From Gardnerella vaginalis (GTDB taxonomy: Bacteria > Actinomycetota > Actinomycetes > Actinomycetales > Bifidobacteriaceae): 64,000 nt of DNA. Below, piece after piece: positions 1 to 64,000 of the stretch. Positions within the stretch are counted from its first letter, which is position 1, and the number at the start of each line of letters is the position of its first letter. The position numbers were made by a program, and so were the translations under genes. The stretch covers positions 992,001-1,056,000 of the forward strand of contig NZ_JBETXJ010000002.1 in assembly GCF_040427915.1 (NCBI RefSeq), read 5' to 3'. Under the pieces are notes generated by a model, which was not told the DNA's origin, searched no databases, and worked only from the letters and a program-made list of their open reading frames with translations.

Positions 1-25
1 TGCCGTTAATCCTTAGGTTTGTTGT

Positions 26-42
26 GTCGCGATAGACGCGAC
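26..42. promoter_or_regulatory. Short perfect inverted repeat upstream of usp
   Basis: GTCGCG and CGCGAC form a perfect 6-bp inverted repeat around a 5-nt spacer, 75 bp before the stress-protein start. It could be an operator or the end of a terminator of a gene left of the window; no T-run follows it. Function unknown. Confidence 0.35.
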
Positions 43-116
43 TACCTTAAACGCGCTATTCTAGTATTTAAAGTATTTAAGAAAATAAAAAATCGCGCGA
101 TGCTAGGAGGATCTAG

Positions 117-1160
117 ATGGCACAAGATGTTATTACACAAGAAAAAGCTGTTCTTGTAGGTGTTGATGGTTCTCATGCGAGCTATAAGGCTGTATGGTGG
201 GCATCTAATTATGCTAAGCATGCTGGATTACAGCTTCAAATAGTTTGTGCATATTCTTTACCTAGTTATGCAGCTGTATCTTTTGATGCGACTTATACTG
301 CGATTGGTGATGATAATGTTGCTCATCAAGATGCACAGGAGATTCTTTCTAAAGCAAAAGCTGTAGCTTTAGAACAGGGCGTGGATGCAACAACGTTAAT
401 TGTTACTGGCGATCCTTCTTCTGTGTTTGTAGAGCTTTCTAGGAACTATCAGCTTATTGTTATTGGTAACCGAGGTAAAGGCGGATTGGCTGAGCGCTTG
501 CTCGGCACAACAAGTTCTTCGCTTCCAGCCTACGCTTATTGCCCAATTGTTGTTGTTCCATATACGGATGATGATGGTCAGCGAATTCACTTGAACAATA
601 AGATTTCTAAGATTGCTGTTGGTTCTGACGAGTCTAAGTGGGGATTAAAAGCTCTTGAGATTGCTGCAGATTTGGCTGATAGTTGGAATGCGCAATTAGA
701 TGTGATTTCTGCTGTTCCTAGCGTTCAGGGTGCGGAAGGTGACACTGCTGTTATGGGATCTTATATGGAAGATCTTGATGAGAGAGTAAAGCCTATTTTG
801 CAGCGTTTGCCAAATCTAAAGATTCATCGTTCTGTAGTTCCAGGCTCTGCTGTAAACGCTTTGACTCAAGCGAGCTTAAACAATGATTTGGTTGTTGTTG
901 GCTCTAGGGGCAGGGGTGGTTTTACAGGATTGCTTCTTGGTTCTATTAGTCAGGGTCTGTTACAGCATTCCTCTAGACCAGTGTATGTGGTTCCACGTAA
1001 GTATGTGGAGTTAAGCGCTGCTCAAGTAGCACAGCAGTCTAAGATAAGTAACGATACTAGTGCTATTGATTCTATAAGTGGCGTTCATACAGTTGATGTT
1101 CCAAAAGCTGGTGTTGAAGCTGCTAAAGAAATCGAGCAAACTATTGATCCGCTTCACTAG
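117..1160 (+). CDS. Universal stress protein, tandem UspA domains
   Basis: A 347-residue cytoplasmic protein made of two Usp domains. Domain 1 (about 10-150) carries the ATP-binding pattern GNRG-x9-GT at residues 117-131. Domain 2 (about 160-295) carries GSRG-x9-GS. Tandem Usp proteins of this kind are common in Actinobacteria and usually bind ATP, but the physiological output varies. The start is an ATG preceded by a strong AGGAGG (105-110). The last roughly 50 residues fall outside the Usp fold and look disordered. The gene stands alone and ends at a convergent terminator shared with the glycosyltransferase gene. The family call is firm; the specific role is unknown. Confidence 0.93.
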   Translation: MAQDVITQEKAVLVGVDGSHASYKAVWWASNYAKHAGLQLQIVCAYSLPSYAAVSFDATYTAIGDDNVAHQDAQEILSKAKAVALEQGVDATTLIVTGDPSSVFVELSRNYQLIVIGNRGKGGLAERLLGTTSSSLPAYAYCPIVVVPYTDDDGQRIHLNNKISKIAVGSDESKWGLKALEIAADLADSWNAQLDVISAVPSVQGAEGDTAVMGSYMEDLDERVKPILQRLPNLKIHRSVVPGSAVNALTQASLNNDLVVVGSRGRGGFTGLLLGSISQGLLQHSSRPVYVVPRKYVELSAAQVAQQSKISNDTSAIDSISGVHTVDVPKAGVEAAKEIEQTIDPLH

Positions 1161-1173
1161 TAGCTTGTAGTAG

Positions 1174-1218
1174 AAAATAGCGTCCAGAGCACTAAAACAG
1201 TGTTTTGGACGCTATTTT
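1174..1218. terminator. Convergent bidirectional terminator
   Basis: AAAATAGCGTCCA pairs with TGGACGCTATTTT, a 13-bp perfect stem with A and T tails on the outside. It lies between the convergent usp and glycosyltransferase genes and can serve both. Confidence 0.8.
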
Positions 1219-1246
1219 GTTTCAAAGCTAGCAACTATTTTGATTT

Positions 1247-2485
1247 TTACTTGTTTTTAAGTAAAAAGCGCGCGCGTCTTGCTTCGCGAGCAGCACGTTT
1301 TTTAGCGAGTTCGTTATTGTTCATTTCAATAGCAAGTTTATAAATTTTAATTAACTCTTGAGCTTGCTTTTTGAAGTCATTGTTCTTTGAGTATTCAAGA
1401 ACATTTGCTTTTAGTTGTGCTTGCTCTTCTTCGCTCATGTTAAGAACGCGACTAAACACTTGTTTAAAGTCTTCTCTAGAATCCCACTGATAACCATTTT
1501 TGCCACTAATAATCTGATTTTCATTAGGGATATCGTGCTTTACGAGAGCAAATAATCCAGATGCCATGGCTTCAAGCATAGAAAGTGAATGCATCTCCGA
1601 TAGGGAAGCGGTAGTGTAGTAGTCCATAGCGTGCAAATACTTAGGAATTTGCGTGTGTTCAATAGGACCTAGTAGGTAGACTCTATCTTCAAATCCTTTG
1701 CTAGCTACTTTCTTACGCAAGTCTTCTAAATCAGGTCCTCCGCCAATAACAACGAGTCTAGCTAATTCGCGCGGAAAATCACAATACATAAAGTTATCAA
1801 TCAGCTCAGAGATATTCTTTTCTGCTCCGATTCTTCCAACAAAAACGAAGAGTTTCGTAGAATCAGCAATACCGTATTTTTTACGGAATTCTTTCCTAAA
1901 AGCAATTCGCTCTGGTGTAGGCAAGAACTTTTTATATTCAACTGCATTGCTAAGAACAACAACTTTTTTATCGACTTTTTGACGATCAATATAAGCTTGA
2001 GCCTTAGCAGACATACTAGTAATAATTGTTGCGTTTTTAGAAAATCGCGTAAAATATTTTGCTGAAATATTCCTAGAAAACTCTGTAAAATGCTTTAGAC
2101 CAATATAAAACAGGAACTTATCGTACTCTGTATGAAGAGTATAAATAACAGGAACATGCTCTTTTTTAGCAACTTCTAGACCTATTTCACCAATGCCAAA
2201 CTCGTTTTGTATATGAATAACATCTGGTTTAAAGTTGATAGGGAATTTTTTGCGCATGTTTCCAATCGGAATTGCAACCCTATACTTGTATAACTTTTTA
2301 AGAAGTATTCCTGGAACGTATACAACTCCGTCTACAAGCTTAGTTTTTCGCTGTCTTTCGGATCCGACTGTAACAACAAGAACCTCGTGTCCAAGTTCCT
2401 CGTACATTTTTTTAAGCATGTAGGATTGCGTTGCTACGCCATTTATGTATGGTGGATATGTTTCTGTAAAAATCGCGATTTTCAA
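1247..2485 (-). CDS. Glycosyltransferase family 4 (GT-B fold)
   Basis: A 412-residue GT4 enzyme that transfers a sugar from a nucleotide-sugar donor. The N-terminal acceptor domain begins MKIAIFTETYPPYINGVAT, the glycine-loop start typical of the family. The C-terminal donor domain holds FVGRIGAEKNI and the E-x7-E motif (EMHSLSMLE). Overall it resembles 1,2-diacylglycerol 3-glucosyltransferases, so a membrane glycolipid product is plausible, but the acceptor cannot be read from sequence. The start is TTG, supported by GGAGG a few bases upstream. The C-terminus is strongly basic (KKRAAREARRARFLLKNK), consistent with binding anionic membrane. It has its own transcription unit. Confidence 0.85.
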   Translation of the reverse strand: MKIAIFTETYPPYINGVATQSYMLKKMYEELGHEVLVVTVGSERQRKTKLVDGVVYVPGILLKKLYKYRVAIPIGNMRKKFPINFKPDVIHIQNEFGIGEIGLEVAKKEHVPVIYTLHTEYDKFLFYIGLKHFTEFSRNISAKYFTRFSKNATIITSMSAKAQAYIDRQKVDKKVVVLSNAVEYKKFLPTPERIAFRKEFRKKYGIADSTKLFVFVGRIGAEKNISELIDNFMYCDFPRELARLVVIGGGPDLEDLRKKVASKGFEDRVYLLGPIEHTQIPKYLHAMDYYTTASLSEMHSLSMLEAMASGLFALVKHDIPNENQIISGKNGYQWDSREDFKQVFSRVLNMSEEEQAQLKANVLEYSKNNDFKKQAQELIKIYKLAIEMNNNELAKKRAAREARRARFLLKNK

Positions 2486-2576
2486 AGTTTCCTCCAGTTA
2501 CATAAATAGCTCTAACAACCTTAAAAGTGTAGCATTGTGTAAGTTATTGCGCCACAAATTGTGATTTTTAGCGTTT

Positions 2577-2996
2577 TTAGTGTCTCACATTTACTGTTAC
2601 ACGCACTTGCGCGCCTCGTTCAAGAGTGTGCTTAACTGTGCAACCCTTGTTGATATGTCTTTCCATGCGTTCTTTTAGTTCTTTTGCATTCTCATCGTTT
2701 AAAGCAGGTTTTGCGTTTGTAGCATCAACTGTTACATCTTCTTGGAATCTTAAGTAAGTTCCTTCTTCTGGATCATAAGTTCCATTTACAAGAACTCGAG
2801 CACCTTTTCCTTCTCCGAGCGCATGCTCAACAGCGTACTGGCTGCTTAAAGCTGTACATCCAGCTAATGCTATTTGCATTAATTCTACCGGTGAAAATTG
2901 CCCTTCTCCTTTACCAAATTTGAGTGTTGCGCCATCATCACTTTGTGCTTGCCAAGATCCGTCTTCTAAACGTTCAACCCATATTCTTCTAGTCAT
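2577..2996 (-). CDS. OsmC/Ohr family peroxiredoxin-like protein
   Basis: A 139-residue cytoplasmic protein of the OsmC superfamily, whose members reduce organic hydroperoxides with two cysteines. Cys47 (in LAGCTALSS) and Cys119 (in NKGCTVKH) sit where the reactive pair is expected, and the family's SPVELMQIALAGC helix is intact. The length matches the family. AAAGGAG precedes the ATG. It closely follows the glycosyltransferase gene on the same strand but with its own upstream region. OsmC versus the YhfA-like branch cannot be settled by eye. Confidence 0.85.
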   Translation of the reverse strand: MTRRIWVERLEDGSWQAQSDDGATLKFGKGEGQFSPVELMQIALAGCTALSSQYAVEHALGEGKGARVLVNGTYDPEEGTYLRFQEDVTVDATNAKPALNDENAKELKERMERHINKGCTVKHTLERGAQVRVTVNVRH

Positions 2997-3190
2997 TTTT
3001 GCTCCTTTGCATTTTTATACATTCACACATTGTGATTATGTTTGTGCTTATGTCTATTTGTTTTTAACTTTTATTTTTTAAGACAAACCTATTATAACTA
3101 GCATGCTTTGATTTCAGTTTGATTCTTGTTCTTATATTTCTTATATTTACTTTTGGTGGTGTTGAATTTAGCTAATGATAAAATAATCTC

Positions 3191-4063
3191 ATGACTTTAA
3201 CTCAAGAAGAACTTGCGGATATCCGCTCTCGCGTACCACAGAAACCTACTTCCGATATTCCTACACCTTATGAGGATTTGGTTAGAAAAATACTTATGGA
3301 AGGTACTTTAAAATCGGATCGCACTGGTACTGGAACAATATCTCTTTTTGGTCAACAAATTCGATTTGACTTAAGCAAGAGTTTTCCGCTTATAACCACA
3401 AAAACAGTGTTCTTTAAGGGACTGGCATACGAGCTTCTTTGGTTCCTTAAAGGTTCTAGTAATGTGCGTTGGTTGCAGGAAAATGGCGTGCATATTTGGG
3501 ATGAGTGGGCAGATGAAAATGGCGATTTAGGTCCTGTTTATGGCGTTCAGTGGCGTAGTTGGCCAGCGCCTACGCAAGAAAATCCTAATCGCACAATCGA
3601 CCAGATTGCTAATGTTCTTAATCTTATGAAAAATCATCCTGATTCTAGAAGGATGATTGTCAGTGCTTGGAATCCTGCAGAAGTTGAAAACATGGCTTTG
3701 CCTCCTTGTCACTCGCTTTTCCAGTTCTACGTTGCTGACGGCAAGCTTTCTTGCCAGCTTTACCAGCGTTCTTGCGACATGTTCCTTGGCGTGCCATTCA
3801 ACATTGCTTCTTACTCGCTTTTAACAATGATGATGGCTCAGCAAGCAGGATTAGAGCCAGGAGAGTTTGTTTGGACTGGTGGCGATTGCCATATTTACGA
3901 TAATCACGTAGAGCAAGTCTTAGAACAGCTTTCTAGACAGCCATATCCTTACCCTAAGATTGAAATTCATAAAGCTGATTCAATTTTTGACTATGAGTAC
4001 AGTGATTTTAAGGTTGTTGATTATAAGCATCATCCTACGATTAAAGCTCCTGTAGCTGTGTGA
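3191..4063 (+). CDS. thyA: Thymidylate synthase
   Basis: Makes dTMP from dUMP using methylenetetrahydrofolate. The protein is 290 residues, with catalytic Cys173 in [11 protein letters not shown], the dUMP-phosphate arginines in SRRM (152-154) and QRSCDMFLG further on. It has an extra N-terminal stretch of about 20 residues compared with the E. coli enzyme. It is followed 48 bp later by dihydrofolate reductase, which regenerates the folate that ThyA oxidises, so the two are almost certainly cotranscribed. Confidence 0.97.
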
Positions 4064-4111
4064 TCTTATTTATTAGTTGCTTATTAGTTTGAGTTTTTGA
4101 GTAGGAGTTTT

Positions 4112-4735
4112 ATGGCAAACGATATTCCTGTGCGTTTAATTTGGGGACAGGCATACGATCTTGAAGGACGCGTAGGGGCAATGGGTGTAAATGGTGGTAT
4201 GCCATGGAGACTTTCTCCAGATTTGCGCTATTTTAAAGCCATGACAATTTCTTGCCCAGTAATAATGGGTAGGGGAACTTGGGATTCTATGCCAGAAAAG
4301 TTCCGTCCTCTTCCTGGGCGAGAAAATATTGTTGTTTCTAGGAATCCAGATTTTAATCCAGATGGTGCAAAAAGTTTTACAAGCATTGAAGAAGCAATAT
4401 GCTACGCAAGAAAATGGATTGAAGATAATCCTATTGAGCATGTAGATTCTTTGGATTTACCTAAAGATGGTAGCGCAATTTGGATTACTGGAGGCGGAGC
4501 AATTTTTAAAGAAGTGATTGAGTCAAAAATTGTTGACGCTGCATACGTAACTCAAATTGACACCAGAGTAGAAGCGGATACGTTTGCTCCTAACATTCAG
4601 AGACTTGTAGATGATGGATTGTGGAAAGTTGCACGTGATGGCGATTGGCAAGAATCAGCTATAAAAGTTGGTGCAAAACAATTCGACGTAAAATACAAGT
4701 TTATGGTATATAAGCCAATTAAAGCTAAAAAATAA
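4112..4735 (+). CDS. folA: Dihydrofolate reductase
   Basis: Reduces dihydrofolate to tetrahydrofolate with NADPH; partner of the upstream ThyA. The 207-residue product shows the DHFR core: GAMGVNGGMPW (substrate loop), PVIMGRGTWDSMP and the NADPH-binding ITGGGAIFKE. The ATG at 4112 is chosen because AGGAG sits just before it; an in-frame TTG at 4097 would begin ahead of that site. At 207 residues it is longer than the typical ~160, with an insertion around PIEHVDSLDLPKDG, as in other bifidobacterial DHFRs. Confidence 0.95.
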   Translation: MANDIPVRLIWGQAYDLEGRVGAMGVNGGMPWRLSPDLRYFKAMTISCPVIMGRGTWDSMPEKFRPLPGRENIVVSRNPDFNPDGAKSFTSIEEAICYARKWIEDNPIEHVDSLDLPKDGSAIWITGGGAIFKEVIESKIVDAAYVTQIDTRVEADTFAPNIQRLVDDGLWKVARDGDWQESAIKVGAKQFDVKYKFMVYKPIKAKK

Positions 4736-4753
4736 ACTAGATTAAGGATATGT

Positions 4754-5299
4754 ATGGAATCTTTAAACAAAATTCACGTAGATGCTAAGCATCCGTATGT
4801 TGTTATGACGGTTTGTACAGGGAATATTTGCAGATCTCCAATGGCAGAAATAGTTTTGCGTAACGAGTTTAAGCTTAGAGGATTAAGCGATGTTGTTGCT
4901 GTAAAATCATGCGGCGTAAGCGACGAAGAATACGGGAATCCGATTGATAGGCGTGCGCAAAGAGAGCTTAAAAGTAGGGGTTATTCTTTGCCGTTAAGCC
5001 ATTTTGCGCATAGGATTGAGCGAGACGAAATAGAGGAAACAAATCTTTTTCTTCCAATGACTGCTTCGCATATGCAATCTTTGCTCAGGATTATTCCAGC
5101 GCAAAAACGTGGTCTTGTTCACATGTATAGATCGTTTGATCCGTCTTTAGAAAAACCACAAGCTGGTCGCGAAGCTGTTTTAGATTTGGCTGACCCATGG
5201 TACGGAGGTCCTAAAGAGTTTGAGATTGCAATGGACCAAGTGGAGGAGTGCGCTCCTTACATTGTGGATTGGGTAGAGTCGCAGATAACGCGCGAATAA
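4754..5299 (+). CDS. Low-molecular-weight protein-tyrosine phosphatase
   Basis: A 181-residue cytoplasmic phosphatase. The catalytic P-loop C-x5-R is present as CTGNICRS (Cys21 to Arg27), and the general-acid motif DPWY lies around Asp147. The family dephosphorylates phosphotyrosine proteins, in other Actinobacteria often kinases linked to polysaccharide or cell-wall metabolism; the target here is unknown. It starts 18 bp after folA with AAGGA ahead of the ATG, so it is probably the third gene of the thyA-folA transcript. It ends at a strong terminator. Confidence 0.92.
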   Translation: MESLNKIHVDAKHPYVVMTVCTGNICRSPMAEIVLRNEFKLRGLSDVVAVKSCGVSDEEYGNPIDRRAQRELKSRGYSLPLSHFAHRIERDEIEETNLFLPMTASHMQSLLRIIPAQKRGLVHMYRSFDPSLEKPQAGREAVLDLADPWYGGPKEFEIAMDQVEECAPYIVDWVESQITRE

Positions 5300-5349
5300 T
5301 AATTGCGTAAAGTCATATAAAGTTATATAAAGTCGCTTAAAATATATTA

Positions 5350-5388
5350 AAACCAGACGAACCGATTGGAACGTCTGGTTTATTTTTA
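5350..5388. terminator. Intrinsic terminator after the thyA-folA-phosphatase unit
   Basis: AAACCAGACG pairs with CGTCTGGTTT over a 12-nt loop and is followed by ATTTTTAT. It lies between convergent genes. Confidence 0.85.
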
Positions 5389-5412
5389 TGCTTTTTATTT
5401 AAAACCTATGAT

Positions 5413-6198
5413 TTATTTTCCTCTTAAAGCTCTGCGACTTACTCGAGGAGTATGAGTTGGGTCAATTCCTTTTGGAATACCGAACCCAGATTTGCCCTGT
5501 AGTGTACGCAAACGATCATTCAAAATTGCAAGCTCAGTTTTAGTGAGGAAGAAGCGACGATTAGGGTGAATCATCTTAAGCAAAGCAAACTTGTGATTTG
5601 TAGGCATTAAAGTTTTAGCTTTTAAAACCTTACTTCTTAAATCCCTAAGTCTAACTTGATTTTCACCATTACCAACGCAAATGCGGTAAACAGGAATATT
5701 AGATCCTGCTGTAACACTTTTAATTGCGTGCTCTTGGCGATTCATAGCTTGGCTTAAACGCTCATAGTTACCTTCGCCAACAAGGAAGATTCCGTTAAAG
5801 CCAGTTCCTCGCCAAATAGCATCTTTTGTGCGAGGATCAACCCACACAGGTTGTTGAGGGAAAGTAAATCCGCCTTTGTTGATAGCAGAGACAATGCCAG
5901 CTGCAGCTCCAGGCTTTCCTTCTAGTCTTGCATAGCCAACCTTATCTGCGCGTTTAGTGAGAACAACAGTAAACAGTAAAAGACCCAGCATAAGCGCTGT
6001 TATTACCATCATAATCCAAGTCAAAATGGACCATCTAATAATAACACCAGCTACAATGCACAGCACAACAGGAGCTACAAAAGCTAAGCCAAGCCAAAGT
6101 GGAAGCTGCTTATCGTCTGTATGCGTGTACTTGTAAATACGCACAATCTGTGAAATCATGCCTGGCTTCTTAATGCCTTTTGCTTTATCGTTTGCCAT
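5413..6198 (-). CDS. DUF4191-type actinobacterial membrane protein
   Basis: A 261-residue protein with a short basic N-terminus, two adjacent membrane helices (about residues 33-55 and 58-80) and a cytoplasmic C-terminal domain of about 180 residues. The layout and the conserved KADKVGYARLEGKPGAA segment just after the second helix fit the DUF4191 family of Actinobacteria, whose function is not known. The C-terminus is rich in Arg/Lys. It sits downstream of a DUF3043 gene on the same strand, with a gap of about 130 bp. Confidence 0.75.
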   Translation of the reverse strand: MANDKAKGIKKPGMISQIVRIYKYTHTDDKQLPLWLGLAFVAPVVLCIVAGVIIRWSILTWIMMVITALMLGLLLFTVVLTKRADKVGYARLEGKPGAAAGIVSAINKGGFTFPQQPVWVDPRTKDAIWRGTGFNGIFLVGEGNYERLSQAMNRQEHAIKSVTAGSNIPVYRICVGNGENQVRLRDLRSKVLKAKTLMPTNHKFALLKMIHPNRRFFLTKTELAILNDRLRTLQGKSGFGIPKGIDPTHTPRVSRRALRGK

Positions 6199-6325
6199 TT
6201 GCGTTTATCCCCTAATACATAATATTAGCGTTTTATTGCTTTGTATTTTGTTGCTTTATTGCTTAGTAATCATACCCTAAACACGCTTATGCTATAAATC
6301 ATAGCTTTGTTAGTATACTAGCGAT

Positions 6326-6982
6326 TTATTTAGGCCAATTACCGCGCTTTGGTGTACTCGGCTTTGGAAGTCTCCATCTGCGCATTTGTATTGCTCGACT
6401 GCAAGCATACATAGCGGATCTAGAACTTTTGCCAACAGAAACTTCGCCATATCGTTTAACAAGCTCTTTACGAAGCTTACGCCACATTATTATAACGTCA
6501 ATAATTGCAGCAAAAAGATATGCGTAAAGAACAATCGCAAGAGCAAAATATAGAGCAATATACTTAGTGGATAAGAAGTTTTGAGTTAAGAATATGCAGA
6601 GCATAATCACGATTGCAAACGGAACAAAAAATTCGCCAATGTTGAAACGCGCATCTACATAATCTCGAATATAAACTCTCCATGGAAGCTGCTCCGACTT
6701 TGGCATATGAGCTAAGTCTCCATTTTTCATCGCATCGTATTGAGCATTTTCTTTTTCGCGCAATCTAGCTCGCGCAGCCTTTGCGCTTGCTTTTCTATCC
6801 GTTGGAACTAACGGTCTAAGATTCTGCGCTGTAGCTTCGCTTTGCTTCGGCGTTGGAGCGTTTTTTGTGCGAGTCTTTGCCTTATTTTCTATTTTATTTT
6901 CACTATTTTCATTAGTCGCTGATTGATCGCCATTTTGTGCACCATTATCAGCAGATTTTTTTACGAATGGATTCCATGTCAT
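6326..6982 (-). CDS. DUF3043-type actinobacterial membrane protein
   Basis: A 218-residue protein. The first ~65 residues are low-complexity, rich in Asn, Lys and Thr. A basic stretch (SAKAARARLREKENAQYDAM) follows, then the segment RVYIRDYVDARFNIGEFFVP, then two membrane helices. This order matches the DUF3043 family of Actinobacteria, for which no role is established. It is divergent from the M20 peptidase gene and probably cotranscribed with the DUF4191 gene after it. Confidence 0.75.
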   Translation of the reverse strand: MTWNPFVKKSADNGAQNGDQSATNENSENKIENKAKTRTKNAPTPKQSEATAQNLRPLVPTDRKASAKAARARLREKENAQYDAMKNGDLAHMPKSEQLPWRVYIRDYVDARFNIGEFFVPFAIVIMLCIFLTQNFLSTKYIALYFALAIVLYAYLFAAIIDVIIMWRKLRKELVKRYGEVSVGKSSRSAMYACSRAIQMRRWRLPKPSTPKRGNWPK

Positions 6983-7099
6983 GTTTGCAGATTACCCAAC
7001 AGACTAGACGCGTTATGAGCAATTTCGTTGGTTATGAATAGTCTGATAATAGTAATTCAACTAATGTTTTTACTAATCTACTGTTTTTTTGGAGGACTT

Positions 7100-8467
7100 A
7101 TGGCTGGTTTAGAGGTTGATGATGTGCGTTCGCGCGTGCAAAACGCTTGGGAAGATGTTATTAGCGTATTAAATAAGAAGATCTCTTTAGGAGCTGTTTC
7201 TGCTAAGGGTATTACTGGAGATCATATGCGCGCTTCGGCTGAGTATGTGGCCGAAGTTTTGCGCGAAGTTGGTGTAGATGCTCGAGTTGAACAGTCCCAG
7301 AACCCAGATGGTACTCCTGGAGCTTTTGAAGTAGTTGGATCTCGTATTGTGGATCCTAATGCTCTAACTGTTTTGCTTTACGCTCATCACGATGTTCAGC
7401 CTGTTCCAGATGCAAGCGAGTGGAATACTGATCCTTTCAAAGGAACCGAGATAGATGGACGCTTGTATGGTCGCGGTAGCGCTGACGATGGCGGCGGAAT
7501 TGCTATTCACTATGGTGCTTTGCGCGCTTTAAGTGAAGATTTAGGCGTAAATATTAAGGTGTTTATTGAAGGTGAAGAGGAAATGGGCTCTCCAAGTTTC
7601 ATTCCATTCATCGAAGCTCATAAAAATGAGTTTGAATCAGACGTTATTATTGTTGCCGACTCTGGAAATTGGTCTGCAGATGTTCCAAGTCTTACTACTA
7701 GCTTGCGCGGAAACACTACAGTAGACGTCAAAGTGAAGGTTCTTGGTCATCAGGTTCATTCTGGACAGTTTGGCGGACCAATTTTAGATGCTTATACTAT
7801 TGCTTCAATGCTTGTTGCTTCTCTTTATAACAAGGAAGGCGATTTGGATGTTCCTGGAATTAAATCTCAGGAACCTGTTGGCGGTTTGCAACGTGATTTG
7901 GATGAGGCTCAAGTTCGCGCGGATTCTTCAGTAGTGGATTCTTATAAGCTTGCTGGTACTGGTTCTCTTGCTGCTCGTATGTGGACTAAGCCTAGCTTGA
8001 CTGTTATTGGTATGGATGCTCATCCTGTAGAAGAAAGCTTTAATGTGATTGCTCACGAAACGCGCTTGCGACTTTCACTTCGTACAGCTCCAAGCCAGCG
8101 TCCAGAAGAAGCACAAAAAGCTTTGAGTGATTTTTTGGTTGCAAACGCACCATTTGGGGCTGAGGTTACTGTAGAGCCAGTTGACAATGGTATGGGATGG
8201 GCTATGGATCCGAATGCCGTAGCAACTCAAGACGCTTTAGCTTCTATGAAGGATGCTTTTGGCGTGGATCCTATTAATAAGGGTGAAGGTGGATCTATTC
8301 CATTTATTCCAGAATTGCAACGAATTTTCCCTAAAGCTCAGGTTTTGGTTACTGGTCCTGAAGATCCAAAGTCTAATGCGCATAGTCCAAACGAGTCGAT
8401 TTCTCTTTCTGGTTTGAAATCGAATATCGTAACTGAAGCTTTGCTTTTAGATCGTCTAACTAAGTAG
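7100..8467 (+). CDS. M20 family metallodipeptidase
   Basis: A 455-residue cytoplasmic zinc peptidase. Metal ligands appear in YAHHDVQP (near residue 95) and in GRGSADDGG, and the catalytic/bridging acids in EGEEEMGSP. Family members cleave dipeptides or related amide bonds; the exact substrate is not readable. The start at 7100 is chosen because GGAGG lies at 7091-7095. An in-frame upstream ATG at 7028 would add 24 hydrophobic residues that mimic a signal peptide but have no ribosome site. It is a single-gene unit followed by a long inverted repeat. Confidence 0.9.
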   Translation: MAGLEVDDVRSRVQNAWEDVISVLNKKISLGAVSAKGITGDHMRASAEYVAEVLREVGVDARVEQSQNPDGTPGAFEVVGSRIVDPNALTVLLYAHHDVQPVPDASEWNTDPFKGTEIDGRLYGRGSADDGGGIAIHYGALRALSEDLGVNIKVFIEGEEEMGSPSFIPFIEAHKNEFESDVIIVADSGNWSADVPSLTTSLRGNTTVDVKVKVLGHQVHSGQFGGPILDAYTIASMLVASLYNKEGDLDVPGIKSQEPVGGLQRDLDEAQVRADSSVVDSYKLAGTGSLAARMWTKPSLTVIGMDAHPVEESFNVIAHETRLRLSLRTAPSQRPEEAQKALSDFLVANAPFGAEVTVEPVDNGMGWAMDPNAVATQDALASMKDAFGVDPINKGEGGSIPFIPELQRIFPKAQVLVTGPEDPKSNAHSPNESISLSGLKSNIVTEALLLDRLTK

Positions 8468-8475
8468 ACTTAACA

Positions 8476-8521
8476 ACTCGTATACAATCGCTATATAGAA
8501 TTTAAGCGTTTGTATACGAGT
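8476..8521. terminator. Stem-loop after the M20 peptidase gene
   Basis: ACTCGTATACAA and TTGTATACGAGT form a perfect 12-bp stem starting 9 bp after the stop codon. No good T-run follows, so it may be a weak or factor-assisted terminator, or an mRNA 3'-end structure. Confidence 0.5.
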
Positions 8522-8547
8522 CTACGCAATGACGTAAAATCTTCACA

Positions 8548-8632
8548 CGACACGGGTGCTTTGCATTAATTTGTAAAGCTGAGAGAAACCGCTTGAACGT
8601 GAATCCAGGTAATGCTGGCGCACGGAGATCTG
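8548..8632 (+). promoter_or_regulatory. TPP riboswitch aptamer, locus 1
   Basis: Thi-box features appear in order: CACGGGTGC (8551-8559), GCTGAGAG (8579-8586), ACCGCTTGAA (8588-8597), then CCAGGTAATGCTGGCGCACGG (about 8605-8625), the conserved pyrophosphate/pyrimidine sensing segments. It precedes a fused ECF transporter gene about 300 nt further on. CACGGG can alternatively pair with CCCGTG at 8638-8643, and the bases just after that pair with 8698-8705, giving mutually exclusive folds. Confidence 0.93.
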
Positions 8633-8637
8633 TTTTT

Positions 8638-8705
8638 CCCGTGCCTTAATGGTGATCTACGATTTAAGCCAACGCATAAGTCGTAGTGAAAGAACAGTAA
8701 GGCAC
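8638..8705 (+). promoter_or_regulatory. Expression platform of TPP riboswitch, locus 1
   Basis: GTGCCTTA (8641-8648) pairs perfectly with TAAGGCAC (8698-8705). It encloses a second hairpin in which CTACGATTTA (8658-8667) pairs with TAAGTCGTAG through one G-U. TAAGG in the 3' arm is also the only ribosome-site-like sequence before the ATG at 8712, so this fold would hide it. The CCCGTG at 8638-8643 overlaps the 5' arm and can instead pair with the aptamer's CACGGG. Confidence 0.65.
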
Positions 8706-8711
8706 ATATCT

Positions 8712-8768
8712 ATGTCGAAAGAAAATGTCTTATTGCAATGCAATCAGCGATGTAAATCACTGATATGA
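8712..8768 (+). pseudogene. 18-codon ORF under riboswitch, probable ykoE remnant
   Basis: ATG to TGA, 18 residues starting MSKENVLLQ. The bases before it (AAGGCACATATCT-ATG) closely match those before the intact ykoE start at 34314 (AAGGCACTTATATT-ATG), and both sit directly behind a TPP switch. In addition, AATCAGCGATGTAAATCACTG near its end can be loosely aligned with the ykoE N-terminal codons for NRWRILDI. The simplest reading is a decayed or deleted S-subunit gene that keeps its control region. A functional leader peptide is the alternative. The product is too short for database recognition. Confidence 0.45.
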
Positions 8769-8819
8769 CGTTTTGTTTATTAGGATAAGTCAAAAACGTG
8801 TTTGCAATAAAGACATTTT
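8722..8819. repeat. Branched 98-bp inverted-repeat structure
   Basis: Outer arms: a 17-nt arm at 8722-8738 (AAAATGTCTTATTGCAA) pairs with an 18-nt arm at 8802-8819, with one bulged base. Between them are two inner hairpins: ATCAGCGAT with ATCACTGAT (one mismatch), and ACGTTTTG (8768-8775) with CAAAAACGT (one bulge). The whole forms a three-way junction if transcribed. No T-run follows. It overlaps the short ORF and ends about 110 bp before the ECF gene. Confidence 0.6.
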
Positions 8820-8929
8820 AGGATTTTTAGGTCGTTAAAAAGTCCGTAGCAGATCTAAATGATTCTAAAAGAAAAAATTAAAAAATAGATAGAAAATAAC
8901 TAAAAATCATTGCCATAAAGGATTTTGCT

Positions 8930-11542
8930 ATGCCTGATGCATTTGAAACGCCAGTTTTTAACAAAACTAATACGCAGGATGCCGAAACATTCCTTCCATC
9001 GGCTAGCTGCAATGCTCAGCTACGTTTTGATAATTGGGGTTATCGTCATGCTTCTCGCAAACATTTTGCTGTACGCGGGTTGAACCTAACAATTGAAGCA
9101 GGGCAAAGAGTTTTGTTGCTTGGTGCATCGGGCATAGGCAAATCCACAATTCTTGAAGGTGCTGCTGGGCTGATTGGTAGTGATATTGTTAAATCTAGCC
9201 CAAATAATTCAAAGCCTGATTCGAAGAAGAATGTTCTAGTTGAAGACGAAGATGGCGGTGTGAGCGAAGGCTCAGTATTCGTAGATGATTTACCAGTTCA
9301 TAAAGCGCGTGGGCGAGTGGGATTAGTGTTACAAGACCCAGAGGCTCAAGCTATTTTTCAGCGTTTAGGAGATAACGTCGCCTTTGGTCCTGAAAATATG
9401 AATGTTCCTCGTAAAGAAATATGGGATCTTGTTAATAAAAGTCTTGAAGAAGTAGGTTTAGAAGGCTTACAGTTACACCGTTCTACAGCCCATTTAAGTG
9501 GTGGACAAATGCAGCGTCTGGCATTGGCTGGAGCATTGGCTATGAAGCCAAGCGTGCTTCTTTTAGATGAGCCTACGGCAAATCTAGATCCAGATGGTGT
9601 TAATCAGATTGTAAAAGCTGTTGGTAAAGTTTTAGACGATACCAATGCAACAATGGTTCTTGTAGAACATCATGCGCAGCCTTGGATTGATTTGATTGAT
9701 AGAGTAGTGGTTCTTGGTCTTGATAATTCTGTGAACAATACAGAAGAGAATAACTATGTTCACGATGATGATATTGCGCGAGACGAGTTTGCGCAAACAG
9801 TTATTGTTGCAGATGGAACTCCAGACGAAGTGTTCAGCAGAAGAGATCTTGATTTTGAAAACCTTGGGATTTGGCTTCCTGACAAGTATAAAGATCCACA
9901 AGATCGCAAAATTGGTAGGATTTATGTTGAAGGCGAACCAGATTGCGATCCAGCAAAAGGTGATGGAAGAGTAGTTCTATCAACAGAAAACCTTGCGATT
10001 AGTCATACGAGTACTCCAATAGCAAAAAATATCAATTTGAAATTTAATTCTGGACAAATCACAGCATTAGTTGGAGCAAATGGTGCTGGAAAGTCAACTT
10101 TATCTCTAACTTTGGCAGGATTAATTCCAGCTTTAGAAGGTCAGGTTGTAGCTAGTGAGGATCTTTGCGAAGGTGCAGGTGGCACTGATCCTATGAAGTG
10201 GAAGTCTACTGATCTTGCTAAAAGAATTTCATACGTTTTCCAGAATCCAGAACATCAGTTTGCGTGTGGAACCGTGCTTGAAGAAGTTATGCTAGGTCCT
10301 ATTAGAACTGGAATGAGTGAAGAAGACGCTAAAACTAAAGCAGAGTCTTTGTTAGATAGATTCCGCTTATCTAGATATGCTAATGCAAACCCATACACTT
10401 TATCTGGAGGTGAAAAGCGTAGACTTACTGTTGCTGCATCTTTGGCTGCAGCTCCAAGAGTTTTAATTTTAGATGAACCAACTTTTGGACAGGATCGTAA
10501 AACTTGGTTACAAATTATAAAACTCATTGCAAGCCTTCGCGCGGACGGCGTTAGTGTTATTGTTGTTACTCACGATAGAGAGTTAGTAGATGCGCTTGGA
10601 GCGCGTTTAGTGGAACTTAAAACTAATGTGGATTCCACTAATAACGAATTTTATGAGTCTGAAAATATAGATAATTCACAAGAATCTTTAGCATTATCTT
10701 CGTCAACAAATGCAACGAATATATCTCGAATAGAAGTTAGCGATGTGAATCATCGCGATGAGGCAGCTCGTGCATCAAGTTATTCTCCATTCTTGGCATC
10801 TTTGAATCCTGTGTATAGGATGCTTGGAGCCTTCCTGCTTTCGGTTCCGCTTTTGTTTACTCTCGATTGGCTTTCTGCAACAATAGCTTTGGTTTTGGAG
10901 TTTGTGATTCTTTGGGTTGTTAAAATGAACCCTTGGCGAGTTATTAAACTTTCTTGGCCTGTATGGGTTGGTGCGCCTGGATCTGCCTTAGCTGTGTGGT
11001 TGTATGGTAAATCAGGTGGAGCAACATGGTTTGATTGGGGAATTATTCACGTGAGTGATCATTCCACAACTCTTGCAATTGCAACATTTATCAGAATTTT
11101 AGCTATCGGTGTTCCAGCTATTGTTACTGTTATTGGCATTGATGCAACTGATTTAGCTGATGCTTTTAGTCAAGTTATGAAATTGCCAGATAGGTTTGTT
11201 TACGGTGGATTAGCTGGTATGCGATTGTTTAGTGTTCTTCAAGACGATTGGGCTGCTCTTAGTGCATCTAGGCGTTCTCGCGGACTTGGTGATGATAGTA
11301 AGATTAAGGCTTTTATGCCTCAAGCTTTTGCTCTTTTGGTGCTTTCTATTAGAAGATCTACAACTTTGGCTACGGCTATGGAAGCGCGTGGATTTGGTGG
11401 AGAAAACCCAAGATCTCATGCACGTATAAGTCATGTGAATAAACGCGATTATGTGTTTATGATTGGGTGCTTAATTATCCCTGCTATAGCTTTAATCGCT
11501 GCTGTATACTACGGTACTTTTGCTCTTCTTGGAGGCAATTAA
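8930..11542 (+). CDS. Fused ECF transporter: two ATPase domains plus T subunit (YkoD-YkoC type)
   Basis: An 870-residue energising module for vitamin uptake. ABC domain 1: Walker A GASGIGKST (65-73), LSGGQ (189-193), LLLDEP (210-215). ABC domain 2: GANGAGKST (382-390), LSGGE (491-495), LILDEP (512-517). After a Ser/Asn-rich linker (about 565-618) comes a membrane T domain with the coupling motifs SRRSRG and MEARG. It is a paralogue of the separate ATPase and T genes at 35116-37601, there split into two proteins. The TPP riboswitch upstream points to thiamine or its HMP moiety. No S subunit is encoded nearby, so it may borrow one. The AAAGGA just before the ATG supports the start. Confidence 0.9.
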   Translation: MPDAFETPVFNKTNTQDAETFLPSASCNAQLRFDNWGYRHASRKHFAVRGLNLTIEAGQRVLLLGASGIGKSTILEGAAGLIGSDIVKSSPNNSKPDSKKNVLVEDEDGGVSEGSVFVDDLPVHKARGRVGLVLQDPEAQAIFQRLGDNVAFGPENMNVPRKEIWDLVNKSLEEVGLEGLQLHRSTAHLSGGQMQRLALAGALAMKPSVLLLDEPTANLDPDGVNQIVKAVGKVLDDTNATMVLVEHHAQPWIDLIDRVVVLGLDNSVNNTEENNYVHDDDIARDEFAQTVIVADGTPDEVFSRRDLDFENLGIWLPDKYKDPQDRKIGRIYVEGEPDCDPAKGDGRVVLSTENLAISHTSTPIAKNINLKFNSGQITALVGANGAGKSTLSLTLAGLIPALEGQVVASEDLCEGAGGTDPMKWKSTDLAKRISYVFQNPEHQFACGTVLEEVMLGPIRTGMSEEDAKTKAESLLDRFRLSRYANANPYTLSGGEKRRLTVAASLAAAPRVLILDEPTFGQDRKTWLQIIKLIASLRADGVSVIVVTHDRELVDALGARLVELKTNVDSTNNEFYESENIDNSQESLALSSSTNATNISRIEVSDVNHRDEAARASSYSPFLASLNPVYRMLGAFLLSVPLLFTLDWLSATIALVLEFVILWVVKMNPWRVIKLSWPVWVGAPGSALAVWLYGKSGGATWFDWGIIHVSDHSTTLAIATFIRILAIGVPAIVTVIGIDATDLADAFSQVMKLPDRFVYGGLAGMRLFSVLQDDWAALSASRRSRGLGDDSKIKAFMPQAFALLVLSIRRSTTLATAMEARGFGGENPRSHARISHVNKRDYVFMIGCLIIPAIALIAAVYYGTFALLGGN

Positions 11543-11564
11543 CACTTAATACTAACACAAAATG

Positions 11565-11637
11565 TGGGCTTGATGGGATTCGAACCCACGGCCTTCTGCT
11601 CCGGAGGCAGACGCTCTATCCACTGAGCTACAAGCCC
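11565..11637 (-). tRNA. tRNA-Arg (anticodon CCG)
   Basis: On the minus strand, acceptor GGGCTTG pairs with CAAGCCC. The anticodon stem is TCTGC/GCAGA with loop CTCCGGA, and the T-arm is GTGGGTTCGAATCCCAT. The anticodon CCG reads CGG. The 3' end is followed by CA rather than CCA, so CCA is added enzymatically. Confidence 0.95.
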
Positions 11638-11716
11638 GCAACTCGTGAAAGTATACACGTTGCTAGGGATTGAAAGTATATGCTATTAGTCAATTTTTGT
11701 GACTTTGATGCATACT

Positions 11717-13246
11717 TTAGCGAGTTATTACGCTTTTAAGATCGCTTGCTACTTTTTTAGGATCTTCAGCGCACATGAGTGCAGACACAGTGCATACTCC
11801 ATCAATGCTTAGGTCTTTGATTGGGAAAACGGTGTTTTCGTGGATTCCACCAATCGCTAGAGTTTTTACGCCCATACTGTGTGCTACTTTTGCTACCTCA
11901 TTTACGCCTTCAATTCCAAGAGGCGGAACATCATGCGCCTTAGTGTTTGTGGCAAATGCAGCTCCGATTCCTATAACATCAGGAAGTGGAGTATCGTTCT
12001 CTTTGCACTCTTTATATGCTTTTTCCATTAGGTCTACTCTTGCGCAAGAAAGTCCAATCATCCATTCGGCTGGCATTGATTTACGTGCTGTAACAAAAGG
12101 CGTGTCTTTTTGACCAATATGCAGGTTGAATCCCAGTTTTGCTGCGCAATCAACGTGATCGTCTATGAAAATCGGTATATCTCCATGTTTTGCTTTTATA
12201 AGTGTTTTGCGTAACTTTATGGCTTTTTCTGATATTTCAGTATCGTTGGAGTATTTATCTCGCAATTGAACTACTGTCACTCCGCCATCTATGGATTCTA
12301 CTGCAACTTGCTCTTCGCTACGGTTTCCCATACGTGGATCTGTTACTAGGTAAAGTGTCCAATCTGTTGGTTCTATGCTGAACTCAATGTTTGTTAGTTC
12401 AAACATGTTGTTTACGCTTAATGTTTGCAGCGCATCGATCCACAGTGTTCTGAATGTTCCTGGTGCGGTTGTTTGTCTCGCTGCAAACGTTCCAGCTGCT
12501 GCAGCGTGCACGTGTGCAGCTACTGTTGCTGCTACTGGGCGCTCTGGGTTTGCACCCACATATGCCGCCACTAATGCTCCAAGAGCGCACCCAGTTCCTA
12601 CAACTTTTGTCATAGCCTTGTGTCCGCCAGTTATTCGCACTAGGCATCCGTGACCGTATACCGCGTCTTTTTCTCCAGATATAGATACTACAGATCCGTA
12701 TTCTTTTGCCAGTTTTTTGGCGGCTTCTAGCGCGGAGTTTACTGGGTCTTGCGCATCTACGCCTTTCATCTGACTGCTTTGGCCAGCTAAAGCTAATATT
12801 TCGCTTGCGTTTGCTCGTATTACTGTTGGGTTTTGTTTTACGATTTCTCTTACAAATTTTGTTCTAGTGGTTAATGCGTCTACTCCAACTCCAACTGGGT
12901 CCAGTACCCACGGAGTTTGCGTTTCTTCGCATGTTTCTATGGCTTTGCGTATGGCTTTGCCTTTTATCTCTTCGAATGTTCCAACGTTTACTAGAACGCC
13001 TGACGCTATTTTTGCGATGCACGCGGCTTCATCTGGGTCGCATACCATTATTGGTGTAGCTCCTGCGGAAAGTAGCGCATTTGCTGTTATGTCTTGAACA
13101 ATATTGTTTGTTATGCAATGAGTTAGTGGCTTCTTTGCTCTGACTCTTTCTATGCATGATCTAACGTCATTTAGAAACATTCGTCTTCTTGCGCGAACGC
13201 TAAAACTTGTATCTATATTTGTATTTGATTCGTTTAATTCTTCCAT
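11717..13246 (-). CDS. thiME: ThiM-ThiE fusion: hydroxyethylthiazole kinase / thiamine-phosphate synthase
   Basis: A 509-residue bifunctional salvage enzyme. Residues ~25-285 are a ThiM kinase (LTHCITNNIV at 41-50, the GTGC anion hole at 217-220) that phosphorylates the thiazole alcohol. Residues ~297-509 are ThiE (QLRDK at 327-331, HIGQKD near 376, IGIGAAFATNTK), which joins thiazole-P and HMP-PP to give thiamine-P. The ATG at 13246 is chosen because GAAGGGA (13252-13258) lies 5 bp upstream; a longer reading frame would start inside the riboswitch. Together with the TPP-controlled ECF loci this indicates thiamine salvage. No ThiC, ThiG or ThiD is in the window. Confidence 0.95.
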   Translation of the reverse strand: MEELNESNTNIDTSFSVRARRRMFLNDVRSCIERVRAKKPLTHCITNNIVQDITANALLSAGATPIMVCDPDEAACIAKIASGVLVNVGTFEEIKGKAIRKAIETCEETQTPWVLDPVGVGVDALTTRTKFVREIVKQNPTVIRANASEILALAGQSSQMKGVDAQDPVNSALEAAKKLAKEYGSVVSISGEKDAVYGHGCLVRITGGHKAMTKVVGTGCALGALVAAYVGANPERPVAATVAAHVHAAAAGTFAARQTTAPGTFRTLWIDALQTLSVNNMFELTNIEFSIEPTDWTLYLVTDPRMGNRSEEQVAVESIDGGVTVVQLRDKYSNDTEISEKAIKLRKTLIKAKHGDIPIFIDDHVDCAAKLGFNLHIGQKDTPFVTARKSMPAEWMIGLSCARVDLMEKAYKECKENDTPLPDVIGIGAAFATNTKAHDVPPLGIEGVNEVAKVAHSMGVKTLAIGGIHENTVFPIKDLSIDGVCTVSALMCAEDPKKVASDLKSVITR

Positions 13247-13249
13247 GAT

Positions 13250-13326
13250 TTTCCCTTCGCTAGCACTACCTAGATCAGGTTTAACGGGTGTAATCTCAGC
13301 GTTTTTACGCACCCCGAACCGACTTT
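13250..13326 (-). promoter_or_regulatory. TPP riboswitch of thiME with embedded ribosome-binding site
   Basis: Read on the minus strand, the thi-box is complete: CGGGGTGCG, CGCTGAGATTACACCCG, AACCTGATCTAGGTAGTGC, then AGCGAAGGGA. The final conserved AAGGGA of the aptamer is itself the ribosome site, 5 bp from the ATG. TPP binding should therefore shut translation directly, without a separate expression platform. Confidence 0.95.
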
Positions 13327-13518
13327 GACTATATCGTTTGTGTATGACGTTTGGCTGTGTAATATTTTACTTCGCGCGTTTTGCGTTGTTTTGCTTGAAA
13401 TTTCGGGGATGATTAAAGACTATTGTTTCAGATTTTATAAAATTTTTCCATTAATTTTTTATTTTTGTTTGCATTTGTACTTTTATAGTGTTAGCATCAA
13501 ACACAACACAAACAGATA

Positions 13519-13533
13519 TCGTAAATTTTACGA
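13519..13533. promoter_or_regulatory. 15-bp perfect palindrome upstream of the Trp leader
   Basis: TCGTAAA-T-TTTACGA, a perfect 7-bp inverted repeat around one base. It lies between a TATAGT box (13484-13489) and the leader peptide start (13607). A related TTACGA half-site follows immediately. It may be a repressor operator; the binding protein is unknown. Confidence 0.4.
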
Positions 13534-13606
13534 TTTACGATTTTGGATTTGTGACTGACCACATTAGCGTTTAGCTTTGCAGCTAAGTATTAGGGAGGCG
13601 GCTATC

Positions 13607-13696
13607 ATGCGTAACATGAATGCTCAAGCTCGCGATACTTTTGATGCTGCTCGTATGTGGTGGTGGCAGACTTCTCTTTGGCGTAGTTTACTCTAA
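13607..13696 (+). CDS. trpL: Tryptophan leader peptide (29 residues, WWW..W)
   Basis: A small ORF with a strong GGGAGG at 13593-13598 and ATG at 13607. The peptide runs MRNMNAQARDTFDAARM, then three consecutive Trp codons (18-20), QTSL, a fourth Trp and RSLL-stop. Four Trp in 29 residues, three in a row, is the hallmark of a ribosome-sensed attenuator. It overlaps the first arm of the three-hairpin system that ends in an intrinsic terminator before the ECF transporter genes. The product has no role of its own beyond its translation. Confidence 0.92.
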   Translation: MRNMNAQARDTFDAARMWWWQTSLWRSLL

Positions 13697-13761
13697 AGTT
13701 TTAGAAGCTGCATGTTTTAGGCTTGTAAAAGACCTCTAGGGTAAACCTGGAGGTCTTTTTT
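13666..13761 (+). promoter_or_regulatory. Tryptophan transcription attenuator
   Basis: Three alternative pairings can be drawn. Hairpin 1:2 is GCAGACTTCT (13666-13675, at the last of the three Trp codons) with AGAAGCTGC (13703-13711). Hairpin 2:3 is TTTTAGAAGC (13699-13708) with GCTTGTAAAA (13721-13730), one mismatch. Hairpin 3:4 is the terminator, AAAAGACCTCTAGG (13727-13740) with CCTGGAGGTCTTTT (13746-13759) plus T residues. A ribosome stalled at the Trp codons blocks arm 1 and lets 2:3 form, preventing termination. Low charged tRNA-Trp would thus turn on the transporter. Confidence 0.85.
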
Positions 13762-13906
13762 ATATCTCCGGAAAGCCAAATCTATTTGGATTAATCTTAC
13801 GTCTAAAACAAATCTAGAAAATCTAAAACAAATCTATAAACATAAAAAACAATTAAAAAATTGTTTAAAACAAGCAATATAAGAATCTAAATAAAAGGAG
13901 AAAATC

Positions 13907-14533
13907 ATGGCTCAGGAAATTAATGAAACTAAGCAGGAAACCTCGTTTACTTCTGCTGAATCTAGTGTTAATCAGGCTGCGGATTTACTTAAAGGTGTAA
14001 ATGTTAAAAAGCATGCTTTAGATATTACGTCTTTGGTGTTGGTGGCTGTTCTTTTTGCGGCAGGATGTATTCTTGATTTTACTGTTGCAAAAGCGCTTTC
14101 GATCGGAAATATTCAGCCAGAGTTTGTAATTGCATCGTTCTGCTTGTCTATTTTGCTTGTTCGTCCAAACGTTATTCAGGGCGCGATTATTGGTGCTTTG
14201 GCTGCGACTTTAATTCAATTTAACACTTCAATTCCTGGTCTTGAGTACGCTTGCGATATTCCAGCAGCAATTATTATGACTTTGATGTTGATGGGTTATT
14301 TAAAGGCTTTTCCTAAGGATGCCGCTAGAAAGTTCAGTGTTTTCCCATTCATTTCTGCCTTTATTGCAACTGTTATTTCTGGAATGATTTTTGCAACAAT
14401 CGCATCTTTCTTTATTCTTCACTCTCCAAACACTGTTCTTGTTATGCTTCCAATCATTTTGGGTACTGCTGTGTTTAATGCTGTTGTTGTTGAAGTTCTT
14501 TACACTCCAATTCGACTCGTTTTACACAAGTAA
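13907..14533 (+). CDS. ECF transporter S component, TrpP-like (copy 1)
   Basis: A 208-residue membrane protein with about six hydrophobic helices after a ~35-residue soluble N-terminus. It is the predicted substrate-binding S subunit of the ECF transporter encoded by the following genes. The helical core LFAAGCILDFTVAKAL...ILLVRPNVIQGAIIGALAATL resembles Bacillus TrpP (IGAALHSIVPPIL...ILLFPRVQNVLLIGAATG), and the Trp attenuator upstream makes tryptophan or a related indole the likely substrate. AAAAGGAG precedes the ATG. Copy 2 follows 121 bp later and shares long identical DNA blocks. Substrate is inference; the S-subunit call is firmer. Confidence 0.85.
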   Translation: MAQEINETKQETSFTSAESSVNQAADLLKGVNVKKHALDITSLVLVAVLFAAGCILDFTVAKALSIGNIQPEFVIASFCLSILLVRPNVIQGAIIGALAATLIQFNTSIPGLEYACDIPAAIIMTLMLMGYLKAFPKDAARKFSVFPFISAFIATVISGMIFATIASFFILHSPNTVLVMLPIILGTAVFNAVVVEVLYTPIRLVLHK

Positions 14534-14654
14534 ATCAGAATTGAAAAATAATTAAACAAATTAATTTAAATCAATGTAAATAAATATCAAAACATAAATA
14601 AATATCAAAAGTTGATAATTGAAATTTGGTTATCAAAACATAAAGGAGAAGATT

Positions 14655-15236
14655 ATGAATCAGGAAATTAACGAACATGCAGGTAATATGCTTAATTCTG
14701 TAAGTATTAAAAAGCATGCTTTAGATATTACGTCTTTGGTGTTGGTGGCTGTTCTTTTTGCGGCAGGATGTATTCTTGATTTTACTGTTGCAAAAGCGCT
14801 TTCAATTGGAAATATTAAACCAAACTTTTTAATCGCATCGTTCTGTCTTGCTATTTTGCTTGTTCGTCCAAATGTTATTCAGGGTGCGATTATTGGTGCT
14901 TTGGCTGCGACTTTGATGCAATTTAATGCATCGATTCCTGGTCTTAATTATGTTTGCGATATTCCAGCAGCAATTGTTATGACTTTGATGATTATGGCTT
15001 ATGTTCGCGTTTTTCCTAAGGATGCTGCTAGAAAGTTCAGTATTTTCCCACTTGTAGCCACTTTTATAACTACAGTTGTTTCTGGTTTAATATTTGCCTC
15101 TACTGCATCTTTCTTTGTTCTTCATTCTCCTAAGACGATTCTTGTTATGCTTCCAATCATTTTGGGTACTGCTGTGTTTAATGCTGTTGTTGTTGAGGTT
15201 CTTTACACTCCAATTCGACTCGTTCTACACAAGTAA
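14655..15236 (+). CDS. ECF transporter S component, TrpP-like (copy 2)
   Basis: A 193-residue paralogue of the gene just before it. Start ATG at 14655 with AAAGGAG; an upstream in-frame start at 14619 lacks a site. The N-terminus is shorter. Bases 14707-14803 are identical to 14004-14100 of copy 1, and the 3' ends are also nearly identical, while the middle and the N-terminal tails differ. The substitutions in the middle are mostly conservative membrane residues (VRVFPKDAARKFSIFPLVATF). Two S subunits beside one ATPase-T pair suggests either different substrates or dosage. Confidence 0.85.
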   Translation: MNQEINEHAGNMLNSVSIKKHALDITSLVLVAVLFAAGCILDFTVAKALSIGNIKPNFLIASFCLAILLVRPNVIQGAIIGALAATLMQFNASIPGLNYVCDIPAAIVMTLMIMAYVRVFPKDAARKFSIFPLVATFITTVVSGLIFASTASFFVLHSPKTILVMLPIILGTAVFNAVVVEVLYTPIRLVLHK

Positions 15237-15358
15237 GTATTTGAATTTGTGTTGGATAATATTCAGTAAGTCATATAATCGTCAGAGAATATAATCCAGA
15301 GAATAATCAATAAGTAATGTTCATAGTATTGTTGGGTTTTTAAGAGTTAGGAATTATT

Positions 15359-17176
15359 GTGTCTTTGCTTGAGCTTAGGGAAGTATCTTTTAAATATTTG
15401 AATCATAATAAGGATGATTCTTTAGACTCTGCAAAGGCACAAGATTCCACTTTTGCCTTGAACAATATAAGTCTTAGTATTGAATCTGGCGAATTTGTTG
15501 GAATTATTGGACCATCTGGATCTGGTAAAACAACTCTTGCCTCTATTTTCTCTGGTGCTATTCCTCATCATTATTCTGGAGAACTTTCTGGAATCGTTAA
15601 GATTGCAGGTCAAGAAACTAAAAATCTTGCTTTAACTAATATAGCCTGCTTAATTGGATCAGTTATTCAAGATATTGATGCGCAAATGGTGGCTGCAAAC
15701 GTAGAAGATGAGATTCTTTTTGGTCTAGAAAACTTTGGTGTTGCGCACAATGAAATACCGAATCGAATCGATGAAGCTTTACAAATTGTTGGCATTAGTG
15801 ATTTGCGCAACCGCGATTTAGACACTCTTTCTGGAGGCCAAAAGCAGAAAGTTGCGATTGCTGCTATTCTTGCGCTAAAACCTAAAGTTATGGTGTTAGA
15901 TGAGCCTACGTGCGCTTTGGACCCTGTATCTTCTAAAATGATTTTTTCGATTCTTAAAGATTTGAATAAGAATTTTGGAATAACGGTTGTTGTAATTGAG
16001 CAGAAAGTGGCGCTTTTAAGCGAATATTGCAAGCGTTTAGTTGTATTGTCTAATGGCACTTTGTCGCTTGATTTGCCTGTTGGGCAAGCGCTAAAAAATA
16101 TGGATTTGCTTTATTCTATTGGAATAAATTATCCTCGTACAACTCATCTTATTAACGATTTACAAAGTGAGAATATTTGCGCTAAAAGCGATTTGCCTGT
16201 ATCGGTAGAAGATACAGTAGATACTATTGTTAATACGATTAATAGTGGAAATTCTTTAGTTTCACATGATGATTCATATAGTGAATGTGATGAAGATAAA
16301 TGTGCGGTTGCTTTCGACTTTTCCAATGAATCGCAAAACTTAGCACAAAATGCTTCACCATGTCTTTCTTTGCAAAATGTTAGTTTTTCGTATCCAAGTG
16401 GCGTTAGTGCTTTAAAAAACGTGTCTTTTGAAGCTTACGCTGGGGAGCTTGTAACTCTTGTTGGAAGAAATGGAGCTGGAAAAACAACTGTTACTAAGCT
16501 AATAAACGGTTTGCTTAAGCCGAGTAGTGGAAGTATTTTTATTGATGGCAAAAATACTAGCAACATGAAAATAAGCCAAATTGCTCACTATGTTTCGACT
16601 CTTTTCCAGAATCCAGATCGTCAGCTTTGTAAAGATACTATTTTAGAAGAAGTTGCGTTTAGTTGCATTCTTTTAGGTGAGTCTGTTAAAGAAGCTAATA
16701 ATCATGCTATGCAAGTGATTGAAAAGCTTAATTTAGATCCTAATGCTAGCCCTTTTATGCTTTCTAGAGGTCAGCGTCAGATGGTGGCATTGGCTGCAAC
16801 TGTTGTAACTAAACCTAAGATTCTTGTGCTAGATGAGCCTACTTGCGGACTAGATTACATGGAATGCTTGAGAATTATGCAAGTTGTAGAAGACCTTAGA
16901 GACCATGGTTGTTGCGTGATAATGGTTTGTCATGATATGGAAGTTGTTCTTGATTTTGCAACGCGCTTAATCGTAGTAAACGATGGACATATTCTTGAAG
17001 ACGGAAGCATAAGCCATGTGTTTGAGAATAAGAGTATTTGCGATGAAGCTGCTTTATGCGCTCCTCTTTTGTGCGCTGTATCTCAAGGCTTAGTTAAAAA
17101 TGGTTTTACTAAGTGTAAAGGATTGTACAAGAGGGATATGTTGGTTAATGCTCTTAAAAAGAGCTGCAATTTGTAA
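15359..17176 (+). CDS. ECF transporter ATPase, two fused ABC domains
   Basis: A 605-residue cytoplasmic ATPase that powers the S-T pair beside it. Domain 1: GPSGSGKTT (51-59), LSGGQ (157-161), VMVLDEP (177-183). Domain 2 begins near residue 345: GRNGAGKTT, signature LSRGQ in place of LSGGQ, and ILVLDEPTCGLD. A ~100-residue acidic, Ser/Asp-rich linker joins them. The start is GTG at 15359 with AGTTAGGA upstream. Domain 2's altered signature may make the two ATP sites unequal. The T gene follows 18 bp later. Confidence 0.93.
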   Translation: MSLLELREVSFKYLNHNKDDSLDSAKAQDSTFALNNISLSIESGEFVGIIGPSGSGKTTLASIFSGAIPHHYSGELSGIVKIAGQETKNLALTNIACLIGSVIQDIDAQMVAANVEDEILFGLENFGVAHNEIPNRIDEALQIVGISDLRNRDLDTLSGGQKQKVAIAAILALKPKVMVLDEPTCALDPVSSKMIFSILKDLNKNFGITVVVIEQKVALLSEYCKRLVVLSNGTLSLDLPVGQALKNMDLLYSIGINYPRTTHLINDLQSENICAKSDLPVSVEDTVDTIVNTINSGNSLVSHDDSYSECDEDKCAVAFDFSNESQNLAQNASPCLSLQNVSFSYPSGVSALKNVSFEAYAGELVTLVGRNGAGKTTVTKLINGLLKPSSGSIFIDGKNTSNMKISQIAHYVSTLFQNPDRQLCKDTILEEVAFSCILLGESVKEANNHAMQVIEKLNLDPNASPFMLSRGQRQMVALAATVVTKPKILVLDEPTCGLDYMECLRIMQVVEDLRDHGCCVIMVCHDMEVVLDFATRLIVVNDGHILEDGSISHVFENKSICDEAALCAPLLCAVSQGLVKNGFTKCKGLYKRDMLVNALKKSCNL

Positions 17177-17194
17177 AACAAATGGGTGATTTTT

Positions 17195-17968
17195 ATGCAA
17201 ACTAAGATTCTTACTTATAATGCTGGTTCAACTTTCTTGCACAAGGCAAATCCTATTGCAAAACTTATATTAGCTATAAGTGTTGTTGTGTCTGCTTTTA
17301 TAGCTCAACAATTTAGCGTTCTTGTAACTATTGCAGTATTGATTCTTGTTGCTATGGCTATGGCCGGGATTCTTAAAACTCTGTTTCCTCTTGTGCGTGC
17401 AATGCTTATTCTCGGCGTTGTAATGTTCTTTTTGCAAACGATTATTGCTCAGGGTGGAAATTATATGTTCTTGTGGTTTACATCAAGAGGAATTTCTGTT
17501 GCTGCAAGAGCATCTTTGAGACTATTCTGTTTTGCTTTGCCTCTTGTTAGTGTTCTTAGCATTACAAAATTGAACGATTTAGCTAATGCTGTTGTTCAAT
17601 ATCTACATGTTCCTTACTGCTATGTTTTTACGATTACTACAGCTGTGCGTTTTGTTCCTATTTTTGCGTACGAAATGTCTCAGATTACGGAGGCTCAAAT
17701 GGCAAGAGGAGTTGAGTTCGATACTAAGAATCCTTTTAAAAAGATTAAGCTTATGATGCCTTTGATTGTGCCTCTTTTGGTTTTGTCTGTTCGTAAAGCC
17801 GATAGTTGTGCTTTGGCTGCAGAAGAACGTGGATTCTATTTGCGCACTAGTAAGTCATCTTATAAAAAGTACACTTTTGGATGGCGTGGGCTTGTTCTTA
17901 TTGTAATATCTGCGATTATGATTGCTTTGCCTATAGTTGTGTCTATATTAGCTCCACAAATTATTTGA
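17195..17968 (+). CDS. ECF transporter T component
   Basis: A 257-residue membrane coupling subunit with about five to six helices. The two cytoplasmic coupling motifs are present: MARGVEF and AEERGFYL, whose arginines engage the ATPase grooves. It follows the ATPase gene by 18 bp, last of the Trp-attenuated transporter genes. ATG at 17195 is preferred, with GGGTGA 5-10 bp upstream; an in-frame GTG at 17186 is the alternative. The next gene (menA) is 57 bp on and could be read through. Confidence 0.92.
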   Translation: MQTKILTYNAGSTFLHKANPIAKLILAISVVVSAFIAQQFSVLVTIAVLILVAMAMAGILKTLFPLVRAMLILGVVMFFLQTIIAQGGNYMFLWFTSRGISVAARASLRLFCFALPLVSVLSITKLNDLANAVVQYLHVPYCYVFTITTAVRFVPIFAYEMSQITEAQMARGVEFDTKNPFKKIKLMMPLIVPLLVLSVRKADSCALAAEERGFYLRTSKSSYKKYTFGWRGLVLIVISAIMIALPIVVSILAPQII

Positions 17969-18025
17969 AATAGTCTAAACTAATCTAGAATAAGTTAAAA
18001 AATTCTAGAATCTAGGCGATTTTTG

Positions 18026-19114
18026 ATGAATAAATTAAAGGTTTGGCTTAAAGGTGCAAGACTTTATACTCTTCCAATCGGAATAGTGCCAGTTATTATG
18101 GCGATTTCGATTTTTGCAAGATATTTATTCAGTGGTCAAATACTTGTAAAACCTTATAATATTGAAAATTTTGTTATTCAATCACTATTGTGTATAGGTG
18201 TTGCTGCTTTTATGCAGATTTCAGTGAACTATGCGAATGATTATTGTGATGGTTTGCGCGGATTAGATGATCAAAGATCTAAGCGAGATGTAAGCGCAAA
18301 AATCAAAGCACTATGTGATGTGTCTTGGAGACTTGCTGATGCTGGTATTAAGCCAAAATCAGTTTTGTATGCTGTTTGCATATCTGCCTTAATATCATGT
18401 ATTTTTGGGTTAATCATTACTATTAGAAGCGGAATTTGGATATTTATTCTTCTTGGACTAGTTTGCCTTATGGGAGCGTGGTTTTATGCAGGAGGATCGC
18501 ATCCATATGGATATAGAGGGTGGGGAGAATTTAGCGCATTTCTATTCTTTGGACCTGTTGCATTTTTAGGGACATTGTGTGCTCTTAGTTTTGGAAGTGG
18601 TTTTCTTAAAGAATCAATAACAACAGCGAGCATTCCGCAAATTGTATTTTGCGTGTTATTGTCCATTATTCCAGGCGGATTCTCTGCTTGTCTTATGATG
18701 ATTAACAATTTAAGAGATATAGAAAGCGATACAAAACACGCAAAATTTACAGCAATGTCAATTGTTGGGGAGAATATAGGGCGGATTATATTCGTTTCTG
18801 TTGTAATTATGTTTACGCTTCTTCAATGCGTTTATGTTTTTCTTAATATATTTTTTGTTAAGTTTATGGCAATAATTTGGAATGTAGCCAGATTGAATAA
18901 AAATGCTTTTAGAATAAATTGCTTCTTGTTTAATCAGGGCGTGTTTATTGTTTGCTGCGTTTTGTTACTATTGATTACCTGCATGTTTATTAAAAAAGCG
19001 TATTCGCTAACATATGCGATTATGCGTGGGAATTATGCTAATGCTTTTCCGATATGCGTATCTTTAGCAATGCTTGGTGCTTTGACTTTTGTATTGTCAA
19101 TATTTGCATGCTAG
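18026..19114 (+). CDS. menA: 1,4-dihydroxy-2-naphthoate prenyltransferase-like UbiA protein
   Basis: A 362-residue integral membrane prenyltransferase with about nine helices. The first Asp motif is NYANDYCDGLRGLDD and the second is NNLRDIESD, arranged as in MenA, which attaches a polyprenyl chain to dihydroxynaphthoate in menaquinone synthesis. No other men gene is present in the window, so whether the cell makes menaquinone, or modifies an acquired naphthoate precursor, is open. ATG 18026 is taken as start; a TTG immediately before it is in frame. A short hairpin (ACCGC/GCGGT, 19119-19136) follows the stop. Confidence 0.8.
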   Translation: MNKLKVWLKGARLYTLPIGIVPVIMAISIFARYLFSGQILVKPYNIENFVIQSLLCIGVAAFMQISVNYANDYCDGLRGLDDQRSKRDVSAKIKALCDVSWRLADAGIKPKSVLYAVCISALISCIFGLIITIRSGIWIFILLGLVCLMGAWFYAGGSHPYGYRGWGEFSAFLFFGPVAFLGTLCALSFGSGFLKESITTASIPQIVFCVLLSIIPGGFSACLMMINNLRDIESDTKHAKFTAMSIVGENIGRIIFVSVVIMFTLLQCVYVFLNIFFVKFMAIIWNVARLNKNAFRINCFLFNQGVFIVCCVLLLLITCMFIKKAYSLTYAIMRGNYANAFPICVSLAMLGALTFVLSIFAC

Positions 19115-19118
19115 ATTT

Positions 19119-19139
19119 ACCGCATTAAAAAGCGGTTTA
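19119..19139 (+). terminator. Weak terminator after menA
   Basis: ACCGC-ATTAAAAA-GCGGT followed by TTAT. The stem is short (5 bp). Confidence 0.5.
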
Positions 19140-19340
19140 TAATGTATTTTATACATGCGTACTAGTAAAATTGTATGGCAACGCGCACGGTGTGCTTTTA
19201 GTGTTTGTGCAATAAATGTGCATGATGCTGGTTCACGCAATGACCGCAAAGCTGGCGTGTATTAGAGTGTGCAAAATGTGTGTTAGTGGAATACATAGCG
19301 CTGTTGCCTTGTGTTTTAGGGTAAGAAATGAGGTTGTAAA

Positions 19341-20129
19341 ATGTCTGCTGTAACCAGCGATGAAGAGATGGGGAAGTCGCCAGTTGTGCTTACCGATGAT
19401 GAGTTGCGAGATGCGGCTGAGTTGTCTAGTTCTAAAAAAGACGATGATAATAGTGAAAACAAAAAAGAAAATGGTGCAAAAACTGTTGTAGTTGCAGAAG
19501 ACGAGGCAGTGAACCGTATGGATCTTGTAGCAATGTTGGAAGATAATGGCTACAAGGTTGTAGGGCAAGCAGCTAATGGAGAAGAAGCGGTTAATCTTAC
19601 TCGTCAATTCCATCCAGATGTTGTTTGCATGGACGTTAAGATGCCAGTAGTAGATGGCATTCAAGCGGCTGCCACTATTTGTGACGAGAATATTGCTCCA
19701 GTTGTTATGCTCACTGCTTTTTCTCAATCTGATTTAGTTAAAAGAGCTACTGGCGCTGGTGCTATGGCTTATGTTACAAAGCCGTATGAGGAGTCAAAAC
19801 TTTTGCCTGCTCTAGAAGTAGCTATGGGTAGGTTTAGTGAAATTAACGATTTATTAGATAGTGTTGAGCGTACTGAAAATAAGCTACAGGATGCGCAAGA
19901 TCAGCTTCGTAAAGCAGAAGAGAAGCTTAAGAAGGCTGAAGATACTCTTGAAGAGCGTAAGCTTGTAGACAGGGCAAAAGGTTTGCTTATGGACAAGGCT
20001 GGATTCTCGGAGCAGGGTGCTTTCCGTTGGATTCAAAAAACTTCTATGGATCAGCGTATTCCAAAGAAGCGTCTTGCTTTGGCTATTATTGCTAAGTATG
20101 GTGAAGAAAAACCATCTGCAGAAGCATAA
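19341..20129 (+). CDS. pdtaR: ANTAR-domain response regulator (PdtaR type)
   Basis: A 262-residue regulator. An acidic N-terminal tail of ~45 residues leads into a receiver domain (46-165) with phosphoacceptor Asp98 in CMDVKMP and the TAF/K switch residues in MLTAFSQ and YVTKPYE. A coiled coil (~175-205, LQDAQDQLRKAEEKLKKAE) follows, then an ANTAR domain (ERKLVDRAKGLLMDKAG...KKRLALAII) that binds two-hexaloop RNA hairpins to stop transcription termination. Orthologues are usually phosphorylated by the kinase PdtaS, which is not in the window. RNA targets are unknown. It stands upstream of polA, about 120 bp away. Confidence 0.92.
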   Translation: MSAVTSDEEMGKSPVVLTDDELRDAAELSSSKKDDDNSENKKENGAKTVVVAEDEAVNRMDLVAMLEDNGYKVVGQAANGEEAVNLTRQFHPDVVCMDVKMPVVDGIQAAATICDENIAPVVMLTAFSQSDLVKRATGAGAMAYVTKPYEESKLLPALEVAMGRFSEINDLLDSVERTENKLQDAQDQLRKAEEKLKKAEDTLEERKLVDRAKGLLMDKAGFSEQGAFRWIQKTSMDQRIPKKRLALAIIAKYGEEKPSAEA

Positions 20130-20251
20130 ACGGTATTTCAAAGCAGTATTTAAAAACAATATTTTGTAGTTGCCATAATTGATAGTTGTGTCAGTTATGG
20201 CAAATAATTTCATAAAAAATTTATTTTACGAGAACGCAGGTGGGTAGTTAA

Positions 20252-23200
20252 GTGAATGCCAGCATCGTTGCAAACGAGGATTCTTTGAATAATGAGGATG
20301 AAAAAGGAACGTTGTTGGTGGTAGATGGCCACTCACTTGCGTTTCGTGCTTTTTACGCAATATCTGCGGATAATTTTTCAACAAAATCTGGTTTTGCAAC
20401 CAATGCAATATGGGGTTTTTCAACAATGCTTTCTCAGGTTATTGAAAAAGAAAAACCAGATAAGCTTGCTGTTGCTTTTGACGTTAAAGGCGGAACTTTT
20501 AGGAATAAACTTTTGCCGCAATATAAAGGAACTCGAGAAGCTGCACCAGAAGAGCTTCTAGCTCAACTCCCTGTTATACAAGAAATGCTCAATGCGTTAG
20601 GTGTTAAATATATTACAAAACAGGGTTATGAAGGCGACGATATTATTGCAACCTTAGCCACAATGGGCGCTAAAGCTAAATATAAGACTCTTGTTCTTTC
20701 TGGAGATCGTGATGCATTCCAGCTTATTGATGAATATATAAATGTTTTGTATCCAGGTAGGCATTTCAAAGATTTAAAGCAAATGGATACTGACGCGATT
20801 ATTGAAAAATATAATGTTACGCCTAAACAATATTCAGATTTAGCAGCGCTTAGAGGAGAAACTTCCGATAATATTCCAGGTGTTCCTGGAGTAGGCGATG
20901 GTTATGCAGCAAAGTGGATTAATCAATTCGGTGGATTAGAAGGCATTATAGAACACGCGGATCAGGTGACTGGCAAAAAAGGTGAGTCTTTGCGAGAAAG
21001 CATAGATCAGATTCGTCTAAATAAGAAGGTAAATACTCTTGTTAAAGATTTAGATCTTGGTGTTAGTATTAATGATCTTGAATTTGGCAATGTTGATGCC
21101 GTGTCAGTTGGCGAATTGTTTGAAAGACTTGAATTTGGGGCTCGCAGTAGAAGGAAGATTTTAAAAGAATTTACGCGTGGAAGCAAAGAGCTTTTAGAAG
21201 AGAACATCAAGATGATGATTTCTGCTGGAAGTGTTCATGCTGGTAATGATGTTAGTTCTACAGAGTCTGATAATTCGGATGATTTAGAGGATTTCAAGAC
21301 TATAGTAGATAAAATAAATATTCATAAAATTTATTCAGAATCTGATTTAGATAATTGGATTAATCTCGTTTCACCATGTATTGAGAAAAGTGAGTCAAAC
21401 GGATCATCAGAATTAGTTAAAGAGAATACGGAATATAAATCTAAAGCAACCGTAGATTTGTTTGAATTACTTGAGTCTCAAGAAAAACCTTCTTTAAATC
21501 TTATAAGAAATGATTTAGAGTGTGCAAAAACTATTAAAGATCACAAAGAACTAGTTATATATGCATTGCAAAAACCAAACAATAGCAGCAAATTCGGTAT
21601 TTATGCAGATGCGCTAGTAATGCTATCGCAAAATAATGCTGCAATAGTATATTCAGATGTGCTTAATGGGGATTCTAGCGAAGATTGTAATAAAATCTGC
21701 AACAAGCTAAAAGATTTCATAAAAATGCATGAATCTTCAATTGTTTTGCACGACTACAAAAAACATATAGCTCTTCTTAAATCGCTGAAAATTATAGATA
21801 ATAATTACTCTTTTAATCCATTACTTGACACTCGTTTAGCATCTTACTTGATAGAACCAGATTTTCGCAATGAAAATATTGAAGATATGGCGGAACATGT
21901 TCTAAATATTCATGTAGAAAGTGAAAAGTCTAATGAAGATCCTGCGCAAGGGGAGCTTGATTTTGTTTTAGAAGATAGTGATAATCCTGAAGATTTAAAT
22001 CAAGAAGAGGATAAGCGTAAAAAGCAAGAAAAGCATATTTTGGAAACGGCTGTAACAATAAGATTGTTGGCAAAACAATATGCTATAAAATTAGATGAGC
22101 GTAAACAAACAGGATTAATGGTCGATGTTGAAATGCCTGTTTCCAGGGTGCTAAGAGGCATGGAAGATGCAGGTGCTGCCGTAGATATGAGCAGGCTTGT
22201 ATCTATGAGAGATAATTTTGCGGCAGAAGCTCAATTTGCCCAAAAAATGGCTTTGGATGTGGCGAACAAGCCGATAAATTTGCAAAGCCCTAAGCAGCTT
22301 CAACAATTGCTGTTCGAGGATATGGGTTTAAAGCCTACAAGAAGAACGAAAAGTGGATCTTATACTACTAATGCAGAAGCATTGCAAGAATTATATGCAA
22401 AAATTGATCCGGATGAAAAAGCTAGTCAATTCTTGGGGGCTTTGCTAAAACATCGTGAGACAAACAAGTTAAAGCAGATTGTACAGAGTCTTATTGATTC
22501 TGCAAGATATGAAGATGGCAGGATTCATACCACTTTTGAACAAACTATTGCAGCTACTGGGCGTTTAAGTTCTTCGGACCCAAATTTGCAAAATATACCG
22601 AATAGGAATGTGGTTGGTAGGGAAATTAGAGCTGCTTTTATTCCAGGAAATCAATACGATCAGCTTATGAGTTGTGATTATTCTCAAGTGGAGCTTAGAA
22701 TTATGGCTCATGCTTCTGCAGATGAAACACTTATTAAAGCTTTTAAGTCTGGTGTTGATTTTCATAAGTTTGTAGCAAGCTTGGTTTATAAGATTCCAGT
22801 TGAACAAGTTAGCTCAGATCAGAGATCGCATGTTAAAGCAATGAGTTACGGATTGGCATATGGGCTGAGTACTTATGGTTTAGCAAAACAGCTTTCTATT
22901 AGTCCTGCTGCTGCAGAAGTCCTTAAAGAAAAGTATTTCAATACTTTTGGTGGCGTGCATGACTATTTAGAGTCTTTAGTAGATAAAGCTAGAAAGCTTG
23001 GATATACTCAAACGATGTTTGGTCGTAGAAGGTATTTCCCTAAGCTAAATTCCACGAATAGGGCATCTCGTGAGGCTGCAGAGCGAGCAGCTTTAAATGC
23101 TCCTATACAAGGAAGTGCTGCAGATATTATGAAGCTTGCAATGATTCAAGTAGATAAGGATTTGCGCGAAGCTAAAGTAAAAAGTCGTGTGATTTTGCAA

Positions 23201-23353
23201 ATTCACGATGAACTTGTTCTCGAAATAGCACATGGTGAAGCAGATATTGTAGAAAATATCGTCAAAAATGCTATGGAGCATACTGTTGAGCTAGACGTTC
23301 CGCTTAATGTGTCTACTGGATTGGGAGCTGACTGGCAGCTTGCTGCTCACTGA
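20252..23353 (+). CDS. polA: DNA polymerase I
   Basis: A 1033-residue repair and gap-filling polymerase. The N-terminal 5'-3' exonuclease (about 15-320) has VVDGHSLAFRAFYA and GDDIIATLA. The middle (about 320-640) occupies the 3'-5' exonuclease position but lacks the DxE motif, so proofreading is probably absent, as in other Actinobacteria. The polymerase domain carries motif A DYSQVELRI (near 809), the O-helix RSHVKAMSYGLAYG and motif C QIHDELVLE (near 985). It is longer than the usual ~900 because of acidic/Asn-rich insertions in the middle. The start is GTG with AGGTGGG upstream. Confidence 0.96.
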   Translation: MNASIVANEDSLNNEDEKGTLLVVDGHSLAFRAFYAISADNFSTKSGFATNAIWGFSTMLSQVIEKEKPDKLAVAFDVKGGTFRNKLLPQYKGTREAAPEELLAQLPVIQEMLNALGVKYITKQGYEGDDIIATLATMGAKAKYKTLVLSGDRDAFQLIDEYINVLYPGRHFKDLKQMDTDAIIEKYNVTPKQYSDLAALRGETSDNIPGVPGVGDGYAAKWINQFGGLEGIIEHADQVTGKKGESLRESIDQIRLNKKVNTLVKDLDLGVSINDLEFGNVDAVSVGELFERLEFGARSRRKILKEFTRGSKELLEENIKMMISAGSVHAGNDVSSTESDNSDDLEDFKTIVDKINIHKIYSESDLDNWINLVSPCIEKSESNGSSELVKENTEYKSKATVDLFELLESQEKPSLNLIRNDLECAKTIKDHKELVIYALQKPNNSSKFGIYADALVMLSQNNAAIVYSDVLNGDSSEDCNKICNKLKDFIKMHESSIVLHDYKKHIALLKSLKIIDNNYSFNPLLDTRLASYLIEPDFRNENIEDMAEHVLNIHVESEKSNEDPAQGELDFVLEDSDNPEDLNQEEDKRKKQEKHILETAVTIRLLAKQYAIKLDERKQTGLMVDVEMPVSRVLRGMEDAGAAVDMSRLVSMRDNFAAEAQFAQKMALDVANKPINLQSPKQLQQLLFEDMGLKPTRRTKSGSYTTNAEALQELYAKIDPDEKASQFLGALLKHRETNKLKQIVQSLIDSARYEDGRIHTTFEQTIAATGRLSSSDPNLQNIPNRNVVGREIRAAFIPGNQYDQLMSCDYSQVELRIMAHASADETLIKAFKSGVDFHKFVASLVYKIPVEQVSSDQRSHVKAMSYGLAYGLSTYGLAKQLSISPAAAEVLKEKYFNTFGGVHDYLESLVDKARKLGYTQTMFGRRRYFPKLNSTNRASREAAERAALNAPIQGSAADIMKLAMIQVDKDLREAKVKSRVILQIHDELVLEIAHGEADIVENIVKNAMEHTVELDVPLNVSTGLGADWQLAAH

Positions 23354-23388
23354 TTTTATTTGTGAGAGTTATTGTAAAGACAACTATA

Positions 23389-23410
23389 GGTTTATTGTAG
23401 GTTTATTGTA
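23389..23410 (+). repeat. 11-bp direct tandem repeat
   Basis: GGTTTATTGTA occurs twice in a row just before the Nif3-like gene's ribosome site. It may tune spacing or be slippage debris. Confidence 0.7.
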
Positions 23411-23422
23411 AAGGTGTAGAAT

Positions 23423-24280
23423 ATGGCAACTTTAGTTGATGTTGTTAGGGTTTTAGAAGACTTGTATCCTCTAAATCTTGCTGAATCTTGGGATAATCCT
23501 GGACTAATTGTTGGAAACCCTACGGATAAGGTAAATAAGATAGTTTGTTTATCTGATCCAACTTTAGAAGCTGTTGAAGAATCGTGCAAAATGGGTGCTG
23601 ATTTGATTGTTTCTCACCATCCTTTATTCTTTAGGTCAGTTCATGAGGTTTCTGGTCTTTCTGTTCGCGGAAAAATAGTTCAGACACTTATTGAAAATCA
23701 TTGTGGCTTGTGGGTTGGTCACACTAATGCTGATGCTGCTTTTAGAGGAGTTGCAGCTGCTGCTGCTAGCGCTTTTGGTCTTAAGGATTTACACCCTCTT
23801 GTTCCAGCAAGCAATAACGACACTTCTCTTGGCCTTGGCAGAGTTGGAGTGCTTGAACAAAAAATCACACTTAAAGAGTTTGCTATGCGCGTTTTTAACG
23901 CTTTGCCTACTACTAAGCTAGGTGTTCAAGTGTGTGGAGATATTAATGCTATAGTTAGCAAAATAGCTGTTCTTCCAGGTTCAGGTGATTCTTTATTTGA
24001 TGAAGTTCGCGCTCGCGGAGCAGATGTGTATGTAACAAGTGATTTAAGGCATCATCCTGCAACGGACGCGTACGAGCAAGCTATTTATGAATCGCAATTA
24101 GCAAACTCTAATATTATTAAGCCCATGCTTATAAACACTCCACATAGTGCCATTGAGTCGTTGTGGTTTAAGTATGCTGTGCAAGATATTCACGATTCTA
24201 TATACAAGAATTTTGGTGAATCGTTGGATGTTTCTTGGATTGGTAGAGCTTTCGACCCTTGGAATTATGTGATTAGATAG
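23423..24280 (+). CDS. Nif3/YqfO-like dinuclear metal protein
   Basis: A 285-residue cytoplasmic protein of the Nif3 family, which folds as a hexamer with a two-metal site. Ligand motifs are seen: SWDNPGLIVG near residue 30, VSHHPLFF near 63-70 and WVGHTNAD near 96. Family annotation as a GTP cyclohydrolase type 2 homologue is not well supported, and the biochemical role is unsettled. AAAGG precedes the ATG, and polA is 70 bp upstream on the same strand, so the two may share a transcript. Confidence 0.9.
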   Translation: MATLVDVVRVLEDLYPLNLAESWDNPGLIVGNPTDKVNKIVCLSDPTLEAVEESCKMGADLIVSHHPLFFRSVHEVSGLSVRGKIVQTLIENHCGLWVGHTNADAAFRGVAAAAASAFGLKDLHPLVPASNNDTSLGLGRVGVLEQKITLKEFAMRVFNALPTTKLGVQVCGDINAIVSKIAVLPGSGDSLFDEVRARGADVYVTSDLRHHPATDAYEQAIYESQLANSNIIKPMLINTPHSAIESLWFKYAVQDIHDSIYKNFGESLDVSWIGRAFDPWNYVIR

Positions 24281-24348
24281 TTTGCTGCAATAGTTTAATA
24301 TGGTTTTTCTAGTTGATACTAGAGGACATGTAGTGGTGAATAAACAGA

Positions 24349-24378
24349 GAAGTCTTGCTGATTTCTCAGCAAGACTTC
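24349..24378. terminator. 13-bp perfect stem-loop between Nif3-like gene and tRNA-Leu
   Basis: GAAGTCTTGCTGA pairs with TCAGCAAGACTTC over a 4-nt loop. It lies just past the 3' end of the minus-strand tRNA-Leu and 69 bp past the Nif3-like stop, so it can terminate either. T-runs are poor on both sides. Confidence 0.65.
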
Positions 24379-24384
24379 ATTCCG

Positions 24385-24471
24385 TGTCCGGAGCGGGACT
24401 TGAACCCGCACGCCTGTACAAATAGGCACTAGCACCTCAAGCTAGCGCGTCTACCATTCCGCCACCCGGAC
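24385..24471 (-). tRNA. tRNA-Leu (anticodon GAG)
   Basis: A class II tRNA of 87 nt on the minus strand. Acceptor GTCCGGG pairs with TCCGGAC through one G-U. The anticodon stem is CTAGC/GCTAG with loop TTGAGGT, and a long variable arm (TGCCTATTTGTACAGGCG) and T-arm GCGGGTTCAAGTCCCGC follow. CCA is not encoded. Confidence 0.95.
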
Positions 24472-24537
24472 GGGTGTTTTAGACAACAGATAGAACTATA
24501 ACATTTTTTTTGACTCTTTGCTTCGGCGTGTTGAAAA

Positions 24538-26529
24538 TTAATCTATTTTTGTCATAATTTTGTTAATTTCGTCCCTATTTTGATTATTAATAGGCTTGTT
24601 TGGGTCAAAATCGACAATTATTACTGGAATATTTTGCACTTCTCCGCTTGAATCCACTATAGAATGTTGCGGATTTTGATTGTTATTATGTTCTGGATAG
24701 TCCAATCTTGTGAATGCTCCACGAGATTCATGTCTTGCAAGTGATGCTTTCAGAACCGATTTTGCAAGCGTAATCATGTTTTGTAATTCCCAAATAGCGA
24801 TTAGCTCTTGATTAAAAACAAGATTTTGTGAATGTAAAACAAGAATTTTAGCTTGAGGAATAATAATCGTATCGATTTTTTGCAAAGCATCTTTAAGGGT
24901 ATTTTTACTGCATCTAACTGCTGCAGCATTTTCCATAATATTTTCTAGTTTTTCTAGCAGATTATATGGGTTTGTTGTGTTGCTAGATGTGCTTGTATTT
25001 TGAATAAGATTGATTATCTTTTGTACACGATTTTCTGATAATTTGTCTAGATTTTCAAAAGTATTAGGAGTGTTATCGTATACATTTTTTGATGTATCTA
25101 ATGTATGCTCCTCGTGTTTTTCTTGACTTTTTTCCTGAGTTTGTTCTTGTAATTCTTTTGCAATAGACTTACCAGCTAGTTTTCCGAACAAGCATGCATC
25201 AAGAAGAGAGTTTCCGCCAAGGCGATTAGCTCCATGTACTCCCGAGCATGCGCATTCTCCTGCAGCATATAATCCAATTATTCTCTGTTTTTTATTATTA
25301 ATCAGTTTATAAACCTGCCCGTTAAGTGATATGGGTATTCCACCCATTGTGTAATGCGCTGTAGGCCTAATAGGTATAAGATCTTTTGATGGATCAAGAT
25401 GAGCGTATTTTTCAATAGTTTCTACAACCTGTGGAAGAGCTTCTAGCATATGTTGCTTTTCTATATGAGTCATATCTAGCCATACGCAATCTTTTCTATC
25501 AATGTTGCTAGTAGTATCTTCAACACCTCTTAAAGCATCTATTTCTGATACAATCGACCTGCTTACTACATCTCTTGGAGCTAAATCCGCATGCGTATCA
25601 TCGTAGTTTTTCATAAATGCTTCATTCTTGCAATTCCTAAGAACTCCGCCTTCTCCTCGAGCTGCTTCAGAAAGCAATATTCCAGTATGAGCCAGACCAG
25701 TCGGATGGAATTGTATGAACTCTATGTCTTCTAGTTGCAATCCTGCGTTTAGTGCTAAAGACATTCCGTCCCCAGTTAAATCCCAGGAATTAGATGTTGT
25801 TGAAAATAGTCTTCCAGCTCCGCCAGTTGCTATAAGAACATTTCTTGCACATATTTTTTCTACTTTTCCACTTTTTTCGTTTAGCGCGATTATGCCCTCT
25901 GCGCTATTGGATTTGTGGTTTATAGCAATATCTGTTACATAAACATCTTCTTCGATTTTAATATTTTCTTCTATGCATTTTTGCCATAGACTGTATAGAA
26001 TTTGGTGTCCAATCCTGTCTGCAGCGTACGCAGCTCGTCTAATTGGCTGCTGGCCGAAGTTGGCAGTATGCCCACCAAAAAATCTTTGATTAATATGACC
26101 ATCTTCTGTTCTAGAAAAGGCAACTCCAAAGTGTTCTAGTTCAATAACTGTATCTCTAGCTTCTTTTGCTAGCATTTTTGCTGCATCTTGATCGCTTAAC
26201 CAGTCTCCACCGTGTACGGTGTCGTAATAGTGCCATTGCCAGCAATCTTTTTCTATGTTTCCTAATGATGCTGCTATTCCGCCTTCTGCAGAACCTGTAT
26301 GAGACCTTAACGCTTGAAGCTTGCAAATCACTAATATTTTAGGCTGTTTTCCTTGAGATTTTAGCGTTTTATATTCTTCAGATTTCACTAATCCCAGTGC
26401 TGCAGAAAGTCCTGCTGCTCCTGCGCCGATAATCACAGCATCGTATGATGATTGCTCTACTTGTATTTGCACAGTTTTTTCTTTAACTGTAGTAGTATTT
26501 TCTTTTTGCTGACTCAAGTTTGACTGCAT
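24538..26529 (-). CDS. Fumarate reductase/succinate dehydrogenase flavoprotein subunit, orphan
   Basis: A 663-residue FAD enzyme of the SdhA/FrdA family. It has the Rossmann motif GAGAAG (35-40), SHTGSAEGG with the histidine (77) that normally binds FAD covalently, the substrate segment FHPTG, SEAARGEGGVL, the active-site arginine region APRDVVSRSI, HYTMGGIP and GANRLGGNSL. A Gln/Glu/Asn-rich insertion (about 465-520) precedes a family-like helical C-terminal domain. No iron-sulfur or membrane-anchor subunit gene is adjacent: the next gene upstream is dprA. It might work with distant partners or a soluble donor. No clear ribosome site is seen before the ATG. L-aspartate oxidase is a less likely alternative. 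Confidence 0.82.
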   Translation of the reverse strand: MQSNLSQQKENTTTVKEKTVQIQVEQSSYDAVIIGAGAAGLSAALGLVKSEEYKTLKSQGKQPKILVICKLQALRSHTGSAEGGIAASLGNIEKDCWQWHYYDTVHGGDWLSDQDAAKMLAKEARDTVIELEHFGVAFSRTEDGHINQRFFGGHTANFGQQPIRRAAYAADRIGHQILYSLWQKCIEENIKIEEDVYVTDIAINHKSNSAEGIIALNEKSGKVEKICARNVLIATGGAGRLFSTTSNSWDLTGDGMSLALNAGLQLEDIEFIQFHPTGLAHTGILLSEAARGEGGVLRNCKNEAFMKNYDDTHADLAPRDVVSRSIVSEIDALRGVEDTTSNIDRKDCVWLDMTHIEKQHMLEALPQVVETIEKYAHLDPSKDLIPIRPTAHYTMGGIPISLNGQVYKLINNKKQRIIGLYAAGECACSGVHGANRLGGNSLLDACLFGKLAGKSIAKELQEQTQEKSQEKHEEHTLDTSKNVYDNTPNTFENLDKLSENRVQKIINLIQNTSTSSNTTNPYNLLEKLENIMENAAAVRCSKNTLKDALQKIDTIIIPQAKILVLHSQNLVFNQELIAIWELQNMITLAKSVLKASLARHESRGAFTRLDYPEHNNNQNPQHSIVDSSGEVQNIPVIIVDFDPNKPINNQNRDEINKIMTKID

Positions 26530-26558
26530 AACATTTATTTTCTCATATTTTCTGCTTT

Positions 26559-28073
26559 TTATTTAAGATTTTTCCTATTTAAACTAAAAACACCATTTTG
26601 GTTTTTGACTATTTCATTTAATTCAAGAATTGCTATTTCTCCAGAAATCTTAGATATTGAAAAATCATTATTTGAGTTTGTATGAAGCATGATTGCGTGT
26701 ATATTGTCAATGTTTGCGCATATTTTTTTGCTCTTACACTCTTGAATTGCTTTCAATATAATTCTTTGAAAATCATTACACGTATTTGGAATAATATTGT
26801 TATTGCTTAAAGAGTGTGGCAAATAATGGTGTGAATTAGGGTAGATACTATCTATATCATTTTGTGAACATATCATCATAGCTTTCCCATCGTGAATAAG
26901 CATATTGCATCCAGCATTACTCGGTGATGTTACATCTCCTGGAACAGAATAAATCTCGCGATTTAAGCTATTCGCCCAGTTTGCTGTGTTTAAAGCTCCA
27001 GATCGTAATCGTGCTTGAGATACTATTACCTTGCTGGCAATAGCCGCAATAAGGCGATTTCTTAGTAAGAATCTACGTGCAACAGGAGTAGTGTCTGGGC
27101 ATAATTCGCTAATACATGCTCCGCCGCTAGAAAGAATCGCATCAAAAAGTTGAGCGTTGCTTGAAGGTCCCATTTTGTTCAAACCTCCAGCAAAAACAAC
27201 AATTGTTTTGCCAACAGGATTAACATTTGCTGCATGAGAGTCTAAAGCATCCAAGGTTCCCCAATGAGCTGCAGCGTCAATACCATAAGCTCCGCCAGAA
27301 ATAACTGTGTGACCCTTTTTAGCGCACGATTTAGCGAATGTAAAGCTAAGCTCGTATCCGTAGTCATTGCAACCTCTAGAGCCAACAATTGCAAGTGGTT
27401 GCTTACATTGAATAAGTGCGTTTGGATCTCCAATTCCCCACAAACACAATGGGGGAGCTACTTGGCATTGGGTTGCTAAATCTTGTAGCTGTTTTGGCCA
27501 ATATTTACTGTTTGGTGAAATAATCCATTGCGTTCCGTTAGAACTAAACCATCTTTTAAGTTGATTTGAATCCCAAGAAGGCAATTGTTTTAGTCTTAAA
27601 CACCATTTTTTAATGGATTTGTGTAATATATCAAAATTGTTAATAGCAATTTTATTGTCATCATTATTGCTTCCCCATATTTTAAGACCTTTTAGAAAAT
27701 ATTCTTCTAAAACAGAAACCTTCGAGTGATTTTTTATAATATTAAGAATTTTTCCATCATTTTCTAAATCATTTAAATTCGATTTAGTCTGATTTTCTAA
27801 AGATCCGTCTATGTAAAAATCATCTTGACAGCAGCTATTTTGCAGATCTAACTCTAGTTGCTTGTTTTTTGTTTTACCAATAGATTCACTTATAGATTCG
27901 CAAATAAGGTGAAGTACTTCCACAATACTGCCAGCGTTTACTGACCCTATTACAAGCGTGTACATTATTGCGTCTGCGCCATCAATACAAAATGTGAGTA
28001 TTGCGCGCGATAAAGTATCGTTATCTATTCTGTAAGTATTGTTATTGCCATTTATGCTACTAATACTGTTCAT
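26559..28073 (-). CDS. dprA: DNA-processing protein DprA
   Basis: A 504-residue protein that protects incoming single-stranded DNA and loads RecA during transformation. The Rossmann-like core is clear: LAIVGSRGCNDYG, VISGGAYGIDAAAH, VVFAGGLNKMGPSSN, FLLRNRLIAAI and IYSVPGDVTSP. The N-terminal ~200 residues are poorly conserved and rich in Asn/Asp/Lys. Its ATG overlaps the comM stop codon (ATGA), so the two are translationally coupled. The flavoprotein gene begins 29 bp after it. Bases are notably AT-rich in the N-terminal half. Confidence 0.92.
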   Translation of the reverse strand: MNSISSINGNNNTYRIDNDTLSRAILTFCIDGADAIMYTLVIGSVNAGSIVEVLHLICESISESIGKTKNKQLELDLQNSCCQDDFYIDGSLENQTKSNLNDLENDGKILNIIKNHSKVSVLEEYFLKGLKIWGSNNDDNKIAINNFDILHKSIKKWCLRLKQLPSWDSNQLKRWFSSNGTQWIISPNSKYWPKQLQDLATQCQVAPPLCLWGIGDPNALIQCKQPLAIVGSRGCNDYGYELSFTFAKSCAKKGHTVISGGAYGIDAAAHWGTLDALDSHAANVNPVGKTIVVFAGGLNKMGPSSNAQLFDAILSSGGACISELCPDTTPVARRFLLRNRLIAAIASKVIVSQARLRSGALNTANWANSLNREIYSVPGDVTSPSNAGCNMLIHDGKAMMICSQNDIDSIYPNSHHYLPHSLSNNNIIPNTCNDFQRIILKAIQECKSKKICANIDNIHAIMLHTNSNNDFSISKISGEIAILELNEIVKNQNGVFSLNRKNLK

Positions 28074-29755
28074 ATTCTGGTCCTTAAACTAATTGCCTGA
28101 GCCATGTCAGTTAAATCTGGAGAAGTGTGCCCATAAAGATCAGCCAAAGTCCATGCAAGCCTTAAAGCTCGATCTGCTCCGCGTAAACTCAACTTGTGGT
28201 TTTCAAGTGATTTATTAATCAACTCAATAGCGTATTTAGATGTGTATTTTCTAAGCCACGTTCCAGACGCTTGAGCGTTACAACTCCAGCCGAGTTTTCT
28301 AAAACGATTTTGAGCAACCAGCCTTGCGTTTTTTACGTTTTCTCGCATCATTGCACTAGTTAGAATTTTTTCTGACATTTGACTAGATCCATGTTCTAAT
28401 TGCGCTTTTGAAGTAATAATTTTTTCTACAGGTGGAACATCCATTTGAATATCAATCCTGTCTAGAATTGGTCCAGAAAGTCTAGAAAAATAACGTATTC
28501 GTTCCTTCTCTTTGCATGTACATCGTTCGCCATTGCCATATGCGTATCCACATGGGCATGGATTTGCTGCGATAACAAGTTGGAATTTAGCAGGATATAA
28601 TGTTGTTCCTTTAGATCTAGAAACAGCTATATGACCAGATTCCAATGGTTCTCTAAGCGTTTGCAAAACTCTTGGTGAGAATTCTGGAGCTTCATCCATA
28701 AACAAGACTCCACAATGCGCACGAGTTATTATTCCAGGCTTGGCTAGACCTGCGCCTCCTCCTATAAGTGATGCTGCAGAAGATGTATGATGAGGTGCTT
28801 CAAAAGGCGGAACATCTGTTATTCCATAGTATGGTAGTGTTCCGCAAAGTGACCTAATAGATGCCACTTCAAGCTGTTCTTGCTCGTTTAGTGGACACAT
28901 TATGCTTGGCATTCTAGATGCCAACATAGTTTTACCAGATCCTGGAGGTCCAATCATCATAACGTGGTGTCCGCCAGCTGCAGCAACTTGCAATGCCCAC
29001 TTTGTGTGTTCTTGCCCTAATACTTCCGACATATCACCGATTTCTCCTAGCGGATTGGCGCTTTTTATTGGATCAACATTATCCGTATTGTTCATGTTTG
29101 AAGTCGTATTATCGTTAAGCGCTGATTTGGAATAGCGTCTTGTATTATCGATTTCTTTAATATGAAGATGATCATAAGGGTTAATTGCTTTTAATGCGCG
29201 TTCTCTGTTCTTTTCAGCAATCGGTCTAGCTTTGTTTTCCAATTTCCCGTTTAGCTCGTCTACTAAATCTAAAATATGTCTAATCCCAATTACTTCAATT
29301 CCATTTATCAGTTTGGCTTCTGAAAGATTTTCGTAGGGAATAATCATTTTTGTAATATTTTTTTGCTTGGCATATAAACAAATTGGCAGCATACCTTGAA
29401 TTGGTAAAACTGACCCATCTAAATTAAGTTCTCCTAAAATAATCGTATTTTCTAGCTCGTTAAGTGGGATAATTCCTCTAGCACTAAGTATGCTTGCTGC
29501 AATTGCAAGATCGTAAGATGCTCCACTTTTTGGCATAGATGCAGGTGAAAGATTCACTGTTAACCTTGTTTCTGGCCATTCGCAGCGTAAAGACGTATAT
29601 GCTGATTTAACTCGTTCTCTCGCTTCGCTTAAAGAGGTGTCAGGAAGACCAATAATAGAGAATCCTGGCAATCCGCTAGATATGAATGCCTGCAATTGTA
29701 TTGTAAAGGCTTTCAAACCCAGTAATCCTACAGATAATGCGTTTCCAATAACCAT
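28070..29755 (-). CDS. comM: YifB/ComM family AAA+ ATPase (Mg-chelatase-like)
   Basis: A 561-residue helicase-like ATPase; ComM promotes branch migration of DNA taken up in transformation. An N-terminal Lon-protease-like domain (to ~190) is followed by the AAA+ core with Walker A GPPGSGKTML and Walker B GVLFMDEAPEF, and then a C-terminal Mg-chelatase domain with SLRGADRALRLAWTLADL. The cysteine cluster NPCPCGYAYGNGERCTC is the usual family signature. It overlaps yraN by one base (TAATG) and dprA by four. Confidence 0.95.
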   Translation of the reverse strand: MVIGNALSVGLLGLKAFTIQLQAFISSGLPGFSIIGLPDTSLSEARERVKSAYTSLRCEWPETRLTVNLSPASMPKSGASYDLAIAASILSARGIIPLNELENTIILGELNLDGSVLPIQGMLPICLYAKQKNITKMIIPYENLSEAKLINGIEVIGIRHILDLVDELNGKLENKARPIAEKNRERALKAINPYDHLHIKEIDNTRRYSKSALNDNTTSNMNNTDNVDPIKSANPLGEIGDMSEVLGQEHTKWALQVAAAGGHHVMMIGPPGSGKTMLASRMPSIMCPLNEQEQLEVASIRSLCGTLPYYGITDVPPFEAPHHTSSAASLIGGGAGLAKPGIITRAHCGVLFMDEAPEFSPRVLQTLREPLESGHIAVSRSKGTTLYPAKFQLVIAANPCPCGYAYGNGERCTCKEKERIRYFSRLSGPILDRIDIQMDVPPVEKIITSKAQLEHGSSQMSEKILTSAMMRENVKNARLVAQNRFRKLGWSCNAQASGTWLRKYTSKYAIELINKSLENHKLSLRGADRALRLAWTLADLYGHTSPDLTDMAQAISLRTRI

Positions 29756-30216
29756 TAGAATGCTCCTAAAATGTGATGTAATTGAATATTTTTATCTTTT
29801 GAAATTAGGATTGATACAGCGTCGAATCGTATTTTTCTGTGTTTAAAAAAGTTATGCTCGTCTAACCACTTAAATCCAGCTTTATGTGTTTTTAAGCATT
29901 TTTCGTTTGTTACTGCTTCTAGTGGAGTTCCAAATCTTACGCTTCGTCTTGTTTTTACTTCTATGAATACAATTCTTCCAAACGGATCCATCATCACAAC
30001 ATCAAGCTCTCCAAAACGACTATGCCAATTTCTGTCCAATAGAATCCAATTTTTAAGAATTAGTTTTAGAGATGCGTATTCTTCTCCAAGATTTCCTATT
30101 GTTTTATTAGGGATTGAAAAATCGCATAGTTCTACTTCAATTTCTGATATGCGATTTAAAATTTCTTCTTTTAATCCCACGTCATCCGTGTAATATTCGT
30201 TTTGCTTATATGTCAT
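29755..30216 (-). CDS. yraN: YraN/UPF0102 family endonuclease-like protein
   Basis: A 153-residue PD-(D/E)XK-fold protein. The core motifs GNLGEEYA, GELDVVMMD and FIEVKTRR give the catalytic E, D and ExK set. The N-terminal ~40 residues are extra compared with the usual ~115-residue family. It is first of the yraN-comM-dprA set, the order commonly found in Actinobacteria, which suggests a DNA-handling role, though none is established. It is divergent from glgX, with a 231-bp AT-rich promoter region between. Confidence 0.9.
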   Translation of the reverse strand: MTYKQNEYYTDDVGLKEEILNRISEIEVELCDFSIPNKTIGNLGEEYASLKLILKNWILLDRNWHSRFGELDVVMMDPFGRIVFIEVKTRRSVRFGTPLEAVTNEKCLKTHKAGFKWLDEHNFFKHRKIRFDAVSILISKDKNIQLHHILGAF

Positions 30217-30447
30217 GTTGCTATTTCATCAACACTAAAAACGAATTACCAGATTTTTTAATCAATGTGGTTAAAGGATGCTTTTGGCGTGTTGCGTTGG
30301 TTTTAAAGGGGAATTGGCACATAAATATAATTCATATTTTTTTTTATTATGCGTTAATTGTGATTATTTTTGAATCTTTTTCATCTTTTATAAAGAATCG
30401 CCTACAGTATTAATGAAAACTATATAAATATATGCAATACTTGAATT

Positions 30448-32586
30448 ATGCAAATTAGACCAGGTTCTATGTATCCGCTTGGAGCTACCTACGACGGTGC
30501 AGGAGTGAACTTCGCATTGTTCTCTGAGGTGGCAAAGCATGTTGAGCTATGCTTGTTCGACGAGCAGGACAATGAGACTCGCATCGATATGACCGAGCAG
30601 AATTCTTACGTTTGGCATACCTACATATCTGGAATACAGCCAGGGCAGAGATACGGTTATCGTGTGCATGGACCGTATGATCCAAATCATGGATTGTGGT
30701 GTAATCCAAACAAACTTCTTTTAGACCCTTATGCAAAGGCAATAGAGGGCAATATTGACGGTGATGAAAGCCTATTTTCGTATTGGTTTGCTAATCCAGA
30801 TGATTTAGCTGCAATGAACACTTTGGATTCTGCAGATCACACTATGAAAGCAGCTGTTATTAACCCATATTTTGATTGGGGTAACGACCAGCATCCAATG
30901 ATTCCGTACCACGATAGCGTGATCTACGAAGCTCATGTTAGAGGAATGACGAATTTGAATCGTAATGTTCCTCCAGAAATCCGTGGAACGTATGCTGGAT
31001 TAGCTCATCCAAGTGTGATATCTTACTTAAAAAAGCTTGGTATTACTGCTATTGAGCTTATGCCTATTCACCAGTTTGTAAATGATTCTTTCTTGCAAAA
31101 TAAAGGCTTGAGCAACTATTGGGGATATAACACCATTGGATTCTTTGCTCCTCAGAATTCGTATTCGAGTTCTGGACAACGCGGCGAGCAAGTTAACGAA
31201 TTCAAGGCAATGGTTAAGGCGTACCATGCTGCAGGAATGGAAGTTATTCTAGACGTTGTTTACAACCATACCGCTGAAGGAAACGATAGAGGTCCAACCT
31301 TAAGCTTCCGCGGAATCGACAATCGCGCATACTATCGCTTAGTAGACAACGATCAGCGTCATTATTTTGACACTACTGGTACAGGAAACTCGCTTCTTAT
31401 GCGTTCTCCTAAAGCGTTGCGACTAATCACAGATAGCTTGCGCTATTGGGTAACTGAAATGCATGTAGACGGATTCCGATTCGACTTGGCAGCAACGCTT
31501 GCTCGTCAATTCCAAGAAGTAGATAAGCTTTCTGCATTCTTCGACATTATTGAGCAGGATCCTATTATTTCTAGCGTAAAGCTTATTGCAGAGCCTTGGG
31601 ATATTGGTGTTGGAGGATACCAAGTAGGTGGATTCCCTCCAAGCTGGTCCGAGTGGAATGGTCGTTACCGCGATTGTGTACGCGATTTTTGGCGCTCGCA
31701 ACCATCGACTTTGCCTGAATTTGCAAGCCGTCTTATGGGAAGCTCGGATTTGTATGAGCAAAATGGACGTAAGCCTGTAGCTTCTGTGAACTTTATTACT
31801 GCTCACGATGGTTTTACTATGAACGATTTGGTGAGCTATAACGAAAAGCATAATGAAGCAAATAAGGAAGGCAATAACGACGGCGCTAACGATAATCGTT
31901 CGTGGAATTGTGGAGTAGAAGGTCCTACTAATATTCACGATGTTAATGAGCTTCGTCATCGTCAAATGCGAAACTTGTTCTCAACTTTGTTGATGAGCCA
32001 GGGCATTCCTATGATTTGCGCTGGTGACGAGATTATGCGTACTCAAAATGGAAACAACAACGCATATTGCCAAGATAATGCTATTTCTTGGATTAATTGG
32101 GATTTTAATTCCACACAAAAAGATATGTTTGATTTTGTTTCTAAGCTTATTCATTTAAGACTAGATCATCCTGTTCTTCACAGGCGTAGATTCTTTACTG
32201 GTCGAGAACCAGGGGATGATGTTTCAGAGATTCCACAGGTAGAATGGTTTGATCATACTGGTTCTGTTATGGATATGGAAGCATGGAGTAATACGCATGC
32301 TCTTTCGGTAATGATTTATTTGAATGGTTCAGATATTCCAGAAACCGATTGGTATGGAAGTAGGATGGTAGATAATGACTTCCTTCTTATTTTCAATGCG
32401 CATTATGAGCCTATAACATTCACTTTGCCAGATAAGAATTATGGTGAAAAGTGGACTCTTGTTGTGGACACTCATAATCCAAAAGGACCGCAATTGCATT
32501 ATGAATCAGGATTCAATATTGTTGCTCAATCGCGAAGTTTTCTTCTGCTTATGAGTGAAAATCAAGAAGAAAATAATCTAGCATAA
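30448..32586 (+). CDS. glgX: Glycogen debranching enzyme GlgX (isoamylase type)
   Basis: A 712-residue GH13 enzyme that cuts alpha-1,6 branches of glycogen/limit dextrin in the cytoplasm. The N-terminal CBM48 module (about 8-100) begins PLGATYDGAGVNFALFSE. Catalytic residues are Asp346 (DGFRFDLA), Glu382 (IAEPWDIG) and Asp454 (TAHDGFT). It has no signal peptide. No ribosome site is visible before the ATG and an AT-rich stretch (ATATAAATAT) lies about 20 bp upstream, so a leaderless or nearly leaderless transcript is possible. It works downstream of the secreted amylase and feeds the phosphoketolase pathway. A terminator follows. Confidence 0.95.
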   Translation: MQIRPGSMYPLGATYDGAGVNFALFSEVAKHVELCLFDEQDNETRIDMTEQNSYVWHTYISGIQPGQRYGYRVHGPYDPNHGLWCNPNKLLLDPYAKAIEGNIDGDESLFSYWFANPDDLAAMNTLDSADHTMKAAVINPYFDWGNDQHPMIPYHDSVIYEAHVRGMTNLNRNVPPEIRGTYAGLAHPSVISYLKKLGITAIELMPIHQFVNDSFLQNKGLSNYWGYNTIGFFAPQNSYSSSGQRGEQVNEFKAMVKAYHAAGMEVILDVVYNHTAEGNDRGPTLSFRGIDNRAYYRLVDNDQRHYFDTTGTGNSLLMRSPKALRLITDSLRYWVTEMHVDGFRFDLAATLARQFQEVDKLSAFFDIIEQDPIISSVKLIAEPWDIGVGGYQVGGFPPSWSEWNGRYRDCVRDFWRSQPSTLPEFASRLMGSSDLYEQNGRKPVASVNFITAHDGFTMNDLVSYNEKHNEANKEGNNDGANDNRSWNCGVEGPTNIHDVNELRHRQMRNLFSTLLMSQGIPMICAGDEIMRTQNGNNNAYCQDNAISWINWDFNSTQKDMFDFVSKLIHLRLDHPVLHRRRFFTGREPGDDVSEIPQVEWFDHTGSVMDMEAWSNTHALSVMIYLNGSDIPETDWYGSRMVDNDFLLIFNAHYEPITFTLPDKNYGEKWTLVVDTHNPKGPQLHYESGFNIVAQSRSFLLLMSENQEENNLA

Positions 32587-32610
32587 AAATATTCATATAT
32601 AAAACTAATT

Positions 32611-32656
32611 GAGGCTTAGATTCTAAAAACTAGATTCTAAGCCTCAACTTTTTTAT
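32611..32656. terminator. Terminator between glgX and the convergent membrane protein gene
   Basis: GAGGCTTAGATTCTA pairs with TAGATTCTAAGCCTC (one mismatch) and is followed on the plus strand by AACTTTTTTATT. Confidence 0.85.
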
Positions 32657-32659
32657 TGA

Positions 32660-33757
32660 TTAATCTATATCACATTGAATATTGTTTTTAGAATGTTCAT
32701 TTATTTTAATTTGTAAACGGTCGCTTTGCATTGCTGCGACTTGTCTTGAAAATACTATTATCCATCCTAAAAAGAGTAAACAAGATAATGCTTCTACATT
32801 AGTTAAGGTGTTATGACCCTGCACCCATTGATTTCCAACCCATGCGGTAAGGACTACTGCTAAATCTGAAGCTACGTAGAATGTTTTAGAAAGTCTAGGA
32901 GCAAGCCAAGGAAGGCAAATAAGCATAGTGCAAATAAGACCAGTAACACCTCTTGCGCATAAATCATGTATAACTGGGTGAGGAGTGTATCTAAATGTTC
33001 CTATACCAATAAATGCAATTCCTCCCAAAATTAGTAATGCAGCCATAATGGTGGTTCTAGTTTTAAAGTGTTTCGTAACATTAGAGTCTTTATGTTGCAA
33101 AATTTCTTTCTGAGTGGCAACGAACTCTGTTATAGCAAAGTAGCTTGTAATAATAATGCATATTCCAGCTAAAATCAGCGTAGCATTAAACATGCTTGCA
33201 GCAAATGTTGTTTTATCTCCTAGTTGAGAAAAGTTATTGTTGTACCAATACGGGTCGTCGGATGTCAATCCGGCTGTTGCTGCACCAGAAATCACAAATA
33301 GCGGTAGCAGTGATGCAACGGTTTTCGCCTCTAAGAGTTCCGCTTGAACCAGAGTTGCGTATCCAACAATTCCACTTAAAGCACAACAAAGTACAGGAAG
33401 ATAACTGTTTACTGCGCTTCTTCCAATAATGCTATTGATTATAGAAAGCAGAGCAAAAGACATAAGAAGCATTGTTGCGCCATAAATCGTAGATAATGCG
33501 ATTATTTCAAAAGCATGTTTTGCAATTTGCAGACAATTCTTTTTAAGTATTTCTTTGTGCGTTCTTAAATATCCGACTACAAAAGTACACATGCTGCAAA
33601 TAGCCACTATTCCAGACGCTACTGTAAATAATCGTTGCGTAACTTGCCAAATCGCTGGCATAGTTTTCATGTATACAGACATTACGATTATGCTGAATAT
33701 TGCACAAGCTAAAAAAGCTATTAATCCAGCCGCCTCTGCACGTTGAAAACGCCCCAT
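32660..33757 (-). CDS. Polytopic membrane protein of unknown function (DUF998-like)
   Basis: A 365-residue protein with about ten predicted membrane helices and short loops. A loop near residues 165-180 (DDPYWYNNNFSQLG) resembles the pattern after helix 1 of DUF998/Frag1-like proteins, and a second HPVIHDLCARG loop sits near 255, hinting at two related halves. The C-terminus is a ~35-residue polar cytoplasmic tail. No catalytic or transport motif is recognised. It is divergent from tRNA-Pro and ends at the glgX terminator. Confidence 0.65.
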   Translation of the reverse strand: MGRFQRAEAAGLIAFLACAIFSIIVMSVYMKTMPAIWQVTQRLFTVASGIVAICSMCTFVVGYLRTHKEILKKNCLQIAKHAFEIIALSTIYGATMLLMSFALLSIINSIIGRSAVNSYLPVLCCALSGIVGYATLVQAELLEAKTVASLLPLFVISGAATAGLTSDDPYWYNNNFSQLGDKTTFAASMFNATLILAGICIIITSYFAITEFVATQKEILQHKDSNVTKHFKTRTTIMAALLILGGIAFIGIGTFRYTPHPVIHDLCARGVTGLICTMLICLPWLAPRLSKTFYVASDLAVVLTAWVGNQWVQGHNTLTNVEALSCLLFLGWIIVFSRQVAAMQSDRLQIKINEHSKNNIQCDID

Positions 33758-33822
33758 GCTAACCTCTAAAATCTGTCGCCTATTTTCATTGCTGGTTATA
33801 TTCTATCGCGCGTGTTGCAAAT

Positions 33823-33851
33823 TTGCGTTTGTCTCCGATGTGCGCTATTGT
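33823..33851 (+). promoter_or_regulatory. Promoter of tRNA-Pro
   Basis: TTGCGT (33823-33828), a 17-bp spacer and TATTGT (33846-33851), about 40 bp before the mature tRNA. Confidence 0.55.
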
Positions 33852-33891
33852 AGTTGATTGTGCTTGGAGCTGGTAGTCAGCTTGGAAGCCT

Positions 33892-33965
33892 CGGGGTGTA
33901 GCGCAGTTTGGTAGCGCGCCTGCTTTGGGAGCAGGATGTCGCAGGTTCGAATCCTGTCACCCCGA
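33892..33965 (+). tRNA. tRNA-Pro (anticodon TGG)
   Basis: Acceptor CGGGGTG pairs with CACCCCG. The anticodon stem is CCTGC/GCAGG with loop TTTGGGA, and the T-arm is GCAGGTTCGAATCCTGT. A T-rich stretch follows at once. CCA is not encoded. Confidence 0.96.
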
Positions 33966-34177
33966 CTTTTTTGTATGTGCTTGTATTTGCTTGTTTTTGT
34001 GCAATTTTTAATCAAACTGTGTACGTAGTTGTGTACTCATATAAATGTGTTTATACAAAATTGCGTATTTGCATTTTCAACACTTACTATACAAAAAAGT
34101 ACTCTATGTGTATTCTTGTAAAGGTGAGTTTTTGATGCATTATTTGCGTTGGATTCTTACATCGTGATTATAAATAT

Positions 34178-34262
34178 TTGACTCGGGAGCCGTTTCTGGC
34201 TGAGAGGAAGCGAAAGCTTCGACCGATTGAACGTGTGCTAAGTAATGTTAGCAACGGATGTC
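34178..34262 (+). promoter_or_regulatory. TPP riboswitch aptamer, locus 2
   Basis: Contains CTCGGGAGCC (34182-34191), GGCTGAGAGG (34198-34207), a short P3a-like hairpin AAGCGAAAGCTT, GACCGATTGAACGTG and GCTAAGTAATGTTAGCAACGG. These are the thi-box elements in order. It lies directly ahead of ykoE. Confidence 0.93.
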
Positions 34263-34269
34263 GCTCTTT

Positions 34270-34313
34270 CCCCGTGCCCAAATCTTTCAATATTGAAGAA
34301 AGGCACTTATATT
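34270..34313 (+). promoter_or_regulatory. Ribosome-site sequestering hairpin of locus 2 riboswitch
   Basis: GTGCC (34274-34278) pairs with GGCAC (34302-34306), around an inner palindrome TTCAATATTGAA. The 3' arm overlaps AAAGG (34299-34303), the ribosome site of ykoE. CCCG (34271-34274) can instead pair with CGGG in the aptamer. This is the same plan as at locus 1. Confidence 0.7.
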
Positions 34314-34916
34314 ATGACTAATGTTTCAATGGAACATTCTAATCGCTGGCGTATTCTTGATATCGTCATAGCTGCTATTATCGCTGTTGCATCTGGCGTA
34401 TTATTCTGGGCTTGGGATATTGTGTGCGCAGCTCCTACTAATCTTTTTGCAAGCCTGTTGCCTGGTGCTGAAGGTTTATCTAATGGTTTTTGGCTTTTTG
34501 CTGGACCTTTAGCTGCAATAATCGTGCGTAAGCCTGGTGCTGCATTGTTTGCTGAAACTCTTGCTGCTTTTGTGGAACTTATGTTAGGAAATCAATGGGG
34601 TGTTGGCGGATCGTTAATCGTCGGTATTATTCAAGGTGTTGGCGCTGAACTTGCATTCATTTTCTTTATGTACAAAACATGGAATTTGCTTTCCACTGCA
34701 ATATCTGGATCGTTAGCAGGCGTAGCTTGCTTTATTTATAATTGGGTTAGCGGCGGTCAAGGCTGGAGTACTCAGTATATTGTTGCAAATCTAATTACTT
34801 CTATTATTTCTGGTTTTATTGTTGCAGGCGTTGTAGTGTGGTTTGTTCAAAAGGCATTAGCTGCAACGGGCGTGCTTGATCGTTTTGAATCAGGCCGTCC
34901 TCAAGCATTAGTGTGA
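34314..34916 (+). CDS. ykoE: ECF transporter S component YkoE (thiamine/HMP)
   Basis: A 200-residue membrane protein with about six helices; the substrate-binding subunit of the thiamine/hydroxymethylpyrimidine transporter YkoEDC. Family features include NRWRILDIVIAA at the start of helix 1, WAWDIV, and LFAGPLAAIIVRKPGAALFAE. The ATG at 34314 has AAAGG upstream; the reading frame continues further 5' only through the riboswitch. Translation is predicted to be blocked when TPP is bound. The ATPase gene follows after a 199-bp gap that contains a long hairpin. Confidence 0.93.
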   Translation: MTNVSMEHSNRWRILDIVIAAIIAVASGVLFWAWDIVCAAPTNLFASLLPGAEGLSNGFWLFAGPLAAIIVRKPGAALFAETLAAFVELMLGNQWGVGGSLIVGIIQGVGAELAFIFFMYKTWNLLSTAISGSLAGVACFIYNWVSGGQGWSTQYIVANLITSIISGFIVAGVVVWFVQKALAATGVLDRFESGRPQALV

Positions 34917-34943
34917 GTTATATCTAAATACTCATTGCAGCTT

Positions 34944-34991
34944 GTAAACTATCGTGTTTAATGCGCAAAATGCAAAAACACGGTAGTTTAC
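34944..34991 (+). repeat. 16-bp stem-loop between ykoE and ykoD
   Basis: GTAAACTATCGTGTTT (34944-34959) pairs with AAACACGGTAGTTTAC (34976-34991), all paired if one G-U is allowed, over a 16-nt loop. No T-run follows directly. It may be an attenuating or stabilising intercistronic element that sets S:ATPase ratio. Confidence 0.7.
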
Positions 34992-35115
34992 TCGTATGAT
35001 GTTTATATTTCGTACTTGTTCTATGTTTTATATTTTTTGAAATTGTGTTATGCAATTTTTATATTTTTAGATTTTTATATTTTTAGATTTTGCTATGCAA
35101 TGAAAGTTTGTTTGT

Positions 35116-36705
35116 ATGCAATTTGTTGATAAAAATGAATGGACTCCAGCGAGCGTAGTTGCTAAAGACTGGGGTTGGAGACACGCCACGCGCAAAGATT
35201 TTGTGTTAAGGAATGTAAATATTGATATTACGCCTGGCGAGCATGTGTTGCTTTTAGGTGCTTCTGGCGCTGGGAAAAGTACGTTTATGGCTGGTTTAGC
35301 AGGTGTTTTAGGTGATGAAACAGAAGGCATGGAAGAAGGTAGCCTTCTAATCGGTGGCGTTCATGCTAGAGATGCTCGCGGAAAAGTTGGACTTGTTATG
35401 CAAGATCCTGATTCTCAAATCATTCTTGAAAGAGTAGGAGACGATGTAGCTTTTGGAAGTGAGAATCTTGGAGTTAATAGCGAAGAGACTTGGAATCGCG
35501 TAAAGCTTTCGCTAAAAGCTGTTGGATTAGACAATATTACTCAAGGAAGTCAGGGTCTTAGACGCTCAACACAATCTTTATCGGGAGGTCAAAGGCAACG
35601 TCTTGCTTTAGCAGGAGTGCTTGCAATGCATCCTGGATTGCTGCTTTTAGATGAGCCTACAGCCAATCTAGATCCTGAAGGTGTTCAGCAAGTGCATGAT
35701 GCTGTAGCAAATATTCTTAAAAAAACAGGTTCTACAATGATTGTAGTTGAACATCATATTGATGTGTGGCTGGATTTGATTGATAGAGTTATTGTTATTG
35801 GAAAAAACGAAAATAATAATGATGCAAATATAGGATGCGTTATTGCAGACGGTAAGCCTGAGGATGTTTTTGAAAAATATGGCGATATGCTTGCAAAAGG
35901 TGGTGCTTGGGTTCCAGGAAGAACAGTTAAATCTTTTGCTCCTAAACATTGCGATGGCGAAATCAATGGCGAAATCAATGGCGAAATCAAAGATACGGAA
36001 GAATCTGTTGCGCTCTATACTAATGATTGCTCTTTTGGAAGAACTCTGCCACTAGCGGAACATGTTAATGTAGCTTTTCGTTTTGGCGAAGTAACGGCTT
36101 TAATGGGGCCTAATGGTGCTGGTAAAACCACGCTAGCGTTAACGCTTGCAGGATTATTAAAACCAATTGCTGGCAGTGTGTGCATGATGGAAAAGTATGT
36201 TCCAAAACGACGTAAAAATAATCTTTTTACTTGGAAAAGTCAAGAATTGCTAGGGCGAGTTGGCATGGTGTTTCAGGAGCCAGAACATCAATTTATAACA
36301 TCGTCTGTAAGAGACGAAGTTGCTGTAGGTCCTAAAAAGCAAGGAAAAAGCGAAAAGGAATCTTACGATATTTCCGATAGCATGCTTGAACGTATGGATT
36401 TAAAGCGTTTTGCTCTTGCTAATCCTTATACATTATCTGGAGGAGAAAAACGTAGACTTTCTGTAGCTACGCTTTTAGCTGCCGCTCCGCGTGTTGTTAT
36501 TATGGATGAGCCTACTTTTGGGCAAGATTTTAAAACTTGGACAGCAATGGTAAAACTTATTGCGCAAATACGTGATAGTGGCTCAGCGGTGATTGTGGTT
36601 ACTCACGATGATGAGCTTGTAAAGTCTTTAGATGCCAGAGTAATAAGAGTTGAGTACGAAAAAATCGTAGAGTCCGCTCATAACTATAGCGAAGGGAATG
36701 AGTAG
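35116..36705 (+). CDS. ykoD: ECF transporter ATPase, two fused ABC domains (YkoD)
   Basis: A 529-residue ATPase for YkoE/YkoC. Domain 1: GASGAGKST (48-56), LSGGQRQRLA, LLLDEPTANLD. Domain 2 starts near residue 295: GPNGAGKTT, LSGGEKRRLS, VVIMDEPTFGQD. The linker carries a three-fold GEI repeat (GEINGEINGEIK) encoded by a 12-bp tandem repeat. It is paralogous to the first two domains of the fused protein at 8930. The ribosome site is weak (TGAAAG). Its stop is followed 2 bp later by the T gene's start. Confidence 0.93.
   Translation: MQFVDKNEWTPASVVAKDWGWRHATRKDFVLRNVNIDITPGEHVLLLGASGAGKSTFMAGLAGVLGDETEGMEEGSLLIGGVHARDARGKVGLVMQDPDSQIILERVGDDVAFGSENLGVNSEETWNRVKLSLKAVGLDNITQGSQGLRRSTQSLSGGQRQRLALAGVLAMHPGLLLLDEPTANLDPEGVQQVHDAVANILKKTGSTMIVVEHHIDVWLDLIDRVIVIGKNENNNDANIGCVIADGKPEDVFEKYGDMLAKGGAWVPGRTVKSFAPKHCDGEINGEINGEIKDTEESVALYTNDCSFGRTLPLAEHVNVAFRFGEVTALMGPNGAGKTTLALTLAGLLKPIAGSVCMMEKYVPKRRKNNLFTWKSQELLGRVGMVFQEPEHQFITSSVRDEVAVGPKKQGKSEKESYDISDSMLERMDLKRFALANPYTLSGGEKRRLSVATLLAAAPRVVIMDEPTFGQDFKTWTAMVKLIAQIRDSGSAVIVVTHDDELVKSLDARVIRVEYEKIVESAHNYSEGNE
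35956..35991 (+). repeat. 12-bp tandem repeat, three copies, in ykoD
   Basis: GGCGAAATCAAT twice and GGCGAAATCAAA once, in frame, encoding GEIN-GEIN-GEIK in the linker between the ABC domains. Copy number could vary among strains without breaking the frame. Confidence 0.9.
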
Positions 36706-36707
36706 AA

Positions 36708-37601
36708 GTGAATAAAACTAGTAGTGCAGAAGAATCGTCTAGTATTCAAGTTAAAGATTTTGAAAGTTTATTAAAAGTTTCGCATATTGATGTAACAGCG
36801 TCTTCTAAACGTTTAGAAAGTGAACGACTAGTTTCGCCTTCTTGGTTTATTCGTAAGCTCAATCCAATAAGTCGTTTTATTGGAGCATTATTACTTTGCT
36901 TGCCTATGTTTGTAACATTAGATATTGTTTCTGCTTCTATTGCATTCGGTTTAGATATACTGTTATTTGCAATTGCTGGAGTAACTCCTTGGTATGTTTT
37001 ACGCCATACTTGGCCAGTTTGGATTGCTGCTTCGGGTAGCTTTATATCGGTGCTTTTATATGGCCAAAGTTCTGGAGATGATATATTTAAGTTTGGTTGG
37101 ATGCATATAAGTCAAGGATCATTGTATTTGGCAATTTGTACCTTTGTTCGTGTTGCATCTGTAGCAGTTCCAGGCGTTATATTAGCCATTGGATTAGATC
37201 CAACTGATTTAGCAGATGGATTAGTGCAGATTTTGCATTTTTCTCCACGATTTGTGTACGGAGCATTAGCTGGATTGAGAATGTTTAGTCTATTACAAAA
37301 TGATTGGCGTGCTTTTGGTTTAGCTCGAAGGTCTCGTGGTATATCGGATGGTAAAGCGTTGCAGCGCATGCTTTCGCAATCTTTTGGTTTGCTCGTGTTA
37401 TCTATTCGAAGAGGCACGAAACTTGCTACAGCAATGGAAGCTAGGGCTTTTGGCAGTAGTATTAAACGCGTTCCGGCACGAAAATCGAAGTTAACAGCAT
37501 ACGATTGGATATTTTATGTAATTTGCATTGCTGTTCCTACTATTGCTTTATATGCTTCAATACAAACAGGATATTGGCATAATGCGTTTATTCATATGTA
37601 A
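36708..37601 (+). CDS. ykoC: ECF transporter T component (YkoC)
   Basis: A 297-residue coupling subunit with about five to six helices after a ~45-residue soluble N-terminus. Coupling motifs are ARRSRGISDG and AMEARAFGS; in the second, Ala replaces the usual Gly of ARG (MEARG in the locus 1 paralogue). The start is GTG, 2 bp after the ykoD stop, with GAAGGG upstream inside ykoD, so coupling is likely. It matches residues ~619-870 of the fused protein at 8930. Confidence 0.9.
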   Translation: MNKTSSAEESSSIQVKDFESLLKVSHIDVTASSKRLESERLVSPSWFIRKLNPISRFIGALLLCLPMFVTLDIVSASIAFGLDILLFAIAGVTPWYVLRHTWPVWIAASGSFISVLLYGQSSGDDIFKFGWMHISQGSLYLAICTFVRVASVAVPGVILAIGLDPTDLADGLVQILHFSPRFVYGALAGLRMFSLLQNDWRAFGLARRSRGISDGKALQRMLSQSFGLLVLSIRRGTKLATAMEARAFGSSIKRVPARKSKLTAYDWIFYVICIAVPTIALYASIQTGYWHNAFIHM

Positions 37602-37651
37602 AGCATTGTGAAAATTACAATGCGTACATATTTATAGATAGTATTCATAAT

Positions 37652-39031
37652 ATGAGCGGAATAATGAATTCTTATAATCATGATGATGTTTGGCAAGCTC
37701 CATCATGCAATACTCCTTTGAACGCAACAGTGAATATTCCTGGAAGCAAGTCTTTATCTAATCGATATTTGATTTTAGCTGCTCTTGGAAGTAAACCTGT
37801 TGTTTTAAAGGGGCTTTTGCGTTCTAGAGATACAGAACTTATGATGTCTGCTCTTAAGATTTTTGGCGTGCGATTTGAGGAAATGGAATCATATACATCT
37901 GTGCTTGTTATTCCACCTCATGGCAATATTTTTGACATTGCTGATGGATCTGTTGTTAATTGCGGCTTAGCTGGTACGGTAATGCGTTTTGTAACAGCTT
38001 TGTCTTTATTTGCAAATAAACCTGTGCGATTTGATGGAGATAAGCAAGCTTATGCGCGTCCTATGAAACCAGTTCTTGACGGGTTAGAGCAGCTTGGAGC
38101 TCACGTGAAATATCACGGAGAAGTTGGTTTCTTGCCATTTAGTATTATTCCACCTAAAAATTTTGGAAGTTATGAGATAAATGACCAGCAAACCACTCAT
38201 CAAAATCATGTGGTTCGTATTGACTCATCTTCGTCATCTCAATTTATATCTGCTCTGCTCTTGATTGCATCGCGTATTCCAGGAGGACTATGCATTGAGC
38301 ATATTGGAAGTAAACTGCCTAGTATGCCTCATATTCGTATGACAATGGAAGATATTCGCAAAGCTGGCGGAGTGGTAGATATGCCAGAAAGCGGAGTATG
38401 GCATGTTGAAGAACGTGATTTGACTTTGCCAGATGAAGTTGTTGTAGAACCAGATCTTTCTAATGCAGCGCCTTTTATTGGAGCCGCGTTGATTGCTGGA
38501 GGATGCGTTAAAATACCTAATTGGCCATTTGAAACTACTCAGCCTGGGGGATTGTTGCCTAGAATTCTTGAACAAATGGGGGCAGAAGTTTTTCTTGAGC
38601 ATGAAAGCTTAAATTCTGGCGTTCTGTGTGTTAAGTCAAATGGGAGCATAAAAGCTATTAGTAACTTGGATTTAAGCGCAGCTGGAGAGATTACGCCTAG
38701 TATTGCGGCAATGTTGGCGTTTGCAGATGGTGTAAGCGAGCTACATGGTATTGCGCATTTAAGAGGCCACGAGACAAATCGTTTGGATGCAATAGTTACG
38801 GAACTAAAACGCGTCGGTATAGGAGCAGAAGAGCTAGACGATGGAATTCGTATTATTCCTAGCAGAAATATGCATGGGGAAGTGATGGAAACTTATGCTG
38901 ATCATCGTATGGCAACTTTTGCGTCAATGTTAGGGCTTCGTATACCTAATATAACCGTAAAAAATATTGCAACAACGCGTAAAACAATTCCTGATTTTCC
39001 GGGTATGTGGTGCAAAATGATTTCTAAATAA
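37652..39031 (+). CDS. aroA: 3-phosphoshikimate 1-carboxyvinyltransferase (EPSP synthase)
   Basis: A 459-residue shikimate-pathway enzyme that joins PEP to shikimate-3-phosphate. Motifs: PGSKSLSNRYLILAAL near residue 32, NCGLAGTVMRFVTAL (PEP loop), DKQAYARPMKPVLDGL, SSSSQFISALLL and GHETNRLDAIVTEL. It stands alone, with no other aro gene in the window. There is no convincing ribosome site before ATG 37652; an ATG five codons later is the alternative. It begins 50 bp after ykoC, so it may be read from the thiamine transporter transcript. It ends at a bidirectional terminator facing ackA. Confidence 0.95.
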   Translation: MSGIMNSYNHDDVWQAPSCNTPLNATVNIPGSKSLSNRYLILAALGSKPVVLKGLLRSRDTELMMSALKIFGVRFEEMESYTSVLVIPPHGNIFDIADGSVVNCGLAGTVMRFVTALSLFANKPVRFDGDKQAYARPMKPVLDGLEQLGAHVKYHGEVGFLPFSIIPPKNFGSYEINDQQTTHQNHVVRIDSSSSSQFISALLLIASRIPGGLCIEHIGSKLPSMPHIRMTMEDIRKAGGVVDMPESGVWHVEERDLTLPDEVVVEPDLSNAAPFIGAALIAGGCVKIPNWPFETTQPGGLLPRILEQMGAEVFLEHESLNSGVLCVKSNGSIKAISNLDLSAAGEITPSIAAMLAFADGVSELHGIAHLRGHETNRLDAIVTELKRVGIGAEELDDGIRIIPSRNMHGEVMETYADHRMATFASMLGLRIPNITVKNIATTRKTIPDFPGMWCKMISK

Positions 39032-39063
39032 TTGCGATTTAATATAGCAAGTCCCGAATATAA

Positions 39064-39095
39064 AAGTCCCGACTAGATGAATCTAATCGGGACTT
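39064..39095. terminator. Bidirectional terminator between aroA and ackA
   Basis: AAGTCCCGA pairs with TCGGGACTT, continuing inward as TAGAT/ATCTA after one mismatch. It lies between convergent genes. Confidence 0.8.
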
Positions 39096-39137
39096 AAGTA
39101 TAGCCAAATAATAAGCTAATAAATATTAATAAAATAT

Positions 39138-40367
39138 TTAGCGCTCAAACTTGTTGCCGTAAGAATCAACTCCAGCTTCTGCGATTTGTGCAGACTTTCT
39201 AGCGATTGCCAACTCTTCGTTGGTTGGGATTACAGCAATAATCACAGAGCTATCTGGAGTGGAAATAACGCGTGGCTCCTTAGAGCGAACCAAGTTCTTC
39301 TCTTTATCGAGCTTAACGCCGAATGGAGCAAGCTTTTCGCACACAAGAGCGCGAACAATCTCGTCGTTTTCGCCAACGCCAGCGGTGAATGTGATTACGT
39401 CCACGCCGCCCATTTGAGCTGTGTAGTTGCCAATGTAGCCAACAATGCGGTGAACGTACACGCCGAGAGCAAGCTTAGCGTCTTCGTCGCCTTCTTCAAT
39501 GAGCTTGTGAATATCGCGCAAATCGCCGTGGCCAGTCATGCCCATCATGCCAGAACGCTTGTTGAAGAGCGTATCAAGCTCGTCCACGTTCATGTGCGCA
39601 TTGCGAATAAGGTGGAATACCACTGCTGGATCAATATCGCCAGTGCGGCCGCCCATCATTAAGCCTTCGAGTGGGGTTAAGCCCATAGAAGTTTCAACTG
39701 GCTTACCAGAAATCTGAGCGGAAGCAGAAGCACCGTTACCAATGTGCAAAACAATCTGCTTTAAGCCTTCTGCAGGCTTTCCAACAACGCTTGGAACTAC
39801 AGAGCCAATGTATTCGTGGGAAGTGCCGTGAGCGCCATAGCGACGAATGTGGTATTGCTTTGCAATATCTTTGTTCAAAGCATAAGTTGCAGCAACCTGT
39901 GGCAAATCGTGGAAGAACGAAGAGTCAAACACCATAATTTGTGGAACATCTGGCAAAAGTTCAGTCATAACTTCAGCGCCAACAGCCTCAGGGCCGTTGT
40001 GAAGTGGAGCCAAAACAGCCAAATCCTTCACCTTATTAATGGTCTTTTTGTTTACTAATGCAGGCTTAGGGAATGTTAAGCCACCCTGAACAACGCGGTG
40101 TCCAACAGCTACGATTCCAGACTTGGAAAGATTTGGACCATATTCTTCGAAGAATCCAAGTACGCGCTTTAAGCCTTGCTCGTGATCGTGCACTGGCTCG
40201 TCAAACTCATGCTTTTCGCCATTGAATACGTGCTTGTAGTGTCCGTCAACTGGTTCGCCAATTTTTTCTACGATACCAGACGCAATACCTTCGCCGCTTT
40301 CCAAATCGACGAGCTGGTACTTAATAGAACTAGAACCAGAATTGATAACAAGAACGGTTTTTGCCAT
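39138..40367 (-). CDS. ackA: Acetate kinase
   Basis: A 409-residue ASKHA-fold kinase that turns acetyl phosphate and ADP into acetate and ATP, the main ATP-yielding step after phosphoketolase. Motifs: VINSGSSSIKYQL at the N-terminus, GHRVVQGG, VFDSSFFHDLP and RRYGAHGTSHEYI. The start at 40367 is fixed by GGAGG 8 bp upstream; a 5-codon extension has no site. Codon use is more GC-rich than neighbouring biosynthetic genes, as expected of a highly expressed gene. Pta lies 139 bp upstream. Confidence 0.97.
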   Translation of the reverse strand: MAKTVLVINSGSSSIKYQLVDLESGEGIASGIVEKIGEPVDGHYKHVFNGEKHEFDEPVHDHEQGLKRVLGFFEEYGPNLSKSGIVAVGHRVVQGGLTFPKPALVNKKTINKVKDLAVLAPLHNGPEAVGAEVMTELLPDVPQIMVFDSSFFHDLPQVAATYALNKDIAKQYHIRRYGAHGTSHEYIGSVVPSVVGKPAEGLKQIVLHIGNGASASAQISGKPVETSMGLTPLEGLMMGGRTGDIDPAVVFHLIRNAHMNVDELDTLFNKRSGMMGMTGHGDLRDIHKLIEEGDEDAKLALGVYVHRIVGYIGNYTAQMGGVDVITFTAGVGENDEIVRALVCEKLAPFGVKLDKEKNLVRSKEPRVISTPDSSVIIAVIPTNEELAIARKSAQIAEAGVDSYGNKFER

Positions 40368-40506
40368 GAGGGCATCCTCCATAAAGTGTTGATAAGGCTA
40401 GTAAATTGCCACGTTTAAGTGTACAGGTAAGTTCCTACAATGAGTGGGTTTTATTAGTCAGAATATCTGCAGGAACTTACCTATTTATTAAATTTGTTAT
40501 TTATTG

Positions 40507-42165
40507 TTAGAATTGCGCTTCCAATGCTGTAAGAGCAACAGTGTTGATAATATCTTGAACCAATGCTCCTCTAGACAAGTCATTAACAGGCTTATTCAAT
40601 CCTTGTAGGATTGGTCCAACAGCTAAAGCGCCGCTAGAACGCTGAACAGCCTTATATCCAATGTTTCCAGCGCATAAATCTGGGAACACAAACACATTTA
40701 CGTGACCTGCTACATCATTGCCTTTAGCCTTTGATGCCGCAACAGTAGGAGACCATGCAGCGTCAAATTGAATAGATCCAACAACTTTCAAATCTGGGTC
40801 TTTTTCTTTTACCAGCCTTGTAGCTTCCTCAACTAAATCAACATCTGCGCCCTTGCCAGATCCGAGCGTTGAATAAGATAGCATTCCAACTTTAGGATCT
40901 AATCCGAAAGCTTTAGCGGTTTGTGCAGATTGAAGAGCGATATCAGCCAATTGTTCAGCGTCTGGGTTCAGATTAATAGCACAATCAGCAAATACTGCTA
41001 CATGATCCTTAAAGCACATAATGAATGCGCCAGAAACAAGCTTAGATCCAGGCTTAGTTTTAATAACTTGAAGAGCAGGGCGTACGGTATTTGCCGTTGA
41101 ATTAACAGAGCCAGAAACAAGTCCGTCTGCTAATCCAAGTACCACTAGCATTGTGCCAAAGTAGCTTGCGTCTTTAAGTTGTTCGCGAGCTTGCTCTTCG
41201 GTCATGCCTTTCTTTGCGCGCAATTCGCAAAGCTTGCTAATCATTTTGCTGAGTACTACTTCGTCTTGCATAGATTGGAAGCTTGCTTTGCTAAGAGACT
41301 TTAATCCAAGCTCTTGTCCTCTTGCAAGAATAGATTCGCGTTCTCCAACAATAATAAGATTTACAATGTCTCGCTCTAACAAATAGTCAGCTGCTTTTAG
41401 AATGCGGTCTTCTTCGCCTTCTGGAAGCACTATTGTTTTCTTATTTTCTTTAGCTTTTCCAAGTAAGCTGTATTGGAAGGCATATGGGGTAGTAGGTGCA
41501 TTAAAAGGCTGTTTCAAAGCGTTGATGATTTCTTCATCTGCAACATAATCGTTGAATTTATCTGATTCTGATTCGCTTATAGAAGGCAAAGTCCAAAGTG
41601 GAGTGCCATTATTGTTTTGAGCGTAGTTTTCTTTTACTTCTTTTGCTAAGTCTTCTTTGCAATCAGTTACAAATATGCCGAATACTTTTGTGTATTCTTT
41701 GCTGACGCTTGCGCATTGTGCTTCGATTGTTTGCAAGATTTGCTCGCTATCTCTGCCTTCTGCGCAAATGCTTAGGAACACTGGAGAAGCTAAGTCGGCT
41801 GCCACACTTGCATCAAATCGGAATAAATCTGGATCAAATACAGAAGTGGAATCGCTTGCTACAATAACGCATCCTTGAGCGTTCGTTACGCTAATCAGCT
41901 CGTTGAAGTGAGCTACAATATCTCCTCTTAGTGTGTCTTTGTTTTTACGAACTGCGCATGGGCATGCTGCGATTACTTGTTCTAGAGTAGCTTTTGTGTT
42001 GCTTGATGCTATTAATTCGCCTGTAAACGCGTCATCATGTTTTGCGGATGGCCTAAAAACAGTTGTTTGATAATGACTTGAAAGAGCTTTTGTAACTCCT
42101 AGTGCTACGACATTGCGACTTTGTGCGCAATCTGCGCTGATAATAGTTACGTTAACTAACGACAC
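40507..42165 (-). CDS. pta: Phosphate acetyltransferase
   Basis: A 552-residue enzyme interconverting acetyl phosphate and acetyl-CoA. A shortened, degenerate nucleotide-binding-like N-terminal region (about 1-190) precedes the PTA catalytic domain (about 225-550), which begins FQYSLLGKAKENKKTIVLPEGEEDRILKAA and ends with NLDPDAEQLADIALQ and GPILQGLNKPVNDLSRG. At 552 residues it is shorter than the ~700-residue enteric enzyme. The start is GTG with CAAAGGAG upstream. It sits between xfp and ackA, linking acetyl phosphate from phosphoketolase to CoA metabolism. Confidence 0.96.
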   Translation of the reverse strand: MSLVNVTIISADCAQSRNVVALGVTKALSSHYQTTVFRPSAKHDDAFTGELIASSNTKATLEQVIAACPCAVRKNKDTLRGDIVAHFNELISVTNAQGCVIVASDSTSVFDPDLFRFDASVAADLASPVFLSICAEGRDSEQILQTIEAQCASVSKEYTKVFGIFVTDCKEDLAKEVKENYAQNNNGTPLWTLPSISESESDKFNDYVADEEIINALKQPFNAPTTPYAFQYSLLGKAKENKKTIVLPEGEEDRILKAADYLLERDIVNLIIVGERESILARGQELGLKSLSKASFQSMQDEVVLSKMISKLCELRAKKGMTEEQAREQLKDASYFGTMLVVLGLADGLVSGSVNSTANTVRPALQVIKTKPGSKLVSGAFIMCFKDHVAVFADCAINLNPDAEQLADIALQSAQTAKAFGLDPKVGMLSYSTLGSGKGADVDLVEEATRLVKEKDPDLKVVGSIQFDAAWSPTVAASKAKGNDVAGHVNVFVFPDLCAGNIGYKAVQRSSGALAVGPILQGLNKPVNDLSRGALVQDIINTVALTALEAQF

Positions 42166-42376
42166 GACTTTTCTCCTTTGATGCGTCTGCGTTTATTCTA
42201 TTTGTTTATTCTATTTTGCGTTGCATTTTTATTTTGTTTCGCATTTTCGTTTTTGCTATTCTTCGTATTTCAACGTTGAAAAATTTGCATATCAAACGAA
42301 GAATCCTCTAGTTATTTTAGAGCTATTTGTGGGACAACAAGCTGATTTTTTAATTTTTTGCGTATTTTTTATTAAT

Positions 42377-42414
42377 TTTTTAGGGAGCCAACCTTTCGAT
42401 TGACTCCCTAAAAA
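42377..42414. repeat. Stem-loop downstream of xfp
   Basis: TTTTTAGGGAG pairs with CTCCCTAAAAA, with a shorter CAA/TTG inner stem. The T and A tails are inside the stem, so on the xfp strand the hairpin is followed by A residues, not T. It may stabilise the xfp 3' end or terminate weakly. Confidence 0.6.
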
Positions 42415-42448
42415 TCAGCTAAGCAATTTTAGCATTGATAGCTTAAAA

Positions 42449-44926
42449 CTACTCGTTATCGCCAGCGGTTGCAGCGGTAGCGGTGACAGCGCCTGGCTTG
42501 TCGGTCTTAACGCCTGGCCATACCCAATCGGTGTAGTCTGGGTGATCAAGACCCTTGTCGACTGCATACTGGAAGGCTTCGAGGCGGAAGTCCTCGAGCT
42601 TCTTGATTTCGTCGGCATACTTAGCGGCATCAACCATGCGCAATGCTTCAGCGGTAAGCTCGTAACGATCCATGTCGTTCACGCGAACCATATCGTATGG
42701 CGTGGTGGTGGAGCCCTGCTCCTTGTAGCCATGAACGTTGAAGTTGTCGTGGTTTGGACGATCGTAAATCAAGCCGCGAATGTCATGTGCGTAGGAGTGA
42801 TAAGCGAAGAGGACTGGCTTGTCAGCAGTGAAGAGATCAGTGAACTCTTCGTCAGTCAAAGCTTCGTTGTTTTCCTTAGCGGACTGCAACTTGAGCAAGT
42901 CAACAACGTTAACAACCTTGAACTTAACGCCAAGCTTGTTCAACTTGTCGGCAGCGGCCATCAATTCCTGCTGTGGAACATCGCCAACACCAGCGAGAAC
43001 AACCTGAACTTCGTCATTGTTCTTAGCGTTGGAAGCCCACTTCCACTCAGCAGCACCCTTCTCGAGCTCTTCACGGGCTTCGTCGAGAGTCAACCAAGTA
43101 GCAGCTGGCTGCTTACCAGCGAAGATAGCGTTAATCATGTTGGTGGACTTGTAAGCCTTTTCAGCAACAGCAAGCAACATGTTGGAATCTACTGGGAAGT
43201 AGATGCCGATTACGTGATCGTTGTTGAAGGTCTTGTTCAAGAGCACGGAGGTTACGCCTGGATCCTGGTGCGAGAAGCCGTTGTGATCCTGACGCCATAC
43301 GTGAGAGGATACCAACAAGTTCACAGAGGAGATTGGCTTACGCCATGGGATCTCGCGAACGGTAGCCTCAAGCCACTTTGCGTGCTGGTTCAACATGGAG
43401 TCAATAACGTGTACGAAGGACTCGTAAGAGCTCCAGATGCCGTGACGACCAGTGAGCAAGTAACCCTCGAGGAAGCCTTCCATCTGGTGCTCGGAAAGCT
43501 GCTCGGTGACCTGACCGGTAACAGCCATGTGCTCATCAACTAAGCCAGAAAGGTAGCCAGCATCCCACTGCTTGTTGGTTACCTCGTAAGCAGCCTGCAA
43601 ACGGTTGGAAGCAGTCTCATCTGGTCCGAAGATACGGAAGGAATCTGGGTTGTTCTTGATGATGTCACGAGTGTAGACACCAAGACGACGGGTAGCTTCG
43701 AGCTGGCCCCAGCCGTGACCGAATTCCTTAACTTCCTTAACTTCGTAATCCTCAAGCTTTGGAAGCTTCAAATCTTCACGAATACGACCGCCGTTAGCGT
43801 TTGGATTTTCACCAATACGGAGTTCGCCCTTTGGCATGAAGGAAAGAACGTCTTCCTTAACAGCACCCTTTTCATCGAAGAGCTCTTCAGGCTTGTAGGA
43901 CTTCATCCAGTTCTTCAAAACCTCGAAGTGAGCTTCGGTATCGCGAGCAGATGCCAGTGGCACCTGGTGTGCACGCCAAGAACCTTCGGTCTTCTTGCCA
44001 TCGATGAACTTCGGGCAGGTCCAACCCTTTGGAGTGCGGAAGATAATCATCGGATAGTAAGGACGAGTTACATCGTTAGTCTGAGCTTCAGCCTTAATAT
44101 CGCAAATCTCATCGAAGATGGTTTCGAACATATCAGCGAAGCGACGGTGGATGGACATATGATCCTCATCGTCGAAGCCAGCAACGAACTCGTATGGTTC
44201 ATAACCCATGCCGTGGAAGAACTCATGAAGCTCTTCGTCAGAAATACGGGAAAGAATAGTTGGGTTAGCAATCTTATAACCGTTCAAGTGCAAGATTGGA
44301 AGCACGATACCATCGGTACGTGGGTTCACAAGCTTGTTGGACTGCCAACCGGTGGCCAAAGGACCAGTTTCAGCTTCGCCATCGCCGACGATTGCTGGAA
44401 CAAACAAGCTTGGGTTGTTCATTACAGCGCCGTAAGCGTGGGAGAGCGCGTAACCAAGCTCGCCACCTTCGTGGATGGAACCTGGGGTTTCAGGAGCGAA
44501 GTGGGAAGGAATACCGCCTGGGTAAGAGAACTGACGGAAGAACTTCTGTAAGCCAGCTTCGTCCTTAGTAATCTTTGGATAATATTCGGTGTATGTGCCG
44601 TCGAGGTAGGACTGAGCAGTACCAGCTGGTCCGCCGTGACCTGGACCCATGATGATTACAGTATTCTGCTGGTGATCAGCGATAAAGCGGTTGATGTGTC
44701 CAATAAGGAAGTTAAGGCCTGGAGTAGTGCCCCAGTGACCTACCAGACGATGCTTAACATCTTCGCGAGTAAATGGCTCCTTCATTAGAGGGTTGCTGCG
44801 AAGATAAATCTGACCGATTGCGAGATAGTTTGCTACGCGCCAATACTTGTCTACGCCTTCGATGGCCGCCTCAGAAACTGGAGCATTTAGCTTCTTCCAA
44901 GGGGTGCCAATAACAGGACTCGTCAT
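42449..44926 (-). CDS. xfp: Xylulose-5-P/fructose-6-P phosphoketolase
   Basis: An 825-residue thiamine-diphosphate enzyme that splits xylulose-5-P or fructose-6-P with phosphate to acetyl phosphate plus glyceraldehyde-3-P or erythrose-4-P: the defining step of the bifid shunt. Seen are [23 protein letters not shown], the ThDP motif GDGEAETGP and the C-terminal [30 protein letters not shown]. The start at 44926 is fixed by AGGAG; six extra codons upstream lack a site. Codon bias is strong, with higher GC, and produces long antisense reading frames that are not genes. Its cofactor need fits the thiamine uptake loci in this window. Confidence 0.98.
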
Positions 44927-44944
44927 GTGTACTCCTGTACTCAA

Positions 44945-45013
44945 GCACTTTTCAGTGCAATTTTAATCATTACCATTTGGTTATAGAGGCTGAAAAACGA
45001 ATGTATTAGCCTC
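44945..45013. promoter_or_regulatory. Two hairpins in the xfp leader region
   Basis: GCACT-TTTC-AGTGC (44945-44958) lies just ahead of the xfp ribosome site, and GAGGCT/AGCCTC (44986-44991 with 45008-45013) lies further upstream. Read on the plus strand, the second is followed by TTTTT. Confidence 0.45.
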
Positions 45014-45341
45014 TTTTTCCATCGTTCTCAGTATAGTAACAGCTTTTGACTTTTGTGCGTTTGATTACTCACTACGTGCGATTTTGTTGAAAAAATGTGT
45101 TAAAGTGTTCGCAAAAATCTTCTTAAAATTATCATTTATGTTATGTTTTATGTTCACTTTATTGCTATATAAAGCTTGATTGGTTTTAAAACTAGATAAG
45201 TCACGGCGTTTCGAAGCGCTGCAACGTCGCAAAGCGCCATTAGTATAAATTGAATCAGCCTTAAATATCACCTTTAAAATATTTGCAAAAAATAAAGTGA
45301 TAAATAAGGAATATATAAGAAGCGTGTAAATAAGGAGAATC
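45014..45341. other. AT-rich intergenic region between xfp and guaA
   Basis: A divergent promoter region. A GC-richer patch at 45205-45238 can fold as GGCGTTT with AAAGCGCC (one bulge) in what would be the guaA leader. Nothing else was recognised, and no purine riboswitch motif is visible. The guaA ribosome site AAGGAG lies just before 45342. Confidence 0.6.
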
Positions 45342-46904
45342 ATGGCAAAAGGTCCGGTACTTGTAGTTGACTTCGGTGCCCAATATGCCCAGCTAATCGC
45401 TAGAAGAGTGAGGGAAGCAAACGTTTATTCGGAGCTTGTTCCACACTCTATGCCAGTAGAAGAGATGCTGGCAAAAGATCCAAAAGCCATAATTCTCTCT
45501 GGCGGACCTGCCTCCGTTTATGAGCCAGGAGCGCCAAAAATTGACACAAAGATTTTTGAAGCAGGCGTTCCAGTGCTTGGAATTTGCTACGGATTCCAAG
45601 TTATGGCTCACGAGCTTGGCGGAGTTGTAGACAAAGCGGCATTGGGCGAGTACGGAAAAACGCATGCAACTATTGATGAAGCAGAAGGATTGCTTGCAAA
45701 TTCTCCATTAGATCAAAATACTTGGATGAGCCACGGAGTGGCAGTTAAGAGTGCGCCAGAAGGATTTGAGGTGCTTGCTCACACTCAAGGTGCTCCAGTT
45801 GCAGCTATGCAAGATAAAAATCGCAAGCTTTATGGAGTGCAATGGCATCCAGAAGTCAAGCATACGCCTTTAGGTCAAAAGCTTATTTCTACATTTTTGC
45901 ACGAATGCGCAGGTCTGGAAAATGATTGGAATCCTTCGAATATTATAGAAGATCAGGTTGCAAAGATTCGCGCCGAAGTTGGAGATGCACAAGTTATCTG
46001 TGGACTTTCTGGAGGAGTCGATTCCGCTGTTGCAGCAGCCTTAGTGCATAAAGCAATTGGAGATCAGCTTACTTGCGTTTTCGTAGATCATGGTCTTCTT
46101 CGTAAAGGTGAAGTTGAGCAAGTTAAGCATGATTTCGTTGAAGCAACTGGAATAAAGCTTATTGCAGTAGATGCAGAAGATGACTTTTTAGATGCGCTTA
46201 AAGGCGTAAGTGAGCCAGAGCGCAAGCGCAAGATTATCGGAGAAAAGTTTATTCGCACATTTGAAAAAGCGCAGCGCCAAGTTATTGAAGAAGCTGGTAA
46301 AACTGGAGCAGAAGTTAAATTCCTCGTACAGGGCACGCTTTACCCAGATGTTGTTGAATCTGGTGGCGGAGACGGTGCTGCAAACATTAAGTCGCATCAC
46401 AATGTTGGTGGCTTGCCAAAGGACTTAAAGTTTAAGCTTATTGAACCTTTGCGTACTCTGTTTAAGGATGAGGTTCGCGCAATTGGTACGGAGCTTGGGC
46501 TTCCAGATGCTATTGTTTGGCGTCAGCCGTTCCCTGGCCCTGGTTTGGGAATTCGCATTGTTGGCGAGATTACTCGAGAGCGTTTAGCTGTGCTTCGAGA
46601 AGCAGATGCTATTGCGCGCGAAGAGCTTTCGGCAGCTGGATTAGATCGTGATATTTGGCAATGCCCAGTAGTCCTTTTGGCAGATGTTCACTCTGTTGGA
46701 GTTCAGGGAGACGAGCGCACATACGGTTCTCCGATTGTGCTTCGACCAGTAAGCTCTGAGGATGCTATGACCGCTGATTGGTCGCGAGTTCCTTACGATG
46801 TGTTGGCAAAGATTTCTACTCGAATCACAAACGAATGCCGTCAGATTAATCGCGTTGTGCTTGACGTAACATCTAAGCCGCCTGCCACGATTGAGTGGGA
46901 ATAG
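45342..46904 (+). CDS. guaA: GMP synthase (glutamine-hydrolysing)
   Basis: A 520-residue enzyme that aminates XMP to GMP. The N-terminal class I glutamine amidotransferase has Cys82 in GICYGFQ and the His/Glu of GVQWHPEV. The ATP pyrophosphatase domain has the P-loop [10 protein letters not shown] (about 222-231). The C-terminal dimer domain ends [11 protein letters not shown], the family's usual end. AAGGAG precedes the ATG. It stands as an apparent single-gene unit, with the amylase gene 96 bp later. Confidence 0.98.
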
Positions 46905-47000
46905 ATGGTTCTAATATAGTGAGGTAGAATCTGGCTCTAAAAAGAATAAAGTAAGAGTAAGAACAAAGCAAAGCCGCGATTCTTGCAGAAAGGAACAATG

Positions 47001-48683
47001 ATGATCCACAGCATAAAGATATTTACGAGCTTCAATAAAAAGATGTTTGTAAAGCTAAAGTTTGTGTTGGCAAGAGTTGCGGCTATAACATCTTGTGTTG
47101 CTACGATTTTGGCGGGAGCAGTAGTCGTAAGCGGCCCAGCGATTGCATATGCTGGCGCAAAATCATCTCAAAAAACTATACAAAAAGGCGTAATAGTCAC
47201 AGCGTTCCAACAAAATTGGAAAAGTATAGCTAAGGAATGCAAAAAGACGTACGGTCCAGAAGGCGTAAAGTACGTGCAGGTTTCGCCTCCGCAAGATCAC
47301 ATTAAAGGTGACCAATGGTGGACAAGCTATCAACCTGTAAGCTATAAGCTAAATTCAAAACTTGGCACCGAAGACGAGTTTAAAAAGATGATTACAACGT
47401 GCAAAGCTTCGGGTGTTGGAATTATTGCAGATGCGGTAATAAACCACACAACTGGTTTTGCAAACAAAGACACTGTTGGCGTTGGTGGAAGCAAGTATGA
47501 TGCTGCAAATCAATCGTTCCCAGATGCAGGATATACAAAAGACGATTTTCATAAGTCAACAGAAAATATCAACACGTATCGAAAAGCAGAAATCGTTTGG
47601 ACACATCGACTTGTTGGACTGTTAGATTTGGACACTTCTAATCCTCATGTGCAAAAAACTTTGGGAGAATACTTTGCGCATATGTTAAAGTTTGGAGTGG
47701 CTGGGTTTAGAGTTGATGCAGCAAAACACATGTCTCCGCAAGATGTAAAGGCTATAAAAGCTGCAGCTGCAGATGCTGCTGGAACAACGCCAGATAAGAT
47801 TTGGTGGATGCAAGAAACAATAGGGTTTTCTGAGCAAGACCCTAGAATTCAGCCGGACCAATATTTGCAAACTGGTGAAGTGAACGAATTTGAGTATTCT
47901 TATAGGCTTAGAAACTATTTTTATGGGTCTATTGAGAATCTTAAACATATAACAGATAAGTTGATTCCAAGCAAAAAGGCTGCGATTTTCGTTACAAATT
48001 GGGATACTGAGCGAGACAATGCAAGCAGAGTTTTGACGTATAAAGATGGCAAAAAATACGAGCTTGCAAACGCGTTTATGCTGGCGTATCCGTATGGAAC
48101 TCCAAATGTGTTTTCGGGATATGAGTTTACAAAACGAGATGAGGGAGCGCCTGGAGCTACGCAAACTTCGATTCCTGATGTGAGTTGTGCAAAGGATTCC
48201 AAGTGGCAATGCACGCAAAGGCTAACTTCAATTCGCGGCATGATTGGGTTCTACAACGCTGTTAGAGGCACTAAGGTTACTAATTGGCAAGATGATGACG
48301 ATAATAACGTTGCGTTTAGCCGAGGAAACAAGGGTTTTCTTGCGATTAACAACACGGAAAATCCGCAAAAAGTGAGTTATAAAACCGACTTGCCTGACGG
48401 TGAATATTGCAATGTTTATGAGTCTAAAGATTGCACTAAAACTGTGAGCGTTAGCGGCGGAAAAGTAGAGACCACTATTGACGCGGAATCTGCTGTTGCT
48501 CTTCATGTTAATGCTGTAAAAAGTCTTGGAAATGCTAGAGCTAGAAACGTTACAATATTTATTTGCGTGTGTGTTGCGCTAATTTGTGCGTTTGTTGTTA
48601 ATAGAAGATTTGTTGAAAAATCGAAGAAGCTTGCTAAAGGCAATAGTGGTGATGTTAAAACAGGTGAAACTAAAGGTAAGTGA
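47001..48683 (+). CDS. Secreted, membrane-anchored alpha-amylase (GH13)
   Basis: A 560-residue starch/glycogen hydrolase. A basic start and hydrophobic segment ending SGPAIAYAGA is a signal peptide (cleavage near residue 50). The GH13 barrel has DAVINHT, nucleophile Asp239 (GFRVDAAKH), acid/base Glu272 (MQETIG) and Asp335 (VTNWDTERD). Position 334, normally His in the NHD motif, is Trp here. The C-terminus has a hydrophobic helix followed by NRRFVEKSKK, which should anchor the enzyme in the membrane facing out. AAAGGA fits ATG 47001; ATG 46998 is an alternative. It probably degrades external glycogen. Confidence 0.9.
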   Translation: MIHSIKIFTSFNKKMFVKLKFVLARVAAITSCVATILAGAVVVSGPAIAYAGAKSSQKTIQKGVIVTAFQQNWKSIAKECKKTYGPEGVKYVQVSPPQDHIKGDQWWTSYQPVSYKLNSKLGTEDEFKKMITTCKASGVGIIADAVINHTTGFANKDTVGVGGSKYDAANQSFPDAGYTKDDFHKSTENINTYRKAEIVWTHRLVGLLDLDTSNPHVQKTLGEYFAHMLKFGVAGFRVDAAKHMSPQDVKAIKAAAADAAGTTPDKIWWMQETIGFSEQDPRIQPDQYLQTGEVNEFEYSYRLRNYFYGSIENLKHITDKLIPSKKAAIFVTNWDTERDNASRVLTYKDGKKYELANAFMLAYPYGTPNVFSGYEFTKRDEGAPGATQTSIPDVSCAKDSKWQCTQRLTSIRGMIGFYNAVRGTKVTNWQDDDDNNVAFSRGNKGFLAINNTENPQKVSYKTDLPDGEYCNVYESKDCTKTVSVSGGKVETTIDAESAVALHVNAVKSLGNARARNVTIFICVCVALICAFVVNRRFVEKSKKLAKGNSGDVKTGETKGK

Positions 48684-48737
48684 TTTATTAGATGATTCTT
48701 TAGATGATTCTGAAATAAATCAATAGTCTAAAACAGG

Positions 48738-48766
48738 TTGACTCTGTTAAAACGTTTATTTATAAT
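48738..48766 (+). promoter_or_regulatory. Strong housekeeping promoter of ssrA
   Basis: TTGACT (48738-48743), exactly 17 bp, then TATAAT (48761-48766). Transcription would start about 45 nt ahead of mature tmRNA. Confidence 0.85.
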
Positions 48767-48817
48767 AAATAATCTGGCTTTATGCCAGTATTTAACTGAT
48801 AGTTTGATAAATCAAAA

Positions 48818-49211
48818 GGGGTCGATCGGTTTCGACGGTGATCTGTTCGCCGCGGGGAAGCGTGCCGAGAATGCGAAAGTCCACTCGTAAACGTCCTTTC
48901 GCAAAAGAATAAGTGCTAAATCTAATCGCACTGAGTTCGCTCTCGCTGCCTGAGCTTCGCGCCAGGATTAACCAGTGAGCAGCTGCTCCGTTTACCCACT
49001 CACGTCTTCGGGGTGGTGCTGAACGTCATTAGAAGACTTGCTTGAATTGCTGGGCTGCAGGGCAATTCAGGGACTTTTACTGTAGATATGCTCGCCATGA
49101 ATTGTCTGCGATAACATGGGGGCAGAAAAATTGCCAAATGGCCAGCAGACTACGCACGTAGAAGACCGAGGGTACGGTTTCCGGACCGGGGTTCAATTCC
49201 CCGCGACTCCA
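48818..49211 (+). ncRNA. ssrA: Transfer-messenger RNA
   Basis: The 5' end GGGGTCGATCGGTTTCGACGG and the 3' end GGGTTCAATTCCCCGCGACTCCA form the tRNA-like domain, with the acceptor stem containing one G-U. The tag reading frame (48915-48953) encodes AKSNRTEFALAA followed by TGA. It rescues stalled ribosomes with SmpB. CCA is not encoded. Length is about 394 nt before end trimming. Confidence 0.97.
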
Positions 49212-49221
49212 CAAACGCAAA

Positions 49222-49252
49222 AACGCCACTGCTCAAACAGTGGCGTTATTTG
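49222..49252 (+). terminator. ssrA terminator
   Basis: AACGCCACTG pairs with CAGTGGCGTT over a 6-nt loop and is followed by ATTTGT. Confidence 0.85.
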
Positions 49253-49370
49253 TAGCAAAACCCAATGTTTTCAATGTCTTAAGCATAAAACAGTGGCGGT
49301 TTCTATCGCTTGTACACAAGTATGTACGATATGTGATATAGTATATGCAATAAACGGAAATAATCGGAGC

Positions 49371-49402
49371 AAAAGCTCTAGGTATAAGACCTAGAGCTTT
49401 TT
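49371..49402. terminator. Bidirectional terminator downstream of ssrA and the Panacea-domain gene
   Basis: AAAAGCTCTAGG and CCTAGAGCTTTT form a 12-bp stem over a 7-nt loop, with T residues following on both strands. It faces the end of the minus-strand Panacea gene and could also end a short plus-strand RNA. Confidence 0.8.
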
Positions 49403-49451
49403 GATTTTCCTGTGCATACTTGCTTGCGTCGTATGTTTTGACCTATACCAC

Positions 49452-50198
49452 TTATTTATTTTTATTTTTATCATTAACATCATTGTTTATGTAGTCAACA
49501 AAATGTCGTGCTGCAATACGAACAATGTTTTCATCAAAATAAATTTTATTATTTTTAAGCCCATTCAATATGCTTAATTTTTCTCTTAAAATTTTTTCAG
49601 CCTTTCTTATTCTTCTAACTTTTTCATCTTGATTATATTGATTAAATTTTTCAATTTGTTCAGAAATTATATCTTGTATGTCTTTTTGTAGTTCTTTATC
49701 GGCTTCTTTAAATTCTTTGCTTCGTGTTGTTCGTGAATTTGTATTAATTACTGGATGTTTTACGTAATAATCATGAATAATTTTCTTAGATATTTCTACT
49801 TCATTAGCCTTATCTGGTAATATTCCTCTGCGTGCATCAATCCATGGCATCTCACTGCGGGCGCGATTTTCTAGTTCTTCAATACTAAAATCAATTAAAG
49901 CGTCGCAAACGTTATAGATAGTGAGTAAATTAGAATAAGTAAGATGATTTTTAAGCTCATAAGGTCCTAGAACAATATCTTTACATTCTATAAAAACATC
50001 ATTAATTCTGTGCATTTTGAATAAATCTAGGCATACTGGACCGTTGCACCAAGCCTGAAAATTGTTGTAGAACAAAGGAGAATTAGTGGATGCTAGGTTA
50101 TAAGCTTGGCAGTAGTAAGAAAGTAATTGTAAGCGATTAATATTCATTTTCCCATAACGTTTTAAAATCGCATATGCTACATGAGAAATAGTAATCAT
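49452..50198 (-). CDS. Panacea (SocA/DUF4065) domain protein, solitary
   Basis: A 248-residue protein. Residues ~1-140 match the Panacea/SocA antitoxin fold: ISHVAYAILKRYGKMNINRLQLLSYYCQAYNLA, then FQAWCNGPVCLDLFK and SEMPWIDARRG. A charged helical C-terminal region (about 150-225) follows. GGAG 7 bp before ATG 50198 sets the start; a further 25 hydrophobic codons upstream have no site. In known systems such domains neutralise diverse adjacent toxins, but no toxin-sized ORF lies beside this one: ssrA is downstream and 371 bp without a gene is upstream. It is more AT-rich than its neighbours. It may be an orphan antitoxin or phage-related regulator. Confidence 0.75.
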   Translation of the reverse strand: MITISHVAYAILKRYGKMNINRLQLLSYYCQAYNLASTNSPLFYNNFQAWCNGPVCLDLFKMHRINDVFIECKDIVLGPYELKNHLTYSNLLTIYNVCDALIDFSIEELENRARSEMPWIDARRGILPDKANEVEISKKIIHDYYVKHPVINTNSRTTRSKEFKEADKELQKDIQDIISEQIEKFNQYNQDEKVRRIRKAEKILREKLSILNGLKNNKIYFDENIVRIAARHFVDYINNDVNDKNKNK

Positions 50199-50569
50199 AT
50201 CTATTCTCCATCGGTGCAGAAAAGACAACAAAATGATTAACGTAAAACCAAATAGAATTCTTTTATAGATCACGTTGAACGAATAATTTTAGTTGTAAAA
50301 TGCTACGAACACGTGTAAACAATAAAAATCATTCGGTTTTAAGTTAGCGAAAACGGTACCATATAAAATAAAACTCATCAACAATAGCGCGTGTCGTGCT
50401 CAATGGGGATAGTAATACAGTGTGGTAATTAACTATTGCTTTGGTGTTGAAGCAAAATCTCTTACTACTTTTATTGACTTTTATGTATGTTTGATTGTGT
50501 AAATTTGTAGAAAAGATTCTTTTTTAAGGTTGATTTTAGTTCGTTTAATATGATTATTAGGAGCGCATT
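50199..50569. other. Intergenic region between the Panacea-domain gene and miaA
   Basis: 371 bp of AT-rich sequence with no supportable ORF, RNA or repeat. It must hold divergent promoters for the Panacea gene and miaA; no clear toxin remnant was found. Confidence 0.5.
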
Positions 50570-51559
50570 GTGTGCAAACCGCCGAAAGTGATTTCGATTG
50601 TAGGGCCAACAGCATCTGGCAAAACAAGTCTTGGTATTGCAATTGCAAAGAAATTTGCTGAACGTGGTGTAAAAGCGGAGATTATAAACGCAGACGCATA
50701 TCAAATGTACCGTTATATGGATATTGGTACCGCAAAAGCCACTAGAGAAGAGCAAAGCGAGATTAAGCATCATTTAATAGACATTATTGATCCAGAAGAA
50801 TCTATGAGCGTTGCAAAATTTCAAACGCTTGCTAGAGAGTGCATACGCGATTTGCAAGAAAAAGGTATTCGCCCAATTCTTGTTGGGGGCTCTGGATTAT
50901 ATGCTCGTGCGGCTGTAGATGATATAACTTTTCCAGGTACAGATCCTAATATTCGCAAAGCTTTGGAAGATCGTGAAAAGTCGCAAGGAGCAATGGCTCT
51001 TTTTGAAGAGTTGCAAAAACTAGACCCTGTGGCGGCTAAAAATATGGATCCAAGAAATTCGCGCAGAACAATTCGCGCTCTAGAGGTTATTGAGTTAACA
51101 GGCAAGCCGTATTCTGCTACTCTGCCAAAATACAAGTATTTGATTGATTGTGTGCAAATCGGATTGGACTTAAACAGAGAAGATTTGGATGCGCGAGTGG
51201 AGCTTCGCACAAAAATGATGCGGGACCAAGGTTTTGTGAATGAGGTCGAAGCAATTCGTTCTAGGCTTGGTGTTACAGCGAGTAGAGCTTTGGGATACAA
51301 GCAAATAATGGACTATTTAGACGGCTTGTGTAGCGAAGATGATGCTTTTGCTGATATTGCTCAGAAAACTAAACGTCTTGCTAGAAAACAAATGGGTTGG
51401 TTTGGAAGAGATTCGCGTATTCATTGGGTTAATGCTTTGCAGCCAGATGTGGTTGACGCCTCAATGAAGATAATTGATGCTGCTGATAATGGTGATTTTA
51501 AAGATGATTTGATTGCTGAATCAACTTCCCATCATCTCGGCGCGTTAATTGACGAATAG
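50570..51559 (+). CDS. miaA: tRNA dimethylallyltransferase
   Basis: A 329-residue enzyme that isoprenylates A37 of tRNAs reading UNN codons. The P-loop [10 protein letters not shown] lies at residues 12-21, followed by [18 protein letters not shown] (catalytic Asp and substrate region), [11 protein letters not shown] and [11 protein letters not shown]. The start is GTG with AGGAG 7 bp upstream. It is monocistronic in appearance, with a stem-loop after the stop. MiaB was not seen. Confidence 0.96.
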
Positions 51560-51607
51560 TAATAATAGAATAAGTTTTTAGATAATTAGTCTTTAGATGT
51601 TTATGTG

Positions 51608-51633
51608 TGAACCCTAGCTTAGGCTGGGGTTCA
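51608..51633 (+). terminator. Stem-loop after miaA
   Basis: TGAACCCTAGC pairs with GCTGGGGTTCA (one G-U) over a 4-nt loop. The following T content is low. Confidence 0.6.
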
Positions 51634-51710
51634 TTGCGTATAAGGCATATTGGGAATGATATTGAGAAACGATATCGAGATACATATTTGTATGAGCATA
51701 GGAGATTTTT

Positions 51711-52712
51711 GTGCATAATCATCATTTGTCAAACTCTTCCAGTGAAATCTTAGAGAAGAATGATTTAAGTACTTCTGGAACTAATGCCGCTTCTGTGCAA
51801 GATGCTATTAAAGCAAGTCATGCGCATCAGCATAAGCTAACTATCACTTTGGCTTTAACGTCTATTGTATTCTTGGCAGAAGTAATTGGATCTGTTTTAA
51901 CAAATTCGCTTTCTTTGTTAATTGACGCAGGACATATGTTAACAGATATTTCTGTTTTAGCTGCATCTACGGTTACTGCGATTTTGATGCGCAAAAGACC
52001 TAATGCAAAACGCACTTGGGGTTGGGCTAGGCTAGAGGTAATTACTGCTGCTGCTGGTGCTCTTGTTCTACTTTTTGTTGGCATTTATGCGATTGTGGAA
52101 TCTTGTATGCGTCTTTTTGGTGTAAATCATAATGGAATACATGATGTAAATCAGCTTCTTTTCTTTGGTATTCTTGGTTTGCTTGCAAATCTCGCTTCTC
52201 TTGTGATTTTGGTTTCACAATCTAAAGACAATATGAATATGCGAGCAGCCTTTTTAGAAGTAATGAACGATGCTTTGGGATCTGTTGCTGTTGTAGTGTC
52301 TGCTGTAGTAATGATGAGCACTAGTTGGAATGGATTTGATGCTTTAGCTGGCGGTATTATTGCAATTTTGATGATTCCTAGAGCGTTACATTTGCTTAAA
52401 AATGCTGTAAAAGTTTTGCTTGAGCAAACTCCAGAAGGATTGGATATAGAAAAAGTTCGCGATCATCTTGAACACGTTCCGCACGTTCTTGCTGTTCATG
52501 ATTTGCATGCAAGTACTGTTTCTACAGGAATGCCTATTTTTATGGCACATGTTGTTGTAGAGCGCGATTTAACAATGGATCAGTGTTCTGATATTTTAAG
52601 CCAGCTTCAGGATTGTTTGCGTGAGCATTTTCCAGTTTCGGTTTCTCACACTACCTTCCAACTAGAACCTGAAGGATATACTACACAAAGTTCGTCGGAA
52701 CATCATGAGTAG
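51711..52712 (+). CDS. Cation diffusion facilitator (Zn2+/Cd2+/Co2+ exporter type)
   Basis: A 333-residue inner-membrane metal/proton antiporter with six helices. The helix 2 site HMLTD (in DAGHMLTDI) is present; in helix 5 the site reads EVMND, with Glu where many zinc CDFs have His, a variant seen in related CzcD-like proteins. A His-rich N-terminus (HNHH, HAHQH) and C-terminus (EHHE) may bind metal. The C-terminal cytoplasmic domain has VHDLHASTVS. The start is GTG with AGGAG upstream. No metal regulator is adjacent. Confidence 0.92.
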   Translation: MHNHHLSNSSSEILEKNDLSTSGTNAASVQDAIKASHAHQHKLTITLALTSIVFLAEVIGSVLTNSLSLLIDAGHMLTDISVLAASTVTAILMRKRPNAKRTWGWARLEVITAAAGALVLLFVGIYAIVESCMRLFGVNHNGIHDVNQLLFFGILGLLANLASLVILVSQSKDNMNMRAAFLEVMNDALGSVAVVVSAVVMMSTSWNGFDALAGGIIAILMIPRALHLLKNAVKVLLEQTPEGLDIEKVRDHLEHVPHVLAVHDLHASTVSTGMPIFMAHVVVERDLTMDQCSDILSQLQDCLREHFPVSVSHTTFQLEPEGYTTQSSSEHHE

Positions 52713-52780
52713 TTTCGTTGAGTAGTTTCGTATTGCAACAGTTACGCGTGTTGTAATTATATGTAAAGTAGAGTGATATT

Positions 52781-53746
52781 ATGCCGTTAAAAGAGTTAAT
52801 AGACAACGCGCATAGCGATCGCGTTAAGCGTATTTGCGCAATAAGTCGCGCAAAATCGCGAGTTGATGGGCGATTTTTAGTAGAAGGTCCGCAAAGCGTT
52901 AGGGAAGCGGTAAGGTACGCGCATAAGTCGATTTTAGACATTTACGTTTTGCAAGATGCTGTTAATAGTGACTACCTTAATGTCAATTCTTTTAAAAATG
53001 GTAAAAATGGCATTTTGCAAAATGGATCTTTAGAAACGATAAGCAAAATTGTTGACGAATCCTTAAAAAATCAGTGCTATGTGCATCCTGCAACATCAGA
53101 AGTTATGCATAAGATCAGTACGGATTGTCAGGGGATTGTTGCCGTTTGTGATTCTGCTATTTTAGATAAAGAATTTATAAAAGAATTTAATAGTATTGGG
53201 GTAGAAAGCGAATATAAGTCTGGTTTTGCTCATGATCCTGTATTGATTGCAGCCTGCTGGCAGGTAAGAGACCCCGGCAACGCTGGTGCGATTATTCGCG
53301 TTGCAGATGTAGCTGGTTGTAATGCCGTTGTTTTTGTTGACGATTGCGTGAATCGTTTTAACTCAAAGCTAGTTCGTTCTACTGCAGGCTCATTATTCCA
53401 TTTGCCAGTAGTGACAATGAGTGAGGATGATTGGTTTGATTGGACAAAGTCATTAAAAATAAGGGTTATTGCAGCTGATATTTATGGAACTGAAAATAAA
53501 AAACCAAAGTCTTTTGCAAATCTTCTAAAACCACTAAGTGATGATTTAAATAAAGGATATAACGAAGGATCTAATGCAATATTATTTGGAAACGAAGCCA
53601 GAGGATTGCCAGAAGAAATATTGAATAAAGTAGACGAAATATCGGTAATACCTATTTACGGAAAAGCAGAATCAATGAACTTGGCAACCAGTGCTGCAGT
53701 AATGCTAATGGGCTTGGCTATGTCTAGTCATGAGCGAAAAATGTAG
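52781..53746 (+). CDS. TrmH/SpoU-family rRNA 2'-O-methyltransferase
   Basis: A 321-residue SPOUT methyltransferase that uses SAM to methylate a ribose in RNA. An N-terminal substrate domain (SRAKSRVDGRFLVEGPQSVREA) precedes the knotted domain with motif 1 DPGNAGAIIR, motif 2 LFGNEARGLP and motif 3 AESMNLATSAAVML. Its place before pheST is the usual one in Actinobacteria, where it is annotated as a 23S rRNA methylase; the exact site is unknown. An acidic/Asn-rich insertion (about 60-140) is more AT-rich than the rest. Confidence 0.9.
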   Translation: MPLKELIDNAHSDRVKRICAISRAKSRVDGRFLVEGPQSVREAVRYAHKSILDIYVLQDAVNSDYLNVNSFKNGKNGILQNGSLETISKIVDESLKNQCYVHPATSEVMHKISTDCQGIVAVCDSAILDKEFIKEFNSIGVESEYKSGFAHDPVLIAACWQVRDPGNAGAIIRVADVAGCNAVVFVDDCVNRFNSKLVRSTAGSLFHLPVVTMSEDDWFDWTKSLKIRVIAADIYGTENKKPKSFANLLKPLSDDLNKGYNEGSNAILFGNEARGLPEEILNKVDEISVIPIYGKAESMNLATSAAVMLMGLAMSSHERKM

Positions 53747-53806
53747 ATTTGAGACGTTTTTTGAATGCTTCACAAAAGTACACATAACACGGATAGGAAG
53801 GGTGCT

Positions 53807-54874
53807 GTGGCAAGTAGTAAGCCGTTCGACGCGAAGGCAATTACAAAGGTAGTAAAAGAGGGTATAGCTTGTGTTCAAGCCGCTAAAACAATGGAAGAGT
53901 TGAAAGCGGCAAAAACTAAGTATGCAGGAGCTCAGTCTGCAATGACCCTTGCCAGCAAGTCTATTGGAAGTCTTCAAGTAGAAGAAAAGAAGGAAGCTGG
54001 CAAGATAATGTCGGCTTTACGCGCTGATTTTGGTCGTGAATTTGCAGCAGCCCAAGAGCGTATTAAGGCTATTGAAGAAGCTAATATGCTTCAAAAAGAA
54101 ACAGTCGATATGACTTTGCCAATAAATCGTAAGCCTCTTGGCGCTCGCCATCCGATTGCGCGTATTATTGAAGACTTTGAAGACTTCTTTGTGTCTATGG
54201 GTTGGCAGATTTCTGCAGGACCAGAGGTTGAAACAGAGTGGTTCGATTTTGACGCTTTGAACTTTGGTCCAGATCATCCTGCTCGCCAAATGCAAGATAC
54301 TTTTTATGTGCAAGGTAATCAGGCAAAGGATGCTGCTGGATTCGTTGGATCTAACATGGTTTTGCGTACGCAAACTTCTTCCGATCAGGTTCGTGCGTTA
54401 ATTGAGCGAGGAGTACCTCTGTATATTGCGTCTCCTGGTCGAGTATTCCGCACGGATGAGCTTGATGCAACGCATACGCCAGTGTTCCACCAGTGCGAAG
54501 CTTTGGCAGTAGATAAGCATTTGAGCATGGCTGATTTAAAGGGTGTTCTTGATCGTTTAGCTGTTGCAATGTTTGGTCCAGATGCAAAAAGCCGTTTGCG
54601 TCCAAGCTACTTCCCATTCACGGAGCCTAGTGCGGAGTTGGATCTTTGGTTCCCAGATAAAAAGGGTGGCCCAGGTTGGATTGAATGGGGCGGATGCGGA
54701 ATGGTGAATCCGAACGTTCTTAAGTCTGCAGGCTTAGACCCAGATGTTTATACGGGATTTGCTTTCGGTGTTGGCTTGGAGCGCACTTTGCTGCTTCGTC
54801 ACGATATTAACGATATGCACGATTTGGTTGAAGGCGATAAGCGCTTCAGTGAACAGTTTGTGATGGGAGAGTAG
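53807..54874 (+). CDS. pheS: Phenylalanyl-tRNA synthetase alpha subunit
   Basis: A 355-residue catalytic subunit that charges tRNA-Phe with PheT. The N-terminal coiled coil (to ~110) leads to the class II core: motif 2 RTQTSSDQVRAL and FRTDELDATHTPVFHQCE, and motif 3 GFAFGVGLERTLLLRHDI. GTG at 53807 is preferred because AGGAAGGG lies at 53795-53802; an ATG 14 codons upstream (53765) would be in frame but has no good site. pheT starts 5 bp after the stop. Confidence 0.96.
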   Translation: MASSKPFDAKAITKVVKEGIACVQAAKTMEELKAAKTKYAGAQSAMTLASKSIGSLQVEEKKEAGKIMSALRADFGREFAAAQERIKAIEEANMLQKETVDMTLPINRKPLGARHPIARIIEDFEDFFVSMGWQISAGPEVETEWFDFDALNFGPDHPARQMQDTFYVQGNQAKDAAGFVGSNMVLRTQTSSDQVRALIERGVPLYIASPGRVFRTDELDATHTPVFHQCEALAVDKHLSMADLKGVLDRLAVAMFGPDAKSRLRPSYFPFTEPSAELDLWFPDKKGGPGWIEWGGCGMVNPNVLKSAGLDPDVYTGFAFGVGLERTLLLRHDINDMHDLVEGDKRFSEQFVMGE

Positions 54875-54879
54875 TACTC

Positions 54880-57504
54880 ATGCCAATGGTAGATATTGAC
54901 TGGCTTAAAGATCATGTTGAAGTGCCAGAAGGTTTGACTTACGAGCAGCTTGCTAAAGATTTGGTGCGAGTTGGCTTGGAAGAGGAAGAGATTCACGACT
55001 CTCAAGTTACAGGTCCTATTGTTGTAGGTTATGTTGTTGATGCTACTCCAGAGCCACAAAAGAATGGCAAGGTTATTAATTGGTGCCATGTTGATGTTGG
55101 AGATAAATACAACGAGGTAGACGAAAATGGTAATAAGGTTCCTCGTGGTATTATCTGCGGTGCTCCAAACATGGCTGCAGGAGAAAAGGTTGTTGTAACT
55201 CTTCCTGGGGCAGTTTTGCCTGGCGATTTTAAGATTGAGCCTCGCAAAACTTACGGCCACATTTCTAACGGAATGTGCGCATCCGAGCGCGAGCTTGGGT
55301 TGGGAGATAGCCACGATGGCATTATTTTGCTTCGCGAATACGGTTTCTCTAAAGCTGAATATGATGCTTTGAAACCTGGAGACGACGCAATGTCGCTTCT
55401 TCACTTAAACAAGCCTTTGCTGGAAATTAACATCACTCCTGATCGTGGATACGCGTTCTCGTACAGGGGTGTTGCGCGCGAATATCACCATTCAACTGGT
55501 GCAACTTACACTGATCCAGTAATTGAACTTAATAATAAAGCTGATCAAGTGGTTTCTATGTCTGATGGAGCTTCTAAAGATATAGAAGTCAGTATTGAAG
55601 ATAATAATCCTATTCATGGTGTTGTTGGATGCGACCGTTACTACGCTCGTGTTGTTAGAAACTTTAATCCAGATTCTTCTAGCCCTAATTGGATGCGTAG
55701 GCGTTTAACTCGCGCTGGAATGCGTGGAATATCTCTTGCGGTAGATGTTACAAATTACGTAATGCTCGACTTGGGTCAGCCGCTTCACGCTTATGATTTA
55801 GATAAGATTGAAGGCCCTATTGTTGTTCGTCGTGCTAAGGCTGGAGAGCATTTAACAACTTTAGACGGCAAGGACAGAGAGCTTAATGTTGAAGATTTGC
55901 TTATTTGCGATTCTCCAAAGGGAAATCATGGTTCGCGCGTTCTTGGTCTTGCTGGCGTTATGGGTGGAATGTATGGAGAAGTGACGAGCGAAACGAAGAA
56001 TATTCTTGTTGAGGCTGCGCACTTTGATCCTGTTTCTATTGCACGTACAGCTCGTAGGCATAAGCTTCCAACGGAGGCTTCTCGCAGGTTTGAGCGTGGT
56101 GTTGATACTGCTTTGCAGCCAGCAGCTGCGCAAATGGCTGTTACAATGCTCAGTGATTTTGGTTCTGGAGAGCCTTCTAATACACCTACAGACGTTAATA
56201 ACACTGTTGATAGAAGTGTTATTGTTTTCAAAGCTAGCGAAGTAGAGCGAGTTTCTGGCTTAAGCATTGATTTGAATCGTATTAGCGATATTCTTACGGA
56301 TATTGGCTGCTCGGTTGCTGGCGGCGGTAACGGTTCGTTCTCCGTTTTGCCTCCAACTTGGCGACCTGATTTGAATGCTCCATGCGATTTGGTCGAAGAA
56401 ATCGCTCGCTTGGTTGGTTACGATGAGATTCCTGTTAAGGTTCCAGCTGTTCCTGTTACTGGTAAAACTGGTTTAACTCAAGATCAGGCAACTCGCAGAG
56501 CTATTGCATATGAGCTTGCTGAAATGGGTTTGGTCGAGTCTTTGAGCTACCCGTTTGTAGGTGAGGAAGATTTTAAAGCCTTCCGTGAGGATGTTGATTC
56601 GGTTGCTGAAGTTAGCGTAAAAATTGCAAATCCTTTGGCTGGTGATCGTCCTTGGCTTAGAAGGAATGTTCTTACAACTTTGGCTGGAACTGTTCGTAGA
56701 AATATTCGTCGTGGCTTAAGTGATGTTTCGCTTTATGAGCTTGGTCACGTGTATTTTGCGGATCCTAATGCTCCTGCAATTCCTGCTTTGCCTGGTTCGG
56801 TTCGTCCTACGGATGCTCAGCTTGCTGCGTTGGATGCAGGTTTGCCTGAGCAGCCTTTGCATGTTGCAGCTCTTTTAACTGGTAATGCTGAAGAAACAGG
56901 TTGGCTTGGAACTCATAGGGAAGTTGATTGGAGTGATGCTGTAGAAGCTGTTAATCGTTTAGGAAAGCGAATCGGCGTTGCCTTTGACGTTCGTCAGATT
57001 AGTTCTGATGATGTTCCTGCTTCTTGGCATCCAGGTCGTACTGCCAGAGTGTATGTTCCTGTTGATGGTGCCGACAATGTTGAAATTGGTATTGTTGGAG
57101 AGCTTCATCCTCAGGTTGATGAGAATTTGGGTTTGCCAAAGCACTCTGCTGCTTTCGAGCTTGATTTGAGTGCATTATTTGATGCTATGCAAGTTAAGCC
57201 TGTTCAGGCAAAACCTGTTTCTACATTCCCTCCTGTTAAGCAGGACTTTGCGTTTGTTGCTCCTTCTTCTTTGACTGCTCACGATTTAAAGGAAGCTATT
57301 GTTAAAGCTTCTGGTGATTTGCTTGAGTCTGTAGAGTTGTTCGATGTTTATGAAGGCGAACAACTTGGAGAAGGACTAAGATCTCTTGCTTATTCTGTAA
57401 CATTTAGGGCTGCTGATAGAACGCTTTCTAGCGATGATATGGAAGCGGTCCGAGAGGCTATTACAAAGTCTGCTCAAAAATTGCATGCAACATTGCGAGT
57501 ATAA
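54880..57504 (+). CDS. pheT: Phenylalanyl-tRNA synthetase beta subunit
   Basis: An 874-residue partner of PheS. An N-terminal EMAP-like tRNA-binding domain (about 40-155) is followed by the B3/B4 editing domain (ASRRFERGVDTAL region), the B5 domain, the core and a C-terminal FDX-ACB anticodon-binding domain (STFPPVKQDFAFVAP to end). GGGAG lies at the end of pheS ahead of the ATG, so translation is coupled. A second ATG two codons on is possible. Confidence 0.97.
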   Translation: MPMVDIDWLKDHVEVPEGLTYEQLAKDLVRVGLEEEEIHDSQVTGPIVVGYVVDATPEPQKNGKVINWCHVDVGDKYNEVDENGNKVPRGIICGAPNMAAGEKVVVTLPGAVLPGDFKIEPRKTYGHISNGMCASERELGLGDSHDGIILLREYGFSKAEYDALKPGDDAMSLLHLNKPLLEINITPDRGYAFSYRGVAREYHHSTGATYTDPVIELNNKADQVVSMSDGASKDIEVSIEDNNPIHGVVGCDRYYARVVRNFNPDSSSPNWMRRRLTRAGMRGISLAVDVTNYVMLDLGQPLHAYDLDKIEGPIVVRRAKAGEHLTTLDGKDRELNVEDLLICDSPKGNHGSRVLGLAGVMGGMYGEVTSETKNILVEAAHFDPVSIARTARRHKLPTEASRRFERGVDTALQPAAAQMAVTMLSDFGSGEPSNTPTDVNNTVDRSVIVFKASEVERVSGLSIDLNRISDILTDIGCSVAGGGNGSFSVLPPTWRPDLNAPCDLVEEIARLVGYDEIPVKVPAVPVTGKTGLTQDQATRRAIAYELAEMGLVESLSYPFVGEEDFKAFREDVDSVAEVSVKIANPLAGDRPWLRRNVLTTLAGTVRRNIRRGLSDVSLYELGHVYFADPNAPAIPALPGSVRPTDAQLAALDAGLPEQPLHVAALLTGNAEETGWLGTHREVDWSDAVEAVNRLGKRIGVAFDVRQISSDDVPASWHPGRTARVYVPVDGADNVEIGIVGELHPQVDENLGLPKHSAAFELDLSALFDAMQVKPVQAKPVSTFPPVKQDFAFVAPSSLTAHDLKEAIVKASGDLLESVELFDVYEGEQLGEGLRSLAYSVTFRAADRTLSSDDMEAVREAITKSAQKLHATLRV

Positions 57505-57626
57505 GTTCGAATATAAGTTACAGAGTCGCGTTTTTTAAATTGATACGGCTGAATGATTAGTATTATCTGGTTGTTCAGCCGTATTTTTTAGTAAATAAAA
57601 TAGTATTTATGGCTTTGTTAAAATGT

Positions 57627-57644
57627 ATATATTCATGAATATAT
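57627..57644. promoter_or_regulatory. Palindromic candidate ArgR operator upstream of argR
   Basis: An 18-bp perfect palindrome centred on ATTCATGAAT, followed by TGTATTCATGTAT, 55-75 bp before the argR start. The TGAAT/ATTCA half-sites are those of ARG boxes, though their order and spacing differ from the classical TGAAT-N4-ATTCA. Autoregulation is plausible. Confidence 0.4.
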
Positions 57645-57698
57645 TTATGTATTCATGTATATTAGATTGGAGTGCTCTTTAGAAAGGTATTGCCAATT

Positions 57699-58322
57699 AT
57701 GGTTGAGTCTAATAGGAAGTCAAATAATTTTAGTGGCGATGATGCGCTTAATCATAGTTATGTGAATGAAGATAATAATTTTGACGATGCTTTTGATGTT
57801 AATGACGATTTTGGTTCTATTGAATCCGCTGGAAAGCAGCGTCCTACGACTAAAGCTGCACGTTTAAATGCGATTGAACAGGCGCTTTTAAGTGAGGTTA
57901 TTACTTCACAGTCTCAGCTTGCTAAAGTTTTGGCTCGTCATGGTTTTGAGGTTACTCAAGCAACTTTGAGTAGAGATTTGGATGAAATAAATGCGGTTAA
58001 AATTCGTCTTACAGACGGCAGAATTGCTTATGTTCTAGGAGATGGAACTGGTAATCGTCACGCAATGGATACCGTTAGGATCGATCAGCAAGTTGCAAGA
58101 ACTCTTTCTGGGCTTATTACAGAAGTTGGATTTGCTAATAATATAGTTGTAATTCACACTCCTTCGGGCGCTGCTCAATATGTTGCAAGTGTTATTGATA
58201 GGCAGCCTTTAAAAGGTATTTTAGGTTCGGTTGCTGGCGATGATACAGTGCTTATGGTTTGTGTTTCTAACGAAGAAGCAGAAGATAGAGCTAATTGGAT
58301 GCTTTCAGTTGCATCTAGGTGA
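57699..58322 (+). CDS. argR: Arginine repressor
   Basis: A 207-residue hexameric repressor that binds arginine and ARG boxes. The winged helix (about 40-105) has SQLAKVLARHGFEVTQATLSRDLDEI, and the C-terminal oligomerisation/arginine domain has GLITEVGFANNIVVIHTPSGAAQYVASVID and GDDTVLMV. The first ~45 residues are an Asn/Asp-rich extension not seen in the ~150-residue family core. AAAGG lies 11 bp before ATG 57699; a GTG 9 codons earlier has no proper site. It keeps its place next to argGH although other arg genes are absent. Confidence 0.95.
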   Translation: MVESNRKSNNFSGDDALNHSYVNEDNNFDDAFDVNDDFGSIESAGKQRPTTKAARLNAIEQALLSEVITSQSQLAKVLARHGFEVTQATLSRDLDEINAVKIRLTDGRIAYVLGDGTGNRHAMDTVRIDQQVARTLSGLITEVGFANNIVVIHTPSGAAQYVASVIDRQPLKGILGSVAGDDTVLMVCVSNEEAEDRANWMLSVASR

Positions 58323-58404
58323 TTTTGTATATAGTTTATTCATTTTATAGTTATATTTGTGTCTAATATGCATCGATGGATGTTGAATTTATAATACTTG
58401 CTGC

Positions 58405-58428
58405 AAAGACCACAGCGTTGTGGTTTTT
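58405..58428 (+). terminator. argR terminator
   Basis: AAAGACCACA pairs with TGTGGTTTTT over the tetraloop GCGT; the last bases form the T-run. argR and argG are therefore separate units. Confidence 0.75.
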
Positions 58429-58566
58429 GCACTTTGTTATAGTACAATCAATTGCATAAGTATTATTCCTATTGTCTTATTTTTTTAAATATTATTTTTC
58501 AAAATATGATAAAAGCGTTGTATTTCTAAGCGTGTTGAGATTTTATCTATGGTTGTATAATATACT

Positions 58567-58606
58567 ATATATTGTTTATTTATTCAATATATGACCTTGG
58601 GAGGTC
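58567..58606 (+). promoter_or_regulatory. Inverted repeat and ribosome-site hairpin of argG
   Basis: ATATATTG and CAATATAT (58567-58574, 58585-58592) form an inverted repeat downstream of a TATAAT at 58556-58561, a candidate repressor site. Right after it, GACCT-TGGG-AGGTC (58593-58606) folds with the GGGAGG ribosome site inside the hairpin. Confidence 0.5.
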
Positions 58607-58609
58607 ACT

Positions 58610-59824
58610 ATGACTAGTAAGAAACGTATTGTATTGGCGTATTCGGGTGGCCTCGATACATCTGTAGCTATTCCGTACCTTAAAGAACAAACAGGTCAAG
58701 ACGTTGTAGCTGTGTCACTAAACGTTGGTCAAGGTGGAGAAGCGCTCGAAGTCATTAAAAATCGCGCTTTGGCTTGTGGTGCTGTTGAATCGTATGTAGT
58801 TGATGCTCGTGAAGAATTTGCGGATAACTATTGCATGCTCGCATTAAAAGCAAATGCAATGTACGAAGACGTGTATCCTTTAGTTTCTGCGCTTTCTAGG
58901 CCGCTTATTACTCGTCACTTGGTTCACGCAGCGCACGAATTCGACGCAGATACGATCGCACATGGTTGCACTGGCAAAGGAAACGATCAGGTTCGTTTTG
59001 AAGTTGCAATTCAGTCTTTGGATCCAGATTTAAAGGCAATTAGCCCAATTCGCGATTTGTCGCTTACTCGAGATGTGGAAATCGCTTTTGCAAACGAGCA
59101 CAAGCTTCCGATTACTCAAAGCAAGAAAAGCCCATATTCTATAGACCAAAATGTTTGGGGAAGGGCTATTGAAACAGGCTTCTTGGAAGATCCGTGGAAT
59201 GCTCCAACCGAAGAATGCTACTCTTACACAAAGAATCCTTTGGAAGCTACAACTCCAGACGAAGTTACAATCACGTTTGAAAAAGGTATTCCAGTTGCAA
59301 TTGACGGTCATAGCGTAACTCCATTGCAAGCAATCGAAGAAATGAACAAGAGAGCTGGGGCACAAGGAATCGGCAGAATCGACATTATTGAAGATCGTTT
59401 AGTTGGCATTAAGTCTCGCGAATTGTACGAAGTTCCAGGCGCGCAAGCTTTGATTACGGCTCATCAAGAGCTTGAGAATTGCTGCTTAGAGCGTGAACAG
59501 CATAGGCTTAAGCGTGCTCTTGATAAAAAGTGGGCGGAATTTGTGTATGACGGCCAGTGGTTCTCGCCAGTTGTGCGTTCTTTGAACGCGTTCATAAACG
59601 AAACGCAAGAGCATGTTTCTGGCGATATTCGCATGACTTTATACGCTGGAAAGGCTGTTGTAACAGGCAGAAAGTCGGATGAGTCTTTGTATGACTTTAA
59701 CTTGGCTACTTACGATTCTTCCGATACTTTCGACCAGCGCGCTTCCAACGGATTTATTGAAATCTACGGATTGTCTAGCAAGGTTGCAGCGGCTCGAGAT
59801 ATGCGCGTTGCGAAGAACAACTAA
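58610..59824 (+). CDS. argG: Argininosuccinate synthase
   Basis: A 404-residue enzyme that condenses citrulline and aspartate with ATP. The PP-loop is [10 protein letters not shown] (residues 9-18); [13 protein letters not shown] and [12 protein letters not shown] are the citrulline/aspartate segments. GGGAGG precedes the ATG. argH starts 30 bp later, so they form an operon. Upstream arginine genes (argCJBDF) are not between pheT and argR, where related bifidobacteria carry them. Confidence 0.97.
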
Positions 59825-59854
59825 CAAGAGGAAAGCAGAAAGAAGAATATAACT

Positions 59855-61360
59855 ATGCACGATGCAAATGCCAATGCAAATACCAATACTAATCATCCAA
59901 TAGCCTTGTGGGGCGGACGTTTTAGCTCAGGACCTTCCGCAGAGCTTGCAAAGCTTAGCAAATCAACTCAATTTGATTGGCGATTAGCGGATGATGATAT
60001 TGCAGGATCTCGCGCTCATGCGCATGCGTTGCATCGTGCAGGTTTATTGACAAATCAAGAATACGAGGATCTTCAAAAAGCTCTAGACGAGTTGCAAAAT
60101 CGCGTGGATAATGGCACTTTTACGCCAATTGAAGAAGACGAGGATGAGGCAACTGCATTAGAGCGCGGTTTGCTTGATATTGCAGGAAGCGAACTTGGCG
60201 GAAAACTTAGAGCTGGACGCTCTAGAAACGACCAAATCGCAGCTTTAATACGCATGTTTTTGCGCAGACACTCGCGCGTTTTGGCTACTCTCGTGTTAGA
60301 TGTTTGTAATGCTTTAGTTGCTCAATCTTTAGCTGCAAAAGATTCTGTAATGCCTGGTCGTACTCACATGCAGCATGCTCAACCTATTTTGCTTGCACAC
60401 CAGCTAATGGCTCATGTTTGGCCGCTTTTGCGAGATGTAAATCGCCTTGCGGACTGGGATTCGCGCGCAAACGAAAGCCCGTATGGGGCAGGGGCATTGG
60501 CTGGCAACACTCTTGGACTAGATCCCGAAGAAGTTTCTAAAGAACTTGGTTTTTCTGCTGTTTGCGCGAATTCTATTGATGCTACAGCAAGTAGAGATAT
60601 TGTTGCGGAGTTTTCATTTATTGCAGCCATGATTGGCGTTGATATTTCTCGCTTAAGCGAAGAGATTATTATATGGAATACTCAAGAATTTGCGTTCGTA
60701 ACTTTAGACGATGCTTATTCTACTGGATCTTCTATTATGCCTCAAAAGAAGAATCCAGATATCGCGGAGCTTGCTAGAGGAAAAGCAGGACGATTAATCG
60801 GAGATTTAACTGGATTAATGGCCACTCTTAAAGGTCTTCCAACCGCATATGCAAGAGATTTGCAAGAAGATAAAGAGGCAGTTTTTGACCAAATTGACAC
60901 TCTAGAAGTTCTGCTTCCAGCATTCGCAGGAATGGTTAGAACAATGCGATTTAATATTGATAGGTTGCGTGAACAGTCGGCTACTGGTTTTGCCTTAGCT
61001 ACAGATATTGCTGAATGGCTTGTAAAACAAGGTGTTCCATTTAGAAATGCGCATAAGTTATCAGGATTATGCGTAAAACGTGCTGAAGAACTTGGTGGTG
61101 ATTTAGACGTTTTAAGTGATGATGATTTTGCTAATATTCTGAATGATTTTGTAGATCGCGCAGATATTGAGAATCTTAAACTTGTTCTTTCTAGTGATGG
61201 ATCAGTAGCTTCTAGATGTGGAAAAGGTGGAACGGCTTTTGTTCGCGTAAAAGAACAAATTACTCAAGCTCAGCTTGCGATTGATGAGTATAAGAAATTT
61301 GCTGAATCTGTAAGTGATGGAACTGCTTATAAGAGTGTCGCCCTGTGCTGCCAAAATTGA
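59855..61360 (+). CDS. argH: Argininosuccinate lyase
   Basis: A 501-residue fumarase-superfamily enzyme that splits argininosuccinate to arginine and fumarate. The signature [15 protein letters not shown] is complete; SRNDQIA and [10 protein letters not shown] carry the other catalytic residues. An Asn-rich N-terminal tail (ANANTNTNH) precedes [11 protein letters not shown]. It is somewhat longer than the usual ~460. The fumarate released here could feed the flavoprotein encoded at 24538. tyrS begins 66 bp after it. Confidence 0.97.
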
Positions 61361-61426
61361 AAGGCTTGGATTGCGCGTTTAGCGCCCGATGCCTATGTAA
61401 GTTTTGGCAATAATAAGGAGATACGA

Positions 61427-62746
61427 ATGGCTCAGGTCAGGAATTACAAGGAAGCTGGATTTGCTTCTTTGTTTGAAGAGCTAAAGTGGCGTGGATTAAT
61501 TTCACAATCTACTGATGAGCAGCAGCTTGCTCAAGCACTTGACGGAGAACCATTAACGTATTATTGCGGTTACGATCCTACTGCTGCTTCATTGCATATT
61601 GGTAATCTTGTTCAGCTTATTAATATGCGCCACTTGCAAGCTGCAGGTCATCATCCTATTGCTTTAGTTGGTGGTGCTACTGGCTTGATTGGTGACCCTC
61701 GTCAAAGTGGAGAACGCACGCTTAATTCTAAAGACATTGTGGCTGGCTGGGCTGAACGTTTGCGCAAGCAGATTGGCAGAATTTTGCCTCTTGAAGGTGA
61801 AAATCCTGTTCGTTTTGTTAGCAATTACGACTGGGTTTCTAAGATGTCTGCTATCGACTTCTTGCGCGATGTTGGTAAAAATTTCCGTGTTGGCACAATG
61901 CTTTCTAAGGATATTGTGGCTCGCCGCTTAAACTCCGACGAAGGTATTTCTTTTGCTGAGTTCAGCTATCAGGTTTTGCAAGGTAACGACTTCTTGTACT
62001 TATTTGATAATTACAACGTAACATTGCAACTTGGTGGATCTGATCAGTGGGGTAACTTGACTTCTGGCATGGATTTGATTCGTAAGGTTCGCGGAGCTTC
62101 TGTGCACGTGTTTACAAGCCCTATTATTACGGATAATCAAGGTCGTAAGTTTGGAAAATCTGAGGGTAACGCAATGTGGCTTGATCCTACGATGCTTAGC
62201 CCTTATCGCTTCTACCAATTCTGGTTTAATCAGCCAGATGATGAAGTTGTTAAGCTTCTTAAGGCTTTTACGTTCTTGCCTAAGAGTGAGATTGAGCGTT
62301 TGGAAAAGCAAATTCAAGAAGACCCAGGAAGTCGTGAAGCTCAGCGTGTTCTCGCTTGGGAAGTTACGAGCTTTGTTCATGGTGAAGATGTTACGAATCA
62401 GGCTATTGCTGCTTCTTCGGCATTGTTTGGTAAGGGTGATCTAGACGCTATTGATGAGCAAACTCTTGAAGCTGCCTTGGATGGTGTTAAGGTTAAGGCG
62501 CAGGATGGTAGTTTAGAATTTGCTAAAGCAAATAGTGGTGATCGCGTTGTTGAGGCTGCTGTTGCTGCTGGATTGTTGCGCACAATTTCTGAAGCTCGTC
62601 GTGCTATTGAAGCCGGTGGTTTGTACGTTAACAATAATCGCGTAGACAGTGTTGATGACGTTTTGAATGATAATTCATTCTTACATGGTCGTTTTGCTTT
62701 GATTCGTAGAGGCAAGAAGGCTATTGGCGCTGTTGAGCGTGCTTAG
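61427..62746 (+). CDS. tyrS: Tyrosyl-tRNA synthetase
   Basis: A 439-residue class I synthetase. The tyrosine site is [16 protein letters not shown] (with HIGN), the dimer/ATP region is GSDQWGN, and the KFGKS loop is intact. A C-terminal S4 RNA-binding domain (about 370-430, [17 protein letters not shown]) follows. AAGGAG precedes the ATG. No T-box leader is visible in the 66-bp gap, only a short GCGC/GCGC hairpin. Confidence 0.97.
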
Positions 62747-62829
62747 TTTTTTAAGCGCGTTTGGTTTGTTTTTAATATTAGATTTTTAGTATAATTTTAT
62801 ATTTTTAGAATTTGAAAGGTATGCCAATA

Positions 62830-64000
62830 ATGGGCGAAGAACGCGGATCGCGTAGTGGTAAATCGTTTGGTAATCGTGGCAGTTTTGGTCGCCGTAATGG
62901 TGGTAAGAATGGTGACCATCGCGGTGGATTCCACAATGGTGGCTCATCAAAAGGTGGATTCCACAAGGATGGTGGCAGAAAGTTTAATCACCGTGATGGC
63001 GAACGTAGATTTGAGCACAATGATCGCAGATATGATGATCATAAGAACGGTCGTCGTGACGATTTTGAGCGTGATTCTGGTAGTTCAGAAGGTTTAAGAC
63101 GCAATGGATTCCACAAAGGTGGATTCAATAAGAGCGGTTTTAAGAAGGATAACGATCGTAGGTTTAACCATCGTGATAATGATCATAGGTTCAACCGTGA
63201 TGATCGTGATAACCGCAGTGATCGCAGATTCGATAGAAAAGATAATCACGAAACTCGCAGAAATCGTGGTTTTGATGTCAAGTCGGAAGAAAATGGCAAT
63301 CCAAGGTACAAGAAGTTTGATCGTGATAATCGTGGCGAGCGCAATGATCGCCGCTTTGAAGATAATCGCGGTGGCTTCCACAAGGGTGATTTTAAGAAGA
63401 ATGATTCTAGAAAGCGCGATTCAAAGTCGTCTTTCCGCTTTGAAAATGGTCCTCGTAGAAACTCGGATGGAACTGTTTCTTACCCATCTCAAAACCCTTA
63501 TACTGATAGGCGTCCAGGCGAACCTAAGATGCCTAAGGGCTTAGAGTATTCCATGCTTTCTAAAGAATCTCGTGAGCGTTTGCGCGGTCTTTCTAAGGAA
63601 CATTCTGAGAATATTGGTTTGCATATTCTCGCAGCTTATGCTTTGCAAGAAGAAGATCCAGAGCTTGCATTGGAACATGCAAAGTGGGCTGCAAAGCAGG
63701 CATCGCGTATTGATTTTTCGCGCGAAACATTAGGATTTATTGCATACCGTCAGGGTGATTACAAGCTTGCTGCGCGCGAGTTTAGAACAGCTATGCGAAT
63801 GAATGGCTACATGGATTATCTTCCATTTATTGCCGATTGCGAGCGCGGTATGGGCAACCTTGATAAGGCTTTGGAAATCTGCATGTCGGATGAAGCTAGA
63901 AGGGTTACTGGCGAAGTCAAGGCAGAAATGTTCCTTGTGTACGCAGGTGTTTTGGCAGATACAAACCATTCGGATAAGGCTATTGAGCTTGTTCACGCAA
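62830..64000 (+). CDS. Basic low-complexity plus TPR protein (partial, runs off window)
   Basis: At least 390 residues, open to the window's end. Residues ~1-215 are a disordered, highly basic region rich in Arg, Asp, Asn, Gly and His, with repeated GGFHKGG/GGFHKGD-type units and RR/DR dipeptides. From ~240 the protein is helical with TPR-like pairs (LHILAAYALQEEDPELALEHAKWA, LGFIAYRQGDYKLAAREFRTAM). The leader AAAGGTATGCCAATAATGG resembles that of argR, which supports ATG 62830 over ATG 62821. An RNA- or ribosome-associated scaffold is a guess; no function is known to me. Confidence 0.8.
   Translation, partial: MGEERGSRSGKSFGNRGSFGRRNGGKNGDHRGGFHNGGSSKGGFHKDGGRKFNHRDGERRFEHNDRRYDDHKNGRRDDFERDSGSSEGLRRNGFHKGGFNKSGFKKDNDRRFNHRDNDHRFNRDDRDNRSDRRFDRKDNHETRRNRGFDVKSEENGNPRYKKFDRDNRGERNDRRFEDNRGGFHKGDFKKNDSRKRDSKSSFRFENGPRRNSDGTVSYPSQNPYTDRRPGEPKMPKGLEYSMLSKESRERLRGLSKEHSENIGLHILAAYALQEEDPELALEHAKWAAKQASRIDFSRETLGFIAYRQGDYKLAAREFRTAMRMNGYMDYLPFIADCERGMGNLDKALEICMSDEARRVTGEVKAEMFLVYAGVLADTNHSDKAIELVHA

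Follow-up and report, generated by a model that had tools for sequence, protein, structure and literature searches.

A Candidate Ribosome-Mediated Attenuator Upstream of a Probable Tryptophan ECF Importer Cassette in Gardnerella vaginalis

The window, that is, the whole stretch of 64,000 nucleotides of the G. vaginalis genome analyzed here, contains a short leader ORF with clustered Trp codons and a terminator hairpin in front of a cassette of ECF transporter genes. Judging from sequence comparison, this arrangement is very probably a classical ribosome-mediated attenuator of a dedicated tryptophan ECF importer (S1, S2, a fused ATPase, and T) in a tryptophan auxotroph. The features are as follows.

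13469..13497, + strand: candidate promoter (TTGCAT, 17 bases, TAGCAT, with TG upstream)
13592..13598, + strand: ribosome-binding site AGGGAGG of the leader, by direct reading; GGAGG is kept in 12/12 genomes
13607..13696, + strand: leader ORF of 29 residues, by direct reading; ATG at 13607, stop codon TAA at 13694–13696
13658–13666 and 13679–13681, + strand: Trp codons of the leader, by direct reading; WWW and the fourth Trp codon, respectively
13666..13675, + strand: segment 1, which forms protector hairpin 1:2 with segment 2, in the minimum-energy fold; invariant in 12/12
13686..13695, + strand: segment 1′, the leader tail, predicted to pair with the terminator arm and loop at 13737–13746
13699..13711, + strand: segment 2, partner of 1 or 3, from folds and conservation
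13721..13730, + strand: segment 3, inner part of the putative antiterminator; 9/10 pairs with segment 2
13727..13766, + strand: intrinsic terminator (hairpin 13727–13759, loop 13741–13745, T-run), from the minimum-energy fold and the terminator scan
13907..14533, + strand: S1, TrpP-like ECF substrate-binding protein (PF17099, 25.6 bits, just under the cut-off of 27.2)
14655..15236, + strand: S2, TrpP-like ECF substrate-binding protein (PF17099, 33.3 bits, above the cut-off of 27.2)
15359..17176, + strand: fused ECF ATPase A-A′ (TIGR04520 and TIGR04521, both above cut-off)
17186..17968, + strand: ECF T protein (PF02361, 86.2 bits, above cut-off)

Leader ORF and alternative pairings

The initial annotation described a 29-residue leader with WWW and a fourth Trp, and direct reading of the sequence agrees with it. 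Clustered Trp codons, a ribosome-binding site, and a short leader ORF, the combination looked for in an attenuator, are all present. The motif WWWQ[TS]SLW is found in the leaders of all 12 Gardnerella-type genomes with the cassette. "Gardnerella-type" is a label; the six named records with a close S2 relative are five Gardnerella and one Bifidobacteriaceae bacterium. In the whole window, ATG-started ORFs of 10–60 residues with WWW number two on the + strand and zero on the − strand, and the one other than the leader ends at 42741 (+).

The block TTTGCATTTGTAC ... GTGTTA-CATC around the candidate promoter is conserved in 12/12 upstream alignments, while the consensus promoter scan does not flag 13469..13497. 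Strong conservation 5′ of the leader extends over 13469–13520 in 12/12 genomes, including GTGTTA...AACAC, and this block is possibly a promoter with an operator. On the opposite strand, a TPP riboswitch (13234–13326, −) lies before a divergent ORF (11717–13312), presumably a thiamine synthesis fusion. Neither the leader of the window nor 12 other cassette loci have an Rfam match at gathering score, which speaks against a T-box or riboswitch. The best weak match in the leader, the trpB motif RF04312, scores 29 bits against a gathering score of 59.

Three pairings, 1:2, 2:3, and 3:4, had been called exact. The 1:2 hairpin (13666–13675 with 13703–13711) is present with nine pairs and has one bulged base, A at 13670. 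The 2:3 pairing (13699–13708 with 13721–13730) is also present, but the word exact is wrong for it, since only 9/10 positions pair and G13704 faces G13725; this mismatch position is unpaired in 11/12 genomes. The 3:4 terminator (13727–13740 with 13746–13759) stands as described, with 14 pairs including one G-U, the loop GTAAA, and then the T-run, and the terminator scan recovers the same hairpin at 13727–13759. The start of S1 is located 147 bases 3′ of the hairpin, so that the terminator precedes the first structural gene. The fold of 13649–13766 has an energy of −39.1 kcal/mol (z −3.27) and that of 13678–13766 has a z score of −4.72; 0/200 shuffles are as low in either case. A terminator hairpin with a T-run follows each of the 12/12 Gardnerella-type leaders.

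The position of the leader tail should be noted. The tail at 13686–13695 (GTTTACTCTA) is complementary to 13737–13746 (TAGGGTAAAC), a pairing that is absent from the initial annotation. To imitate roughly what a stalled ribosome would leave exposed, we folded the RNA between the end of WWW and the terminator loop, and in a second run added the first base behind the loop. In the stalled-ribosome-like fold, the helix between the tail and 13737–13746 encloses 2:3. The antiterminator claimed earlier, 2:3, is thus too short, and the outer helix adds to it. The extended antiterminator is predicted to exclude the terminator and to be open to masking once a ribosome sits on the stop codon. The short fold of the window by itself is unremarkable (z −1.00; 30/200 shuffles as low). 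The outer helix is predicted in 12/12 related leaders, shorter or bulged in some of them and most so in genome G121, and 118/120 of its pair cells in the 12 Gardnerella-type leaders are standard.

Covariation across the 12 leaders, to which the initial annotation had looked for support of the arms, is seen as one two-sided change in the outer helix and not in 1:2. The nine pairs of 1:2 are invariant in 12/12, and therefore this hairpin gains no covariation support. At the last pair of the outer helix, four genomes have A-T and the other eight G-C, which gives modest support, since the two-sided change may be a single event. The tail sequence AGTTTACTCT is invariant in 12/12 Gardnerella-type leaders, though its reading frame is not: it is read as SLL and a stop in four genomes and as EFTLKF and a stop, or nearly so, in eight. 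The frame shift arises from a one-base difference, and the stop codon lies in two places. The invariance of AGTTTACTCT in spite of two reading frames weighs more than the pair change and points to a constraint on the RNA. When the duplex between leader and loop was compared with shuffles in 11 of the 12 Gardnerella-type leaders, p was below 0.05 in 9/11 and 0.24 and 0.144 in the other two; genome G122 was omitted, since no terminator was detected by the script in its leader.

In the model that we prefer, a ribosome would stall at WWW (13658–13666) when charged tRNA-Trp is scarce, covering segment 1. The stall would free the leader tail and segment 2 to pair with 13737–13746 and 13721–13730, respectively, and these pairings would trap the 5′ arm and the loop of the terminator, so that the importer genes are read. 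With ample tryptophan, a ribosome at the stop codon would cover the leader tail together with some or all of segment 2, which would allow the 3:4 terminator to form and transcription to end. If the leader is untranslated, hairpin 1:2 would form and lead to termination too. We infer the ribosome positions from ribosome footprint sizes, and readthrough would be expected to respond to tryptophan.

Importer genes and their substrate

The genes behind the leader had been described as ECF S, S, ATPase, and T, and the Pfam and TIGR matches agree, S1 falling just below its cut-off. S, two ATPase domains, and T together form a putative operon, in which the scan finds no terminator-like sites between genes. 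S1 and S2 are 81% identical. In the accessible part of PMC11109136, an AXXXA motif in helix 1 is linked to joining of the ECF module. AVLFA in S2 fits this motif, as looked for in helix 1 of ECF S proteins, and A[VI]L[LIF]AAG occurs in 41/42 S rows, the exception (genome G799) having serine first. A second ECF A-A-T fusion is located in the window at 8930–11542.

The initial annotation suggested a tryptophan importer, and two observations are in keeping with that. S2 exceeds the TrpP cut-off of PF17099, with S1 just under it, and a trpA match is absent in 38/40 cassette genomes. The cassette is probably a tryptophan ECF importer, its substrate being assigned from a moderate Pfam match. Among eight distant S proteins compared with TrpP, two have no match and only two are above the cut-off. 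The AlphaFold structure model has a mean pLDDT of 43.4, the PDB sequence search gave one chance-level match only (E 0.62), and the plasmid search gave no match.

Distribution of cassette, leader, and tryptophan synthesis genes

S is found in 12/189 Bifidobacteriaceae genomes, all in one GTDB genus, and the WWW leader is present in all 12. The RNA model R1 (E ≤0.1) matches in 17/189 genomes of the family: the 12 cassette genomes score 113.5–140.6 bits, with weaker extra matches within them, and the five others 20.8–24.6 bits. A PF17099 search of 394 genomes of the class returned the own genome only, while a search with the S-protein alignment in a 396-genome sample of the phylum found 28 further genomes in families f60, f67, and f81, which, at a guess, belong to Coriobacteriia. 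The ATPase is homologous in 28/28; for the T protein, this holds in 19 loci, those of sufficient length to include it.

Within 400 bases 5′ of the first S match, 19/28 of these genomes have a WWW leader: 5/5 in f60, 13/13 in f81, and 1/10 in f67. Such a leader appears in 0/1400 shuffles of the 28 upstream stretches and in 2/530 control tiles elsewhere in these loci. In total, 31/40 cassette genomes have it (12/12 Gardnerella-type and 19/28 others). The initial annotation staked the attenuator on conservation of WWW and of the alternative pairings; both are kept in 12/12 related leaders, and 19/28 genomes of other families have a WWW leader, differing in sequence, ahead of their homologous cassette. 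In f67, the cassette is without a WWW leader in 9/10 genomes, and no Rfam families were found in the loci of this family. The ATPase genes of f67 loci L077 and L079–L086 are apparently two and separate in most. Tandem S genes are seen in 5/12 Gardnerella-type and 3/13 f81 genomes (L063, L066, and L070), and the extra S copies take up different places in the S tree.

This tree has 42 rows, and all Gardnerella-type rows fall into a single clade that groups with f60 and f81 rows, not with f67, but the root is a midpoint only, with the fork left open and long branches meeting there. The patchy distribution makes transfer of the cassette into Gardnerella likely.

Of the tryptophan synthesis genes, trpA and trpB were searched. 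trpA matches in 144/189 Bifidobacteriaceae genomes, 143 of them above cut-off. No trpA match is found in the 12 Gardnerella-type cassette genomes, in 26/28 cassette genomes of other families, or in any of the 31 leader-bearing genomes; the two other-family carriers that have trpA (G761 and G912) are both without the leader. The association is not strict: in the family, trpA gives no match in 45/189 genomes, and the cassette occurs in only 12 of them. Nor does absence of trpA depend on the leader, since seven of the nine leaderless cassette genomes of f67 are also without a trpA match. TrpB is able to condense indole with serine to tryptophan. In 4/12 Gardnerella-type genomes (G091, G113, G120, and G121), trpB is above cut-off and nearly full length without trpA, suggesting that these four may salvage indole. 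trpB has no match in the other 8/12, which therefore probably need tryptophan itself.

The leaders outside Gardnerella are also followed by terminators (17/19 by one scan and 19/19 by a looser one). In 19/19 of them, CGGTY near the leader end is complementary to RACCG at the loop and 3′ side of the terminator, a motif picked after looking and in genomes that are not independent; CGGTY occurs in 310/3800 letter-shuffled leaders. It lies at one codon position in 18/19 and solely in another frame in G904, and a peptide constraint could therefore explain part of the pattern. The duplex between leader and loop exceeds shuffles at p<0.05 in only 4/19. RNAalifold on the 13 f81 leaders gives the terminator and a local hairpin and does not find the antiterminator. 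A tail-loop design common to Gardnerella and the other families is thus a lead only, in view of the post hoc motif, kinship, the codon position, and the duplex test. We consider it possible, with the balance tipping somewhat against, that pairing between the end of the leader gene and the terminator loop region is a compact design which the tryptophan ECF cassettes of two classes within the phylum have in common, its logic kept and its letters changed, and that it was carried into Gardnerella with the cassette by horizontal transfer.

Alternative explanations and relation to known systems

The attenuator may sense tRNA-Trp while the importer carries indole, kynurenine, or some other aromatic relative of tryptophan that spares the amino acid. 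We consider this unlikely. It could draw on the moderate Pfam match by which tryptophan was assigned and on the four Gardnerella-type genomes with trpB above cut-off and no trpA match; however, the Pfam family in question takes its name from tryptophan, and the eight genomes without a trpB match probably need the amino acid itself. More improbable still is that the leader, though real, mainly couples translation to mRNA stability or Rho, the hairpin being a constant partial terminator. The antiterminator comes from predicted folds and 1:2 has no covariation, as this explanation would allow, but it leaves aside the tail-loop complementarity in 118/120 cells of the 12 Gardnerella-type leaders and, in other letters and by the post hoc motif, in 19/19 other leaders. 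It is scarcely credible that WWW arose by chance in some random short ORF ahead of an ordinary terminator: one other short WWW ORF does exist in the window, but conservation speaks against chance, with a WWW leader in 31/40 cassette genomes and in 0/1400 shuffles of the 28 distant upstream stretches.

The attenuator that we favor shares its logic with known ones. The E. coli trp leader (RF00513) works by 1:2, 2:3, and 3:4 pairings, as would the present one. The leader of the window matches RF00513 weakly (16.7 bits; gathering score, 41), and, unlike in the E. coli leader, half of the predicted antiterminator is the leader's own tail. Attenuators of trp operons are known in Corynebacterium and Streptomyces of the same phylum, and, in the accessible part of that source, they have two or three consecutive UGG codons, an antiterminator, and a terminator with a T-run, like here (PMC1262725, BMC Microbiol 2005). 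Those attenuators control trp synthesis operons or trpS, whereas the genes behind the present one are those of an ECF importer, and the genomes give no trpA match. The same part of PMC1262725 mentions neither a tryptophan attenuator in Bifidobacterium nor a transporter among the targets. Ribosome-mediated attenuation is itself an old mechanism class.

In Firmicutes, trpP is controlled by TRAP or T-boxes. S genes beside their own ATPase and T are what we take to be group I, and a general shared module group II. PMC11487621 (mBio 2024), in its accessible part, lists Bacillus subtilis trpP as one of the S-protein genes deleted there and tryptophan as one of the ECF-imported nutrients. TrpP of B. 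subtilis is an ECF S protein, to which S1 and S2 are similar, and the S proteins of that organism use one general EcfA1-A2-T module, whereas the S genes here have their own ATPase and T. A tryptophan ECF importer as such is already known from that source, and the substrate idea is therefore not new. In the literature searched, as accessible and thin on subscription journals, we found no description of an ECF tryptophan importer preceded by a leader-peptide attenuator, and attenuation of such an importer, together with its spread, seems undescribed.

The model gives a testable account of how tryptophan uptake may be tuned in auxotrophic Gardnerella and relatives. Within this phylum, leader-peptide attenuation would thereby reach beyond synthesis genes to an importer, and the codon counted by the leader would lend independent support to the substrate assigned to an ECF cassette with weak annotation.
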